A stretch of 64,000 nt of DNA. It comes from Gammaproteobacteria bacterium (GTDB taxonomy: Bacteria > Pseudomonadota > Gammaproteobacteria > Acidiferrobacterales > Sulfurifustaceae). Numbering within the stretch: position 1 is the stretch's first letter; each line of letters begins with the position of its first letter. The stretch is from contig JACQFZ010000071.1 of the NCBI GenBank assembly GCA_016199745.1, forward strand, positions 124,001-188,000, read 5' to 3'. The translations under genes and the position numbers were made by a program. Below the pieces are notes generated by a model. It saw nothing but the letters and a program-made list of their open reading frames with translations. It had not been told where the DNA came from and made no database searches. This document shows positions 1 to 64,000 of this stretch, one piece after another.

Positions 1-38
1 CGCTCGCCGCGGCCGGCGGCAAGGATCATCGCCTTCAT
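1..38 (-). CDS. murU: N-acetylmuramate-1-phosphate uridylyltransferase MurU, N-terminal 12 codons only
   Basis: The reverse strand from 38 to the window edge reads MKAMILAAGRGE, the nucleotide-binding start typical of sugar-1-phosphate nucleotidyltransferases. The ATG overlaps the amgK stop codon as ATGA, so the two genes are translationally coupled. In Pseudomonas the AmgK-MurU pair lies next to lptD and converts recycled N-acetylmuramic acid to UDP-MurNAc, which bypasses de novo synthesis. The gene is cut by the window end. The identification rests on this short motif plus the neighbour. Confidence 0.75.
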   Translation of the reverse strand, partial: MKAMILAAGRGE

Positions 39-1036
39 GACCGCCCTTTCGGTACGGCGTCGAGCTCAAGCAATAGCGCGCTCAACGGTGCCAGCTCGTG
101 ATAACGCGATGTGACATCGAGCACGTAACCCAACGTCCGCGGAATATCGTTCAAATACCCTGGCTTACCGTCGCGATGATTGAGTCGAGCGAAGATGCCG
201 GTAGCCTTGAGATGGCGCTGTACTCCCATCCAATCGAACCAACGAAGCAAGCGCGCTTGGCTTTCACTCGATAAAAGACCGGCTTGCTGGGCCTTCGCCT
301 GATAGGCCTGTACCCAACCCTCTACCCGCGCCCGCGGCCACGCCACGTAGCAATCGCGCAACAACGACACCAGATCGTAGGTGATTGGACCATGCACGGC
401 GTCTTGAAAGTCGAGCACGCCGGGACTGGAAGTCGATGTCACCATCAAGTTGCGCGAATGATAGTCACGATGTACCCAGACTTTAGGCTGCTCCAACGCC
501 GACTCAATGAGACAAGTAAAGATGTCGTCGAGCACGGCATTGTGCCGTGCCGACAAAGAGCGGCTAAGATGACACCCCAAGTACCATTGGCGGAACAATT
601 CCATTTCACGCCGCAGCAGCTCGGCATCATAGGGCGGCAGGAACACAGGATCGGTGCGCGTTCCTGACTGTAGGACGATGAGCGCGTCGATCGCATCGCG
701 ATACAACCGCTCGACGGTCGACTCGTTCAACACTTGCAAATAGAGCTTATCGCCAAGATCGCTGATCAGCAGGAACCCGCGCGCCAAATCTTCGGCGATG
801 ATTTCCGGTACATTGAGGCCCAACGCACGAAAACGGCGGGCGATGCGCACGTACGGATGCGAGTCTTCCTTGTCCGGCGGTGCATCCATGACAATAAAAG
901 TTGCACCGCTCGCGGTTTGCACGCGAAAGTAACGCCGAAAGCTCGCATCGGCCGACGCCGGGCGAACGGTACAATGAGAGTCGCTCAAGATTTGTGCCGC
1001 CCATTCGGACAGCGCGGTCAGTCGTTGATCAGACAC
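35..1036 (-). CDS. amgK: N-acetylmuramate/N-acetylglucosamine anomeric kinase AmgK
   Basis: A 333-residue cytoplasmic sugar kinase of the aminoglycoside-phosphotransferase fold. It carries the catalytic loop HRDYHSRNLMV (around residues 190-200), where the Asp is the base and the Asn binds metal, and the following LDFQDAVHGP metal-binding segment. AmgK phosphorylates MurNAc or GlcNAc at C1 during peptidoglycan recycling and feeds MurU. The start is GTG at 1036. The stop overlaps murU by four bases, and the gene diverges from lptD, the arrangement known from Pseudomonas. The family is certain; the AmgK assignment over other APH-fold kinases relies on this context. Confidence 0.88.
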   Translation of the reverse strand: MSDQRLTALSEWAAQILSDSHCTVRPASADASFRRYFRVQTASGATFIVMDAPPDKEDSHPYVRIARRFRALGLNVPEIIAEDLARGFLLISDLGDKLYLQVLNESTVERLYRDAIDALIVLQSGTRTDPVFLPPYDAELLRREMELFRQWYLGCHLSRSLSARHNAVLDDIFTCLIESALEQPKVWVHRDYHSRNLMVTSTSSPGVLDFQDAVHGPITYDLVSLLRDCYVAWPRARVEGWVQAYQAKAQQAGLLSSESQARLLRWFDWMGVQRHLKATGIFARLNHRDGKPGYLNDIPRTLGYVLDVTSRYHELAPLSALLLELDAVPKGRS

Positions 1037-1110
1037 TAGAATAAGTCTCGCGCGTTATGCCTTGATGGAGCGCGCATTGTATGCAAAGTTATCGGGACAT
1101 CATAAACCTC

Positions 1111-3312
1111 ATGCTTCCCCGTTTCCGCAAACCCCGCGAAGCCGTACGGCTTCTACTCTACGCATTGTGCGTCGCGTCCGGGAGCGTATGGGCAGAAGAA
1201 TCCGTCGATACCTGTCCCATCGACCGCGTTACCACTCCGCCGGTCCCGCGGACAGCTTCATCGACACCTGGTCCAACTCATGCTCGCGCCGACAGCGTCG
1301 TTTCGCACAATGCCGATGTTACCGAGCTCAAGGGCAATGCCGAGGTCGAACGCGATGGAGAGCGGGTAGGCGCCGACTATCTGCGCTACAACCGCACAAC
1401 CAGCCAAGCAGACGCCAACGGTAACGTCACGATGACCTCGCCGGACGGCGCGCAATTCCGAACGGGCGAGGCCCATCTCAAGCTCAACGATCGCATCGGC
1501 TTCACCGATGCCGGCACTTTCCGCCTGCCGACGAACCAAGGCCGCGGCGACATGCAGCACACCGACTTCGAAGGCAAGGACATGACGCGCCTCAAAGATG
1601 TGCGCTTCACCACCTGCCCCGAGGGACGCAACGACTGGTACTTACACGCCCGCACGCTCGATCTCGATAACAAAGAAGATCTCGGCACCGCACACCAGGT
1701 CACGCTCGATATCGGCGGCGTGCCGCTGATATATCTGCCCTACCTCAGTTTCCCAATATCGAACGAGCGTAAGAGCGGCTTCCTGATGCCGGAGTTCGGT
1801 TATGGCAGCGATCTCGGAGTTATCGTTGCCGCGCCGTACTACTTCAACCTAGCGCCTAATTACGATGCGACCCTGACGCCGCGGCTGCTGACCGAACGCG
1901 GCCTGCAATGGCGTGGTCAATTTCGATATTTAGGGCCTGGCTTCGAAGGCATATTCGACGGCGAATACCTACACGACGACAAACAGACGGAAGAGGACCG
2001 CGCCGCCTGGCGGCTGTTGCACGACCAGACGTTTAATGCCTTTTGGACGGCAAAAGTCGATCTGCGCCGCGTGTCCGATGCAAGTTACGTGAATGACTTC
2101 GGCGAGCGTCTTACCGAAACTAGCGCCACCGATTTGCCGCAGAATGCCGAGCTCACTTACCGCGGCGCAATTTGGACGTTTTCCGTGCGCGCTTCCGACT
2201 ATCAATCGCTCGACCGCTCGGTCGATCCGCTCAGCCGGCCGTATGCCCGCTTACCGCAACTCTTGTTGAGCGCACAACCGCCGGTGACAGTCAGCGGACT
2301 ACAGTACGGTTTCGATAGCGAGTTCAACCGCTTCAAACGCGATGTCGGCCTAATCGCGAATCGCACGAATTTGAATCCATCCGTCAAGCTGCCGGTGTCG
2401 CGGCCATACGGTTTCGTGACGCCCGAGCTTGGTTGGCGCTATATCGATTACTCGCTGGAACGTACCACCGAGCCCGATCCTAATTTCTCTATCGATGCGC
2501 CATTCGCCGATCTGGACAGCGGGCTGTTCTTCGACCGCGAATTCACATTCGGTGGCAAGGCCTATTCGCAGACGCTCGAACCCCGGCTTTACTATTTGTA
2601 TGTCCCCTATCGCGAGCAACGGCAAATATCGTCGAAATTGCTTTTCGATTCCGGGGTACCGGAATTTACCTATGCCAATTTGTTCCGTAACAATCGCTTT
2701 GTCGGCGGTGATCGCATCGGCGATGCTAACCAATTGGCCATCGGTATAACCTCGCACCTCATGAACCAGAACGGCGCCGATCTTTTCGCCGTCAGCATCG
2801 GCCGTATCCACTACTTCAACGAACGCCGCGTCGTCTTAAGCGGCGGCGAAGGCCTGTTCGACGACTCGTCGAACATCATCGCCGAGGCCATTGCCTACCC
2901 GGCGTCAAGCTGGCTGGCGCGCACGACTGTTCAATACGAGCCCGAGATCAATGCCGCGGTACGCAGTAATTCCTACATCGAGTATCAGCCCGGTTCGCAC
3001 AAGTTCTTTACGATCGGTTACCGGCGCGAACGCGGCTCCAAGGAAGAAGTCGACATAGCGCTCGAATGGCCGTTATGGGGGCCATGGGCATTACAGACCC
3101 GATCGCTCTACTCGACGCGCGACAATGAGAACCATGAGAGCACGGTCGGGCTCCAGTACAACGCCTGTTGTTGGGCGGTGCGGCTGTACGCCAATCGACG
3201 CCTGACACAAACCGACGAAGATGCGTCCGATGGAACGCCGTTCACCGAGCAGCGCACCAACTTCGGTTTTGAGATCGAGCTGGCCGGCCTCGGCAATTCC
3301 GCCCGTCGCTAA
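1111..3312 (+). CDS. lptD: LPS-assembly outer-membrane protein LptD
   Basis: Beta-barrel protein that, with LptE, inserts lipopolysaccharide into the outer leaflet of the outer membrane. Starting at ATG 1111 gives about 733 residues with a compact signal peptide ending VWA-EE; ATG 1081 is an alternative that adds ten residues. The mature protein has the LptA-like N-terminal jellyroll (NADVTELKGNAEVERDG) and then a large barrel. Four cysteines sit where LptD disulfides are expected: one soon after the signal peptide, one in TTCPEGRNDW, and an adjacent pair in YNACCWAVR near the C-terminus. surA, whose product helps fold this barrel, lies next downstream. Confidence 0.95.
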   Translation: MLPRFRKPREAVRLLLYALCVASGSVWAEESVDTCPIDRVTTPPVPRTASSTPGPTHARADSVVSHNADVTELKGNAEVERDGERVGADYLRYNRTTSQADANGNVTMTSPDGAQFRTGEAHLKLNDRIGFTDAGTFRLPTNQGRGDMQHTDFEGKDMTRLKDVRFTTCPEGRNDWYLHARTLDLDNKEDLGTAHQVTLDIGGVPLIYLPYLSFPISNERKSGFLMPEFGYGSDLGVIVAAPYYFNLAPNYDATLTPRLLTERGLQWRGQFRYLGPGFEGIFDGEYLHDDKQTEEDRAAWRLLHDQTFNAFWTAKVDLRRVSDASYVNDFGERLTETSATDLPQNAELTYRGAIWTFSVRASDYQSLDRSVDPLSRPYARLPQLLLSAQPPVTVSGLQYGFDSEFNRFKRDVGLIANRTNLNPSVKLPVSRPYGFVTPELGWRYIDYSLERTTEPDPNFSIDAPFADLDSGLFFDREFTFGGKAYSQTLEPRLYYLYVPYREQRQISSKLLFDSGVPEFTYANLFRNNRFVGGDRIGDANQLAIGITSHLMNQNGADLFAVSIGRIHYFNERRVVLSGGEGLFDDSSNIIAEAIAYPASSWLARTTVQYEPEINAAVRSNSYIEYQPGSHKFFTIGYRRERGSKEEVDIALEWPLWGPWALQTRSLYSTRDNENHESTVGLQYNACCWAVRLYANRRLTQTDEDASDGTPFTEQRTNFGFEIELAGLGNSARR

Positions 3313-3440
3313 CGGAATCGTTGGCGACTGTAAAATCAGCCATTTTTCCATTTCTCCAAACGACTACGCCGCGCCACAGCTCCAATAGCAGCGACACCCT
3401 GTGATACGCTCGCGCTATCCGGATTCGATCGAGAACTGTC

Positions 3441-4751
3441 ATGCGCTTACTTTTCATTCCTTGTCTGCTTGCCGCACTGCTGGTCCCAGCGACCGCGTCG
3501 GCGGTGGCAGCGACCAGCAACCAAGTAAAGGACGTCGATCGCGTCGTCGCGATCGTCAACAACGATGTCATCACGCTTACCGAGCTCGAGGCGCGGCTGC
3601 ATGAAGTAAAGGAGCAGCTCGCCGCGCAAAAGATCAAGTCGCCGCCGGATGACGTGCTGCGCCGACAGCTGCTGGAGCGGATGATCGTCGATCAGCTGCA
3701 GTTGCAGCTCGCCGCGCAAACCGGCATCCGCGTCACCGACCAGGACATCGAACAGGCGCTGCAGTCCATCGCCAGCCGCAATCAGATGACGGTCGACAAG
3801 CTCTATGAAACGGTTAAGCAACAGGGGATCGACCGGGCGGCCTATCGCGCGCAGCTGCGCGATCAAATAATGATGCAGCAGCTCACCGAGCGCGAAGTCA
3901 ACAATCGCATCAACATCAGCGATAGCGAGATTAACAATTTCATCGAGCAAAGCCGCGCGCAACCGGCCGCCGACGAGTTCGAGCTGTCGCATATTTATCT
4001 CCCCATTCCCGAATCGGCCACCCCCGAGCAAATTCAAGCGGCGAAGAAACGCGCCGACGACGTCTCTCGGCAGATCAAAGCCGGTGAAGATTTCGCGCGC
4101 GCCGCGGTGACTTATTCGCAGGGCGCGGAAGCGCTCAAGGGCGGCCACATCGGTTGGAAGAGCGCCGGCCAACTGCCGGAGCTGTTCGTCGGCGCCCTCG
4201 AAAAATTAAAGCCGGGCGAGGTCAGCGACGTGCTGCGTGGCCCGAACGGGTTCCATCTGCTGCGACTCAATCAACGTCGCGGCGGCGCCATTAAAGAAGA
4301 AGCGGTACAACAAACGCGCGTCCGTCATATCCTCATTAAGCCCACCGAAATTCAAACGCGCGACGAGGTGACCCAAACTTTGCGTCGCCTGCGCGAGCGC
4401 ATCAGCAACGGTGAAGATTTTGACCAACTGGCGCACGCCTATTCCGAAGATCCGCTATCCGCCAGTAAGGGCGGCGATCTCGGCTGGATAAATCCGGGAC
4501 AGGTCGTGCCCGAGTTCGAGCGCGCCATGAACGCCCTAACGCCGGGACAAACCAGCGAGCCGGTGGCTTCGCCGTTCGGCTTGCACCTCATCCAAGTGCT
4601 CGACCGCCGCCAAGCGATGACGGACGAGCGCGCCCGTCTGACAGCGCGCAAACAAATCCACGCACGCAAGGCCGACGATCGTTATGAGCAATGGCTACGG
4701 CGACTGCGGGATGAGGCCTATGTCGAGGTTATGCTGGACGAAGTTGACTGA
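3441..4751 (+). CDS. surA: Periplasmic chaperone and peptidyl-prolyl isomerase SurA
   Basis: A 436-residue protein with a signal peptide (MRLLFIPCLLAALLVPATASA), an N-terminal chaperone domain beginning VDRVVAIVNNDVITLTELEAR, and two tandem parvulin domains. The parvulin domains start near HIYLPIPESATPEQ and RHILIKPTEIQTRDE, and each ends in a GPNGFHLL/SPFGLHLI-type motif. SurA escorts unfolded outer-membrane proteins, including LptD, to the BAM machine. It lies 128 bp after lptD in the usual gammaproteobacterial order and is followed by pdxA. Length and domain order are normal. Confidence 0.96.
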   Translation: MRLLFIPCLLAALLVPATASAVAATSNQVKDVDRVVAIVNNDVITLTELEARLHEVKEQLAAQKIKSPPDDVLRRQLLERMIVDQLQLQLAAQTGIRVTDQDIEQALQSIASRNQMTVDKLYETVKQQGIDRAAYRAQLRDQIMMQQLTEREVNNRINISDSEINNFIEQSRAQPAADEFELSHIYLPIPESATPEQIQAAKKRADDVSRQIKAGEDFARAAVTYSQGAEALKGGHIGWKSAGQLPELFVGALEKLKPGEVSDVLRGPNGFHLLRLNQRRGGAIKEEAVQQTRVRHILIKPTEIQTRDEVTQTLRRLRERISNGEDFDQLAHAYSEDPLSASKGGDLGWINPGQVVPEFERAMNALTPGQTSEPVASPFGLHLIQVLDRRQAMTDERARLTARKQIHARKADDRYEQWLRRLRDEAYVEVMLDEVD

Positions 4752-4838
4752 TTTGCCGCTCGCCCTTCGTTAACTCTCTGCTCCTGGGAGAAGGGCTAGG
4801 AATGCATACGGTATTTATCGTCGGGGCGAACTGCGACT

Positions 4839-4876
4839 TCCCTCACCCCATCCCTCTCCCGAAGGGAGAGGGGGAG
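4839..4876. repeat. Dispersed CCCTCTCCC hairpin repeat, copy 1
   Basis: CCCTCTCCC (4852-4860) and GGGAGAGGG (4864-4872) form a perfect nine-base hairpin with a GAA loop, preceded by CCCTCACCCCAT. Related paired hairpins occur at 8597, 39634 and 61009. It lies directly before the pdxA start, so it may influence pdxA mRNA, but no function is shown. Confidence 0.75.
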
Positions 4877-4887
4877 TTAGTACGCTG

Positions 4888-5880
4888 ATGCGACCTGTAA
4901 TAGTTGCCCTAACGCCGGGGGAACCTGCCGGCGTCGGACCCGAGCTCTGTGCGCGGCTCGCCCTGCAGCCGCGCGATTTCGGGTTGGTCTTCATCGGTGA
5001 TCCGACGGTATTACAAGCGCGGGCGCGCTTGCTCAATCTGACATTGCCGTTGTCGCCGTGGCCCGGACGCACCGCCGCGGCCGCCGCCGGAACCTACGTC
5101 CTGCCGATCAACGCCGCCCACCCAGTCACACCCGGCCGACTCGATCCGGCGAATGCCGCGTACGTACTCGAAACGTTGCGGGTGGCGGTCGACGGCTGTC
5201 TGCATGACGAATTCGACGCGCTGGTCACCGGGCCGGTACACAAAGGCATCCTGAACGACGCCGGTATTCCATTCACCGGCCATACCGAGTTCTTCGGCGA
5301 GCGCACGAGCGCACAACCGGTGATGATGCTCACCTGCCCCGGTCTACGTGTGGCGCTTGCGACCACGCACCTGCCGCTAGCCGAGGTTAGCCGCCATATC
5401 ACGCCGGAGCTGCTGCACCGCGTACTGACCATTCTGCAGCGCGACTTGCGCGAAAAATTCAACATCGCCGAGCCACGCATCGCCGTCTGCGGCCTGAACC
5501 CGCATGCCGGCGAAGGCGGACACCTAGGACGCGAAGAAATCGATGTGATCGAACCGGTGCTGAAACAGCTCAATGCCAGCGGCATGCGCCTGCGTGGGCC
5601 GTTACCGGCCGATACCGCGTTCCTGCCGTCGAACTTGGCTGAGGTCGACGCGGTACTGGCGATGTATCACGACCAAGGCTTGCCGGTGCTAAAGCATCGC
5701 GATTTCGCGCACGCGGTGAACGTGACCTTAGGATTACCGTTCATCCGCACCTCGGTCGATCACGGCACCGCGCTCGAACTCGCCGGCAGCGGCCGCGCCG
5801 ATCCGTCAAGTCTGCTGGCGGCGCTGGCGCTCGCGGTTGAGCTGGCGAAAGCGAAACAGTCGGTACACGGTTCGGCATGA
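4888..5880 (+). CDS. pdxA: 4-hydroxythreonine-4-phosphate dehydrogenase PdxA
   Basis: A 330-residue metal- and NAD-dependent enzyme of the DXP-dependent pyridoxal phosphate pathway. It oxidises 4-phosphooxy-L-threonine; the product decarboxylates and PdxJ condenses it into pyridoxine phosphate. Family marks include the N-terminal [12 protein letters not shown], the metal-site segment [16 protein letters not shown], and [11 protein letters not shown]. It follows surA and overlaps rsmA by ATGA, the conserved surA-pdxA-rsmA order. The ATG at 4888 is preceded by a purine-rich GGGGGAG belonging to the repeat. Confidence 0.96.
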
Positions 5881-6668
5881 CCGATTTCCTAAGACCGCGC
5901 AAACGCTTCGGTCAACACTTCCTGCACGACCGCTCGATCATCGAGCGCATCGTCAACGCCCTTAATCCGCGGCCCGGCGAAACCATCGTCGAAATCGGCC
6001 CCGGCCGCGGCGCGCTGACATTGCCGTTGCTCGAACGCGCCGGCACATTGCACGCCGTCGAGCTCGACCGTGATCTAGCGGCGCGCCTGCCGGCACTGAC
6101 TGCCGGTCAGGGTCAGCTGGTGCTGCATCAAGCCGATGCACTCACGTTCAACTTTGCCAACCTCGCGCAAACGCAACCGCTACGCATCATCGGCAATCTG
6201 CCGTACAACATCTCGACGCCGCTGCTATTTCATTTGCTCGATCATGCCAGTGCCATCACCGACATGGTGTTCATGTTGCAAAAAGAAGTCGCCGACCGCA
6301 TGGTGGCGGCGCCGGACATGGAAGACTACGGCCGCTTGAGCGTAATGATTCAGTGGCGCTGCCAGGTCGAACACCTGTTCGACGTCGGCCCCGGCGCATT
6401 CACACCGCCGCCGAAGGTCGACTCCAGCATCGTCCGCCTGCGCCCGCGACCGGCAGCCGACATCCAACAAACCCATCCGGAAAATTTCTATCGCGTCGTG
6501 AAGGCGGCGTTTGCGCAGCGGCGTAAGACGTTACGCAACTGTTTGCGCGGCTTGATCGACGATGCCGGCTTTGCCGCTGCCGGCATCGACCCGGTGCGGC
6601 GGGCGGAGACGTTGTCGTTGGCAGAATTTGCCCGACTCACAGCACAGATAAAAACTAATTCTATGTAG
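5877..6668 (+). CDS. rsmA: 16S rRNA (A1518/A1519-N6,N6)-dimethyltransferase RsmA/KsgA
   Basis: A 263-residue S-adenosylmethionine-dependent enzyme that dimethylates two adjacent adenines in the 3'-terminal hairpin of 16S rRNA, late in 30S assembly. It has the N-terminal RKRFGQHFL motif, the SAM-binding [10 protein letters not shown], and catalytic NLPYNIS. The C-terminal small domain contains [13 protein letters not shown]. The start codon overlaps the pdxA stop (ATGA), suggesting coupling. Length is normal for the family. Confidence 0.97.
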
Positions 6669-6740
6669 GGTGGGCAACACCTTTCTGCCCACATGTTTCT
6701 ATTGAATCCGCGTGGGCAGAAAGGCACTGCCCACCCTACA
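6664..6740. repeat. GTAGGGTGGGCA inverted repeat between convergent genes
   Basis: A 29-base left arm (6664-6692, beginning TGTAGGGTGGGCA) and a right arm (6712-6740, ending TGCCCACCCTACA) are complementary except for three central bases, with a 19-base spacer. It sits between the 3' ends of rsmA and recQ, starting inside the rsmA stop region, and could terminate transcription in both directions. Similar motifs are common intergenic repeats in Proteobacteria. Confidence 0.85.
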
Positions 6741-6744
6741 TTTT

Positions 6745-8577
6745 TTATTCGTTGCCGCGCGCGATCTCGCTCAATATTTTTTCACCATACGCTTCGAGCT
6801 TTTTCGCACCCACACCAGAAATGCCGCGCAACTGATCGAGCGTACGCGGACACGCATCGGCGATTTCGCGCAGCGTGGCGTCGTGAAAAATGATATAGGC
6901 CGGCATACCCTGCGATTTCGCAGTCTCCGAGCGCCACACGCGCAGACGTTCGTACAGCCCCAGTGCGGTGGGCGACAACCCTTCCACGGCGATACCCGCA
7001 CGTTGTACGCGCTCGGTCCGTTCGCGTCGCGCCGGCGGACGTGCGATTTGCTTGCGCAACATGACTTGGCGCTCGCCCTTCAGCACCGCGCGGCTCGCTT
7101 CCGTTAACACCAGCGTGCCGTAAGCGTCGTGATCCACCGCCAGCAAACCGGCGGCAATCAACTGGCGTAACACCGTGCGCCAATCAGTCTCCGACAAATC
7201 GGCACCGACACCGAATACCGACAGCGTGTCGTGGCGCCACTGCTTCACTTTGTCGGTCGTTTGACCGCGCAACACGTCGGTCACATGACCGGCGCCAAAG
7301 CGCTGACCCCGTTCTTTCCATAAGCGGGCGACGCAGGACAGCACCTTCTGCGCGGCGATCGTGCCGTCCCATACCTGCGGTGGATCGAGACAGTTATCGC
7401 AATTGCCGCAGGCCCGTCCGCTTTCACCGAAATAGGCGAGCAAACGCACGCGCCGGCATTCGCTGGTTTCGCAAAACCCGAGCATGGCGTCGAGCTTAGC
7501 GCCGGAAATGCGTTTGTAATTTTCGTTGGCTTCCGAACCGTCGATCAGCCGCCGTTGCTGCACCACATCCTGCAAGCCATAGGCGAGCCAGGCGTTAGCC
7601 GGTAAACCGTCACGGCCGGCACGACCCGTTTCTTGGTAATAGCCCTCGATACTCTTCGGCAGATCGAGATGCGCCACGAAGCGCACGTCCGGTTTGTCGA
7701 TGCCCATGCCAAAGGCGATCGTCGCCACCATCACCATGCCGTCTTCGCGTAGAAAGCGTGTTTGATGGCGTTGGCGCGTCCCGCCGTCCATGCCGGCGTG
7801 ATACGGCAACGCATTGACACCGTCGGCGACCAGCGCGGCGGCGGTTTCCTCCACCTTGGCGCGCGACAAGCAATAAACGATGCCGGCGTCACCGGCGTGC
7901 TCGGCACGAATGAAATCGAGCAATTGCTTACGCCCGTTGTTCTTCTCGACGATGCGATAGCGGATATTCGGCCGGTCGAAGCTCGACACGAATATGCGCG
8001 CGTCGTCGAGCGCGAGCCGCTTGATGATCTCGGCCCGGGTGGCGCTGTCGGCGGTCGCCGTCAACGCGATCCGCGGCACCGACGGCCAGCGCTCGTGCAA
8101 CACTGATAACTGGATATATTCCGGACGGAAGTCGTGGCCCCACTGCGAGACGCAGTGAGCCTCGTCGATGGCAAACAGTGCGACCTTGGCGCGATCGAGC
8201 AGGCTCAAACAGCGCTCCGTCAGCAAGCGCTCAGGCGCGACGTACAGCAGATCGAGCTTGCCGTCGACCACGTCGCGCTCGACGCGATCAGCCTCGCGCC
8301 AATCGAGCGTCGAATTGAGGAACGCGGCGTTGACGCCGACTTCGCGCAATGCCGTCACTTGATCCTGCATCAACGCGATCAACGGCGAGACGACAACGCC
8401 GATGCCGTCGCGCAACAACGCCGGAATTTGGTAACACAACGATTTGCCGCCGCCGGTCGGCATCAGCACCAGACAATCGCCACCGGCGCTGACCTGCTCG
8501 ACGACCTCGGCTTGCTGACCGCGGAACACGGGATAGCCGAAGACGTCGTTGAGAATTTTTAGCGCGCGTTGGTCCAT
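6745..8577 (-). CDS. recQ: ATP-dependent DNA helicase RecQ
   Basis: A 610-residue 3'-5' superfamily 2 helicase acting in recombination and stalled-fork repair. It shows Walker A ([16 protein letters not shown]), the DEAH box with the RecQ-specific aromatic loop ([18 protein letters not shown]), and helicase C motifs ([22 protein letters not shown]). These are followed by the RQC zinc cysteines (CETSECRR and CGNCDNC) and a C-terminal HRDC domain ([15 protein letters not shown] onward). This is the full bacterial RecQ architecture at normal length. It faces rsmA convergently. Confidence 0.97.
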
Positions 8578-8596
8578 TGCGAATGCTAACTCCGCG

Positions 8597-8703
8597 CCCC
8601 GCTCTCCCGTTGCGGGAGAGCAGAAGGGGGAACGGGGTAATCATAATTGATTTGCATGATACCCCCTCTCCTCTGTCCCCTCTCCGGCAACGGGAGAGGG
8701 GAA
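8597..8703. repeat. Dispersed CCCTCTCCC paired-hairpin repeat, copy 2
   Basis: Two hairpins face each other: GCTCTCCCG/CGGGAGAGC (8601-8609 with 8613-8621) and CCCCTCTCC/GGAGAGGGG (8677-8685 with 8693-8701). They are separated by about 55 bp containing GGTAATCATAATTG. The paired layout resembles the copy at 61009-61100, as in REP/BIME-type elements. It lies between plsC and recQ on the reverse strand and could stall or end read-through. Confidence 0.8.
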
Positions 8704-8740
8704 CTCTGTTTGAACGACTTACCCCGCTTACGCGGAAATC

Positions 8741-9445
8741 CTATTCGAGTAATCGCATCGTTTGGGTAATCCACGCCTCCGCCTCGCGATTGATTTGCTC
8801 GGCGGTCTTGCCGCGCGTTTCGATCGCCGGGCCAATGACGACGTCGATCGTGCCGGGGCGCTTGCGCAAACCGTGCCGCGGCCAATAGTGCCCGGCATTA
8901 TGCGCAACCGGTACCACCAAGCAGCCGCTCTCCGACGCCAGCACCGCACCGCCTATCCCCCAGCGACGACGCTGACCGGGCATGACCCGCGTGCCTTCGG
9001 GGAACACCGTGATCCAGATACCTTCCGCCAGACGCGCGCGCCCTTGATGGACGACTTGCTGCATGGCGCGCCGGCCGGAGCGGCGATCGATAGCGATCGG
9101 CTTCAATAACGCCAGCGCCCAGCCGAACAACGGAATCCACAACAACTCGCGCTTCAATACCCAAGTCTGCGGCGGAAAGATTTGCGCGAAGGCGAGCGTT
9201 TCCCAGGCCGACTGATGCTTGGCCATGATGATCGCCGGGCCGGAAGGCAAATGCTCGCGTCCCTGTACTCGATAGCCAACGCCGCACAACACGCGCACCA
9301 GCCACACGTGGAAGCACGCCCAGCGGCTGATGAAATAAAAACGCAGCGGAAACGGGAACGGAAACGTCAGCAGCGACAACGGCGCCCAAATTGCAACCGC
9401 GAGCCACATGATGGCGCTAAACAGGAGCCCACGGAGGAAGTGCAT
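8741..9445 (-). CDS. plsC: 1-acyl-sn-glycerol-3-phosphate acyltransferase, PlsC family
   Basis: A 234-residue membrane-bound acyltransferase that makes phosphatidic acid from lysophosphatidic acid. A hydrophobic N-terminus (about residues 5-30) precedes the catalytic motif KHQSAWETL, an HX4E variant of the usual HX4D, and the phosphate-binding motif FPEGTR. It is last in the glyQ-glyS-gmhB-plsC operon, and its ATG shares one base with the gmhB stop (TAATG). The same operon order is known in Pseudomonas, where this gene is often an accessory PlsC paralogue, so a second plsC may exist elsewhere in the genome. Confidence 0.88.
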   Translation of the reverse strand: MHFLRGLLFSAIMWLAVAIWAPLSLLTFPFPFPLRFYFISRWACFHVWLVRVLCGVGYRVQGREHLPSGPAIIMAKHQSAWETLAFAQIFPPQTWVLKRELLWIPLFGWALALLKPIAIDRRSGRRAMQQVVHQGRARLAEGIWITVFPEGTRVMPGQRRRWGIGGAVLASESGCLVVPVAHNAGHYWPRHGLRKRPGTIDVVIGPAIETRGKTAEQINREAEAWITQTMRLLE

Positions 9446-9993
9446 TAAGCCGCCGGCAGATCACCCGAAAGTAGCGCGTCGGTAAACGCCGCTAAATCGT
9501 CGTACACCGGCACCTCGAGTTGCTTGTTCTTGCGCAGCGTGCGCCGACCTTTGCCGGTGCGCACCAACACCGGCCGCGCGGTCGCGTCGCGCGCGGCGAT
9601 TAAATCGCGTTCGCTATCGCCGACGGCATAAACGTTTTGCAAATTCACTTTCAATCGATCCGCCACTTCCTCGAACAAACCCGGCAGCGGCTTACGGCAA
9701 CGACAACCGTCGTCGGGACCGTGCGGGCAAAAATAAATCGAATCGATTTCGCCGCCCTTGGCGCGCACGGCCTCGATCATCTTGGCGTGGATCTGCATCA
9801 ACATATCGGTGTCGAACAGGCCACGGGCCACACCCGACTGATTACTGATGACGACCACGCGATAACCCTCGCGATGCAAGCGCGCAATCGCTTCCAAACT
9901 CCCGGGAACCGGGATCCATTCTTCCGGCGACTTGATGTAATCGTCGGCGTCCTGGTTGATCACACCGTCGCGGTCGAGGATGACGATTTTCAT
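9445..9993 (-). CDS. gmhB: D-glycero-beta-D-manno-heptose-1,7-bisphosphate 7-phosphatase GmhB
   Basis: A 182-residue HAD-superfamily phosphatase of the ADP-heptose pathway that supplies the LPS inner core. It carries the nucleophile motif LDRDGVIN at the N-terminus, SNQSG, the zinc-binding cysteine cluster CPHGPDDGCRCRKP that marks this subfamily, and the acidic motif VGDSERDL. It starts six bases after the glyS stop and overlaps plsC by one base, so it is an operon member. Confidence 0.95.
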   Translation of the reverse strand: MKIVILDRDGVINQDADDYIKSPEEWIPVPGSLEAIARLHREGYRVVVISNQSGVARGLFDTDMLMQIHAKMIEAVRAKGGEIDSIYFCPHGPDDGCRCRKPLPGLFEEVADRLKVNLQNVYAVGDSERDLIAARDATARPVLVRTGKGRRTLRKNKQLEVPVYDDLAAFTDALLSGDLPAA

Positions 9994-9999
9994 CGCGGT

Positions 10000-12126
10000 T
10001 TATCCTTGCAGTTGCGAGACATCGGCAATTCGGCGGAACTCGGCACGGATCGCCGCCAGCAATTGTAAGCGGGCCGTGCGCAGATTTTCGTCGTCAACCA
10101 TCACCATGACATGCTCGAAGAAGGCATCGACGGCACCGCGTAATTGCGATAACTCTTTCAATGCAGCCGCATAATCGCCTTTGGCAGCCAGCGGTTGCAC
10201 CCGCATCGCCGCCTCGCCGAGCTGGCGCGCCAATTCCTTCTCGGCCGGTTCCTGAAATAACGCACCGTCGATCGCGGCAGCGATCTTCTCCGGATCGCCA
10301 CCGCCGGCCTGGCGCAGAATATTGTGGATGCGCTTGTTGGCGGCCGCCAGCGCCTGCCCTTCCGGCAACGCGCGGAACTTGCGGATCGCTTCCAACCGTG
10401 GCAACACCTGATCGAGCCGCGCCGGGTTCAGCACCAGCACCGCTTCGATCTCGTCGGCGGTGTAGCCCTTCTCACGCAGGTACGATCGCAGGCGATCGAA
10501 GAAAAAGTTTTGCAGGTCGCGACTGACATTGGCACTAAGCACGCCGCTCTTGAATTGCTGACGCGCGTGGTCGATCAGCTCGCTCAGATCGAGCGGCAGC
10601 GACTTCTCGATCAATATGCGCAACACGCCGACCGCGGCACGGCGTAGTCCGAACGGATCTTTCTCGCCGGTCGGGATCAAACCGATACCGAAGATACCCG
10701 CCAACGTATCGAGCTTGTCGGCCAACGCAACCGCGACCGCGATCGGCCCTTGCGGTAAGTCACCGGCAGCGGCACGCGGCAAATAGTGCTGCTCGATGGC
10801 GTCGGCAATCTCCGCCGGCTCGCCGTCGTGGCACGCGTAGTAACGGCCCATGATGCCTTGCAGCTCGGGGAACTCGCCAACCATGTCGGTCAACAGATCG
10901 GCCTTGCACAAATAAGCGGCGCGTTCGGCGGCGGCGATGTCGATCTGCAACATCTCGGCGATCCAATGCGCCAGGCCGATCAGCCGATGTACACGCTCGA
11001 GCTGCGTACCGAGCTTGTTGTGATACACCACGTGCGACAACCGCGGCGTGCGATCTTCCAGCGGTTGCTTGCGGTCTTGGTCGTAGAAGAATTTGGCGTC
11101 CGACAACCGCGCGCGCAACACGCGCTCGTTGCCATGAATGATATGGCGCGGATCCTTCGGCTGCATGTTGGCGGCGAACAGGAAACGTGCGTGCAATTTT
11201 CCATGCGCGTCCGCCACCGGAAAATATTTCTGGTGCTGCTGCATGCTGACGATCAGGCATTCGCGCGGCACATCGAGAAACGACGGATCGAACTCACCGA
11301 CATACACGTGCGGGCTTTCGACGATGCTCGTCACCTCGTCGACTAGCTCGAGCGCTTTGCCCTGCTGCCAGCTGGCACCCTTACCGAATTTGGTGACGGC
11401 CTTGTTGAGCTCGCCGACGATCGCCTGCCGCCGCTCGGCAAATGGTGCAAGCAGCTTGCCTTGCGTACGCAGCGTCTTTTCGTAATCGGTAGCGCGCTTG
11501 ATGACAACCACGCCCTTGCTCAAGAAACGATGGCCGAGCGTTTTATTGCCGCTCTTTAATCCCAGCACCGTGCCCGCCACGACTTTGGTACCGTGCAACA
11601 AGATCACGCCATGCACCGGCCGCACGAACTGGACCTCGCTCACCCCCCAACGCATGAGCTTCGCCACCGGCAACTTTTTCAATGCCGCCTCAACGATCGT
11701 CGGCAAATGCTGCGCCAACGGCTCGCCCTTTTGTTTCAGTTGATAAACGAAATACTCGCCCTTGTCGTCTTTGCGGCGTTCGAGCTTGGCGACATCGGCA
11801 TTGCAAGAACGAGCAAAACCAAGCAGCGCCGGCGTCGGCTGACCATCGGCGTTCAAGCCAGACTGCAGCGACGGGCCTTTGCGCTCGATCGTGCGATCGA
11901 GTTGCTTAGCGAGCACGGCACCGACACGCACCGCCAAACGCCGCGGCGTAGCGAACGATTCATGCGCGCTCGACTCGTTGAGAAAATGTTTTTCCTTCAA
12001 GCCATCGAACACGCCGTTGGCGAACGCTTCAGACAAACGTGGCAACGACTTCGGCGGCAACTCTTCGGTCAACAGTTCGATCAACAAACTGTCGCCGGAA
12101 ATTTTGAGCAATTTCTTTTTCAACAT
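10000..12126 (-). CDS. glyS: Glycyl-tRNA synthetase beta subunit
   Basis: A 708-residue beta subunit of the alpha2-beta2 glycyl-tRNA synthetase, involved in tRNA recognition. The N-terminal LLIELLTEELPPKSLPRL motif and the HD-like and anticodon-binding C-terminal region are typical. The start is ATG at 12126, two bases after the glyQ stop. The same frame stays open further upstream but runs antiparallel to nothing useful: it overlaps glyQ in another frame and gives non-family sequence, so that extension is rejected. Confidence 0.96.
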   Translation of the reverse strand: MLKKKLLKISGDSLLIELLTEELPPKSLPRLSEAFANGVFDGLKEKHFLNESSAHESFATPRRLAVRVGAVLAKQLDRTIERKGPSLQSGLNADGQPTPALLGFARSCNADVAKLERRKDDKGEYFVYQLKQKGEPLAQHLPTIVEAALKKLPVAKLMRWGVSEVQFVRPVHGVILLHGTKVVAGTVLGLKSGNKTLGHRFLSKGVVVIKRATDYEKTLRTQGKLLAPFAERRQAIVGELNKAVTKFGKGASWQQGKALELVDEVTSIVESPHVYVGEFDPSFLDVPRECLIVSMQQHQKYFPVADAHGKLHARFLFAANMQPKDPRHIIHGNERVLRARLSDAKFFYDQDRKQPLEDRTPRLSHVVYHNKLGTQLERVHRLIGLAHWIAEMLQIDIAAAERAAYLCKADLLTDMVGEFPELQGIMGRYYACHDGEPAEIADAIEQHYLPRAAAGDLPQGPIAVAVALADKLDTLAGIFGIGLIPTGEKDPFGLRRAAVGVLRILIEKSLPLDLSELIDHARQQFKSGVLSANVSRDLQNFFFDRLRSYLREKGYTADEIEAVLVLNPARLDQVLPRLEAIRKFRALPEGQALAAANKRIHNILRQAGGGDPEKIAAAIDGALFQEPAEKELARQLGEAAMRVQPLAAKGDYAAALKELSQLRGAVDAFFEHVMVMVDDENLRTARLQLLAAIRAEFRRIADVSQLQG

Positions 12127-12128
12127 TA

Positions 12129-13028
12129 TCAGGCGCGCTTTTTCGTTTTTGCCGGCGCGGAAGCTTTTAGCATCGGAAAACCGAGCTTCTCGCGCGAGTC
12201 GTAATAGGCCTGCGCCACCAACCGTGCGAGGTTGCGCACGCGGGCGATATAGGCGGCGCGTTCGGTGACCGAGATCGCGCCGCGGGCATCGAGCAGGTTG
12301 AAGGTGTGCGAGCACTTCAGCACCATTTCGTAACCGGGCAACGACAGACCGGCTTCGATCAGGCGCTTGGCCTCGGATTCGTAATCGTTGAATTGCTGAA
12401 ACAACCACTGCACGTTTGAGTGCTCGAAGTTGTATTTCGACTGTTCGACTTCGTTCTGGTGATACACGTCGCCGTAAGTCACACCCGGCGCCCACACCAG
12501 ATCGAAGATGCTGTCTTTGCCTTGCAGATACATCGCCAGGCGTTCGATGCCGTAAACGACTTCGCCGGTCACCGGCTTGCAATCGAGGCCACCGACTTGC
12601 TGGAAGTAGGTGAACTGCGTCACCTCCATGCCGTTCAGCCACACTTCCCAACCGAGACCCCAAGCACCGAGCGTCGGCGACTCCCAGTCGTCTTCAACGA
12701 ATCGAATGTCATGCTGCTTCGGATCGATACCGATTGCGCGCAGCGAGTCGATATAAAGATTTTGGATATTGTCGGGCGACGGCTTCAGCACCACTTGAAA
12801 CTGGTAATAGTGCTGCAGGCGATTGGGATTCTCGCCGTAACGGCCGTCTTTCGGCCGGCGCGACGGCTGCACATGTGCCGCTTTCCACGGTTCCGGACCG
12901 AGCGCGCGCAGGAACGTCGACGTGTGAAAGGTACCGGCGCCGACTTCCATGTCGTACGGCTGCAGGATGACGCAACCTTGTTGCGCCCAATACTGCTGGA
13001 GCTTGAGGATCAGATCTTGGAAAGTCAC
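12129..13028 (-). CDS. glyQ: Glycyl-tRNA synthetase alpha subunit
   Basis: A 299-residue catalytic subunit that activates glycine and charges tRNA-Gly together with GlyS. The N-terminus ([19 protein letters not shown]) and the segments [16 protein letters not shown] and [17 protein letters not shown], which carry class II active-site motifs, are highly conserved. It is first in the glyQ-glyS-gmhB-plsC operon. Its lysine- and alanine-rich C-terminus (APAKTKKRA) is unremarkable. Confidence 0.97.
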
Positions 13029-13092
13029 GGCTGCCTGCTGGTGATGAAAGCAGCGGCGATTATAGCGACGGCTGGCCGCCGGCGCACCGAGC

Positions 13093-13965
13093 TTAAATGG
13101 CGTCCGGCGGAACTTGATCGGTAGTGACGACCGCCGGCGGTTCGGGGACCTCTTCGTCGGGATCTTCGTCGAACGCCGGCGCCTGCTCGCGGGCGATAGC
13201 CTCGGCCGCTTCGCCCGGGTAACGCGTCAACAGGTTCAGAATTTTATGTGAGCGCCGCTGAAAAAAACGCGTGCGCGTGGCCGGGTTGTGCTTGCGCGGG
13301 CCCGGCAGGCTGGCGATCAGCTCGGCCGACTGCGCGACCGTAAGCCCGGAGGCGGACGTACCGTAATACGTCTGCGCCGCGGCTTGCACGCCGTAAATAC
13401 CGGTGCCGAACTCGGCGATGTTGAGATAGATCTCGAGGATGCGATGCTTACTCAAGTTCTGTTCCATGCCCCACGTCAGCACCAACTCATGCCATTTGCG
13501 CAACGGCGTCCGCGATGAGCTCAGAAATAAATTCTTGACGGTCTGCTGCGAGATCGTGCTGGCACCGAACTTGAATCGGCCTTCGTCCATGTTGCGATCC
13601 ATGGCCTCGCGGAACGCGATTAGATCGAAACCACTGTGCTCGTAGAAACGCGAGTCTTCGGCGATGATCGCCGCCCGTTGCAAGTGCTTCGGCACTTGCG
13701 ACAGCGACACCGGCCGCCAGCGCAACGCCGGCAGCTTCTTGTCCTCGGTCCGGCGCTCCTCGTAGTCGCGTATAAAGTTCGACTTCGGGATCGGCCCGCT
13801 GGCCAACGCCTTCCAATCCGGCCAGGTCACCATCAAATAGAACAAATCGATAATGAGGGCGATCAGCAAAATGCGGAACGTCCAACGCAGTACCGCGCTG
13901 ATGCGGGAAATGTGCGTGCCGACCGCGCGCACCATTTTGCGCCGCTTGGGATTCGGAGATGTCAT
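13093..13965 (-). CDS. mtgA: Monofunctional peptidoglycan glycosyltransferase MtgA
   Basis: A membrane-anchored GT51 glycosyltransferase that polymerises lipid II glycan strands. From ATG 13965 the product is about 290 residues: a basic N-terminus ([10 protein letters not shown]), one membrane helix ([17 protein letters not shown]), then the catalytic motif [12 protein letters not shown] and [15 protein letters not shown]. An upstream in-frame ATG at 14016 is possible but adds non-conserved residues. The C-terminus carries an acidic, proline-rich tail ([12 protein letters not shown]) not usual for MtgA. A decayed copy of the first codons and the upstream region is found at 19.7-19.9 kb. Confidence 0.93.
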
Positions 13966-14130
13966 CGATGCATTCGGGATGTTAGCTGGAGAAAGTGCCC
14001 GTCCTGAACGCGGCATTCTAAACCATCAACATTAGTACAGCCGCAATTCCTTGATGGCGGCCCTTTCTCTAGCCGCTGGTATTCCCAAAGGCGGCCCTGC
14101 ACCCTGTATCGACACCACCATTACCTGCGG

Positions 14131-14160
14131 AAAAAAGGCCCCCCGGCATCACCGGGGGGC
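14131..14160 (-). terminator. Rho-independent terminator of the 14167-14964 gene
   Basis: Read on the reverse strand, GCCCCCCGG and CCGGGGGGC form a nine-base stem with a TGATG loop, followed by CTTTTTT. It begins seven bases after the stop codon of the secreted protein gene. This is a strong canonical terminator that also insulates mtgA from the accessory operon. Confidence 0.93.
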
Positions 14161-14166
14161 AACTCG

Positions 14167-14964
14167 CTACGGCGCCGTTTTAAAAAAAGACGACGACAGC
14201 GTCTGATTACCACCGGCCTCGAGCGCGAGCACCTCCCATTCGTAGTCGGTATCTGGCAGCAGAAATCCGGGCGGGACCGCCAGGCTCGTTGCTGTCGGCG
14301 GCATCATGACGTCCAGAATAGTTTTCGGCAGCGCTGCCGGGCTGGTGCTGCTTTGCGGCTTAACGACTAATACCTGATAACCGATGATGGGGCTGGCGTT
14401 CGCGGCACCGACCGGGTTCCATTTCACCACCGCGTTATTGGAATCGACCGGAGCGCCGCCTTCCAGCGGCTCTACCAGCACCGGCCCGTCCGGCAGGTTG
14501 TGCGTCAGCGTGGCGCTGCCGACATATATTTCGCCGTTCAGACCTCTTCCCTTGAACGAGTACTTACCTTGCGGGAAGCGCTCGAGAAACGACGCGAGTG
14601 GCAGCTCGCTGAAGTCCGGCTCGGCGCTCTCAAGGAACAGCTCGGTTCCCCCCTGCCGGCCCATTCTGCCCGAGGTGGTCGATCGGAAGATGAGCCTGCC
14701 ATTGGGATCGTAGATATCCATCGACTTCCAGGGATCGGCATCGATGAACACTTGGATGCCGGCGTCGCCGTCGGTAGCGTTCATTTCGATCTTGAGGCGG
14801 GCATCCTTGAGGTTGACGATTTTTGGCTTCGACCTTTCGCCCCAGTGGGTAGCAGCGACCTCGTTCATATCGCCTTGTGCCCAACTTGTCGAGGCGCCCG
14901 CGGTCAGCGCGACCACGGCGATCGTAACGGGAACAACAGTCAGTCTGCGTAGGAATTTATTCAT
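14167..14964 (-). CDS. Secreted protein of unknown function with C-terminal fibronectin-III-like domain
   Basis: From ATG 14964, preceded by GGAGAAAG, the product is about 265 residues with a signal peptide (MNKFLRRLTVVPVTIAVVALT, probable cleavage after SWA). The middle region (KIVNLKDARLKIEMNATDGD onward) looks like a beta-rich domain. The C-terminal 100 residues (PVDSNNAVVKWNPVG through DTDYEWEVLALE) have the spacing of a fibronectin type III fold. No enzyme motif is visible. It lies downstream of the AlgE-like porin gene, 116 bp away, and ends at a strong terminator. A periplasmic or surface binding role is only a guess. Confidence 0.6.
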   Translation of the reverse strand: MNKFLRRLTVVPVTIAVVALTAGASTSWAQGDMNEVAATHWGERSKPKIVNLKDARLKIEMNATDGDAGIQVFIDADPWKSMDIYDPNGRLIFRSTTSGRMGRQGGTELFLESAEPDFSELPLASFLERFPQGKYSFKGRGLNGEIYVGSATLTHNLPDGPVLVEPLEGGAPVDSNNAVVKWNPVGAANASPIIGYQVLVVKPQSSTSPAALPKTILDVMMPPTATSLAVPPGFLLPDTDYEWEVLALEAGGNQTLSSSFFKTAP

Positions 14965-15080
14965 TTTGCTTTCTCCGGTTTGGCGACGATTGCCACGCAC
15001 AGGCTAAGGCGCGCACATGAGCGCAAGCTGGTCGGAGAATGAGCGATTGATAATGCCGCGGGCGCGAGTGGTTGCGTCTG

Positions 15081-16436
15081 CTAGAACGGATAGGTGAGCC
15101 TGAAAAAGATGTCGTTCGCGTGCGTCCCGCGAGCAGTGCCAAAGGCTTCGCCGGCGGTAAATACCGCCAGCGCCAATTCGATTTGCACGTCCCGCCACTC
15201 GCGGACCTCGACGAGCAGACTCAGCTCGTCGCCGATGTCTTTGCTCGCGCCGGTCAAATCGGCCTCGATACGGGCGGCGCGCAAAAACGTGGCGGGAACC
15301 ACTTGCCGGAATCGGTGGTACGCCACGGAGAGTCGGGAGTCGTCATGGACTGAAACGCCGAAGTTGGCACCAGCGACGACGAGGTTCGACAACTCGGGTC
15401 GCAATAGCTCGCCGTAGGCACGAAATTCTCTATCGGAGTTCTGCAAGCCGGTTTGCCGGAAGGCGTGATCGATGTCGTCACTGGCATCAGCGTCGCCGCT
15501 GCCGCGAGCGTAGTTCACTGTCAGCGCCGGCCCACGGTTCGACGCCAACTGCCAGACGGTTCCGAGATCGATCGCTCGGCCGCGAACTCGGTGTTCGTAC
15601 CGTGCGCTCACGCGACTGGATCCGGGTTCGTCGTCGTCAAACTCGAAAGTCGTTTCGTCGCCGGTCACCATCGCCGCATCGAACCAATACGACAGCGTCG
15701 CCGCCTGCGGCAGCGTCACGACGCCGGACGCACGCACACCGGCCCAGCGCAAATCGGCGTCGGCTTCATCGACACGCGCCGTCTCGATAACGCTGTCCAC
15801 GTCCGACCGTTTTGAACGATCACGCTGTTGTAGAAAAAAAGCGTCGACGACGAGGCCATCCGATAATTTCCAGGTGCCGTGCCCGAACCAACGTCGTACA
15901 CGTTGCTGCGACGGATCGATGAAATCGTCGGTCGACGAAGTCCGCGCGAGCTCTTCGGCGACACCGGTCGATAGGCGCCACGGCTCATGCACATAGTGAA
16001 CCCGCACGGCGTCCAACTCGTCGTCCCACCACCACCCGCGCGGCTCGCTGATGTTCTGTCGCCCAATCTGCAACGCACCGCCGCCGTCGAACAAGCGCTC
16101 GATGTACAACCAGGTTTCGCCACGCGCCACGCCTTCTGAAGAGATGCGCGGCGATCCGTCAGTGCGCGCTTGCTGCTGGGCATTGAGCTTGACTTCGCCG
16201 AACGCGGACCAGAACTCGCTCGATCGATAACTGAGTTGTAATTTGATCTCCTGTTCGGAAACGCGCACGTCGTCTTGCGGCGGCTGCGCCAAGGCGGCGT
16301 TGGTCAACTTATCGCGGGTCCATTCAATTTCGCCGGCGACGGTGAACGGCTCATCCGCCGCTACCGAACTCGTCAGCGGCAACCCCAACAGTAGCGACGC
16401 GACAATACCTACCCCCGCTGACCGTGCAAAAAGCAT
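15081..16436 (-). CDS. Outer-membrane beta-barrel protein, alginate-export (AlgE-like) family
   Basis: A 451-residue protein with a signal peptide (cleavage likely after SVA) and a C-terminal phenylalanine (FFRLTYPF), the BAM recognition signature. The body alternates in the way of an outer-membrane barrel, and IGRQNISEPRGWWWDDELDAVRV is characteristic of alginate-export-family porins. Such proteins export or admit anionic polysaccharides or small solutes; the substrate here is unknown and no alginate synthesis genes are present. It starts five bases after the histidine kinase stop, so porin and two-component system form one operon. Confidence 0.75.
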   Translation of the reverse strand: MLFARSAGVGIVASLLLGLPLTSSVAADEPFTVAGEIEWTRDKLTNAALAQPPQDDVRVSEQEIKLQLSYRSSEFWSAFGEVKLNAQQQARTDGSPRISSEGVARGETWLYIERLFDGGGALQIGRQNISEPRGWWWDDELDAVRVHYVHEPWRLSTGVAEELARTSSTDDFIDPSQQRVRRWFGHGTWKLSDGLVVDAFFLQQRDRSKRSDVDSVIETARVDEADADLRWAGVRASGVVTLPQAATLSYWFDAAMVTGDETTFEFDDDEPGSSRVSARYEHRVRGRAIDLGTVWQLASNRGPALTVNYARGSGDADASDDIDHAFRQTGLQNSDREFRAYGELLRPELSNLVVAGANFGVSVHDDSRLSVAYHRFRQVVPATFLRAARIEADLTGASKDIGDELSLLVEVREWRDVQIELALAVFTAGEAFGTARGTHANDIFFRLTYPF

Positions 16437-16441
16437 CGCGA

Positions 16442-17917
16442 TCAGCCGTCAACTTTTTCAACGATCAGCGCCGCCGGCGACTGCCGCGGTGCGTACCCAG
16501 ACCGATCATACAGCGACCGCGGCAACATCACCGTGAACACACTGCCGACGCCTTCGTTACTGGTAGCAATAATGTCACCGCCGTGGGCGCGCGCAAACGC
16601 ACGCGCCAGATTCAGACCTAAACCGATACCACTTTGCGAGCGACTGCGATCGCAGCGGTAGAACCGTTGAAAGATGCGCGGCAGATCCTCGGCCGATATA
16701 CCGACGCCGGTGTCTTCGATGGACAACAACACGCGCTGGTCGAGCTGCTGCAACACGATCTGTACTTCACCGCCCGCCAGCGTGTACTTAAGGGCATTGT
16801 CGAGAAGATTCGCCACCAACCGCTGCAGCCGTTGCCGATCGCCTTCGACTAAACAACGTGCCGGAACGCGCGTCACCAACGTTAGCCGACGGTCTTCGGC
16901 GATGGTTTGAAACAACTCGTAAGCGTTATCGACGATCTCGACCAGATCAACCCGACCGAGATTCAACTTGGCGGCACCGGACTCGGCCTCAGCGATGTCG
17001 AGCGTGGTATTGACCATGTCCAATAGCCGATCGCACTCTTCGATGGTATTCAGCGCCAGCGAATCGCCAGCGGCGTTGGTGTCGCCATTCGCCAGGCTCA
17101 TTTCGGCACCGGCGCGAATGCGTGCCAACGGGCTGCGCAGATCGTGCGCCAGGTTGTCGGTCATTTCGCGCATGCCGATGATCAACGCCTGGATACGATC
17201 GAGCATAGTGTTGAAGGTCTGCGCCAAATTATCGAGTTCGTCACCATGCGACCGAACCGACACGCGCTGGTCCAACGCACCATGGGCGATTTCGTTAGCG
17301 GTGCGCGTCACCGCCTCGACGCCGCGCAACGCGCGCCGCGCCATAAACCAGCCGATCGGGCCGCCCAACAGGAATACGACCGCCAGCGTCATGAGAAACC
17401 CGTGCAAAATGGCGGCGAGCAACTCTTCGTCTTCCGCCAGCGTTTGTCCGGCCTCGAACACGACGCCGGCGCCGATGCTGCCGATCATCCGGCGGATGCC
17501 GTGTTGATGCGACGGCAAATCGAAAGTTTCGAACCGTGCACCCGTGCCATCGCCGACGTCACGCACGACCTCAGCCGGTAGGTCCGACAGTCCTGACCAA
17601 GACGACACATCGGTCGTCACTAGCCGACGACCATCGGCAGTCCAGAGTCGCAAGAAAGTTTTCTCGGCCTCGTCGCCGGCCGTTTCCACCGCCATCTCCT
17701 TGCTGACGCGATCGAGTCCACCGGCCGCAAAGAACGCTGAGAACTCAGCGAGCGTCTCCCGTAGATCGTCGTCGGTACGTTCGGTCACGAACGCGGCAAT
17801 CAATCCGTAGACAAGCGCGAACGCGAGCACCGACGAGACCGCAAAGATAGCGCCGTACCAGATCGTCAGGCGCAGCGCGAGCGTGTGCCGCCACTTATGG
17901 ATTTTTTTTAAGAACAT
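16442..17917 (-). CDS. Membrane sensor histidine kinase paired with the adjacent OmpR-type regulator
   Basis: A 491-residue kinase with a first membrane helix (IWYGAIFAVSSVLAFALVYG), a periplasmic sensor region of about 130 residues, a second helix (FLMTLAVVFLLGGPIGWF), and HAMP (RRALRGVEAVTRTANEIAHG). HisKA with phospho-acceptor His follows (LAHDLRSPLARI), then HATPase motifs LLDNALKYT, EDTGVGIS and GIGLGLNLARAF. The start overlaps the regulator gene by 23 bases. It lies between its regulator and an AlgE-like porin, so it may control outer-membrane permeability. The signal sensed is not evident. Confidence 0.9.
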   Translation of the reverse strand: MFLKKIHKWRHTLALRLTIWYGAIFAVSSVLAFALVYGLIAAFVTERTDDDLRETLAEFSAFFAAGGLDRVSKEMAVETAGDEAEKTFLRLWTADGRRLVTTDVSSWSGLSDLPAEVVRDVGDGTGARFETFDLPSHQHGIRRMIGSIGAGVVFEAGQTLAEDEELLAAILHGFLMTLAVVFLLGGPIGWFMARRALRGVEAVTRTANEIAHGALDQRVSVRSHGDELDNLAQTFNTMLDRIQALIIGMREMTDNLAHDLRSPLARIRAGAEMSLANGDTNAAGDSLALNTIEECDRLLDMVNTTLDIAEAESGAAKLNLGRVDLVEIVDNAYELFQTIAEDRRLTLVTRVPARCLVEGDRQRLQRLVANLLDNALKYTLAGGEVQIVLQQLDQRVLLSIEDTGVGISAEDLPRIFQRFYRCDRSRSQSGIGLGLNLARAFARAHGGDIIATSNEGVGSVFTVMLPRSLYDRSGYAPRQSPAALIVEKVDG

Positions 17918-18572
17918 AACCCATCCCGCGTACCGTATGGATCAGCGGCACGTCGAAGTCCTTGTCGATTTTGTTGCGCAATCGACAGATGCGCGATTCG
18001 ACGATGTTGGTCTGTGGATCGAAATTAAAATCCCAGACGCGCTCCATGATCATGGTCTTCGACACCACGCGCCCGGCATTGCGCGCGAGGTATTCGAGCA
18101 CGCAGAACTCGCGCGGCTGCAACTCGATCGCGCGACCGGCGCGCGTGACCGTGCGGCCGAGCAAATCGATATGCAGATCGCCGACCGTGATCTTGGTCGG
18201 TTCCGGCACGTCGTTGGCGCGGCGTAGCAACGCATGAATCCGCGCCAACAACTCGGAGAAGGCGAAGGGCTTCGTCAGGTAATCGTCGCCGCCGGCCTGC
18301 AGCCCTTGCACGCGCTCGTCGACCGAACGCTTGGCACTGAGAATAATCACCGGCAGGCGCACGCGCCGGCGTCGCAGCTCCTCGATGACGGCAAGGCCGT
18401 CCATTCGCGGCAACATCAAGTCGATAACGGCGACGTCGTAGGGTTCCGCGAGCGCCATCTGCAAACCACTGTGGCCGTTGTCGGCGTGCGCCACGACAAA
18501 GCCAGCCTCTTTGAGTCCCTTGCCGACGAACGCGACTATCTTGAGATCATCTTCAATCAGCAACAGTCGCAT
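17895..18572 (-). CDS. OmpR/PhoB-family response regulator
   Basis: A 225-residue transcription factor. The receiver domain has the acidic pocket (LLIEDD), phospho-acceptor Asp in DVAVIDLMLPRMDG, and the conserved Lys in DDYLTKPF. The C-terminal winged helix includes LQPREFCVLEYLARNAGRVV and HTVRGMGYVLKKNP. It is first in a regulator-kinase-porin operon, the probable targets being that operon and the secreted-protein gene beyond it. The gene is divergent from the HEAT-repeat gene, with 149 bp between them. Confidence 0.93.
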   Translation of the reverse strand: MRLLLIEDDLKIVAFVGKGLKEAGFVVAHADNGHSGLQMALAEPYDVAVIDLMLPRMDGLAVIEELRRRRVRLPVIILSAKRSVDERVQGLQAGGDDYLTKPFAFSELLARIHALLRRANDVPEPTKITVGDLHIDLLGRTVTRAGRAIELQPREFCVLEYLARNAGRVVSKTMIMERVWDFNFDPQTNIVESRICRLRNKIDKDFDVPLIHTVRGMGYVLKKNP

Positions 18573-18721
18573 CGTCAGTCAGCCCCCAAGGTCACCCCAC
18601 TCTATGCGCCGGGCGCGGCGCTTGTCCACGCGGCAAACATTAGCAAATGCTCATGTTCGGAGAATCCTGCGGTTAAGTTGACCCAATAAGCTAGTGATCC
18701 TTAGCCGCCAACGGATGCGCC

Positions 18722-19585
18722 ATGCGGTCGACGAACATCTGCAGATTTTGCCGTTATTGCGCGCTCGGACTGGGGCTGAACCTGCTCATTGTCGAATCGA
18801 TCGCCGACGCCAGCGGTGTGTCGACATCCGCTGCCCTCAGACCTTCGCCGGGTGCCCGATCCAGCGGGGTTCAGTTTGGCGACGGCGTCTTGAGCGTCAA
18901 TGCCAAAGACGTCGCACTGATCGAGCTGCTGGACGAAATTGGCCGACGCAGCGGTTTGACGGTAGTGCCGTTAGTGACACTGGCGCAGCGCGTGGACGTG
19001 ACATTCGATCGGCTTCCGCTGGAGCAAGGATTGCGACAAATTTTGCGTCATCGAAGTTTCGCCTTGAAGTACACGCCGACAACGCGCGGGCAAGCGCGCG
19101 CCGAAACATTGTGGATCCTGCCACAGGGCGATGAAAAGTATGAGGCACAGGGTCCGCGACTCGCGAACGCGAGCAGCAATAAGGTCGGACAACGGAACAT
19201 CGACGATGAGATATCGCAGTTGCGATCGACCCTGAGCAACAGCGACAGCGAGTATCGCCAGCAAGCGGCGGTCGAGCTCGGCGCCCAAGCCAATGTGAAC
19301 GCGGTGTCGCCGTTGCGCCAAGCGCTCACCGACAGCGACGCCGATGTACAGCAGGCCGCCATCTTTTCACTCGCGCAGATCGGCGGCACGGAATCGGCAC
19401 TGGCACTGGCCACCGCGTTGCACGATAGCAATCCGCGTATCCGCGAACAGGCCATCGAAGCGCTCGGTGACGTCGGCGGCGCGGTTGCCATGGGCCTCAT
19501 TGAGAAAGCACTCACCGACGACGTCGCCGTCGTCCGCTTAGCTGCATCCGAAACGCTGGAACAACTCCGAGGCACCGGCCGATGA
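18722..19585 (+). CDS. Exported protein with STN-like domain and HEAT repeats
   Basis: A 287-residue protein with an N-terminal export signal (CALGLGLNLLIVESIADA). A secretin/TonB N-terminus-like segment follows at about residues 55-115 (LSVNAKDVALIELLDEIGRR through LRQILRHRSFALKY). The C-terminal half has about four HEAT/PBS-lyase-type helical repeats (YRQQAAVELGAQANVNAVSP, VQQAAIFSLAQIGGTESAL, IREQAIEALGDVGG, VVRLAASETLEQL). Such proteins are periplasmic adaptors; no catalytic function is visible. It diverges from the two-component operon and may be coregulated. The STN call is tentative. Confidence 0.65.
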   Translation: MRSTNICRFCRYCALGLGLNLLIVESIADASGVSTSAALRPSPGARSSGVQFGDGVLSVNAKDVALIELLDEIGRRSGLTVVPLVTLAQRVDVTFDRLPLEQGLRQILRHRSFALKYTPTTRGQARAETLWILPQGDEKYEAQGPRLANASSNKVGQRNIDDEISQLRSTLSNSDSEYRQQAAVELGAQANVNAVSPLRQALTDSDADVQQAAIFSLAQIGGTESALALATALHDSNPRIREQAIEALGDVGGAVAMGLIEKALTDDVAVVRLAASETLEQLRGTGR

Positions 19586-19697
19586 CACAACGCCACCCAT
19601 TCACACGTACCGGCAAACTCGACAATCGCGACGAAAATCGGCCGATCACGGTGACCACGGTTGGACCGCCGGCGAAAGATCTATTACCACCGTTACA

Positions 19698-19890
19698 ACG
19701 CTTCCGGCCAGGTCACCACTAGATAAAACAGGTTGACAATAAGGGCGATCAGTAGGATGCGAAAGGTCCATCGCAACATGGCGCTAATACGGGAAAGATG
19801 CGTGCCATTGCGCGGGCTATCTTGCGCCGCTTGGAATTAGGAGATGTCATTGGTTCATTAGACGTTAGTACGGCCGCAATTCCTTGACGG
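19698..19890 (-). pseudogene. mtgA: Decayed duplicate of the mtgA 5' end and upstream region
   Basis: The reverse strand from about 19850 reads ATGACATCTCCTAA... encoding MTSPNSKRRK, almost identical to the MtgA start [10 protein letters not shown]. It then aligns with mtgA through the membrane helix and the VTWP motif, but it has a one-base deletion after about 14 codons and a stop soon after GEALTWP-equivalent codons. Upstream, GTACGGCCGCAATTCCTTGA matches the mtgA upstream region at about 14035-14055. Orientation is the same as the intact gene, so the 5.7-kb accessory block is bracketed by imperfect direct repeats. The fragment is non-coding. Confidence 0.85.
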
Positions 19891-20081
19891 TTATCCCCTT
19901 AAACTCTAGCCTTTGACGCCATAACACCAAATGCGCAGGGAAAGAGCGTGTGCTAGCACAACAAGGTCGTCTCATTTTTCGTTCCACATATTACCTCCTC
20001 ACTGCTGTCCACCGGATCGCTCGCGCTGCGCAGCTGGTTGGGAGATGTGTTTTTTGCCAAAAAAATTAAGGGGGGAACCTC

Positions 20082-20489
20082 ATGGAATTAGTGATTAACA
20101 AGGCATATGAAATTGCCAAAGACGCTCTCACAGAAATTCTTTTGGAACGCGCAAAGCGCGCGGTCGATGAAAATACGGCGATTGGACCGCAGGCGCTTGA
20201 GCATGTGAGAAAGGATATTGAAGCCTTAGAGAAGGAGGTAGAGGACTACGAAATACGCTTTGAAATGGCAAAAGAAGCGGTGCAACGCGGAAAGTTGGAC
20301 ATGTCTACCTACGTCCATACGTGCGTTACAACCTTTGCTTCCTCGGAGTCCAAAGGTATTGATAAGCTCATCAAGATAATAGAAGAAATCAGTGGGACCT
20401 CGACCAAGCTTGAGGAGGAAGCCCAGGCACGTATAAGCAAGCAGACGCAACAACTTCGGGATCGCTTAAAAAAGAGAGCGCGCGAATAG
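20082..20489 (+). CDS. Small coiled-coil protein of unknown function
   Basis: A 135-residue, highly charged protein predicted to be almost all helix. Heptad-like stretches occur at about residues 40-70 (RKDIEALEKEVEDYEIRFEM) and 100-135 (STKLEEEAQARISKQTQQLR). There is no signal peptide or membrane segment. The gene has a very strong ribosome site (AAGGGGGGAA) just before its ATG, so it is likely expressed. Base composition and codon use are clearly AT-richer than the flanking core genes, which suggests horizontal origin. I do not recognise the family. Confidence 0.6.
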   Translation: MELVINKAYEIAKDALTEILLERAKRAVDENTAIGPQALEHVRKDIEALEKEVEDYEIRFEMAKEAVQRGKLDMSTYVHTCVTTFASSESKGIDKLIKIIEEISGTSTKLEEEAQARISKQTQQLRDRLKKRARE

Positions 20490-20523
20490 CAAACAAAGGG
20501 CGTTTGGTATTACACCCTTTGAG

Positions 20524-20736
20524 ATGGGACAGATAGGCGCGGCCATCGAAAAATCCCTAAAGAACAGCATAGCCACGAAGAAAGAAGGGAACAATCTGCA
20601 ACAGATTTGTGCCGATATAAGCATACGTCTTAGAAAAATCCGCGACGACATGACACATGATACAGATATCGTGTACTTCGCCAGGGAGTGCCGAGGCTGG
20701 CTCGACAATAGACGCCGTGCCGAAGGAACGCGCTGA
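20524..20736 (+). CDS. Hypothetical small protein
   Basis: A 70-residue basic protein (MGQIGAAIEKSLKNSIATKK...), probably helical, with no recognised motif. It starts 34 bases after the coiled-coil gene, just behind an inverted repeat CAAAGGG/CCCTTTG (about 20493-20522). No clear ribosome site precedes it, so expression is uncertain. Its stop lies three bases before the ATG of the Sel1-type lipoprotein gene, which suggests a three-gene unit of common origin. Composition is AT-rich like its upstream neighbour. Confidence 0.4.
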   Translation: MGQIGAAIEKSLKNSIATKKEGNNLQQICADISIRLRKIRDDMTHDTDIVYFARECRGWLDNRRRAEGTR

Positions 20737-20739
20737 GCC

Positions 20740-21645
20740 ATGCGCACCTTCCTTCAATCAACCATTGCCTCGATATGCATCGTCTTCGCGACGGCATGCA
20801 TCTCTAATCCCGCGACCTATCACGAACAGCGGGAACTTTGTCTTGGCAGGCTCCCCGGACCAGAAAGTCCGGATATGGACGCCTACTCGCAACGTCAACA
20901 GCAGCGCGAAGCATGCCAAACCTTGCTGAACGCGGGCCACGACGATGCGGAGCTGCACTACGCTGTAGGCCGCTTGCTGTATCTGACGGGGCTGACGGAG
21001 GAGATGCAGGAAGCGATTAAACATTTGCGCATTGCCGACAAGGCGGGGAATGCGAAAGCCACCACACTCCTCGGCAATCTGGTAAATAACGACCCGAACG
21101 TCACCAAAGCCATCGGCGGGAAAGATTCTCGGACGTTTTATGAAGAGGCCGCCGCTCGCGGGGATCCGTACGCGCAGGTGTTACTGACAAGCATTATTCA
21201 ACAGAACGCTGTCCTCAAAGAGAACCGATTGCTTTCTCCCGAAGAGCGTCAGCATGTGCTTCATCTGTTACAACAGGCTGCGGCCCAAGGTTATATCCTG
21301 GCGGAGTACCATCTCGGACGCTTCTACTGGAACGTTGCATCCGATACCGATATGGCGATCGCCATGCACCATCTTGAACGGGCAGCTCGGGGCGGTGTTC
21401 GCCAGGCAGCGAAAGAGTTGCAGCAATGGGCCGAAAGGCGGTGCGAGGCGAAAAGAGAGGTCCAAACAGCATCCACCGCAAACTGTAAGGCGGCGGGCAA
21501 AAAACCCGAAGCCGAGACGCAGTGCAAAGCGGCAAGGAAGTTTCAGAAGGAGGCCGAGGCCGAATGCGCTCAAATTCCGGACTTCGGCAATCTGGATGCT
21601 ATGCCCTATCAAAGCGTTATCCCGGACGTCATATTTCGGCCCTAA
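20740..21645 (+). CDS. Sel1/TPR-like repeat lipoprotein
   Basis: A 301-residue protein with a short lipoprotein-like signal (IASICIVFATAC, Cys 20 as candidate lipidation site; -3 is Ala rather than Leu). Helical repeats of the Sel1 class follow: AELHYAVGRLLYLTG, AIKHLRIADKAGNAKATTLL, FYEEAAARGDPYAQVLL, LLQQAAAQGYILAEYHLGRF, AMHHLERAARGGVRQAA. The C-terminal part is rich in Lys, Glu and Cys (CEAKREVQ, CKAAGKKPEAETQCKAARK). It is probably a periplasmic or outer-membrane scaffold. It is third in the AT-richer islet; function is unknown. Confidence 0.65.
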   Translation: MRTFLQSTIASICIVFATACISNPATYHEQRELCLGRLPGPESPDMDAYSQRQQQREACQTLLNAGHDDAELHYAVGRLLYLTGLTEEMQEAIKHLRIADKAGNAKATTLLGNLVNNDPNVTKAIGGKDSRTFYEEAAARGDPYAQVLLTSIIQQNAVLKENRLLSPEERQHVLHLLQQAAAQGYILAEYHLGRFYWNVASDTDMAIAMHHLERAARGGVRQAAKELQQWAERRCEAKREVQTASTANCKAAGKKPEAETQCKAARKFQKEAEAECAQIPDFGNLDAMPYQSVIPDVIFRP

Positions 21646-21710
21646 GCAGGCTCCAGCTCAAATAATTTAATTGTTCGGTATACAACAACCGACGCATACA
21701 TCCTCTGAAA

Positions 21711-21867
21711 GGGGGAGCGATTCGTTGGACAACGTGCAGGCATTTGGGCTAAGGTGGCCCCCGCGTGCTAGGGCCGTGCCCGAATCACCCGGAGGAACAA
21801 CCCGGTCGCTAAAGAACCGGAATGTTATAAAAAAGGCGGGCCCTAAAGGGGCCCGTTTCCATTCCGG
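21711..21867 (+). ncRNA. Candidate structured RNA (leader or small RNA) upstream of the PP-loop gene
   Basis: The 239-bp gap before the PP-loop gene folds extensively. GATTCG (21719-21724) pairs with CGAATC (21781-21786). Inside it GGCA (21739-21742) pairs with TGCC (21777-21780), and GGGC pairs with GCCC. Downstream, CGGGCCC (21837-21843) and GGGCCCG (21849-21855) form a seven-base stem, enclosed by CCGGAATG/CATTCCGG (21817-21824 with 21860-21867). The last hairpin has T residues on both sides, so it can act as a terminator or attenuator. No known riboswitch class was recognised. Confidence 0.4.
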
Positions 21868-21884
21868 ACTACTACTACTTATCT

Positions 21885-22943
21885 ATGACTACCTCCGCCA
21901 ATCCGACACCCCGTAAAGCGGTCGCCCTAATTTCCGGCGGCCTCGATTCTATGTTGGCAGCGCGCGTGATGCAGGATCACGGCGTGCACGTCGAGGGCAT
22001 CAACTTCTATACCGGCTTTTGCGTCGAGGGGCACACGCACGCCATCCGCAACGAGCACCGCGACAAGCCGAAGCGCAACAACGCGCTGTGGGTGGCGGAA
22101 CAGCTCGGCATCAAGCTGCATATCATTGATGTGATCGAAGAATATAAGGATGTCGTGCTCAACCCGAAGCACGGCTACGGCTCGAATTTAAATCCGTGCC
22201 TCGATTGCAAAGGCTTCATGGTCGGCAAAGCGCGCGAGTGGATGGAGGCGAACGGCTTCGACTTCATCATTACCGGCGAAGTCGTCGGCCAACGGCCTAT
22301 GTCGCAGCGCAAAGACACCATGCCGGTGGTCGCGCGCGAATCGGGCGCGTTCGATCGGTTGCTGCGGCCGCTGTGCGCCAAGTTATTGGCGCCGACATTG
22401 CCGGAAGCCGAAGGCTGGGTCGACCGCGAACGACTGTTCGATTTCAACGGCCGCAGTCGCAAACCGCAGATGGCACTAGCCGCGCACTTCGGCATCGAAG
22501 AATACGCCCAGCCCGCCGGCGGCTGCTGTTTCCTGACCAACGAACAGTACTCGAACAAGCTTGCCGACATGTGGCAATCGCGCGGCGAGAAGCGCTACGA
22601 GCTCGAAGATATCCTGCTGCTCAAGGTCGGTCGCCACATCCGACCGGCGCCGCATTTCAAATTGATCATTGCCCGCGACGACGGCGAAAACAATTTTCTG
22701 CTCGGCTTCCGCAAGCGCTACACGCATTTGTTTTCCACCAGTCACAGCGGCCCGTTGGCGCTGATCGATGGCAAAATCGGCGACGACGAGCTGGAGCTGG
22801 CCGCCCGACTGACGGCGCGCTATGGCAAGGGCCGGACCGCCGAGCGCGTGGTAGTTTCTGTTACCGACACCGCCGGCAAGTCGCACGATCTTGAAGTGGC
22901 GCCGCTGCCGATCAATCAAATTCCGGTCAGCTGGTACTTATGA
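21885..22943 (+). CDS. PP-loop ATP-pyrophosphatase, MnmA/ThiI-like putative RNA sulfurtransferase
   Basis: A 352-residue cytoplasmic protein. The N-terminal PP-loop SGGLDS (about residues 17-22) binds ATP and adenylates a substrate. CLDCK (about residues 105-109) and GGCCFLT (about residues 211-217) supply cysteines suited to carrying persulfide sulfur or a metal cluster. The C-terminal part (LLLKVGRHIRPAPHFKLIIA) resembles an RNA-binding appendage. The gene overlaps tusA by ATGA, which strongly suggests sulfur transfer from TusA. It is related to tRNA thiolases but is neither canonical MnmA nor ThiI; the RNA target is unknown. Confidence 0.7.
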   Translation: MTTSANPTPRKAVALISGGLDSMLAARVMQDHGVHVEGINFYTGFCVEGHTHAIRNEHRDKPKRNNALWVAEQLGIKLHIIDVIEEYKDVVLNPKHGYGSNLNPCLDCKGFMVGKAREWMEANGFDFIITGEVVGQRPMSQRKDTMPVVARESGAFDRLLRPLCAKLLAPTLPEAEGWVDRERLFDFNGRSRKPQMALAAHFGIEEYAQPAGGCCFLTNEQYSNKLADMWQSRGEKRYELEDILLLKVGRHIRPAPHFKLIIARDDGENNFLLGFRKRYTHLFSTSHSGPLALIDGKIGDDELELAARLTARYGKGRTAERVVVSVTDTAGKSHDLEVAPLPINQIPVSWYL

Positions 22944-23170
22944 CGCACCAGGTCCTGGACGCGCGCTACCTGCTGTGTCCGCTGCCGGTGATTCGCACGC
23001 AGCAGGCGATCACCAAGCTCGTGCCCGGCGATACGCTCGAAGTTCACGCGACCGACCCGGGCGTGCTGCACGACATCCCGGCCTGGTGTCGGGTTCATGG
23101 ACATGAAGTGATAGGGACGAACAAGGTCGAGGGCGAAATCCACGTGACGGTACGCGTAAAAGCGGCATGA
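22940..23170 (+). CDS. tusA: TusA-family sulfur carrier protein
   Basis: A 76-residue protein with the hallmark CPLP motif (LDARYLLCPLPVIRTQQAI), whose Cys carries persulfide sulfur. It overlaps both the PP-loop gene and the CDF gene by four bases, so the three are translated together. TusA proteins usually deliver sulfur from IscS to the TusBCD-TusE-MnmA relay for tRNA 2-thiouridine, or act in sulfur oxidation. Here the direct neighbour is the likely acceptor. Whether this is the cell's only TusA cannot be told. Confidence 0.9.
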   Translation: MTHQVLDARYLLCPLPVIRTQQAITKLVPGDTLEVHATDPGVLHDIPAWCRVHGHEVIGTNKVEGEIHVTVRVKAA

Positions 23171-24342
23171 GCGGATCGCACGCGCATCCGCACCATCCGT
23201 TCGATACCACCAATCCCGAACGCTACCGGGCAAGCCGCCGCGTTACCTGGGTCAGCGTTGCGTTGAATATCGTGCTGACAATCGCGCAGGTGATCGTCGG
23301 CCTGGTCGGTCATTCGCAAGCGCTGATCGCCGACGGCTTTCACACCCTGTCGGACCTCATCAGCGATATCATCGTGCTGTTCGCCTTGAAGCAAGGCGCC
23401 AAGGCCGCCGATGATGAGCATCCGTACGGCCACGGCCGCATTGAGACTGCCGTCACATTGATTTTGGGCGTGCTGTTAATCGTCGTCGCCGTCGGCATCA
23501 TGTGGCGCGCCGGCGAGCGTTGGTTCGACGCGGCGCCGTTGGTGACACCGTCAGCGATTACTTTCTGGGTCGCGGTCATCACCTTCGGCGCGAAGGAGTG
23601 GCTTTACCGCTATACGTTGCGCACCGCCCAACGCTTCGACTCGGCCATGCTCAAAGCCAACGCTTGGCACCATCGCAGCGACGCGATTTCCTCGCTCATC
23701 GTCATCGCCGGTATCGGCGGCGCCATTTATGGCATCAATTATCTCGACGGCGTCGCCGCCATGTTGGTGTCGGTGATGGTGGCAAAGATCGGTATCGAGC
23801 TCAGCTGGCAAGCCCTGCGCGAATTAGTCGACACTGGCCTCGACGTCGACGACCGCGAATCGATCCGGCGCGTCATCCAAAGTGTCGACGGCGTGCGCGC
23901 ACTGCACTTATTACGTACGCGCCGCCTCGGCGACCGCGCGTTTGTCGACGTTCACATTCTGGTGGATGGCGAGCTCAGCGTTTCCGAGGGACACCACATC
24001 GGCGAAACCGTGCGCACGCGCCTGATCGATGAAATCGAACCGGTAGCCGACGTTACGGTGCATATCGATTCGGAAGAAGATTTAGACGGCGATCCGGAGG
24101 CCGACTTGCCGCTGCGCGACGAAATAGTGGCGCGGCTCGAACGTTACTTCGCGACGATTCCTGAGGCTCGGCTGATCGACCGCACGACGCTGCACTATGT
24201 CGGCGGCCACGTCGATATCGAGCTGCGCTTACCGCTGTCGTCGGCCACCACGCCGGAAACAGGCCTTGCACTGGCGGCGCGCTTCGCCGCCGCTGCCAAG
24301 ATCGATAACGACATTGGACGGGTGGAAGTATGCTTCCACTGA
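23167..24342 (+). CDS. Cation diffusion facilitator (CDF) metal exporter
   Basis: A 391-residue inner-membrane transporter with about six helices and a cytoplasmic C-terminal domain (residues about 220-300) plus a roughly 90-residue extra tail. Metal-site residues are ADGFHTLSD in the second helix and HHRSD in the fifth, an HxxxD/HxxxD pair as in zinc-type CDFs, with HPYGHGR between. CDF proteins exchange Zn, Fe, Mn or Co for protons. The start overlaps tusA. Linkage to a sulfur-transfer pair hints at metal-thiol homeostasis but does not prove it. Confidence 0.88.
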   Translation: MSGSHAHPHHPFDTTNPERYRASRRVTWVSVALNIVLTIAQVIVGLVGHSQALIADGFHTLSDLISDIIVLFALKQGAKAADDEHPYGHGRIETAVTLILGVLLIVVAVGIMWRAGERWFDAAPLVTPSAITFWVAVITFGAKEWLYRYTLRTAQRFDSAMLKANAWHHRSDAISSLIVIAGIGGAIYGINYLDGVAAMLVSVMVAKIGIELSWQALRELVDTGLDVDDRESIRRVIQSVDGVRALHLLRTRRLGDRAFVDVHILVDGELSVSEGHHIGETVRTRLIDEIEPVADVTVHIDSEEDLDGDPEADLPLRDEIVARLERYFATIPEARLIDRTTLHYVGGHVDIELRLPLSSATTPETGLALAARFAAAAKIDNDIGRVEVCFH

Positions 24343-24343
24343 C

Positions 24344-24390
24344 GCACCATGATAGTGTTACCCAACCTCGCCGTGCCCACTTCTGGTGCG
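24344..24390 (+). promoter_or_regulatory. Two NtrC-type binding sites upstream of glnA
   Basis: Site 1 (24344-24359, GCACCA-N3-TAGTGT) and site 2 (24374-24390, TGCCC-N5-TGGTGCG) resemble the NtrC consensus GCACC-N5-GGTGC. Their centres are about 30 bp apart, near three helical turns, and about 80-110 bp upstream of a sigma-54 element, the usual enhancer layout for glnA. Confidence 0.65.
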
Positions 24391-24451
24391 CCTGCTAGCG
24401 TGCCGGAAGGACAGAACCACTAATAATCAATCGCTTAGGTGAACATTCGCC

Positions 24452-24468
24452 TGGGCATAGTTCGTGCA
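24452..24468 (+). promoter_or_regulatory. Sigma-54 (-24/-12) promoter of glnA
   Basis: TGGGCATAGTTCGTGCA contains GG and GC separated by exactly ten bases, the invariant -24/-12 spacing of RpoN promoters. Transcription should start near 24479, about 58 bases before the glnA ATG. The NtrC sites upstream support the assignment; the -24 element is imperfect (GGGCA rather than TGGCA). Confidence 0.65.
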
Positions 24469-24536
24469 CTATGGCGGTGTCCAAAAATTTTTTGGCCACC
24501 ATTACGTTTTTTATTCCTACTTTAGGAGGACCCGAG

Positions 24537-25946
24537 ATGTCTCCCGCCGATGTACTGAAGTTTGTAAAAGAAAATAAGGTGAAGTTTATCGATTTCCGCT
24601 TCACCGACACCAAAGGCAAGGAACAGCACGTCACCGTGCCGACCGGCCAGCTAGAAGCGGCCACCTTCGAAGAAGGAAAGATGTTCGACGGCTCCTCGAT
24701 CTCCGGTTGGAAAGGCATCCAAGAGTCGGACATGATTTTGATGCCCGACGCCGCCACCGCCGTGATGGACCCGTTCATGGAAGAGCCGACCATCATCCTG
24801 CGTTGCGATGTCATCGAACCCGCAACCATGCAAGGTTATGAGCGCTGCCCGCGCTCGCTCGCCAAGCGCGCCGAGGCGTACTTGAAGAGCACCGGCCTTG
24901 CCGACACCGCGTTCTTCGGCCCGGAAGCTGAATTCTTCATCTTCGACGACGTTCGTTGGGGTGCCGATATCAGCGGCTGCTTCGTTAAGCTCGATTCCGA
25001 AGAAGCGTCGTGGAATACCGAGAAGGTTTACGAAGGCGGCAACATGGGTCACCGCCCGGGCGTTAAGGGTGGGTATTTCCCCGTGCCGCCGGTCGACTCG
25101 CAGCAGGACATCCGCTCGGCTATGTGTTTGGCGATGATGGAAATGGGCCTCGAGATCGAAACCCACCATCACGAAGTCGCCACCGCCGGCCAGAACGAGA
25201 TCGGCATGAAGTTCAACACGCTGATCAAGAAGGCCGACGAGCTGCAGATCTATAAATACTGCGTACACAACGTCGCTCACTCCTACGGCAAGACCGCGAC
25301 CTTCATGCCGAAGCCGATCGTTGGTGACAACGGCTCGGGCATGCACGTGCACATGTCGTTAGCCAAAGACGGTAAGAACCTGTTCACCGGCAACGAGTAC
25401 GGCGGCTTGTCGCAAACCGCGCTGTACTACATCGGCGGCGTCATCAAGCACGCCCGTGCGCTGAACGCCATCACCAACTCGCTGACCAATTCGTACAAGC
25501 GCTTGGTACCGGGCTTCGAAGCGCCGGTCATGCTGGCCTACTCCGGCCGTAACCGCTCGGCGTCGATCCGTATCCCGTACGTTGCCAACCCGAAGGGTCG
25601 TCGTATCGAAGTGCGGTTCCCGGATGCGGGCTCGAACCCGTATCTGGCGTTCACTGCGCTGATGATGGCCGGCCTCGACGGCATCATGAACAAAATCCAC
25701 CCGGGCGACGCCATGGACAAGGATCTGTACGACCTGCCGCCGGAAGAAGCGAAGAAGATCCCGACCGTGTGCCACTCGCTCGATATGGCGTTGGAAGCCC
25801 TCGACAAGGATCGCGCGTTCCTGAAGGCCGGCGGTGTGTTCACCGACGACTCGATCGACGCGTACATCGGCCTCAAGATGCAGGAAGTCACGCGCCTGCG
25901 CATGACGACCCATCCGGTCGAGTTCGACATGTACTACAGCGTCTAA
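24537..25946 (+). CDS. glnA: Glutamine synthetase, type I
   Basis: A 469-residue dodecameric enzyme that condenses ammonia with glutamate using ATP, the main ammonium assimilation step. The start is ATG 24537 behind AGGAGGA; an earlier in-frame ATG at 24471 lies at the promoter and is rejected. Marks include FDGSSISGW, the metal and active-site segments [11 protein letters not shown] and [29 protein letters not shown], and the adenylylation loop DLYDLPPEE, whose Tyr is modified by GlnE. It is expressed from NtrC-dependent and possibly other promoters and ends at a strong terminator. Confidence 0.98.
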
Positions 25947-25968
25947 GATCTTGATTTAATGCTGTGCG

Positions 25969-25997
25969 AAAACGCCCCCGCTGGGGGCGTTTTTGTT
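25969..25997 (+). terminator. Rho-independent terminator of glnA
   Basis: AACGCCCCC and GGGGGCGTT pair around a GCT loop, followed by a TTTTTG run, 23 bases after the glnA stop. It separates glnA from the downstream membrane-protein gene and ntrBC. Confidence 0.95.
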
Positions 25998-26100
25998 TTC
26001 CCACCTAGCCCGCTCGCTCCCGCTAAATCGCGTCGCCGCTCCTTGCCCCGTCCTAATCAGTCATCTATGGTCCAAACAAGACCATAACTATCCAAAGACT

Positions 26101-27426
26101 ATGAACAAGGTCGGCAAGCTGCTGCTCGTCATCCTCCTACTAATACTCGCCGCTTACGCCGGCCTGAAGACTTATATCAAGTTTCAAGCCCGCTCCTCGA
26201 TCGATCGCGCCATCGAAAATGTAGCGATGTTCGTTGACATCAAATACCGCAGCATCGGCTCTGATCTTATAAAAGGCTCGATCGAGATCGACGATATCAA
26301 AATCACACCGAGAGGCATCAACGACACCGTGTCGATTCGCCAAGCGGCACTCGAAACCGGCAACTTGCGCTACCTGTTCCGACTGTCGGATACCGCCAAG
26401 AAAAACGAAATACCCGACAACCTAACCATCGCTCTGCGCGGCCTACACGCCGATATGGACGGTCAGCTGCTGGCGCTGGTCGATCAGCCCTCGGCGCAAC
26501 GCGATAGTCGTACGTCGTACGTATACAACTGCGGCGATGAGCCGGTGGCAATGAACATCGCGTTGTTACGCCGGCTCGGGTACAGCGAGCTGACGATGGA
26601 CCTCGTGCTCAATTACACGCTTAACAAACAGGCTGAAGTTTTGCGGTTCAGCCTCGACTTCGATATGCAGGACATTCATCAGCTAAAGATGAATGCCAAG
26701 CTCTCTGGTGTGAATACCGATTTTAAGAACAGGCAACAGACGCCGCAGCTTAGGGAAATGGAGTTCCTCTATAAGGATCTCTCGTACTACCAACGTCTGA
26801 AAAATTTCTGCAGCCAGCAGGCGAAGATCAGTGCCGCCGATTATGTGAAGGCCGAATCCGCCGGCGATAGCCTGGTGTTGCGCCAGCTCGGCATCGTGCC
26901 CGGTCCCGGTTTGCGTGAGGCCTATGCCGAATTCCTGACCAACGCCGGCAGCGAATTCAAGGTACGCGTGGCGTCGAACGAAGACATCAATCCAAAGTCG
27001 CTACCGCTGTTCAAACCGGCGGACGTACTTGCGTTGCTGAATGCCGAGGTCAGTATCAACGGCAAGCCGGTCAAAGACTTGAGCTTTGATTTCCGCACGC
27101 GCGCCGAGCCGGTGGTAGCGAAGAGCGACACCGGTCAGGAGGCCACGGCGGCAACGCTACCGGGTCACGCTACCCCCACGACGCCGACGGCATCGAAAGA
27201 ACCGGTCAGTGCCGAACCCGGCTTTCGCGCGGTACCGATCGCCGACCTCGGTCGTTACCTTAATCGCTACGTGCGCATCACCGAGATCGGCCAACCGTCG
27301 CGCGAGGGCGAGTTGATTGAAATCGCCGGCAAAACGGCCATCGTTCAGCGCTACTACAACGGCGGCAACATCCTCATCCGCGTACCGCTCATCCGCATCG
27401 ATAAGATCGAGGTCATGTTCGAGTAG
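26101..27426 (+). CDS. Membrane-anchored periplasmic protein of unknown function between glnA and ntrBC
   Basis: From ATG 26101 the product is about 441 residues, with an N-terminal signal anchor (MNKVGKLLLVILLLILAAYA) and a long periplasmic part. Residues about 25-110 (DIKYRSIGSDLIKGSIEIDD) resemble the start of AsmA/DUF945-like proteins. A Pro/Thr/Ala linker at about 340-375 precedes a conserved-looking C-terminal unit (LGRYLNRYVRITEIGQPSRE through LIRIDKIEVMFE) that looks like a small beta domain. Upstream in-frame codons back to 25993 overlap the terminator and are rejected. I do not recognise the family; nitrogen involvement is suggested by position only. Confidence 0.6.
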   Translation: MNKVGKLLLVILLLILAAYAGLKTYIKFQARSSIDRAIENVAMFVDIKYRSIGSDLIKGSIEIDDIKITPRGINDTVSIRQAALETGNLRYLFRLSDTAKKNEIPDNLTIALRGLHADMDGQLLALVDQPSAQRDSRTSYVYNCGDEPVAMNIALLRRLGYSELTMDLVLNYTLNKQAEVLRFSLDFDMQDIHQLKMNAKLSGVNTDFKNRQQTPQLREMEFLYKDLSYYQRLKNFCSQQAKISAADYVKAESAGDSLVLRQLGIVPGPGLREAYAEFLTNAGSEFKVRVASNEDINPKSLPLFKPADVLALLNAEVSINGKPVKDLSFDFRTRAEPVVAKSDTGQEATAATLPGHATPTTPTASKEPVSAEPGFRAVPIADLGRYLNRYVRITEIGQPSREGELIEIAGKTAIVQRYYNGGNILIRVPLIRIDKIEVMFE

Positions 27427-27542
27427 TCAGCAACGAAGCTCCGTTTAATCGACGACGCCAGTCTGAACAGCGCTATTTTCTGACGTCTCGCCCTTAAGTA
27501 TTCCTCGAAGCCTCAATACCAGCCCAACATTGGGCGCATTAT

Positions 27543-27577
27543 TTAACAATGCCCATTGTGTGCCCTATAATGGTGCG
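27543..27577 (+). promoter_or_regulatory. Sigma-70 promoter of ntrBC with an NtrC site on the -10 box
   Basis: TTAACA (27543-27548), 17 bases, then TATAAT (27566-27571) make a near-consensus promoter starting near 27578. TGCCC-N5-TGGTGCG (27561-27577) overlaps the -10 box and has the same form as the glnA site at 24374. An NtrC dimer here should block RNA polymerase, as NtrC does at the enterobacterial glnL promoter. Confidence 0.7.
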
Positions 27578-27673
27578 AATGTCGCCCCTAAACTCGAAGC
27601 GCAAGCGCCAAGCTATTAAAAATAAAAGGAAAGAAATATTGGCGCGGCGTTTGCTAACAGCGGTTTGAAATCC

Positions 27674-28738
27674 ATGAAAGCGCCCGAACCCACCCAGCGG
27701 ATCCTCGACAACCTCACCACGGCGGTGATGTTGTTCGACGCCGCGCTCACGCTCACCGCGATCAATCCGGCCGGCGAGATGCTGCTCGAGGTCAGCGCCA
27801 AACGTATCCTCGGCCAGCGCGTGAACGATCTGTTGGTAAGTGGCGAGCAGTTACTGCAGGCGCTGCAGGAGGCGCTGGCAACACGTCACTCCATCACGGC
27901 CCGCGGCGTCGTCGTCGACCTCCCCGGCCAACGCACACTTACGCTGGATTGCGCGATTACTCCGCTGGTCGACGGACACGCCGAACCGTCGGCGCTGCTG
28001 GTCGAGATGAATCAAGTGGATCGGTTGCTGCGACTGGCACGCGAAGAAAACCTGCTCGACCAGCAGAGTGCCAATCGCGTGGTCATGCGCGGCCTAGCGC
28101 ACGAGATCAAAAACCCGCTCGGCGGTTTGCGCGGCGCCGCCCAGTTGTTGGAGCGCGAGCTCACCGACAAGGGACTCAAGGAATACACCCGCATCATCAT
28201 TCACGAGGCCGACCGTTTGCGCAATCTGGTCGACCGGATGATGGGTCCGCACCAGTTGCCGCAAAAAAACCTGATCAACATGCACGCCATCCTTGAGCAC
28301 GTGCGACTATTGATCCGCGTCGAGGTACCGGAGCTGACAATCGTGCGTGACTACGATCCGTCGTTGCCCGATGTCATCGCCGATCGCGAACAACTGATTC
28401 AAGCGGTATTGAACATCGTCCGCAACTCGGTGCAGGCGCTCGATGGCCAGGGCACGGTCATTCTGCGCACACGCATCGAGCGCGGCTTCACCCTCGGCCC
28501 GCGACGGCATCGGCTGGTACTGCGCGCCGATATTGAAGACGACGGGCCGGGTATACCGCCGGAATTGCTCGAGTACATCTTTTATCCGATGGTCACAGGC
28601 CGCGCCGGCGGCACCGGCCTCGGCTTGTCCATCGCCCAAGACATCATTACTAAACACGGTGGACTGATTCAGTGCCAAACCCGCCCGGGTCGCACCGCGT
28701 TCACCGTGTATCTACCTCTGGAGAACGATAATGGCTAG
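27674..28738 (+). CDS. ntrB: Nitrogen-regulation sensor kinase NtrB (GlnL)
   Basis: A 354-residue soluble histidine kinase/phosphatase that controls NtrC in response to PII. An N-terminal PAS domain (ILDNLTTAVMLFDAALTLTA) is followed by the H-box GLAHEIKNPLGGLRG and the ATPase motifs NIVRNSVQAL, EDDGPGIP and GTGLGLSIAQDI. ATG 27674 is preferred over the in-frame TTG nine bases earlier. The end overlaps ntrC by eight bases. Length and domains are normal. Confidence 0.96.
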   Translation: MKAPEPTQRILDNLTTAVMLFDAALTLTAINPAGEMLLEVSAKRILGQRVNDLLVSGEQLLQALQEALATRHSITARGVVVDLPGQRTLTLDCAITPLVDGHAEPSALLVEMNQVDRLLRLAREENLLDQQSANRVVMRGLAHEIKNPLGGLRGAAQLLERELTDKGLKEYTRIIIHEADRLRNLVDRMMGPHQLPQKNLINMHAILEHVRLLIRVEVPELTIVRDYDPSLPDVIADREQLIQAVLNIVRNSVQALDGQGTVILRTRIERGFTLGPRRHRLVLRADIEDDGPGIPPELLEYIFYPMVTGRAGGTGLGLSIAQDIITKHGGLIQCQTRPGRTAFTVYLPLENDNG

Positions 28739-30122
28739 ACCGGACATCGCCTGGATCATCGACGACGATCGTTCGATTCGGTGGGTACTGCAGAAAGCGC
28801 TGGAGCAAGCAGGCTTATCGGTGCGCGCGTTCGAAGCGGCGAACGACATCGGCGAAACGCTCGATCGCATGCAACCCGACGTCGTCATCACCGACATTCG
28901 CATGCCGGGTATGAGCGGGCTCGAATTGCTGACGCTGATTCAAGACAAAGCGCCGCAGATTCCGGTGATCGTCATGACGGCATTCACCGACCTCGACAGC
29001 GCCGTGTCGTCCTACCGCGGCGGCGCCTTCGAGTATCTGCCGAAACCATTCGACGTGGACGACGCCGTTAACCTCGTACGGCGCGCGCTCGAGCATCGCC
29101 GCGGCCGGCGCATTGAGCCGGCGCAAGATGAGCCGGTACCGGAGATCCTCGGTTCGGCGTCATCCATGCAGGAGGTGTTCCGCGCCGTCGGCCGACTATC
29201 GACGTCGCATCTGAACGTGCTCATCAACGGCGAATCGGGCACCGGCAAAGAGCTGGTCGCGCGCGCCTTGCACACCCATAGCCCACGGGCCGACCAGCCA
29301 TTCATCGCCATCAACATCGCCGCGGTACCGAGCGAGCTCCTCGAATCCGAATTGTTCGGCCATGAGCGCGGCGCCTTCACCGGCGCGACTACGCAACGCA
29401 AGGGCCGATTCGAGCAAGCGAACGGCGGTACGCTGTTCTTAGATGAAATCGGCGACATGCCGATCGAGCTGCAGACGCGCTTGCTGCGCGTGCTGTCCGA
29501 CGGCAAGTTCTACCGCGTCGGCGGTCATGAGCAAGTGTCGACCGACGTGCGCATTGTCGCCGCCACCAATCAAGATTTGGAAGAGCGCGTTAAACAAGGA
29601 CGCTTCCGTGAAGATTTATTTCATCGCCTGAATGTCATTCGCGTTCACCTGCCGCCGCTACGCGAACGCCGCGAAGACGTGCCGATCCTCGCCGGTCACT
29701 TTCTCAAGCAATCGTCGCTCGAGCTCAGCGTCGAGCCGAAACAACTGGCGCCGGAAACCAACGAGTATCTATCGCAACTACCTTGGCCCGGTAATGTGCG
29801 TCAGCTCGAAAATACCTGTCGCTGGCTAACAGTGATGGCGCCGGGACAACTGATCCGCGTCGAAGATTTGCCGCCGGAGCTGCGCTCCGCCGAAACCGGC
29901 CGCGAGGACAACTGGGAGTCGAGCTTGAAGCACGTCGTCGAGCAACGACTGATGCGCGGCCAAGGAAAAATCTATCGCGACATGAATGCGAGCTTCGAAC
30001 GGACGTTGATATTGGCGGCGCTGAAACACACCGGCGGACGTAAACAAGATGCCGCCAAGAAGCTCGGTTGGGGCCGGAATACGCTCACACGCAAACTGAA
30101 AGAGCTCGGCCTCGACGCCTAA
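28731..30122 (+). CDS. ntrC: Nitrogen-regulation sigma-54 activator NtrC (GlnG)
   Basis: A 463-residue enhancer-binding protein. The receiver has its phospho-acceptor Asp in VVITDIRMPGMSG. The AAA+ domain carries Walker A (GESGTGKE), the sigma-54-contacting GAFTGA loop, and FLDEIGDMP. The C-terminal Fis-type helix-turn-helix is GRKQDAAKKLGWGRNTLTRKL. It activates glnA and other nitrogen genes from the sites described above and probably represses its own promoter. Translation overlaps ntrB. Confidence 0.97.
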   Translation: MARPDIAWIIDDDRSIRWVLQKALEQAGLSVRAFEAANDIGETLDRMQPDVVITDIRMPGMSGLELLTLIQDKAPQIPVIVMTAFTDLDSAVSSYRGGAFEYLPKPFDVDDAVNLVRRALEHRRGRRIEPAQDEPVPEILGSASSMQEVFRAVGRLSTSHLNVLINGESGTGKELVARALHTHSPRADQPFIAINIAAVPSELLESELFGHERGAFTGATTQRKGRFEQANGGTLFLDEIGDMPIELQTRLLRVLSDGKFYRVGGHEQVSTDVRIVAATNQDLEERVKQGRFREDLFHRLNVIRVHLPPLRERREDVPILAGHFLKQSSLELSVEPKQLAPETNEYLSQLPWPGNVRQLENTCRWLTVMAPGQLIRVEDLPPELRSAETGREDNWESSLKHVVEQRLMRGQGKIYRDMNASFERTLILAALKHTGGRKQDAAKKLGWGRNTLTRKLKELGLDA

Positions 30123-30146
30123 ACCCATAGGATTTTTACGTAAATA

Positions 30147-30181
30147 GCGCGTCGGTTTTACGACGCGCCCTGTAAAACCGA
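30147..30181 (+). promoter_or_regulatory. Overlapping, mutually exclusive hairpins in the leader of the PhnD-like gene
   Basis: GCGCGTCG (30147-30154) pairs with CGACGCGC (30161-30168). TCGGTTTTAC (30152-30161) pairs with GTAAAACCGA (30172-30181). Both stems are perfect but share bases, so only one can form at a time. They lie 25-60 bases after the ntrC stop. No T-tract follows, so a terminator is not evident; an attenuator or processing element is possible. The rest of the 242-base gap up to 30364 shows only the ribosome site. Confidence 0.55.
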
Positions 30182-30364
30182 CCGACAACCGGCGCGTCAT
30201 TCCACCGCCGGCGACGCAGAAAATCCCGCCCATCGGCCGGCGCATCTCCACTTGCCAATCGCCTAGACAAGCCCACCCCCCTGTCTATGTTCCATAAGTA
30301 CCGCTTAGGCGCGTACCCCAAGAAAAATTTCGCAGTGGAAGCGTCTCTAACAAGGAGGGTTCTC

Positions 30365-31270
30365 GTGCAACGTCCTGGAAAAATAATCAGCGCAGTGATT
30401 GGCGGAAGTCTCATCAGTTTTACCTTGGCGGCAACGGCCGATAACACCAACAAGGCCGTTGGCACCAAGGTTTCTTTTGCTCCCGCCGAAAACACCACCA
30501 ATAGACCCGCCGTCGTCGTACCGTCGGAGAAAGACGCGTTCGTATTCAGTGCGCCACCGACCGGGAACTACGCCGAAGACTTGGCGATGTACCAACCGAT
30601 CGCCGACTATCTGACGCGTGTCACCGGCAAGCACTTCGTCTACCGCTATGCCGACAACTGGCTGAGCTACAGCAAGGAAATGACCAACGGCACCTACGAT
30701 CTCGTGGTCGACGGCGCCGCGCTGAACGGCTGGCGGTTGGATCGCATGAATCACACGCCGTTGGTGAAGCTGTCGGACGATCTGACATTCGTGACGATTG
30801 CGCGCAAAGACAACCGCAAGATCACGACGTTGAAACAACTCGCCGGTCAAAAAGTTTGCGCCAATTCGCCGGCCGATCCGGAAATGGTCGCACTACTATC
30901 GCAGCTCGATAACCCGGCGCGCCAACCCGTGATCGTGCAAACAAAGGGATGGGATGGCGCCTATCAAGGATTGATCGAAGGCAAGTGCGCCGGCACGGTG
31001 TTGCCGCTGAAGCATCTGGAGAAAAACGACGGCGGCTTGATCAATGTGCTGTATCAACACAAGCCGATACCCAGCCATACCTTCTCCGCCGGTCCGCGCA
31101 TCACACCGGCACTGCAAGCCAAGATTCAAATGGCGTTACTTGCCGATGAAGGCAGGAACGCAACTGCCAAGTTGCGTGCGGTCTTCGGTAGCGAGGGGCT
31201 AGTGGAGGCGAATGCCGCGGAGTACGCCAACTTGGGCAAGCTGTTGAAAGACAGCTTGTACTACTACTAA
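30365..31270 (+). CDS. Orphan periplasmic substrate-binding protein, PhnD-like family
   Basis: From GTG 30365, six bases after a strong AAGGAGG, the product is about 301 residues with a signal peptide (IISAVIGGSLISFTLAATA). The body shows the periplasmic-binding fold of PhnD/phosphate-phosphonate-type receptors: YQPIADYLTRVTGKHFVY, GTYDLVVDG, TLKQLAGQKVCANSPADPEM, GKCAGTVLPLKHLEK. An upstream ATG at 30287 lacks a ribosome site and breaks the signal peptide. No permease or ATPase is adjacent. Such orphans can serve as sensor partners. Position after ntrBC suggests nitrogen-linked control. Confidence 0.72.
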   Translation: MQRPGKIISAVIGGSLISFTLAATADNTNKAVGTKVSFAPAENTTNRPAVVVPSEKDAFVFSAPPTGNYAEDLAMYQPIADYLTRVTGKHFVYRYADNWLSYSKEMTNGTYDLVVDGAALNGWRLDRMNHTPLVKLSDDLTFVTIARKDNRKITTLKQLAGQKVCANSPADPEMVALLSQLDNPARQPVIVQTKGWDGAYQGLIEGKCAGTVLPLKHLEKNDGGLINVLYQHKPIPSHTFSAGPRITPALQAKIQMALLADEGRNATAKLRAVFGSEGLVEANAAEYANLGKLLKDSLYYY

Positions 31271-31286
31271 AAAATTGCCGTTGATT

Positions 31287-31320
31287 GGCCGCCGGTGCGG
31301 AGACGCCGGCGGTTTTTTAT
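31287..31320 (+). terminator. Rho-independent terminator after the PhnD-like gene
   Basis: CCGCCGG and CCGGCGG form a stem around TGCGGAGACG, followed by TTTTTTAT. It ends the rightward transcription unit before the convergent ubiquinone genes. Confidence 0.92.
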
Positions 31321-31360
31321 TGGTGGAAGATGACGTTGATCGGCTACCGACAGCGATGCT

Positions 31361-32593
31361 TCAACGACCTGAGCGCCGCGCCAACATCGGCAAATCGCCC
31401 GCCAGGCCCGACGCCCGGCGCATGATGATTTGCTTAAGCGGCCCAGCACGGTCGGTCAACGAAAGCCCGGCAGCGCGCAACCCGCTTAGCAGCGGCCAGT
31501 CGCTGCCGAACAAATATTTGAAGCCGCCGGTTACGGCGATCATCGCCAGATTATCGCCCTTGCGCCAACGCTCGTAGCGCCGCAGCACATGGCGCAAACC
31601 GATATCGCGCCGACGTTCAGCGGCATTGAGAATCACCTCGGCCAACGTCGCCGCATCGAGAAATCCGAGATTCACCCCCTGACCGGCGAGCGGATGCACC
31701 GTGTGCGCGGCGTCGCCGATCAAAGCGATGCGCTCATCGATGTAACGTTCGGCATGGGCCAGCGACAACGGGAATGACAAGCGCGCACCTACCTGCTCGA
31801 TCGCGCCTAAACGATCGCCGAAGGCCTCGGTCAGCGGCCCGACAAAACCGGCATCGTCGAGCGCCAACAATTCCTCGGCACGTACCGAATCCAGCGACCA
31901 GACAATGGAACAGGTGTGCGCATCCGGCAGCGGCAAAAACGCGAGCGGACCGGTCGCCAGAAACCGCTGCCGGGCGATATCCAAATGCGCCTGCGCGGTG
32001 CGCACGGTAGCGACGATCGCTTGCTGTGCCAAATTCATCGTCCGTAGCGGCATTCCCAAGCGCTCGCGCACGGCCGAATCGGCGCCGTCGGCGGCCACCA
32101 ACAAACGGGCCTTGAGCCGCCGGCCGTCGACCAGCGCGATCTCCGCCGCCGCCTCGGTGATCGACACGTCGCTGATCTCGCCACCGACGAGCAAGTGCAC
32201 ATTCGTGCTCTGCTCCAGCCGTTCGTGCAACGCGGCGACGACCACGCTGTTCTCGACGATATAGGCGAGACACGGCTCACCAATCTCGGTGGCGTCGAAC
32301 TGCACTTCGTTGGCATCTTCCCATACATGCATCGCCGCTACCGGCGCGAAACGACGCGCGGCCACACTGGACCAGGCATGGACCGCATCGAGCATCGCCC
32401 GCGACGCAAGCGTCAACGCGCTAACACGCCGATCGTAATCCGCCGGCACTTGTGACGCCGGCCGTTGGCGTTCGATGACAGCGACTTTGAGAGTCGAATC
32501 GCTGAGCGCGCAAGCTAGTAACGAGCCGACCATACCGCCGCCAACGATGACGACGTCATACGCCGCGGCGGCGCGGGGGTTAGGAGTGTTCAT
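31361..32593 (-). CDS. ubiI: Ubiquinone-biosynthesis FAD-dependent hydroxylase, UbiI/UbiF-like
   Basis: A 410-residue flavoprotein monooxygenase. It has the FAD dinucleotide-binding start VVIVGGGMVGSLLACAL, the DG motif AADGADSAVRERLG, and the FAD-ribose motif LIGDAAHTVHPLAGQGVNLG typical of the UbiH/COQ6 family. It is third in pepP-ubiH-ubiI and overlaps ubiH by 14 bases, the position of ubiI (visC) in Escherichia coli, which hydroxylates C5 of the ring. UbiF or UbiM specificity cannot be excluded from sequence alone. Confidence 0.85.
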   Translation of the reverse strand: MNTPNPRAAAAYDVVIVGGGMVGSLLACALSDSTLKVAVIERQRPASQVPADYDRRVSALTLASRAMLDAVHAWSSVAARRFAPVAAMHVWEDANEVQFDATEIGEPCLAYIVENSVVVAALHERLEQSTNVHLLVGGEISDVSITEAAAEIALVDGRRLKARLLVAADGADSAVRERLGMPLRTMNLAQQAIVATVRTAQAHLDIARQRFLATGPLAFLPLPDAHTCSIVWSLDSVRAEELLALDDAGFVGPLTEAFGDRLGAIEQVGARLSFPLSLAHAERYIDERIALIGDAAHTVHPLAGQGVNLGFLDAATLAEVILNAAERRRDIGLRHVLRRYERWRKGDNLAMIAVTGGFKYLFGSDWPLLSGLRAAGLSLTDRAGPLKQIIMRRASGLAGDLPMLARRSGR

Positions 32594-33818
32594 GAGTCAG
32601 CCGCAAACCACAGGCGAGCCGCGGCAGCCGTCCGCCTAAGCCGCTGGTTACGCGCACGAATGCACGCTTCAACGGCGGCAACAGATCGACCGCGACGAGC
32701 CCGACATTGCGTGCATACGCGAGTGGTAAATAGTTGTTGGAGAAAAGGCGGATCAATGAATGCGTCAGATTGGCCACCCGTTTATTGTCGCGCGCACGCC
32801 AGTCGGCATAGCGCTGTAGTACCGCAAGATCGCCGATATCGCCGCCGGCGTTCGCGCTCTCGAGCAGTACCTGCGCCAGCGCGGCAACATCGCGCAAACC
32901 CAGATTAAAACCTTGCCCGGCAACCGGATGCACCGTATGCGCGGCGTTGCCGATGAGCACGAGCCGCGGCCGTACATGCTCGCGCACCCGCGTCAGCATC
33001 AACGGATAGGCCTGCCGTTTACCGACGCGTCCGAAATTGCCAAGGCGTTCGCCGAAACATTCCTGCAACCGTGCACGAAAGGTGTCGTCGTCCCAACTCA
33101 ACATCGCGTCGACCGTATCACGCGGCACGGTCCAAACGACGGCACAACGGTCCGGGCCGGCGGGCAGCAACGCCAACGGGCCGGTTTCGGTAAAACGCTC
33201 GTAAGCCGTACCGTGATGCGCGCGCTCGGGCGTAACGCTGCTGACAATGGCTGCTTGCTCGTACTCGACGCGCTGCGCGTCGATACCAACCGCGGCGCGT
33301 ATCGGCGAATCGGCACCATCGGCAGCGATGATAAGGCGCGCACTCAGACGGCGTTCGTTGCCGCCGATATTGATAGTCACGTCGGCGCTTTGCGGCGCAA
33401 ACGCCACCGACTGGACGATCGCCGGACACAGGAACTCGATTCCCGTGTGCCCTGCGATCGCGTCGTAAAGCGACCGCCCGATAACCCAGTTCGCCACCAC
33501 ATAACCCAGCGCCGGTACACCGGCCTCGGCCGCACTCAAGCGAGTGAAACCGAAACGGCCGCGATCGGAAATATGAATGCGCTCGATCGGCGCGGCCCCA
33601 CGCTGCTCGATCGCCGACCACACGCCCATCGCCTCGAAAATGCGGCGCGAGCCGTAGGCGAGCGCGACTGTGCGATCGTCGTAGCCCGGTGTGTCGGTCG
33701 CCGGCGGCAACGCCGCTTCGACGATGCCGACGCGCAACCGACTATCGCGCAGCGCGCCGGCGAGGCTGGCGCCGACCATGCCGCCGCCGACGATGAGAAT
33801 GTCAAAATCGGTTTGCAT
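32580..33818 (-). CDS. ubiH: 2-octaprenyl-6-methoxyphenol hydroxylase UbiH
   Basis: A 412-residue FAD monooxygenase paralogous to its downstream neighbour. Motifs are ILIVGGGMVGASLAGAL, AADGADSPIRAAVG, and LIGNAAHTVHPVAGQGFNLG, where Asn replaces the usual Asp of GD(A) as is frequent in UbiH. UbiH hydroxylates C1 of the ubiquinone precursor ring in the aerobic pathway. It follows pepP with a 40-bp gap, matching the conserved pepP-ubiH order. Confidence 0.88.
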   Translation of the reverse strand: MQTDFDILIVGGGMVGASLAGALRDSRLRVGIVEAALPPATDTPGYDDRTVALAYGSRRIFEAMGVWSAIEQRGAAPIERIHISDRGRFGFTRLSAAEAGVPALGYVVANWVIGRSLYDAIAGHTGIEFLCPAIVQSVAFAPQSADVTINIGGNERRLSARLIIAADGADSPIRAAVGIDAQRVEYEQAAIVSSVTPERAHHGTAYERFTETGPLALLPAGPDRCAVVWTVPRDTVDAMLSWDDDTFRARLQECFGERLGNFGRVGKRQAYPLMLTRVREHVRPRLVLIGNAAHTVHPVAGQGFNLGLRDVAALAQVLLESANAGGDIGDLAVLQRYADWRARDNKRVANLTHSLIRLFSNNYLPLAYARNVGLVAVDLLPPLKRAFVRVTSGLGGRLPRLACGLRLTHEHS

Positions 33819-33858
33819 TAATTTAGTAAGGAGAAACGGCGCGCGTTAATGATACTTC

Positions 33859-35160
33859 TTAGCTACGCATCAACGCTTCGATATCGGCGACCGTCTTCGG
33901 TACATCGCGCGTCAATACATCGTAACCGTCGCGCGTCACCAGCACGTCGTCCTCGATACGCACGCCGATATTCCAGAAACGCTCGGGCACATCGTCGCCG
34001 GCGGAAACGTACAGGCCGGGTTCGACCGTCAACACCATGCCGGACTCGAGCTCGCGCCAGGCATCGGCAATTTTGTAATCGCCGACGTCGTGCACGTCCA
34101 TACCGAGCCAGTGCCCGGTGCGGTGCATGTAAAAACGTTTGTAATCGCCGCTTTCGAGCAGGCCATCGACGCTGCCCTTCAATAAACCCAGGTCGACCAA
34201 CCCTTGCACCAATACACGCAACGCCGCGTCGTGCGGATCGTTCCAATGTTTGCCGGGGCGCACTTGCGTGATCGCCGCCGCCTGCGCCGCCAATACGGTT
34301 TCGTAAATCGCGCGCTGCTCACCGCTGTAACGGCCGTTCACGGGAAACGTGCGGGTGATGTCAGCCGCATAGCCGTCGTACTCGGCACCGGCGTCGATCA
34401 ACAACACATCACCATCTTTGAGCTCGGCATTATTCTCGGTGTAGTGCAGGATGCAGCTGTTGGCGCCGCCACCAACAATCGACGGATAAGCGAAGAACTG
34501 CGAGCCGCCCTTCTTGAACTCGTACAACAACTCCGCCTCGATCTCATATTCCATCTTGCCGGGCTTGCACGTCTGCATCGCTCGCTTGTGCGCCGCCGTA
34601 GAAATTTTCGCAGCACGCTTCATGAGTTTGATCTCTTCCGGCCGCTTGATCAGTCGCATCTCATGCAGGATGTGATCGAGATCGACGAACTCGCCGGGCG
34701 CGTGCACACCGTGGCGACTCTTGCCGCGAACCTCGTTGACCCAGGCGGTCAGGCGCGTATCGAAATCGGCATAGCGGCCAATCGAATAAAACACCTTCTC
34801 TTTGTTCTCGAGCAATCCCGGCAGGATCTCGTCGATATCCTCGATCGGGAACGCGTCGTCGGCACCGTAAGTCGCGCGCGCGCCTTCGAGACCGGCGCGG
34901 CGGCCTTCCCAAATTTCTTTTTCGGGATTGCGCTCGCGACAAAAGAGGATGAATTCGCCATGCGCGCGACCAGGAACCAGCACCGCGACCGCCTCCGGTT
35001 CGGGGAAGTGCGTGAGATAGTAGAAATCGCTATCGGCCCGATAGGGGTATTCCACGTCGCGATTGCGGGTTCGCACCGGTGCCGTGGGGATGATAGCGAC
35101 GCCGCCGCCCATGTGATCCATGAGCTCTTGCCGCCGTTGGCTGTATACCTTGCTGTCCAT
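33859..35160 (-). CDS. pepP: Xaa-Pro aminopeptidase PepP
   Basis: A 433-residue metallopeptidase of the pita-bread fold that removes N-terminal residues preceding proline. Manganese ligands are visible in LLIDAGAEYDGYAADITRTFP, in HRTGHWLGMDVHDVG, in LTVEPGLY, and in GVRIEDDVLVT. The N-terminal creatinase-like domain is intact. It heads the leftward pepP-ubiH-ubiI unit, but ygfB, which normally precedes it, is 1.6 kb away beyond two opposite-strand genes. Confidence 0.95.
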   Translation of the reverse strand: MDSKVYSQRRQELMDHMGGGVAIIPTAPVRTRNRDVEYPYRADSDFYYLTHFPEPEAVAVLVPGRAHGEFILFCRERNPEKEIWEGRRAGLEGARATYGADDAFPIEDIDEILPGLLENKEKVFYSIGRYADFDTRLTAWVNEVRGKSRHGVHAPGEFVDLDHILHEMRLIKRPEEIKLMKRAAKISTAAHKRAMQTCKPGKMEYEIEAELLYEFKKGGSQFFAYPSIVGGGANSCILHYTENNAELKDGDVLLIDAGAEYDGYAADITRTFPVNGRYSGEQRAIYETVLAAQAAAITQVRPGKHWNDPHDAALRVLVQGLVDLGLLKGSVDGLLESGDYKRFYMHRTGHWLGMDVHDVGDYKIADAWRELESGMVLTVEPGLYVSAGDDVPERFWNIGVRIEDDVLVTRDGYDVLTRDVPKTVADIEALMRS

Positions 35161-35329
35161 ACTTTAATTATGCCGCAAACTCGAACTCGCTGCTGGTAGA
35201 TACGCAACACCTACAGCAGACACTCGATGGAGCTATCGGTCGCTCTTGTTATACTCCCCGGTCCCGCGCCAGCGTGCGCGCGATAATCCGGTCACGGATT
35301 CGCCGTGAACCACGCAGAGGAAATTAAAG

Positions 35330-35782
35330 ATGAATAAGCCTCGTAGCCATAAGTCCCGCAGCCAGGAGATTCCGTTTATGGACAAATTTCGTCGCCTTTC
35401 CGCACCCATCGCCTACATCGTCACTTTCGGTATCCTCGTGCTCGGCATACAGATGCCGGCGCAAGCCGCTATCGTCGGCACCGATGCCGTCGTCAGCAGC
35501 GAGCTGCATCAGCAAAACCGTGATCGCCTCCAGCAAATGCTCGGACGCGACGACGTCAAGCAACAGTTACTAGCGGCCGGCGCTGATCCGGCGCAGGTAG
35601 TTGAGCGCGTAAACGCGCTAAGCGATGACGAAGTACAAGCATTGACCGCCAAAGTCGATCAGATGCCGGCGGGCGGCGATGGCGTCCTCGGCGTGGTCGT
35701 GTTCGTGTTCATCGTGCTGCTAATCACCGACATCCTCGGATTCACCGACATCTTCCCGTTCGTGAAGAAGACCGCTCGCTGA
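35330..35782 (+). CDS. PA2779-family small membrane protein
   Basis: A 150-residue protein (or 134 if it starts at ATG 35378, also with a good ribosome site). It has an N-terminal hydrophobic export segment (APIAYIVTFGILVLGIQMPA), a soluble helical middle (DRLQQMLGRDDVKQQLLAAG, VNALSDDEVQALTAKVDQMP), and a C-terminal membrane helix (LGVVVFVFIVLLITDILGF). This matches the PA2779 family, which is found next to PA2778-type cysteine peptidases, as here. Function is unknown. Both genes interrupt the usual ygfB-pepP adjacency on the opposite strand. Confidence 0.8.
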   Translation: MNKPRSHKSRSQEIPFMDKFRRLSAPIAYIVTFGILVLGIQMPAQAAIVGTDAVVSSELHQQNRDRLQQMLGRDDVKQQLLAAGADPAQVVERVNALSDDEVQALTAKVDQMPAGGDGVLGVVVFVFIVLLITDILGFTDIFPFVKKTAR

Positions 35783-35789
35783 TTCTTCG

Positions 35790-36740
35790 ATGTATCGGCC
35801 ATCAGCCGCCCGCCGATCGGCGGGTGGTTTTTTTATCCTGCTGGTAGCGTTACTCACCGGCTGCGCGACGTTACAGTCGGAGCGATTGGCGCCGGCCGCG
35901 TTTCTCGAGCCGGTCGAGCTGACAGCCGTACCGTTTTTCCCACAGACCGAGTACCAGTGCGGCCCCGCGGCGCTAGCAACCGTGCTCACCTGGGCCGGCA
36001 CGCCGGTCACACCGGAGCAGCTCACGCCGCAAGTTTATCTGCCCGAACGCCGCGGCAGCCTGCAGCTCGAGCTACAAGCTGCCGTTCGGCGTTACGGCAA
36101 GATTCCGTACGTGCTCCGCCCCACTTTCGAAACACTACTGACAGAAGTAGCAGCCGGCCATCCGGTCGTCGTGTTTCAAAACCTCGGGCTTTCTTGGTAT
36201 TCGAAATGGCATTACGCCGTGGTCGTCGGGTTTGACCGCAACCGCAACGCGCTGCTACTGCGCTCCGGCGTCGAACAACGCCATGCGATATCGTTTACCG
36301 TGTTCGAACGCACCTGGCGCCGCGGCGATTATTGGGCGATGGCGGTGCTGCCGCCGACGGAATTACCGAAGACGGCGGAAGAAGTACCGTATTTACAATC
36401 GGTCGCGACACTCGAACGATTAAAACGCTGGCAAGAAACGCGGGTGGCCTACGAAACCACGCTAACACGCTGGCCCAACAGTCTCGGTGCATGGCTCGGC
36501 CTGGGTAACAGTCGTTACGCCTTGCGGGATCTTAGCGGTGCGGAACAAGCTTATCGTGCGGCGGTGACGGCGCACCCGGCTTCGGGCGATGCACTCAATA
36601 ATTTGGCACAGACGTTGGCCGAGCAAGGCCATTGGCACGACGCTGAAACCATGGCGCGGCGAGCCATTGCCGCGGCCGGACCGCGACTAGACGCTTACGA
36701 AGCGACGCTGACGGATATTTTGGCGCGGCGTTTACCCTAA
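35790..36740 (+). CDS. PA2778-family lipoprotein: C39-like cysteine peptidase plus TPR
   Basis: A 316-residue protein with a clear lipobox (LLVALLTGC). A papain-like C39 peptidase domain has its Cys in QTEYQCGPAALATVL and His in KWHYAVVVGFD. The C-terminal TPR repeats are LGAWLGLGNSRYALRDLSGA and DALNNLAQTLAEQGHWHDAE. It starts eight bases after the PA2779-family stop, so the two are cotranscribed. C39 domains of this type cleave peptide leaders or process partners; the membrane protein beside it is a candidate substrate. It converges on ygfB, overlapping by four bases. Confidence 0.85.
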   Translation: MYRPSAARRSAGGFFILLVALLTGCATLQSERLAPAAFLEPVELTAVPFFPQTEYQCGPAALATVLTWAGTPVTPEQLTPQVYLPERRGSLQLELQAAVRRYGKIPYVLRPTFETLLTEVAAGHPVVVFQNLGLSWYSKWHYAVVVGFDRNRNALLLRSGVEQRHAISFTVFERTWRRGDYWAMAVLPPTELPKTAEEVPYLQSVATLERLKRWQETRVAYETTLTRWPNSLGAWLGLGNSRYALRDLSGAEQAYRAAVTAHPASGDALNNLAQTLAEQGHWHDAETMARRAIAAAGPRLDAYEATLTDILARRLP

Positions 36741-37255
36741 CCGCGGCAAGTTTCGTATACCACCTGCACGCCCACCCGCAGGTATTCGATGAGCTCGGCA
36801 ATTTCTCGCGCTTGCGCCTCGCTTGGGGCTTCGTCTGCCTGTACTTCGCCGATCGCGACCGCATCGCGCATGAACTCACCGGCCTCGTCCGGTAACTCGG
36901 TCGGCTCGCGGACACCGGCGGCGGTCAGGCCAAGCACAAAACCCCGCGCCCAGTCGCCGATTGCTTCGACCTGAGCAGTGCCCGCTTCTTCCGGCAACAA
37001 CGGCTCGAATTCGAAATCGGTTTCGCCCAGTCGCCGCTGCGTGTCCTCTTGCAGTACCACCAATAGCGTCAACAAATACTCGACTTCGCGTGTGGGCGCA
37101 TCGCTGCTGGTCCCGAAAAATAAATGATTGAGCGGCGGTGTCTGCGGCGCGCAACAGGCGCCGGCAATGATGCCGTGCGCTTCGGCCGCACTCATGGCGA
37201 CCTCGGCGGTGGCGAGGACATCGGTCAGCGTGTCATAGTCGGGAGCGATTTCCAT
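36737..37255 (-). CDS. ygfB: YgfB/UPF0149 family protein
   Basis: A 172-residue acidic protein with the UPF0149 signature: AEAHGIIAGACCAPQ at the N-terminus and AIGDWARGFVLGLTAAG in the middle. In Pseudomonas aeruginosa YgfB affects expression of beta-lactamase and the ampDh3 amidase, which ties it to peptidoglycan stress; that role is not testable here. It normally leads the pepP-ubiH operon and diverges from zapA. Here divergence from zapA is kept but pepP is separated. Confidence 0.9.
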   Translation of the reverse strand: MEIAPDYDTLTDVLATAEVAMSAAEAHGIIAGACCAPQTPPLNHLFFGTSSDAPTREVEYLLTLLVVLQEDTQRRLGETDFEFEPLLPEEAGTAQVEAIGDWARGFVLGLTAAGVREPTELPDEAGEFMRDAVAIGEVQADEAPSEAQAREIAELIEYLRVGVQVVYETCRG

Positions 37256-37321
37256 AAGCGTTCTCTGCGGAAATAAGCAGTTTACCGTGCCGCTGCGCCA
37301 CCGCCCACGGTTAACCTCAGG

Positions 37322-37350
37322 TTGACCTTACATAGTGTCGAACATATATT
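37322..37350 (+). promoter_or_regulatory. Sigma-70 promoter of the coiled-coil protein-zapA-6S unit
   Basis: TTGACC (37322-37327), a 17-base spacer, and TATATT (37345-37350) form a near-consensus promoter with start near 37357. Its position excludes translation starts before about 37357 for the downstream gene. Confidence 0.8.
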
Positions 37351-37375
37351 GATAAAAACCTCCGTGATACGTGCC

Positions 37376-37582
37376 GTGGACAACGACGATCTCAAGCAGC
37401 TCGAAAACCGCATCGACCAACTGATCGAGGCGTGCCAACAGCTGAAGAATGAGAATACCGTGTTGCGCTCAGAGCAAGACAACATGCATGCCGAGCACGC
37501 GCGCCTGATGGAAAAAACGCGCATCGCCCGCGAACGTATCGAATCGATGATCAATCGCCTCAAAGCCCTGGAACGCGCGTGA
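37376..37582 (+). CDS. TIGR02449-type small coiled-coil protein upstream of ZapA
   Basis: About 68 residues from GTG 37376 (VDNDDLKQLENRIDQLIEAC), entirely coiled coil through ENTVLRSEQDNMHAEHARLM. The start is chosen because the promoter ends at 37350 and the family begins just before this DLKQLE-type motif; GTG 37364 is possible. Small coiled-coil proteins of this family sit directly before zapA in many gammaproteobacteria and recall ZapB, suggesting a cell-division link. The stop overlaps the zapA ATG by one base. Confidence 0.75.
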   Translation: MDNDDLKQLENRIDQLIEACQQLKNENTVLRSEQDNMHAEHARLMEKTRIARERIESMINRLKALERA

Positions 37583-37893
37583 TGAAAGAAACCGCAGAGG
37601 GCGTCTCGGTAAATATTCTCGGCAAAGAATTTATCGTCGCTTGTCCGCCCGAAGAGCGTGAATCGTTGTTAGCAGCGGCCGCTTATCTCGATCGCAAACT
37701 GCGCGAGATTCAAACGAATGGCAAAGTACTCGGCACCGAGCGCGCCGCCATCATCGCTGCACTCAACATTAGCCACGAACTTCTTGAGCAACGTCGACAC
37801 GGTGACATTTCTGAAAGCGTCACGCAGCGACTTCGCTTCTTGCAAAGTAAGATTGATGCAGCGTTGCATTGGGATGCAGCGCTGCATCAATAG
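37582..37893 (+). CDS. zapA: Cell-division protein ZapA
   Basis: About 103 residues. ZapA binds FtsZ and bundles protofilaments at the division ring. The N-terminal VSVNILGKEFIVACPPEERESL and LDRKLREIQTNGK are family-typical, followed by a C-terminal coiled coil. It is followed by 6S RNA and ygfA, the conserved zapA-ssrS-ygfA order. The extreme C-terminus is an in-frame 18-base tandem duplication encoding DAALHW-DAALHQ, discussed as a finding. Confidence 0.94.
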   Translation: MKETAEGVSVNILGKEFIVACPPEERESLLAAAAYLDRKLREIQTNGKVLGTERAAIIAALNISHELLEQRRHGDISESVTQRLRFLQSKIDAALHWDAALHQ

Positions 37894-37902
37894 GTATATA
37901 GT
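37855..37902 (+). promoter_or_regulatory. 6S RNA promoter region: tandem palindromes and -10 box
   Basis: A perfect 16-base palindrome GATGCAGCGCTGCATC (37873-37888) is preceded 18 bases upstream by an imperfect copy (37855-37870). A -10 box TATAGT (37897-37902) follows, with no good TTGACA; the palindrome covers the -35 zone. Transcription should begin near 37909-37911. This looks like an operator, though it also encodes the ZapA C-terminus. Confidence 0.5.
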
Positions 37903-37910
37903 TAATGCGC

Positions 37911-38095
37911 GCCCCCTGCGGTGTTTGTGTTGTTCCGGCATCCCTTCGAACCTAGCGTAAAGCTACGGGAGCCGAATAGTGGATGTTGTTGTGCAAGTCC
38001 GCCCTGGTAGCGGAAAGCCTGAAACATCCCTTAGGCTCCCACTTGAACCTCCCGGTTCAAGGTACTTGGGACAATACGGCACCTGCGGAGGGCGT
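37911..38095 (+). ncRNA. ssrS: 6S RNA
   Basis: About 185 nt between zapA and ygfA, the standard position. The ends pair as the closing stem (GCCCCCTGCGGTG with CACCTGCGGAGGGC). The internal helical segments GGGAGCC/GGCTCCC (about 37968-37974 and 38033-38039) and GAACC/GGTTC are present, as in other gammaproteobacterial 6S RNAs. 6S RNA mimics an open promoter, sequesters sigma-70 RNA polymerase in stationary phase, and serves as template for product RNAs. Exact ends are estimated from pairing. Confidence 0.88.
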
Positions 38096-38218
38096 CTTAC
38101 TTTCACGCTCAATAAATAATTCTGAAAATTTCCGCCATGGAATTTTTTCTGCCGGCGATATTTCTAACCATACGATCGCCGTTCGTGCCAACAATAACTC
38201 CATGAGTGCTTCGCTTCC

Positions 38219-38806
38219 TTGAAAGCTGAACTACGTCGCAACATGCGCGCGCAGCGGCGCGCGCTTTCACCGGCCGAACAAAAGTCGGCCGCACGCCACT
38301 TAGCCGGGCATGTAGCGGCGGCGCGTTGGTTTCGCGTCAGCCGGCGTGTCGCCTGTTATCTGCCGAACGATGGCGAGATCGATCCGAGCGTCGTGATCGA
38401 ACGCATCTGGCAGATGCGCAAGCAGGCGTTCCTACCCGTGCTTGGGCGCGGTGCCCGCCATCAGCTTTGGTTCGCCGAGCTCAAACCCAACATGAAAATG
38501 ACGACCAATGTCTTCGGCATCCTCGAACCGAAGGTAATACCACACCACCTGATACGCGCGCCGGAACTGGATTTGGTGCTGATCCCATTGGTCGCGTTCG
38601 ACGATCATTGCAATCGACTTGGCATGGGCAAAGGATTTTACGATCACACGCTCGAATTTCTACGGAATCGGCACTACTACCGCAAACCTCATCTGATCGG
38701 CCTAGCGCACGATTTTCAGCGGCTGCCGCGTCTAGCGTGCGATCCATGGGACGTTCCGCTCAACGGTATCGTCACCGACCGCGCCATCTACACGGCACCG
38801 CTCTAA
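38219..38806 (+). CDS. ygfA: 5-formyltetrahydrofolate cyclo-ligase
   Basis: A 195-residue enzyme that converts 5-formyl-THF to 5,10-methenyl-THF using ATP. Marks are KAELRRNMRAQRRALS at the N-terminus, CYLPNDGEIDP, and the conserved nucleotide/folate loop GMGKGFYDHTL. The best start is TTG 38219, which overlaps the stop of a six-codon ORF (38202-38222) and suggests possible translational coupling. It follows 6S RNA, as in Escherichia coli, where processing of the joint transcript yields both. Confidence 0.92.
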   Translation: MKAELRRNMRAQRRALSPAEQKSAARHLAGHVAAARWFRVSRRVACYLPNDGEIDPSVVIERIWQMRKQAFLPVLGRGARHQLWFAELKPNMKMTTNVFGILEPKVIPHHLIRAPELDLVLIPLVAFDDHCNRLGMGKGFYDHTLEFLRNRHYYRKPHLIGLAHDFQRLPRLACDPWDVPLNGIVTDRAIYTAPL

Positions 38807-38819
38807 TCGGCGGCGCTGC

Positions 38820-39602
38820 ATGAACCTGCTTTTTATCGGCGACGTCATGGGCGCACCCGGTTACCGCGCACTCGCCGCGCATTTACCGAGTCTGCGCCAA
38901 CAACTCACGCTCGACCTTATTGTCGCCAACGGTGAAAACATCGCCGGCGGCAACGGCATCACCGGCGACACCGCGCGCGACTTGTTCGCGCTCGGTATCG
39001 ACGTCATTACCAACGGCAATCATGCGTGGGACAAGAAAGAAGCGCTCGACTACATCGTGCGCGAGCCGCGCCTGCTGCGTCCGCACAATTTTCCGCCGAC
39101 CACACCCGGCAGCGGTTGGTATGTCACCGACACGCGTGCCGGTCGCGTCGGCGTGCTGAATGTAATGGGCACATTATTCATGCAGCCGACGCTTGCATGC
39201 CCGTTCCATGCCGTCGATGAAGCGTTGGCGCGTAAGCCGGATGACGTCAAAATCGTGTTAGTCGACATTCACGCCGAAACCACCAGCGAAAAAACAGCGA
39301 TGGGCTGGTATCTCGACGGCCGCGTCAGCGCCGTCGTCGGCACGCATACGCACATACCGACGGCCGACGAGCGCGTCTTGCCGCGCGGCACCGCCTATAT
39401 CACCGACGTCGGCATGGCCGGCTGTTATGACTCGGTCATCGGTCTCGACATCGCTAAGGCGCTCAAACGATTGATGTACAAATTGCCGGAACGCTTCGAC
39501 TTGGCCGAAGGCAAGGGTCGGCTCTGCGGTGTGGTTATCGATATCGACGAGCCTACTGGCAAGAGCCGGTCGATTCGTCGGTTAGCGCTGGACGAACCTT
39601 AG
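38820..39602 (+). CDS. YmdB-family metallophosphoesterase (TIGR00282)
   Basis: A 260-residue calcineurin-like phosphodiesterase. Dinuclear metal motifs are FIGDVMG, VANGENIAGGNGIT, ITNGNHAWDKKE, DIHAETTSEKTAMGWYLDG and GTHTHIPTADERVLP. Members such as Bacillus YmdB hydrolyse 2',3'-cyclic nucleotides, and the cellular role in Gram-negatives is unclear. It starts 13 bases after ygfA, probably in the same transcript. Confidence 0.9.
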   Translation: MNLLFIGDVMGAPGYRALAAHLPSLRQQLTLDLIVANGENIAGGNGITGDTARDLFALGIDVITNGNHAWDKKEALDYIVREPRLLRPHNFPPTTPGSGWYVTDTRAGRVGVLNVMGTLFMQPTLACPFHAVDEALARKPDDVKIVLVDIHAETTSEKTAMGWYLDGRVSAVVGTHTHIPTADERVLPRGTAYITDVGMAGCYDSVIGLDIAKALKRLMYKLPERFDLAEGKGRLCGVVIDIDEPTGKSRSIRRLALDEP

Positions 39603-39633
39603 GCGTGGTGTCCTAAAAAAACCCACCGAACTA

Positions 39634-39845
39634 TATCTCCCTCCCCCTCAGGGGGAGGGCTGGGGTGGGGGTGGGTTTACCGAGGCTTGATGACACTGAC
39701 GAACCTTAGCGACACCCACCCCCACCTCTTGTTTCCACCCGGGGTGCACGAAAACCATGTGCACCCGTTCGGCGGCGCAGATGCACGTCAAGTGCATCTG
39801 CGAAAACCCCGCCTCACCCCCCTGAGGGGGAGGAGGAGTTGGTGC
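39634..39845. repeat. Composite intergenic repeat with nested inverted repeats
   Basis: The 266-bp gap between the phosphoesterase and EVE genes is filled by repeats. Outer arms CCTCCCCCTCAGGGGGAGG (left) and CACCCCCCTGAGGGGGAGG (right) are mutually complementary and each self-complementary. Inside are ACCCACCCCCACC/GTGGGGGTGGGT, a GGGTGCAC/GTGCACCC hairpin, and a perfect CGCAGATGCAC/GTGCATCTGCG hairpin (about 39776-39802). The right end GAGTTGGTGCGCTAACGCGA resembles GAGTTAGTACGCTGATGCGA after the copy at 4852. It looks like a nonautonomous mobile or REP-type element; no transposase is present. Confidence 0.75.
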
Positions 39846-39868
39846 GCTAACGCGAGCTTTATGAATAT

Positions 39869-40330
39869 ATGCAATATTGGCTAATGAAATCCGAGCCCGA
39901 CGTCTTCTCGATCGACGATCTCAAAACTCGCCCCAAAAAAACCGAGCATTGGGACGGCGTGCGTAACTTCCAGGCGCGCAACTTCATGCGCGATATGAAG
40001 CAAGGCGACCTGGCGTTCTTCTATCATTCCAGCTGTCCGGAACCGGGTGTTGCCGGCATCATCGAAATTGCCGAAGCCGCCTATCCCGATTTCACCGCCT
40101 GGGATCCGAAAAGCGCTTATTGCGATCCGAAAAGCCGGCCGGATAAACCGCTCTGGTATATGGTCGACGTACGCTACCAGCGCAGGCTAAAACAACTCGT
40201 ACCGCTCGCGGAGTTGCGGCAGAATCCCGCCCTGAAAAACATGCGACTGCTCGCGCGCGGTAATCGGTTGTCGATCTTGCCGGTGACCGCCGCCGAGTGG
40301 AAAGCAATTCTCAAAATGGAAAATGGATAA
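39869..40330 (+). CDS. EVE-domain protein
   Basis: A 153-residue single-domain protein of the EVE (PUA-like) family: YWLMKSEPDVFSIDDL, WDGVRNFQARNFMRDMKQGD, AFFYHSSCPEPGVAGI and WYMVDV are hallmark segments. EVE proteins bind modified bases in DNA or RNA, and solitary EVE proteins of this type are widespread in Proteobacteria. Its neighbours are housekeeping genes, so a defence role is not indicated. The ATG lies just beyond the composite repeat. Confidence 0.93.
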   Translation: MQYWLMKSEPDVFSIDDLKTRPKKTEHWDGVRNFQARNFMRDMKQGDLAFFYHSSCPEPGVAGIIEIAEAAYPDFTAWDPKSAYCDPKSRPDKPLWYMVDVRYQRRLKQLVPLAELRQNPALKNMRLLARGNRLSILPVTAAEWKAILKMENG

Positions 40331-40375
40331 CTACGAGCCGACGGCTCAATCATGTAAGTAAGGAGAAATAACGAC

Positions 40376-40954
40376 ATGCGGAAGCTTTTCGCCCTACCCC
40401 TGTTCGTCACCCTCTTGATCGCGCCATTGATCAGCATTGCCGCCGATGTGTCGCCGAAAGTACGCATAACAACCAGCGCCGGCGTCATCGAGATCGAACT
40501 CGACGCGAAAAAGGCACCGGTCAGCACAGCGAATTTCCTCAGGTACGTCGACAAGGGTTTTTACAACGGCACGATATTTCATCGGATCATTCCCGGTTTC
40601 ATGGTCCAGGGTGGCGGCTTCTTGCCTGGGCTGAAACAGAAACCGACCGACTCGCCGATCAAAAATGAGGCCGACAACGGTCTCAAAAATCTCGCTGGCA
40701 CTATCGCCATGGCCCGCACGATGGACCCTGACTCCGCCAGTGCACAATTTTTTATTAATACGATCGATAACAACTTCCTCGACCATCGCGCCAAAAACCC
40801 TCAAGGCTGGGGCTATGCAGTGTTCGGCAAAGTAACGAAGGGAATGGACGTGGTAAAGAAGATCGAGTCGGCACCGGCCGGAACGACCGGGCCGTTTGAA
40901 AATGTCCCGCGTGAGGACATTGTCATCAAAAAAGCCGAACGGATGAAAGGCTAA
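40376..40954 (+). CDS. Periplasmic cyclophilin-type peptidyl-prolyl isomerase
   Basis: A 192-residue protein with a signal peptide ([16 protein letters not shown], cleavage before ADVS) and a complete cyclophilin domain: [19 protein letters not shown], where the Arg is catalytic, [18 protein letters not shown], and [19 protein letters not shown]. It is PpiA-like and assists folding of exported proteins. AAGGAGAAAT precedes the ATG. The gene ends just before a bidirectional hairpin shared with ilvA. Confidence 0.93.
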
Positions 40955-40961
40955 CCCATCA

Positions 40962-40991
40962 CCGTCCTCTTTCCTGCAAGAAAGAGGACGG
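40962..40991. terminator. Bidirectional hairpin between cyclophilin gene and ilvA
   Basis: CCGTCCTCTTTC (40962-40973) and GAAAGAGGACGG (40980-40991) are perfectly complementary with a six-base loop. It occupies the 43-base gap between convergent 3' ends. There is no long T-tract, so it may terminate inefficiently or protect 3' ends. Confidence 0.75.
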
Positions 40992-40997
40992 CGCCGC

Positions 40998-42506
40998 TTA
41001 GCTCAGAAACAACTTGTATGCCGGATTGCCGGTCTCCTCGGCGTACTCGTAGCCCAAGTTGTCGAGAAATCCCTGGAACTTCTTCTTGTCGGCCGGCGGC
41101 ACTTGCATACCGATCAATACGCGACCGAAGTCGGCGCCATGATTACGGTAATGGAACAAGCTGATGTTCCAGGCGCCGCCCATCTTGTTCAGGAAATTCA
41201 TCAATGCGCCCGGGCGCTCCGGGAATTCGAAGCGATACAGAATTTCGTGCACCGCATTGGGCGCGCGACCGCCGACCAGGTGGCGGATGTGGAGCTTCGC
41301 CATTTCGTTGTCGGTCATGTCGAGCGTCGGATAGCTCTTAGCGCGCAATATCTTTATCAGCGGCGTTACTTCACCGGCATGCACCTGGATACCGACGAAG
41401 ATGTGCGCATTTTTTGGATCGGCATAGCGGTAGTTGAACTCGGTGATGTTGTGATCGCCGATGATGGCGCAAAACTGACGGAACGCGCCCGGGCGCTCGG
41501 GGATCGTCACCGCTAGGATCGCCTCGCGGCGTTCGCCGATTTCGGCGCGCTCGGCAACGTGCCGCAAACGGTCGAAGTTGACATTGGCGCCGGAAGCGAT
41601 GGCGATCATGTGCTTGTCTTTCAACTTTTCGCGTTCGACATAACGCTTCAAGCCGGCAAAGCCAAGAGCGCCGGCCGGTTCCAATATCGAGCGGCGGTCT
41701 TCGAAAATATCTTTGATCGCGGCGCAGATTTCGTCGTTCGATACGACGATCATCTCGTCGACGAACTTCTTGCAAAGCTTGAACGTCTCCTCGCCGACCT
41801 TCCGTACGGCAACACCGTCGGCGAAGATGCCGACATGATCGAGCAGTACGCGTTTGCCGGCTTTGAGCGAGCGATCCATGGCGTCGGCATCTTCCGGCTC
41901 GACGCCGATGATTTTTACTTCCGGACGCAGTTGCTTGATGTAAGCAGCGATACCGGAAATCAATCCGCCGCCGCCGACCGGCACGAACACGGCGTGCAAT
42001 TCCTTGGAGTGCTGCTTCAGGATCTCGAAACCGATAGTGCCCTGACCGGCGATGACCTCGGGATCGTCGTACGGGTGAATGTAAGTCAGCTTTTTCGATG
42101 CGCGCAACTTCTGGGCATGCTCGCTGGCGGCGTCGTAATTATCGCCGTGCAACACTACCTCGCCGCCTAAGTTGCGGACGGCATCGACCTTAATTTGCGG
42201 TGTCGTGCGCGGCATGACGATAATCGCCTTGGCGCCGAGCTTCTTCGCGCCCAACGCAACACCTTGCGCGTGGTTGCCGGCGGAAGCGCAAATCACGCCG
42301 CGCTTGAGCTCGGCCGGCGTCAGACCGGCCATTTTGTTGTAAGCGCCGCGGCATTTGAATGAAAACACCGGTTGTTCGTCCTCGCGCTTGATCCACACGT
42401 GGTTTTGCAAACGGCGCGATAATATCGGCGCGTAGTCGAGCGGCGTTTCATTGGCGACTTCGTAAACGCGCGCCGTCAAAATTTTCTTTATGTATTGCTG
42501 GGACAC
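40998..42506 (-). CDS. ilvA: Threonine ammonia-lyase, biosynthetic
   Basis: A 502-residue PLP enzyme that converts threonine to 2-oxobutanoate, the committed step to isoleucine. The PLP lysine lies in FSFKCRGAYNKMAGL, the phosphate-binding loop is VGGGGLISGIAAY, and two ACT-like regulatory domains follow residue 330 (ILAVTIPERPGAFRQFC and YRFEFPERPGALMNFLNKMG). The paired regulatory domains indicate the isoleucine-inhibited anabolic form. It diverges from rpiA, a pairing seen in many gammaproteobacteria. Confidence 0.96.
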   Translation of the reverse strand: MSQQYIKKILTARVYEVANETPLDYAPILSRRLQNHVWIKREDEQPVFSFKCRGAYNKMAGLTPAELKRGVICASAGNHAQGVALGAKKLGAKAIIVMPRTTPQIKVDAVRNLGGEVVLHGDNYDAASEHAQKLRASKKLTYIHPYDDPEVIAGQGTIGFEILKQHSKELHAVFVPVGGGGLISGIAAYIKQLRPEVKIIGVEPEDADAMDRSLKAGKRVLLDHVGIFADGVAVRKVGEETFKLCKKFVDEMIVVSNDEICAAIKDIFEDRRSILEPAGALGFAGLKRYVEREKLKDKHMIAIASGANVNFDRLRHVAERAEIGERREAILAVTIPERPGAFRQFCAIIGDHNITEFNYRYADPKNAHIFVGIQVHAGEVTPLIKILRAKSYPTLDMTDNEMAKLHIRHLVGGRAPNAVHEILYRFEFPERPGALMNFLNKMGGAWNISLFHYRNHGADFGRVLIGMQVPPADKKKFQGFLDNLGYEYAEETGNPAYKLFLS

Positions 42507-42619
42507 AGGGACCGCCGTTGGAAATCCGTAATTAAGGTCGGGCTTAATCTATCAGAAGTTCATTCTTTATAAATACACAGCAGCTCGCTATTCTCGCGAC
42601 CGGTACTCGGAGAGCAATC

Positions 42620-43276
42620 ATGAGCGCAGACGACAAAAAGAAAGCAGCCGCAACGGCCGCGTTGGACTATCTCGAAGATGGCATGGTCATCGGTGTCGGC
42701 ACCGGTTCTACGGCCAACCACTTCATCGACCAACTGGCAAAATCGAAGGTCAAACTCGCCGGCGCCGTGGCGAGCTCCAACGCCACCGCTACCCGCCTGA
42801 AAAAGGCCGGTATTGCCGTGCTCGACCTGAACAACACCGGTGATTTGCCGCTGTACATCGATGGCGCCGATGAAGCGAACGAACACCTGTATCTGATCAA
42901 GGGTGGCGGTGGCGCGCTGACCCGCGAGAAGATCGTGGCAGCGGCCAGCAAGAAATTCATTTGTATCGCCGATGATTCCAAGATGGTCGCGGTACTCGGT
43001 AACTTCCCATTGCCGATCGAGGTGATTCCGATGGCGCGCTCTTATGTAGCACGGCAATTGGTTAAGCTCGGTGGCGAACCGGTATTGCGGCCGGACTTCA
43101 CCACCGACAACGGCAACCTCATCATCGACGTCCACAACTTGAAGATCATCAATCCGGTCGAGTTGGAGAGCGAGATCGATCACATCGCCGGCGTCGTCAG
43201 CAACGGCCTATTCGCGCGCCGTGCCGCTGACGTGCTGCTGTTGGGCAACAACACCGGTGTCCGCAAATTCGACTAA
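42620..43276 (+). CDS. rpiA: Ribose-5-phosphate isomerase A
   Basis: A 218-residue enzyme interconverting ribose-5-phosphate and ribulose-5-phosphate in the pentose phosphate pathway. Conserved segments are [40 protein letters not shown] (phosphate and catalytic residues) and [16 protein letters not shown] precedes the ATG. It diverges from ilvA, and its stop overlaps the convergent DUF523 gene by four bases. Confidence 0.97.
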
Positions 43277-44226
43277 CGCCGACGGAATCGCAATGCCAGC
43301 TCGCGCGCGTCGGGGTACAGATACACCTGGCTGGCGATCCATGGGTCGGGATAACGCCGTAGTCGTTTTACCGTCGTTAACCAAGACAACTCACCGGCGC
43401 GATAGCGCACGATCGATCGACGGACTTCATTGCGTTCGCGCAGGTTGAGCCGCGGCTCGAGCCGCGTCAGTACGTACTGCAAGGCGCGCGCGTGACCGGC
43501 GATGGTCACCGGCCGTGCCAACGCCTGCATGAATCTGCGCCCATACGCTGTTGCCGTACTTTTTTTACTGTCAGACAACAAGCGACCGAGTGCCGCATCA
43601 TGCGATGCACCATGCGCGACAAGAGTAAGAATATGGGCGTTATGAAAATTCATGAGGCGAGCGCGTGTAATGCTGCCCGCGTGAAGCGTACGCCAACGCG
43701 CGTAAGCAAAAACGCGTTCCCAAAAATTATCGCGTAGCAACGGATCGGCGAGCCGGCCGTCCTCTTCTACCGGCAATAACGGTCGCGCTGTCATCAACGC
43801 CGAGGCAAAAATGCCACGGCCGGCACGCACCATACTGCGCGCACGTTGCACCTTCACCCGTTCCATACCACAACTCGGTGACCGGCTTTTCAAGAGATAG
43901 CCGCTAATGTCGTCCAATCGATGTGCGGTCTGGCGACCGTAAGCCGCAAGCGACTGCGTCACATCAAGTGACGGGTCGACAACACCGACCGCACGCGGCG
44001 CCGCCGGATCGCCGACCAACTGGATCGGCGGCCGTGGCACACCGAGGCCAATGGCCATTTCCGGGCAGATCGGCACCAGCTCGACCAGACGTGCCAGCGT
44101 ACGGGTAATATACGCGTCGCGCTTGTGGCCACCGTCGTAGCGCACCGGTTCACCCAACAAGCAACTGCTGACACCGATGCGGATCGGCGTGTCATCTGGC
44201 GGCAATACGGCGGTTGCGCGGCTCAT
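43273..44226 (-). CDS. DUF523 and DUF1722 (YbgA-type) domain protein
   Basis: A 317-residue protein. The N-terminal DUF523 domain has [29 protein letters not shown]-like [16 protein letters not shown] and [12 protein letters not shown]; its conserved cysteines suggest metal or sulfur chemistry. The C-terminal DUF1722 domain begins near [13 protein letters not shown]. The fusion is known in many bacteria, and YbgA-type domains are associated with photolyase loci in some. The start is ATG 44226; an open extension to 44490 overlaps the opposite-strand zinc-ribbon gene and is rejected. Function is unknown. Confidence 0.85.
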
Positions 44227-44295
44227 GCGGGCGCATTGTACCAGTGGGTGAGATGAGGCAAGATCGCCACCGGTTGGACCACATTCGCAAACGCC

Positions 44296-44484
44296 ATGAT
44301 TGTTCTGCGCACCGTGCAATGCCCGTACTGCGGCGAATCGTTCGAAACCAACGTCGACCCCAGCGGCGGTAATCAGGAATATATCGAAGACTGCTACGTC
44401 TGTTGCCGACCGATCGTGTTTCAGGTCGAGGCCGACGACGATGGCGCCGTGCTCGCGGTGGAGACGCGCCGCGACGAAGATTGA
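44296..44484 (+). CDS. CPXCG-motif zinc-ribbon protein
   Basis: A 62-residue protein with CPYCG at residues 9-13 and CYVCCRP near residue 33, together a four-cysteine zinc ribbon. The tail is acidic (VEADDDGAVLAVETRRDED). Such CPXCG cysteine-rich proteins are small, conserved and uncharacterised. It lies between the divergent DUF523 gene and a metallo-beta-lactamase gene. Confidence 0.85.
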   Translation: MIVLRTVQCPYCGESFETNVDPSGGNQEYIEDCYVCCRPIVFQVEADDDGAVLAVETRRDED

Positions 44485-44542
44485 CGACACGATAATCGAT
44501 CACTCCCTCTGCGACGACCCTATCAGCGGATAAAACCTAACA

Positions 44543-45526
44543 ATGAATTTTCTTCGCGCTACCGCTTTCTTGTGGGCGCTGCTCTCGGTCGCTCAGTCGG
44601 CGAATGCCAGCAGCCATATTACCGACGTCGATGAATGCAACACCCAGGGCCTTAAGGTGCAGACACTCGGTTCCGGTGGCGGCGACTTCGCTGACCATCG
44701 CGCCGCCAGTGGTTATCTCCTCTGGATCGACGGCAAGGCGCGCGTATTGATCGACACCGGCAGCGGCACCGCCATGCGCTTTGCCGAAAGCGGCGCACAT
44801 GCCACCGATCTCGATGTCATCCTGTTCACGCATCTACATGTCAATCACACGGCTGACTTGCCGATGCTAATCAACACCGCTATGAACGAGGCCCGCGAGC
44901 GCCCACTCACGCTCTACGGACCCACCGGTAATCGCTCTGCTCCTTCGACCGTCGCCTTCGTGCGCGCGTTACTCGACGGCACGCGCGGTGCCTATCGTCA
45001 TCTCGGCGGTGTCTTGAGCCCGCTGTCTAACGATGACTTCAAACTCGAAGTGCACGATGTGCGCGAGCACCCATCATCGGCAATGGGTACTCGCAACCGT
45101 CGCGACAACGGCGATCCCGTGTTACCGGTCCATTCCGGTAAAACTTTCCAAGCAGCAGCGACTACCGTGATTAACGGCGCCTACCCCGCCCTCGCCTGGC
45201 GTATCACCGTCGGTAACCACCAGATCGTCTTCAGCGGCGACAGTAACGGCGAAGGCGGCAACCTTGAGCGGTTAGCGCGGAACGCCGATTTACTCATCGC
45301 TCATCTTGCCGTCCGTGAAGACGCCTCGGCCGCTGATCGTGCGCGACGAATGTTGCCGTCTACGATCGGTCGCATTGCCGCGCAGGCTGGCGTTAAACGG
45401 TTGGTGCTCTCGCGCCGAACGCGGCAAACGTTGGGGAGCGAAGAAGCGACACTGGCGGCGGTTCGTACGCGTTATGTGGGGCCAGTGGGTTTTGCGGAGG
45501 ATTTGGGGTGTTTTGCGGTTTACTAG
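44543..45526 (+). CDS. Exported metallo-beta-lactamase-fold hydrolase with altered metal motif
   Basis: A 327-residue protein with a signal peptide (LRATAFLWALLSVAQSANA). The MBL-fold core includes LIDTGSGTAMRFAESG and FTHLHVNHTADLP. The latter is the HxHxDH motif with the Asp replaced by Asn. Later elements are FSGDSNGEGGNLERLA (Asp ligand) and LLIAHLAV. The substrate is unknown; arylsulfatase- or RNase Z-like members are the closest class by eye. The Asn change may favour one metal or reduce activity. Confidence 0.8.
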   Translation: MNFLRATAFLWALLSVAQSANASSHITDVDECNTQGLKVQTLGSGGGDFADHRAASGYLLWIDGKARVLIDTGSGTAMRFAESGAHATDLDVILFTHLHVNHTADLPMLINTAMNEARERPLTLYGPTGNRSAPSTVAFVRALLDGTRGAYRHLGGVLSPLSNDDFKLEVHDVREHPSSAMGTRNRRDNGDPVLPVHSGKTFQAAATTVINGAYPALAWRITVGNHQIVFSGDSNGEGGNLERLARNADLLIAHLAVREDASAADRARRMLPSTIGRIAAQAGVKRLVLSRRTRQTLGSEEATLAAVRTRYVGPVGFAEDLGCFAVY

Positions 45527-45527
45527 G

Positions 45528-45554
45528 TTGAATCGCCCCTTTGGGGCGATTCAA
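45528..45554. terminator. Bidirectional hairpin between MBL-fold and GGDEF/EAL genes
   Basis: TTGAATCGCCCC (45528-45539) and GGGGCGATTCAA (45543-45554) pair perfectly with a three-base loop. The element exactly fills the gap between two convergent stop codons. A T-tract is lacking, so it may act mainly as a 3' end stabiliser. Confidence 0.75.
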
Positions 45555-45555
45555 T

Positions 45556-48132
45556 CTAACGAGCCAGCACCGAAGAAACCACCCGCGGCCCAATGTCCGC
45601 CCGCGGTGAGGCGATGTAATAACCTTGCGCAAAGTCGACGCCGACGGTTTGCAGCATGCCGAGGATATCGCGACTCTCGACGAATTCGGCGACGGTACGC
45701 TTGCCGAACGAATGGGCGATGTCGTTGATCGAGCCGACGATGGCGCGATCGATGGGGTCGCTATGCATGCCTTGCACGAACTGGCCGTCGATCTTGATGA
45801 AATCCACCGGCAAGTGTTTCAAGTGATAGAACGAGCTAAAGCCGCTGCCGAAATCATCGAGCGCGAAACGGCAGCCGATGTCGCGTAGCTCGTTAATCAG
45901 ACGCTTGGCGGCTTCGATATTGGCAATGGCGCTGGTCTCGGTGATTTCGAAGATGAGGTAGCGCGAATCGATCGGATGTCGATCGAGCAATTGCTTCAGC
46001 AACGGCACCAGTTGCGCGGCGTCCATCGTCTGACCGGACAAATTAATGGTGAACGTCGCCGCGCGACCGCGCGCATGTAATGCAGTCAGCTGGCGGACGG
46101 CATTCGTTAGAATCCAGGCGTCGATTTGCGGCATCAGACCGAAGCGTTCGGCAGTCGGTAAAAATGCGCCGGGTGAAATCAACGCGCCGCCGTGGTCCAG
46201 CAGGCGCACCAGCACCTCGTAATGGCCGGCGGCGCGTAGGGCGACCGCTTCAAGCTGATCCCACAAACGCCCCTGCTCCACCGGCATTGCGCCGGCACCT
46301 ACCGCGTCCACCGCCACAATCGGTTGGTACATCAACTGAAAGCGATCGCTCTTCAACGCGTCTTGCAAGCGCGCTGACCAGCCGAGTTCGAGACCCATCG
46401 AACCCCGCTCGTCGTCGCACGAACGATAGACATGCGTCTGATTGCGGCCGCGACTCTTGGCGATGTGGCAGGCAATGTCGGCGTTGGCCAAGACTTCACC
46501 CGGCGACAACGCGTTACGGTCGATCAGCGCGACGCCGATGCTGCCGTTGACGTTGTAGCTTTTGGAATTGTAAACAAAACTAAATTCTTCCAGGATCTCG
46601 CGAAAACCGTCGGCCGCAGTACGCACGCTTTCTTCGCTGACGTTGCGCAGAATGATCGCGAACTCGTCACCACCGAGACGCGCCAAGGTGTCGGAGTCGC
46701 GCAGACGCGATTTCAAGCGCGCGCTGATTTCACAAAGCAAACGATCGCCGGCGGCGTGGCCGGCGGTATCGTTGATGTATTTGAAACGATCGAGATCGAT
46801 ATACAGTAACGCCGTGAGCTCGCGGCTGCGCTTCAAGCGCGACACTTCGGCCTCGAGTGCGCGTTCGAAAAAGTTGCGGTTGTAGAGATGCGTCAACGTG
46901 TCGTGATTCGCTTGCCACACGAGCTCGCGCTCGAGCTGCTTGCGTTCCGACACGTCGCGGAATGCAACCACCGATCCTTCCAGCCGACCTTCGACCCGCA
47001 GCGGATAGACCGTGCATTCGACCGGCACAGCATCGCCCGCGCGATTCCAAAATACAGTTTCCCACTCGCGCAACTCATCGCCGGAGACATAGGCCTGCTG
47101 CAAGAAACAGGTATCGGCCGGATTTGCGCGGCCATCTTCTGTCGCATAGTGGAACAACTTGTGCGCTAAGCGGCCAATGATGCTGTTTATGTCACTCAAG
47201 CCTAAGATCGCGCTGGCCGCGGGATTGATGAAGGTAACCTGACCGGCGCGGTTGACGCCGTATACACCGTCGCCGACCGAAGCGAGGATGCCGGCCAAGC
47301 GCTGGCGTTCGGCATCGATCGACTTCTTGGCGCGAATCGCTCGGCTCATGGCGGCGAGCCGCGTCAGGAACAACTCGTCCGACTCGACTTTGAACATGCA
47401 TTCAATCGCACCGGCGTCGAGCGAATCGCGGATCACTTGATCGAGATAACTGCCGGTGAGGATGGCGGTGGTGATGCCGACGGTGCGCGGGTCGTGGCGC
47501 AACTGTCGGCATAGCACGTCGCCGTTGCCGCCGGGCATGTGATAATCGACGATGGCAATATCGAACGACCGCGCGAGCGCGAGCTCCATCGCGTCGGTAA
47601 TGTTGGTTGCCACTTCAACCATATAGCCATGCCGTACGAGCAACCGCTGGTAGGCCGTGCGCACGGTGCGGGCATCGTCAACGAACAGCACGCGGATATC
47701 GTCGACTGCGTCACTGACGGCAACCGGCGATGGATTCGGTGTCAGCAGCCGCTCCAGCGTCGTCAGGCAGCCGCTGTAATCGTCCCACAGCAACATCGCC
47801 GAGCCCGGTCGGCGCGCGACCCAATCGAAGGTCTCGGTGGTCGCAGCGTGGGTCAGCAGAATAACGGCGGTGGCTAAATGTTGCGGCTGGCGCAGGGCCG
47901 CCAGCAGCTCGTCCGAGGCAGTCGTAAGCTGCGACGGGTAACCAATTAATGCGGCTATCGGTGGTGCGCCGCTCTTGGGTTCTTTCAGTTCGGCAAGGCC
48001 AGCTTCGTAAGAAGTCACCACGAAAAATGGATACTTCGCCTCATTCCCGAGTCGCTGCAAGGCGTGACGCAGCGTGGCGGATGGCTCCACCACCAGCACC
48101 CAGCCGGTTGCGTTCGTACTGACCCCCTTCAC
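45556..48132 (-). CDS. Cyclic-di-GMP signalling protein: REC-REC-PAS-GGDEF-EAL
   Basis: An 858-residue cytoplasmic protein starting at GTG 48132. The first receiver-like domain (WVLVVEPSATLRHALQRL) lacks the phosphorylation pocket. The second (RVLFVDDARTVR, IAIVDYHMPGGNGD) is intact but ends without a clear KP motif. A PAS domain with PAC (VFWNRAGDAVPVECTVYPLR) follows, then GGDEF with intact LGGDEFA, and EAL with EVL in place of EAL (YEVLVRLLD) but intact FEITET, DDFGSGFSSF and FIKIDGQFV. It is probably bifunctional or a phosphodiesterase controlled by phosphorylation. The partner kinases may be the hybrids further downstream. Confidence 0.9.
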   Translation of the reverse strand: MKGVSTNATGWVLVVEPSATLRHALQRLGNEAKYPFFVVTSYEAGLAELKEPKSGAPPIAALIGYPSQLTTASDELLAALRQPQHLATAVILLTHAATTETFDWVARRPGSAMLLWDDYSGCLTTLERLLTPNPSPVAVSDAVDDIRVLFVDDARTVRTAYQRLLVRHGYMVEVATNITDAMELALARSFDIAIVDYHMPGGNGDVLCRQLRHDPRTVGITTAILTGSYLDQVIRDSLDAGAIECMFKVESDELFLTRLAAMSRAIRAKKSIDAERQRLAGILASVGDGVYGVNRAGQVTFINPAASAILGLSDINSIIGRLAHKLFHYATEDGRANPADTCFLQQAYVSGDELREWETVFWNRAGDAVPVECTVYPLRVEGRLEGSVVAFRDVSERKQLERELVWQANHDTLTHLYNRNFFERALEAEVSRLKRSRELTALLYIDLDRFKYINDTAGHAAGDRLLCEISARLKSRLRDSDTLARLGGDEFAIILRNVSEESVRTAADGFREILEEFSFVYNSKSYNVNGSIGVALIDRNALSPGEVLANADIACHIAKSRGRNQTHVYRSCDDERGSMGLELGWSARLQDALKSDRFQLMYQPIVAVDAVGAGAMPVEQGRLWDQLEAVALRAAGHYEVLVRLLDHGGALISPGAFLPTAERFGLMPQIDAWILTNAVRQLTALHARGRAATFTINLSGQTMDAAQLVPLLKQLLDRHPIDSRYLIFEITETSAIANIEAAKRLINELRDIGCRFALDDFGSGFSSFYHLKHLPVDFIKIDGQFVQGMHSDPIDRAIVGSINDIAHSFGKRTVAEFVESRDILGMLQTVGVDFAQGYYIASPRADIGPRVVSSVLAR

Positions 48133-48223
48133 CTATCCCCCTTGGCAGGCGATACTCCCTACTTCAAGAGCATTTTGCATGCCATTCCCCCTCCCTCCCC
48201 CCGGGGAAACTAGGCGACCGCCA

Positions 48224-49042
48224 TCAGGAAAGGCGCCATTGCAGCTTCATGTGGTGCAGAATAGTTGTGGCGATTTCCTCGACAGACATCGTAGTTGTCG
48301 ACAAATAGGGGATATTTTCGGCTCTAAACAGGGCTTCCGCCTGCGCCACCTCGTATTGGCATTGGCGTAACGAGGAGTACACGCCCTCGGCTTTACGCTC
48401 GCGGCGGATCTGTTGCAGCCGCTCGGCATCGATCGTTAAGCCATACAACTGCCGTCGATGCGGCACGAGCGAGGTTGGTAGGCGTTGGTCTTCGAGGTCT
48501 TCCGGGGTCAGCGGGTAATTAGCGGCGTACACCCCGAAAGTCAGTGCTAAATAGAGGCAAGACGGGGTTTTACCCGAGCGCGATACACCGACGATGATGA
48601 CGTCGGCGTTTCTATAATCCTGCGTGTGCAGGCCGTCGTCTGTGGTAAGTGCGTAGTTCACCGCGTCCATGCGCAAGTTATATTTCGACTGGTCGACCGC
48701 TTCGCGCGCGCGGCCGATGGTATGTGACGATTTCTGGCCGAGGGCAGCCTCGAGCGGAGATATAAAGGTATCGACCAGATCGAACAGGATGCAATCTGGC
48801 GCCGTCACCGCCCGCCGCATCTCGTCGTCGATCATGGTGCTGAACACGATCGGCAGTACGCCGGTCTCGACCGCGGCGCGATGAATTTCGTCGCAAACGA
48901 CTTGCGCCTTGTCGAGCGAATCGATGAAACGATGGGTATATTTTTTAAATTTGATGCCGTTGAACTGCGCGAGCAGACTCAACCCGAGCGTTTCGGCCGC
49001 AATGCCTGTACGGTCAGAGACGAAAAAGACGGCGCGTTCCAT
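48224..49042 (-). CDS. ppsR: PEP synthase regulatory kinase/pyrophosphorylase PpsR
   Basis: A 272-residue DUF299 protein that inactivates PpsA by ADP-dependent phosphorylation and restores it by Pi-dependent dephosphorylation. Marks are FVSDRTGIAAETLG at the N-terminus and the P-loop GVSRSGKTPSCLYLA. It diverges from ppsA with only 36 bp between start codons, the standard arrangement, so the promoters must overlap. Confidence 0.96.
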   Translation of the reverse strand: MERAVFFVSDRTGIAAETLGLSLLAQFNGIKFKKYTHRFIDSLDKAQVVCDEIHRAAVETGVLPIVFSTMIDDEMRRAVTAPDCILFDLVDTFISPLEAALGQKSSHTIGRAREAVDQSKYNLRMDAVNYALTTDDGLHTQDYRNADVIIVGVSRSGKTPSCLYLALTFGVYAANYPLTPEDLEDQRLPTSLVPHRRQLYGLTIDAERLQQIRRERKAEGVYSSLRQCQYEVAQAEALFRAENIPYLSTTTMSVEEIATTILHHMKLQWRLS

Positions 49043-49078
49043 AAGTCGGTAATTATGTCAGGCGGAGGTAAATAAGTA

Positions 49079-51430
49079 ATGCGTGAATGGGTCGTAGATT
49101 TTGCAACATTGGGCATGGGCGATGTAGCGCGCGTCGGCGGCAAAAACGCCTCGCTCGGCGAAATGATCCACCATCTAACGTCGCTCGGCGTACGCGTACC
49201 CGGCGGCTTCGCCACGACCGCCGACGCGTTCCGCGCCTTTATCGATCAGAACCGGCTAACCCAGCGCATCAGCGAACGCTTGAAAACGCTCAACGTCGAC
49301 GACCTGCCGGCATTGACTGCCGCCGGCCGCGAGATCCGCGATTGGGTGTTGGCGGCGACACTGCCGAAACAATTGGAACAAGCGCTCGCCGACGGTTATC
49401 GGCAAATGGGCGACAACGCTTCGGTGGCCGTGCGCTCCTCGGCAACTGCTGAAGATTTGCCGGAAGCGTCGTTTGCCGGCCAACAAGAAACCTACCTCAA
49501 CGTCAAAGGCCTGCCGAACGTGCTGTTGGCCGTCAAACAAGTGTTCGCGTCGTTGTTCAACGACCGGGCGATTTCTTATCGCGTGCACCAAGGCTTCGAG
49601 CACGACTTGGTGGCGCTGTCCGCCGGCATTCAACGCATGTGCCGCAGCGACCTCGGCGCCAGCGGCGTGATGTTCACGCTCGACACCGAGTCCGGCTTCC
49701 GCGACGTCGTATTCGTCACCGCTTCTTATGGTCTCGGCGAAACGGTCGTTCAAGGCGCGGTGAATCCCGATGAATTTTACGTTCACAAACCGACGCTGGC
49801 GGCGGCGCGCCACGCCATCCTGAAACGCACGCGCGGCAGCAAAGCCATCAAAATGATTTATGGCGCCGCCGGCGGCAAAGCCGTGGAAACGGTGCCGGTA
49901 CCGGTCAATGAGCAACGGCAATTCTGCTTAACCGATGGCGAAGTCGAAGACTTGGCGCGGCAAGCGCTCATTATCGAGAAGCACTACCGCCGGCCGATGG
50001 ACATCGAATGGGGCAAGGACGGCACTGACGGCAAGTTGTACATCCTGCAAGCGCGTCCGGAGACAGTGAAGAGCCGCGCCGGCAACGATATGCTGCAGCG
50101 CTTCCATATGAAGCAACGCGGCGAAATCTTGGCCACCGGCCGCTCGATCGGCGCCCGCATCGGCGCCGGCCGGGCGCGCGTCATCGAGCACACCTCCGAG
50201 CTCGACAAGGTGCAGCCCGGCGACGTACTGATCACCGACATGACCGATCCCGATTGGGAACCGGTGATGAAACGGGCCGCCGCCATCGTTACCAATCGCG
50301 GCGGTCGCACCTGCCACGCAGCGATCATCGCCCGTGAGCTCGGCATTCCGGCAATCGTCGGCTGCGGCGATGCCACCGACAAAATTCCGGACGGCAAACC
50401 GGTGACGGTCTCGTGCGCCGAAGGCGAAACCGGCTTCATCTACAACGGCAAGCTCGACTTCGAAATACGCGAAGTCAGTCTGGAAAAAATGCCGCCGATT
50501 CCGGTGAAGATCATGATGAACGTCGGCAACCCGGAACGCGCGTTCGACTTTCAGTGGCTACCGAACGCCGGCATCGGCCTCGCTCGACTCGAGTTCATTA
50601 TCAATCGCATGATCGGCATTCATCCGAAGGCGTTGCTGCAACTCGCCGATCAACCGGCCGACGTCAAACGTAAAATCGACGAACGCATCGCCGGCTATGG
50701 CGACCCGGTGCGCTTCTACGTGGAAAAGTTGGCCGAGGGTATCGCGACACTGGCGGCAGCATTCCATCCGAAGCCGGTGATCGTGCGTCTGTCCGACTTC
50801 AAGTCGAACGAATATGCCAACATGATCGGCGGCGAGCGCTACGAGCCGAAGGAAGAAAATCCGATGCTCGGCTTTCGCGGCGCCGCGCGTTACGTTGCCA
50901 ACACCTTCCGCGACTGCTTCGATCTCGAATGCCGAGCGCTGCGCAAAGTGCGCGACGACATGGGCCTGACCAACGTCGAGATCATGGTGCCGTTCGTGCG
51001 CACCGTACCGCAGGCGCGCGAAGTGGTCGAAATATTGGCGGAAAATGGCTTAAAACGTGGGGTCAACGGCCTGCGTCTCATCATGATGTGCGAGCTGCCG
51101 TCGAATGCATTATTGGCCGAGCAATTCCTGGAACACTTCGACGGCTTCTCGATCGGCTCGAACGATTTAACGCAATTGACGCTTGGCCTCGACCGCGATT
51201 CCGGTTTGATCGCATCGCTGTTCGATGAACGCGATCCCGCGGTGAAAGCATTACTGCACATGGCTATCCAAGCATGTCGCAAGGCCGGCAAATACGTCGG
51301 CATCTGCGGCCAAGGACCGTCGGATCATCCAGACTTGGCGCAGTGGCTGGTACAGGAAGGGATCAGCAGCGTGTCGCTCAACCCGGATACCGTGGTCAAG
51401 ACTTGGTTGTATATCGCCGGTCAACGGTAA
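49079..51430 (+). CDS. ppsA: Phosphoenolpyruvate synthase
   Basis: A 783-residue enzyme converting pyruvate, ATP and water to PEP, AMP and Pi for gluconeogenesis. The ATP-grasp N-domain ([35 protein letters not shown]) is followed by the swivelling domain with catalytic His in [15 protein letters not shown] and the PEP-binding barrel ([28 protein letters not shown]). Activity is controlled by the adjacent PpsR, which modifies the Thr next to the catalytic His (RTCH). Confidence 0.97.
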
Positions 51431-51436
51431 CCCAAC

Positions 51437-51470
51437 GTCGGGTGCACGCTGTGTACCGTGTGCACCCGAC
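51437..51470. repeat. GTGCAC hairpin repeat after ppsA
   Basis: GTCGGGTGCAC (51437-51447) and GTGCACCCGAC (51460-51470) pair perfectly around a 12-base loop, six bases after the ppsA stop. The core GGGTGCAC/GTGCACCC is shared with a hairpin inside the composite repeat near 39745. It probably defines the ppsA 3' end. Confidence 0.75.
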
Positions 51471-51582
51471 TACGCGACATTCACCGCCTTTCTACATTCC
51501 ATCGCATTGCAAAAAAATCCTTTCATAGAATTTTCGAGCATTACTCCGACGAACGTAAGTAACTAGTCTCATTAATGGTTTA

Positions 51583-51613
51583 ATCGATAGTGACGTTTTA
51601 CGTCACTATCGAT
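51583..51613. promoter_or_regulatory. Thirteen-base inverted repeat upstream of the SirB1-family gene
   Basis: ATCGATAGTGACG (51583-51595) and CGTCACTATCGAT (51601-51613) are perfect inverted repeats with a TTTTA spacer. A further AGTGACA half-copy follows at about 51618. It lies about 30 bp before a candidate -10 box TATAGT (51645-51650), where an operator would be expected. It could equally be an RNA hairpin. Confidence 0.55.
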
Positions 51614-51658
51614 CAACAGTGACAGTTGCGCGAAGCGGCTTTGCTATAGTTAGTTTTA

Positions 51659-52510
51659 ATGATGACGCAGCCACACTCCTCGATCGAACGCCTCAAGGCG
51701 GTGTTGCAACGACCAGAGGAAGACATGAACCTGGCCGAGGCAGCGCTGCTCGTTGCGAGCGACGAGTATCCCAACCTCGATATCGACACCTACCTGCAAC
51801 GGCTCGATGAGCTGGCGGCGACCATACGTGCGCGCCTGCCGGAACCGGCCGGCTTCGAGGAAACGCTGGTGGCGCTCAACGATTTCCTATTCGAAGAGCA
51901 AGGCTTCACCGGCAATACCGACGATTACTACGACCCACGCAACAGCTTCTTGAACGAGGTGCTCGACCGTAAGCTCGGCATCCCGATCACCCTGTCGATC
52001 CTTTATATAGAAATCGGCAGCCGCCTCGGGCTGACCCTCGAAGGCGTCTCGTTCCCTGGGCATTTCTTAGTCAAATCGGCCACCACCGAAGGCGATATCG
52101 TGCTCGATCCGTTTTCCGGCGGAATGGCGTTGAGCGAAGAAGACCTTCTCGAGCGCCTGCGCCAACGCTTCGGCGATGCCAATGCGCCGCAAGCACCGCT
52201 GGCACCGCTGCTGCAAACCGCCGGCAAGAAAGAAATTCTGCTGCGCATGTTGCGTAACCTGAAGGCGATCTACCTGCACAACGAAGACCACACCAAAGGC
52301 TTGATGGTAATCGACCGCATACTGCTGATCCGGCCGGATTTGGCGGAAGAGCTGCTTGAGCGCGGCCAGTTGTACGAGAAGCTCGAATGCTTCCGGCCGG
52401 CGCTCGATGACCTGCGGCGTTACTTGATATTGAACCCGACGACGCCTGATGCCGGCGACCTGCGGCTGCGCATTATCGATCTCGAACGCATGGCATCGCG
52501 TATTAACTGA
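51659..52510 (+). CDS. SirB1-family transglutaminase-like/TPR protein
   Basis: A 283-residue protein. The transglutaminase-like SirB1 domain includes NSFLNEVLDRKLGIPITLSI, SRLGLTLEGVSFPGHFLVK and DIVLDPFSGG. The usual catalytic Cys is replaced, as is normal in this family, so it is unlikely to be an active transglutaminase. A C-terminal TPR pair follows (LRNLKAIYLHNEDHTKGLMV, ERGQLYEKLECFRPALDDLR). Cell role is unknown. Starts at 51659 and 51662 are equally possible. The candidate -10 box leaves little or no leader. Confidence 0.88.
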   Translation: MMTQPHSSIERLKAVLQRPEEDMNLAEAALLVASDEYPNLDIDTYLQRLDELAATIRARLPEPAGFEETLVALNDFLFEEQGFTGNTDDYYDPRNSFLNEVLDRKLGIPITLSILYIEIGSRLGLTLEGVSFPGHFLVKSATTEGDIVLDPFSGGMALSEEDLLERLRQRFGDANAPQAPLAPLLQTAGKKEILLRMLRNLKAIYLHNEDHTKGLMVIDRILLIRPDLAEELLERGQLYEKLECFRPALDDLRRYLILNPTTPDAGDLRLRIIDLERMASRIN

Positions 52511-52535
52511 CTTTTACTTCAATAAGGAAACCACC

Positions 52536-52844
52536 ATGTCGGAAAAAACCCCGGCGACGACTGCGGGTAACGACAGCGCCTGGCTCCTCTACATTCTTGA
52601 GTGCAGCGATGGCTCGTTGTATACCGGTATCACCAACGATATTGAACGGCGTGTGCGTGAGCACAACGAAGGCACCGGTGCGCGCTACACACGCAGTCGA
52701 CGACCGGTGAAATTGCGTTATCAAGAGCCGTGCGAAAGCCGCTCGGCGGCACTGATCCGCGAATGCGCTATACGTTTAATGTCGCCGAAAGAAAAGCGCG
52801 CGCTGATTGCCCGCTACGTACAAGCAAACACCGGCAGCACCTGA
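52536..52844 (+). CDS. GIY-YIG nuclease-fold protein, UPF0213 (YhbQ) type
   Basis: A 102-residue protein with the GIY-YIG signature as LLYILECSDGSLYTGITND, the following Arg in IERRVREHNEG, and Glu in LIRECAIRLMSPKEKRALI. Members are small single-domain proteins with proposed DNA repair or nuclease roles. AAGGAAA precedes the ATG at 52536, 25 bases after the SirB1 gene, so they are probably cotranscribed. Confidence 0.88.
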   Translation: MSEKTPATTAGNDSAWLLYILECSDGSLYTGITNDIERRVREHNEGTGARYTRSRRPVKLRYQEPCESRSAALIRECAIRLMSPKEKRALIARYVQANTGST

Positions 52845-52992
52845 GTCGCGCGGATAAATCCCGCGCGTAGAGTGTTAGTTATTGCTGCTGTCTCATCCTC
52901 GCAGCACGCGCGGAATATTGATAGAGTGCCCTCCGTTGTGCGCGGCAACCGTCGGCGCCGACAAAACGGAACGCGACGTTGCGAACTACGCA

Positions 52993-54585
52993 ATGAGTGA
53001 CCGCCTCATAGAAGTGAATACACCAGACTCCACGCTGAGCACGTCCCCGCCCGCCCGCGACACCAAACAGTCGCTGTCGGTCGATGAAACGCGTGCACAC
53101 ACCGGTGCCGCCGATTTGCGCTCAATCATGGAAGCTATGCCGGCCGCCGTCATCATTGCCGACGATGTCGATTGCCGGCAGCTACGCGCTAACGCCGCCG
53201 GCGAAGAATTACTGCAAGCATTAGCGCAGACCGTCGCCGGCGATGAACACGATTTCCTGCCGAGCGAATTACTGCACTTGCAGCGCGCCGCCGCTGGCGA
53301 CGAAATTCGCAATTGGGAAATCCAAGTGAAGATGGGTGAACAGATTCGCTACTTCCTTGGTAATACCTTACCGCAGCGCAGCGAGCGTGGTGCAACCTGC
53401 GGCGCCGTTGCTGCGCTCGTCGATATCACCGACCGTATCCGTGCTGAACACGCGCTCAAAGAAGCCGACCGTCGCAAAGACAAACTCCTCAGCATCGTCG
53501 CCCATGAGTTGCGCAATCCAATTACGCCGATCAAGACCGCGCTCGACATCATTCAGCACAGCCTCAACGATCTCGGCCGACGCGAGTGGGCGCTGCAAGT
53601 CATCGACCGGCAACTGTTGCAGCTGACGCGCATCGTCGACGACCTGCTAGAGCTGAGCCGCATCGTTAACGGCAAGATCGCGTTGAAGCGCGAGATGACG
53701 AGCCTGCGCACTGTTGTGTCGCAAGCGATCGAAACCGTACGGCCGCTGATCAGCGCCAACCGCCACGGCTTGCGTGTCGACTTGCCGTTAACCGAAGTTC
53801 GACTGTACGTCGATCCGGTGCGACTGGGACGTGCCATCGCCAACTTGCTGGCGAACGCTGCCAAATTCACCGCGCCCGGCGGCACCCTCGCCGTGGTTGG
53901 CCTGTTCAAGGAAGATACCGTCGAGATTCGCGTCGAAGACAACGGCCAGGGCATCGATCAGGAAGTGTTGCCACGCGTGTTCGACCTATTCGCCCACAGC
54001 GGCAGCGAGATGGCCGACAATCAGGGCGGGCTCGGTATCGGCCTTGCGATCGTCCGCCGCATCGTCGATCTGCACGGCGGCACTATCAGCGCCCATAGCG
54101 ACGGTCGCGATCGCGGTAGCAAGTTCTTTATCCGCTTGCCGGTCGCTACTGCCGAACCGACCCAGCAGAAGAACCAACCCGACAGAGCTTGGCACGCGCC
54201 GCTGGAAGCACGGCGCGTACTCATCGTCGACGACAACCGCGATCTCACCGATAGCATGGCTGAGTTATTGCGCTTGAGCGGCCATGAAGTCGGCCGGCAC
54301 TACGAAGGTGACGGCGTGATCGAAAAGGCGTTGGCGTTCAAGGCGAACGTACTGCTCATCGACTTAGGCCTACCCGGCAAGACCGGTTTCGAAATCGCCC
54401 GGCTCGTGCGCCAGCACCCAGATCTGAAAAAAGTGCCCCTCATCGCCATCAGCGGCTACGGCCAACCGGAAGACATCGAACGCAGCCGTAATGCCGGCTT
54501 CGATTCGCATCTGTTGAAACCGGTCGATGCTCAACTGCTGATCCAGTTAATCGGTGCTACTACGCCCGTCGTCGGCGCGCGCTAG
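52993..54585 (+). CDS. Hybrid histidine kinase (PAS-like-HisKA-HATPase-REC), first of three
   Basis: From ATG 52993 about 530 residues; an in-frame extension to 52882 has no better start. No membrane helices. A degenerate PAS-like sensor (SIMEAMPAAVIIADDVDCRQ) is followed by HisKA with His in SIVAHELRNPITPIKTALDI, then ATPase motifs LLANAAKFTAPGG, EDNGQGID and GGLGIGLAIVRRIVDLHGG. A C-terminal receiver is VLIVDDNRDLTDSM with phospho-acceptor in LLIDLGLPGKTGFE and KP in HLLKPVD. Its domain string matches the back half of the third kinase, so they are probably paralogues. Confidence 0.88.
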   Translation: MSDRLIEVNTPDSTLSTSPPARDTKQSLSVDETRAHTGAADLRSIMEAMPAAVIIADDVDCRQLRANAAGEELLQALAQTVAGDEHDFLPSELLHLQRAAAGDEIRNWEIQVKMGEQIRYFLGNTLPQRSERGATCGAVAALVDITDRIRAEHALKEADRRKDKLLSIVAHELRNPITPIKTALDIIQHSLNDLGRREWALQVIDRQLLQLTRIVDDLLELSRIVNGKIALKREMTSLRTVVSQAIETVRPLISANRHGLRVDLPLTEVRLYVDPVRLGRAIANLLANAAKFTAPGGTLAVVGLFKEDTVEIRVEDNGQGIDQEVLPRVFDLFAHSGSEMADNQGGLGIGLAIVRRIVDLHGGTISAHSDGRDRGSKFFIRLPVATAEPTQQKNQPDRAWHAPLEARRVLIVDDNRDLTDSMAELLRLSGHEVGRHYEGDGVIEKALAFKANVLLIDLGLPGKTGFEIARLVRQHPDLKKVPLIAISGYGQPEDIERSRNAGFDSHLLKPVDAQLLIQLIGATTPVVGAR

Positions 54586-54701
54586 CGCACCAGCTACATT
54601 AGGCACATATATAGCGAGGTATTTGATTCGCACGTTGTGGTTACCCCACTCGCGGGTTAACTTTAGCTATGCCCCCTCAACCTCCAGAGGAAGGATCTTC
54701 T

Positions 54702-60980
<6,279 letters not shown>

Positions 60981-61008
60981 GGATGATCGTGCGGCAAAAC
61001 CCTGCGTT

Positions 61009-61100
61009 CCCCTCCCCCCTTGCGGGGGAGGGGAAGGGGGAGAGGGGTGACCATACTAAGCCCCCGCTCTCCTGTCCTCTCCCCCGCAAGGGGGGAGAGG
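61009..61100. repeat. Dispersed CCCTCTCCC paired-hairpin repeat, copy 4
   Basis: CCCCTCCCCC/GGGGGAGGGG (61009-61018 with 61024-61033) and CCTCTCCCCC/GGGGGAGAGG (61076-61085 with 61091-61100) form two facing hairpins, and the outer sequences are also mutually complementary. The layout matches 8597-8703. It lies between the giant kinase and the third hybrid kinase and may limit read-through. Confidence 0.82.
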
Positions 61101-61136
61101 GACGTTCTACTTCGGAGCCGAGGCAAGTCGGACCCC

Positions 61137-62843
61137 ATGACTGAAGACAAAATTAATATCCTGCTGGTCGATGACCAGCCGTCGCGCCTACTCACCTACG
61201 AGGCGATTCTGGCCACACTCGGACAAAATCTGGTTAAGGCGCAATCCGGCACCGAAGCGCTGCTGCGATTGATGGAGACCGAATTCGCGGCGATCTTGCT
61301 CGACGTCAGTATGCCGGGTATGGACGGCTTCGAAACCGCCGCCATCATTCACCAACATCCGCGTTTCGAACGCACACCGATCATCTTCGTCACCGGCGTG
61401 CATGTTACCGACCCCGATCGATTACGCGGCTATCAAATGGGCGCGGTCGATTATGTTTATGTGCCGGTGATCCCGGAGATCCTGCGCGGCAAAGTACAGG
61501 TGCTGGTGCAGTTGTACCGGCAACAACACGAGCTTAAGCGACTCAATACGAGTCTCGCCGTCGCCAATGAAGAGTTGGCGGAAGCGCATCAGGCACTGAA
61601 GGCGGAAAATACCCGTGAGCTGTATAAGCTCAATAGCAATCTCGAGCTCGCCAATATCGAGCTGAAGGCCGAAATCGCCGAGCGCAAACGCGCGCAAGAG
61701 GCACTGCAGGCGGCAGCGCAGCGTAAAGACGAATTCCTGGCGATCCTGGCGCACGAGTTACGTAATCCGCTGTCGGCGATCCACAACGGCGTACAGCTCA
61801 TGTACGTGCGCCCGATCGACGACCCGCAGTTGCTGTGGGCACGCGATTCGCTCGGCCATCAAGTAAAACATCTGAAACGCTTGATCGACGACCTGCTCGA
61901 TGTCTCGCGCCTCTCCAGCGGCCGCGTGAAGCTGCAACGCGAAGACCTCGACCTGGCGCTGATCGTCGAGCGCGCCGTCGAGATGAGCCGGCCGATGATC
62001 GAGGCACGTCGTCACACGTTAACCATCAATCCGTCAGCCACGCCGATTTACGTCAATGGCGACCTCGTGCGACTGACACAGGTGCTCGACAACCTCATTA
62101 GCAACGCCGCCAAATACACCAACGAAGGCGGCGCCATCACGATTAGCGTCGGTGTGGATACTAACGCACAGGCGATGGTTTCCGTCCGCGATACCGGTCA
62201 AGGTATCCCGCCGGCCATGTTAGAGCGCGTCTTCGAACTGTTCACCCAAGCGACCGCCTCGCTCGATCGTAGCCAAGGCGGTCTTGGCATCGGCTTGGCG
62301 CTGGCGCGCGGCCTAGTCAACTCACACGGCGGCACCGTGCGTGCCGTCAGCGAAGGCAGCGGCCTAGGTTCCGAGTTCATCGTCTGCTTACCGTGCGTAA
62401 CCCCGATCGTGGAAACACCGGCGGAGCCGGAAAGCAACGGCATAGCCCACACCTTGGAGCAAATGCGGGTGCTGATCGTCGACGACAATGTCGATTCGGC
62501 CCAAGGTCTCGGCATGTGGCTCGAAACCGTTGGCCACAAAGTGCGGCTGGCACATACCGGCGATGAAGGTTTTAAAGCCGCGTTGGAATTCCACCCGGAT
62601 GCGGTGTTGCTCGATATCGGCCTACCGGGATTGAACGGTTATGAGCTGGCGAAACGCCTGCGCAAGTATCCGCAACTCAGCGACGTGCCGCTGATCGCCG
62701 TCACTGGCTTTAGCGGCGAAGCCGACCGTCATCAAGCGACAGCAGCCGGCTTCGATCATTATCTGGTCAAGCCGATCGACTACGATACGTTGCTGCGGGC
62801 GCTAGCCCAACCTACAGCCACGGTGGCCGCGGGAAGTTACTGA
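61137..62843 (+). CDS. REC-HisKA-HATPase-REC hybrid kinase, third of three
   Basis: About 568 residues from ATG 61137; an upstream frame through the repeat is rejected. The N-terminal receiver has ILLVDDQPSRLLTYEAIL and LLDVSMPGMDGFE, but the normal KP motif reads YVYVPVIPE, so the conserved Lys is missing. A coiled coil of about 70 residues follows, then HisKA (AILAHELRNPLSAIHNGV), ATPase motifs (LISNAAKYTNEGG, DTGQGIPP, GGLGIGLALARGLVNSHGG), and an intact C-terminal receiver (VLIVDDNVDSAQGL, LLDIGLPGLNGYE, YLVKPID). It may relay signals from the giant kinase. Confidence 0.9.
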   Translation: MTEDKINILLVDDQPSRLLTYEAILATLGQNLVKAQSGTEALLRLMETEFAAILLDVSMPGMDGFETAAIIHQHPRFERTPIIFVTGVHVTDPDRLRGYQMGAVDYVYVPVIPEILRGKVQVLVQLYRQQHELKRLNTSLAVANEELAEAHQALKAENTRELYKLNSNLELANIELKAEIAERKRAQEALQAAAQRKDEFLAILAHELRNPLSAIHNGVQLMYVRPIDDPQLLWARDSLGHQVKHLKRLIDDLLDVSRLSSGRVKLQREDLDLALIVERAVEMSRPMIEARRHTLTINPSATPIYVNGDLVRLTQVLDNLISNAAKYTNEGGAITISVGVDTNAQAMVSVRDTGQGIPPAMLERVFELFTQATASLDRSQGGLGIGLALARGLVNSHGGTVRAVSEGSGLGSEFIVCLPCVTPIVETPAEPESNGIAHTLEQMRVLIVDDNVDSAQGLGMWLETVGHKVRLAHTGDEGFKAALEFHPDAVLLDIGLPGLNGYELAKRLRKYPQLSDVPLIAVTGFSGEADRHQATAAGFDHYLVKPIDYDTLLRALAQPTATVAAGSY

Positions 62844-62866
62844 GTCGATCATCAGGTCGTTCGTTC

Positions 62867-64000
62867 CTAGAGACACCTAGCCGCTTCTGCCGGCTCGTCC
62901 GCCAGCGCGCGCGGCACCGTTCCCCGATAACGCAACAACCAGACGAAACTGAATAGTTGCACGGCAAGCATGGTGCCGAAGGCGACGGTATATCCGGTGG
63001 GCGCGTATTCGTCGACACCGGTAGCCCAGGCATTGACGATTAGGCCGAACCCCCATTGAGCGGCGAAGGCGAAAACAAACACTAATAGATTCACCGCGGT
63101 GTTCGCGCGGCCGGCCAGGGAGGCGGGAAATTGCTGGGCGATGATCGAATAGGACAACGTGCCGGCGACACCGAAGAAACCGAAGATGATCCATAGCGGC
63201 AGAAGAATCGTCGTCGCACCCGCACCAACGGTGAGTGCCGCCTGTGCGCACAGAAATACGAAAATGCCGATCTTGAGCAACGTGAGCGGCGCGACACCGC
63301 GGCGGACCAGCCGCGACGCCATGATGCCCCAACCGAGTTGGCCGGCGAATAAAGCCGCCGCCGTGCACAGCAAATAGTCGGCGGCGATGTCACGCTCGAA
63401 CCCGGCGACATTACGCAACCAAGGACCCGCCCACAAACCTTGCACCGCCATGACGACCGCTTGCGTAATGGTGGCCGCCGGCGCGATCCGCCAGAACGCG
63501 GGGCTGCGGAAGACGCTCAACGTACCGTACAACTGCGTAGTCCATGTCGACGAATGCGGCGGACGTCGATATCGGGGCACGACAAACAAGATCAATGCGG
63601 CGACGAACAGCGACGCGCTTGCGAGCCCAAGAAACAATCCGCGCCAATTGGTGAGCTGCAGCACCGCTTCCACCGGCGCCGTCGCCGTCAACGCACCGAG
63701 ACCACCGGCGGAAAGGATAGCGGCATTCACCACCGGCAATTTTTGCGGTGCGTACCACAAAGCGCAGGTGGTAAAACCGGCCATGAGGCACGCCGATACG
63801 CCTAGGCCAATGAGCGCGCGACCCATCGCCAAGCCACCGCTGCTGTCGCTCAATGCAAATACCGTGGCGCCGGCGGCGGCGATGAGCAGCAATACCGCCT
63901 CGACGCGCTGCGGCGAATAGCGATCGAGCAAAATGCCGAGCGGGATTTGAAACGCCGCGAACGATAGGAAGTAAGCGCCGGTGAGTAACCCGAGATCGCT
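62867..64000 (-). CDS. Major facilitator superfamily transporter, partial at window edge
   Basis: The reading frame is open to the window end. It encodes a polytopic protein whose visible part starts in helix 2 with LTGAYFLSFAAFQIPLGILL followed by DRYSPQRVEA, the MFS loop 2-3 signature. About ten membrane helices can be seen to the stop at 62867. The charged MFS A-motif is present but weak. Substrate is unknown. The N-terminal helix and start codon lie outside the window. It converges on the third hybrid kinase with a 23-bp gap. Confidence 0.88.
   Translation of the reverse strand, partial: SDLGLLTGAYFLSFAAFQIPLGILLDRYSPQRVEAVLLLIAAAGATVFALSDSSGGLAMGRALIGLGVSACLMAGFTTCALWYAPQKLPVVNAAILSAGGLGALTATAPVEAVLQLTNWRGLFLGLASASLFVAALILFVVPRYRRPPHSSTWTTQLYGTLSVFRSPAFWRIAPAATITQAVVMAVQGLWAGPWLRNVAGFERDIAADYLLCTAAALFAGQLGWGIMASRLVRRGVAPLTLLKIGIFVFLCAQAALTVGAGATTILLPLWIIFGFFGVAGTLSYSIIAQQFPASLAGRANTAVNLLVFVFAFAAQWGFGLIVNAWATGVDEYAPTGYTVAFGTMLAVQLFSFVWLLRYRGTVPRALADEPAEAARCL

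Follow-up and report, generated by a model that had tools for sequence, protein, structure and literature searches.

The locus lies in a 64,000-nt stretch of gammaproteobacterial DNA (hereafter the window, i.e. the whole stretch that was analysed) and consists of three genes, encoding a PP-loop protein, a TusA-like sulfur carrier and a CDF metal exporter (Table 1). The stop codon of the PP-loop gene overlaps the start of tusA in an ATGA at 22940-22943, and the stop codon of tusA overlaps the start of the CDF gene in an ATGA at 23167-23170. The three genes with two overlapping junctions given in a preliminary description of this DNA are therefore borne out by the list of open reading frames, all on the plus strand, and by both ATGA sites, and the SGGLDS, CxxC and GGCC motifs that it had named are all present in the translation (residues 17-22, 105-108 and 212-215). 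It had overlooked the C-terminal NFACT-R_2 domain of the PP-loop protein.

Table 1. Positions in the window of the three genes and of the motifs and domains of the PP-loop protein
Feature	Position	Strand	Description
PP-loop/NFACT-R_2 gene	21885..22943	+	352 aa; predicted tRNA thiouridine synthase
PP-loop SGGLDS	21933..21950	+	residues 17-22; SGG.DS in 154/155 usable orthologue rows
CxxC (C105, C108)	22197..22208	+	each in 155/155 rows
TGEVVGQRPMSQ	22272..22307	+	residues 130-141; counterpart of ThiI ATP-binding DI-loop
GGCC	22518..22529	+	residues 212-215; C215 in 155/155, C214 in 154/155 rows
NFACT-R_2 domain	22629..22937	+	PF18297, residues 249-351, E 1.6e-31; predicted RNA-binding module
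TusA-like sulfur carrier gene	22940..23170	+	76 aa, CPLP motif; PF01206, E 4.7e-22
CDF metal exporter gene	23167..24342	+	391 aa; PF01545, E 5e-48; PF16916, E 5.6e-23

A promoter scan found none against a mean of 1.3 in shuffled sequences, a terminator scan found 6 against a shuffle mean of 3.6 (sd 2.3), and the Rfam scan of the window gave no match near the three genes. The sole Rfam match of the window at the gathering score was a 6S RNA (RF00013, 81 bits) at 37910-38095 (+). Elsewhere in the window, a 135-aa coiled-coil-like ORF at 20082-20489 (+) had no Pfam match at E 0.001, and the frame at 54669-60980 (+) encodes a hybrid histidine kinase of 2103 aa, in which 11 HAMP matches accompany GAF, HisKA and HATPase domains and three receiver domains; further hybrid kinases flank it at 52882-54585 and 61020-62843.

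Domain architecture and affinities of the PP-loop protein

The PP-loop domain was matched in the Pfam scan by both the MnmA-type profile tRNA_Me_trans (2.4e-11) and the ThiI profile (3.3e-08), the former scoring better for the window protein. Among 77 aligned family members, NFACT-R_2 and tRNA_Me_trans were found in all 77 and ThiI in 76, and NFACT-R_2 was also present in both scanned members from other classes. The structure model of the protein had a mean pLDDT of 89.9, and its C-terminal domain matched the NFACT-R domains of FBPS, RqcH and CCDC25 (Z 11.6-14.3), so that NFACT-R_2 is predicted to be an RNA-binding module taking the place of the NFLD-THUMP module of ThiI. The protein resembles ThiI in its PP-loop, its DI-loop signature and its active-site cysteine loop, and differs in having NFACT-R_2 at the C-terminus where ThiI has NFLD-THUMP at the N-terminus, and in having TusA next door. 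Neither an NFLD-THUMP module nor a rhodanese domain was found in it by the Pfam scan, and its PP-loop begins as early as residue 17.

Cysteine conservation was read from 155 orthologue rows, in which some genomes are present in both locus sets described below. Besides the cysteines listed in Table 1, C46 was conserved in 154 and C164 in 135 of these rows. In the alignment, C108 corresponded to the first catalytic cysteine of MnmA, and C215 to both the second MnmA cysteine and the catalytic-loop cysteine of ThiI. The protein thus resembles MnmA in its PP-loop and in two catalytic cysteine positions, and differs from it in that the family lacks TGHY (0/155 orthologue rows, 123/126 MnmA) and coexists with a true MnmA in nearly all genomes (see below). 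The pattern of C105, C108 and C215 is also similar to that of methanogen ThiI without a rhodanese domain, in which, according to the consulted part of the source, a CxxC and a third cysteine bind a [3Fe-4S] cluster (PMC5372739).

The preliminary description had held that the protein is neither a typical MnmA nor ThiI, and the curated NCBIfam models agreed: it scored 45.2 bits with TIGR00420 (MnmA; cut-off 236.95) and 32.8 bits with TIGR00342 (ThiI; cut-off 264.5), far under both. The comparisons of the catalytic domain by structure and by profile disagreed on which of the two is closer. The signature TGE..GQ plus SQ was present in 153/155 orthologue rows, in 9/12 ThiI and in 0/126 MnmA sequences; its counterpart in Thermotoga maritima ThiI, the TGExxGQ..SQ loop, touches the ribose and phosphates of ATP as described in the consulted part of PMC4041423. 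The first row of VIA-align was the ThiI-RNA structure 4kr6 (Z 15.1, rmsd 2.8, 171 aligned residues), with unrelated PP-loop proteins within 1 Z of it and the best MnmA row at Z 13.3. Foldseek, on the other hand, placed MnmA 2deu first (E 4.8e-08; best ThiI 1.2e-06), and the MnmA profile outscored the ThiI profile in seven of eight equal-sized draws. LarE sulfur transferases matched the PP-loop domain at Z 12.4-14.1, and TtuA also appeared as a structural match.

The proposed check by phylogeny gave a divided answer. A catalytic-domain tree was built from 46 rows, namely 15 family members, 14 MnmA, 12 ThiI and 5 TtcA, and its best topology grouped the family with ThiI at a support of 96/94, with long branches flagged, while the alternative grouping with MnmA was not rejected (p-AU 0.388). 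A sequence relationship to TtcA was not supported, the hhalign probabilities being 2.6 and 5.5 (E 0.018 and 0.007) with only five TtcA rows available.

Linkage to TusA and to the CDF exporter

Gene order was read in two sets of loci. The close set comprised the best 80 of 196 relatives from a scan of genome contigs; because this set leans to close relatives, a second set was drawn from 149 genomes of the class (the class sample), with close to one genome for each family. Of these genomes 79 carried PF18297, and all 79 loci were read. Within the close set (best 80 of 196), TusA was directly downstream in 80/80 loci by tblastn and in 79/79 loci with at least 250 nt downstream by HMM. In the family-balanced loci, it lay on the same strand at most 600 nt downstream in 64/76, three of the 79 ending at a contig edge; an adjacent TusA was missing in the other 12 of the 76 (L084, L098, L102, L142, L143, L146, L158, L162, L165, L166, L168 and L169). 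TusA also adjoined the PP-loop gene in all seven loci fetched from other classes, amid other surrounding genes; these seven were drawn from the 30 PF18297 positives outside the class of the window in a phylum sample. In six of them (L178, L179, L181, L182, L183 and L185), the ORF upstream of the PP-loop gene contains MVAPSGMMDGM and is presumably HemB, and the glnA-ntrB neighbourhood is absent.

In the 143 loci where both ORFs were measurable, with start codons picked by script, the ATGA offset was seen for tusA in 72, its start fell within -10 to 0 nt of the stop codon in 95, and 142 of the 143 neighbouring TusA proteins had the CPxP motif. One locus of the class sample (L171, genome G028) retained a remnant of the PP-loop gene with an in-frame stop, with tusA and the CDF gene still adjoining. 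These observations mark the arrangement as more than a coincidence and support the view that the PP-loop gene and tusA form a dedicated two-gene pair.

The exporter behaved otherwise. Its domains were over the cut-offs in the window (Cation_efflux 163.9 bits, ZT_dimer 81.2 bits), and the D..H...D motif, which we take to be of the putative zinc type, was present in all 87 neighbouring CDF proteins of usable length. About 90 residues of the window protein (303-391) extend past the ZT_dimer match at 226-302 and are perhaps a second ZT_dimer-like domain. For the exporter, the loci counted were those extending 1.4 kb or more downstream, many of the family-balanced ones holding only about 1.5 kb. 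A CDF gene lay within 4 kb on the same strand in 49/76 closer loci (from the best 80 of 196 relatives), 40/74 family-balanced loci and 1/7 loci from other classes. It was thus absent from 34/74 family-balanced and 6/7 other-class loci where TusA remains, and glnA comes next after tusA in many of the loci that lack the exporter. The CDF exporter therefore appears to be an optional neighbour, an operon passenger outside the system. The dedicated thiolation system of three genes proposed in the preliminary description accordingly shrinks to two, as the CDF gene is not consistently conserved beside the PP-loop gene: the PP-loop/TusA pair is supported, and membership of the third gene is not.

Distribution relative to ThiI and other sulfur-transfer genes

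Full-length ThiI was defined as a TIGR00342 match of at least 246 bits, and 10 of the 11 such matches in the class sample were over the curated cut-off. ThiI was found in 0/79 PF18297 carriers and in 11/70 other genomes of the class sample (n=149); the phylum sample (n=199) had PF18297 in 34 genomes, ThiI in 70 and both in none; and a larger class sample (n=377) had 181, 32 (29 over the cut-off) and none, respectively. The Fisher p values were 1.6e-4, 7.4e-8 and 2.3e-10, all of which ignore the relatedness of the genomes. In the union of these three overlapping samples, 224 genomes with PF18297 and 98 with full-length ThiI had no overlap. The exclusion, which the preliminary description had overlooked, holds outside the class of the window too. 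PF18297 also matches control genomes such as that of Bacillus subtilis, where we assume the matches to be RqcH-type proteins; every PF18297 locus of the class sample matched the PP-loop protein (the remnant at L171 partly), and the n=199 and n=377 counts are of PF18297 matches as such, whatever the rest of the protein. Among the carriers is a methanotroph in cultivation, Methylotuvimicrobium buryatense 5G (locus L055).

To examine the exclusion against relatedness, an MnmA marker tree was built for 126 genomes of the class sample, of which 61 were carriers, 11 had ThiI and 54 had neither. The ThiI rows looked scattered in it, with 10 changes for 11 rows, in a topology where only 9 of 123 inner branches were well supported, too few to give a sign test any power. 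Since 59/149 class genomes had neither ThiI nor PF18297, the absence of ThiI alone does not predict the PP-loop/NFACT-R_2 protein, and those genomes would either lack 4-thiouridine (s4U) or use a third route.

MnmA was present in 77/79 carriers of the class sample, including one partial match, which rules out the PP-loop protein as an MnmA substitute. A substitute for TtcA is disfavoured, as 69/79 carriers had a TtcA or TtcA-like match (E 1e-50), although the high-scoring band was reached in only 31/79 carriers against 39/70 non-carriers (p 0.05). TtcA matches formed two bands across the 149 genomes: in 70 genomes they exceeded the cut-off, and in 50 they fell short of it, at 187-242 bits. TusD was over the cut-off in 50/79 carriers and 17/70 non-carriers; the other 29/79 carriers had none over it, some of them having weaker matches. 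The genome of the window itself (98% complete) encodes MnmA, TtcA, TusD and two TusA genes, and no full-length ThiI was found in it.

The coupling of the genes, together with the carriers without TusD over the cut-off, suggests direct transfer from TusA to the PP-loop protein. A bypass of the TusBCD/E relay, as the preliminary description had supposed, is plausible, the relay being judged here from TusD alone, but TusD is commoner in carriers than in non-carriers and is present in the genome of the window.

Proposed function, alternatives and relation to known systems

We propose that the PP-loop/NFACT-R_2 protein and its coupled TusA form an RNA thiolation system that stands in for ThiI and most likely makes s4U at position 8 of tRNA, a reading to which we give a probability of about two in three. 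Both the predicted RNA-binding domain and the mutual exclusion of the protein and ThiI point toward tRNA as the target. In the proposed mechanism, NFACT-R would grip the tRNA in place of NFLD-THUMP, and ATP binding and adenylation of the uridine would fall to the PP-loop and the GExxGQ..SQ loop. TusA, presumably translationally coupled to the PP-loop gene, would receive a persulfide from a cysteine desulfurase and pass the sulfur on to cysteines of the active site (C105/C108 and C214/C215). These may react as a persulfide/disulfide pair, like the cysteines of MnmA, or bind an Fe-S cluster, like those of methanogen ThiI. The architecture, the motifs, the TusA linkage and, in the samples, the exclusion are observed; tRNA as the substrate, position U8, the direct transfer and the cysteine chemistry are inferred. 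We put forward more tentatively, at slightly less than an even chance, the full picture of a ThiI-independent s4U8 synthase that is multi-cysteine and possibly Fe-S-dependent, grips tRNA by NFACT-R, is served by a dedicated TusA donor without TusBCD/E or rhodanese, and provides the main 4-thiouridine route in about half of the families sampled within the class.

The pair may instead act at a different position or on a different RNA, making s2U, s2C or a thiolated nucleoside at a new site by MnmA-like chemistry, the absence of ThiI being a coincidence of lineage. The location of the cysteines at MnmA positions and the lean of the profile, Foldseek and Pfam scores toward MnmA would suit such a target, as would the slightly lower frequency of high-scoring TtcA in carriers and exclusion statistics that take no account of relatedness; the DI-loop signature of ThiI, the retention of MnmA and of TtcA or TtcA-like proteins by most carriers, and the separation of 224 from 98 genomes, also beyond the class, argue against it, and we regard this alternative as rather unlikely. 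Much less probable is a role outside RNA, with TusA as the carrier for sulfur insertion into a cofactor or for sulfur oxidation: LarE matches the PP-loop domain and PF18297 accompanies TusD-family proteins, yet the fused domain, whose fold is known from ribosome-bound RqcH, is present in every one of the 77 members, and in more than a third of the carriers no TusD passes the cut-off. A role of the CDF exporter in protecting thiols or in providing the enzyme with a metal is the least probable reading, as the tusA/CDF overlap in the window and the CDF genes of many loci are outweighed by its absence from so many others, where TusA stays and glnA often follows.

Burroughs and Aravind reportedly predicted in 2014 a tRNA 4-thiouridylation pathway in which the NFACT RNA-binding domain occurs in other prokaryotic proteins together with TusA-like proteins. 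That pathway, as reported, shares with the present locus both the fusion of a PP-loop thiouridylase to NFACT-R and the link to TusA-like proteins, found here in 64/76, 79/79 (best 80 of 196) and 7/7 loci. On that basis, the pair described here is a member of a previously predicted system and its novelty is modest; what this study adds, as far as we have checked, is the mutual exclusion of the protein and ThiI in the samples and the reading of the CDF exporter as optional. In Thaumarchaeota, a PF02568-PF18297 protein, with the same ThiI and NFACT-R_2 Pfam domains, serves as a marker of 4-thiouridylation; it differs in being archaeal and known by annotation only, and TusA is unmentioned in the consulted part of the source (PMC9239080). 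An assay of the PP-loop/NFACT-R_2 protein was not found in the accessible parts of the literature searched on NFACT, PF18297, TusA and ThiI, and searches joining NFACT with thiouridine and PP-loop, or with thiouridylase, found no paper.

If the proposed s4U8 function is true, many bacteria that lack ThiI would have an enzyme and a sulfur donor assigned to a classic tRNA modification. The 4-thiouridine of tRNA has roles in tRNA stability and in the response to near-UV light. For TusA, it would mean a partner served directly, without the TusBCD/E-MnmA relay.
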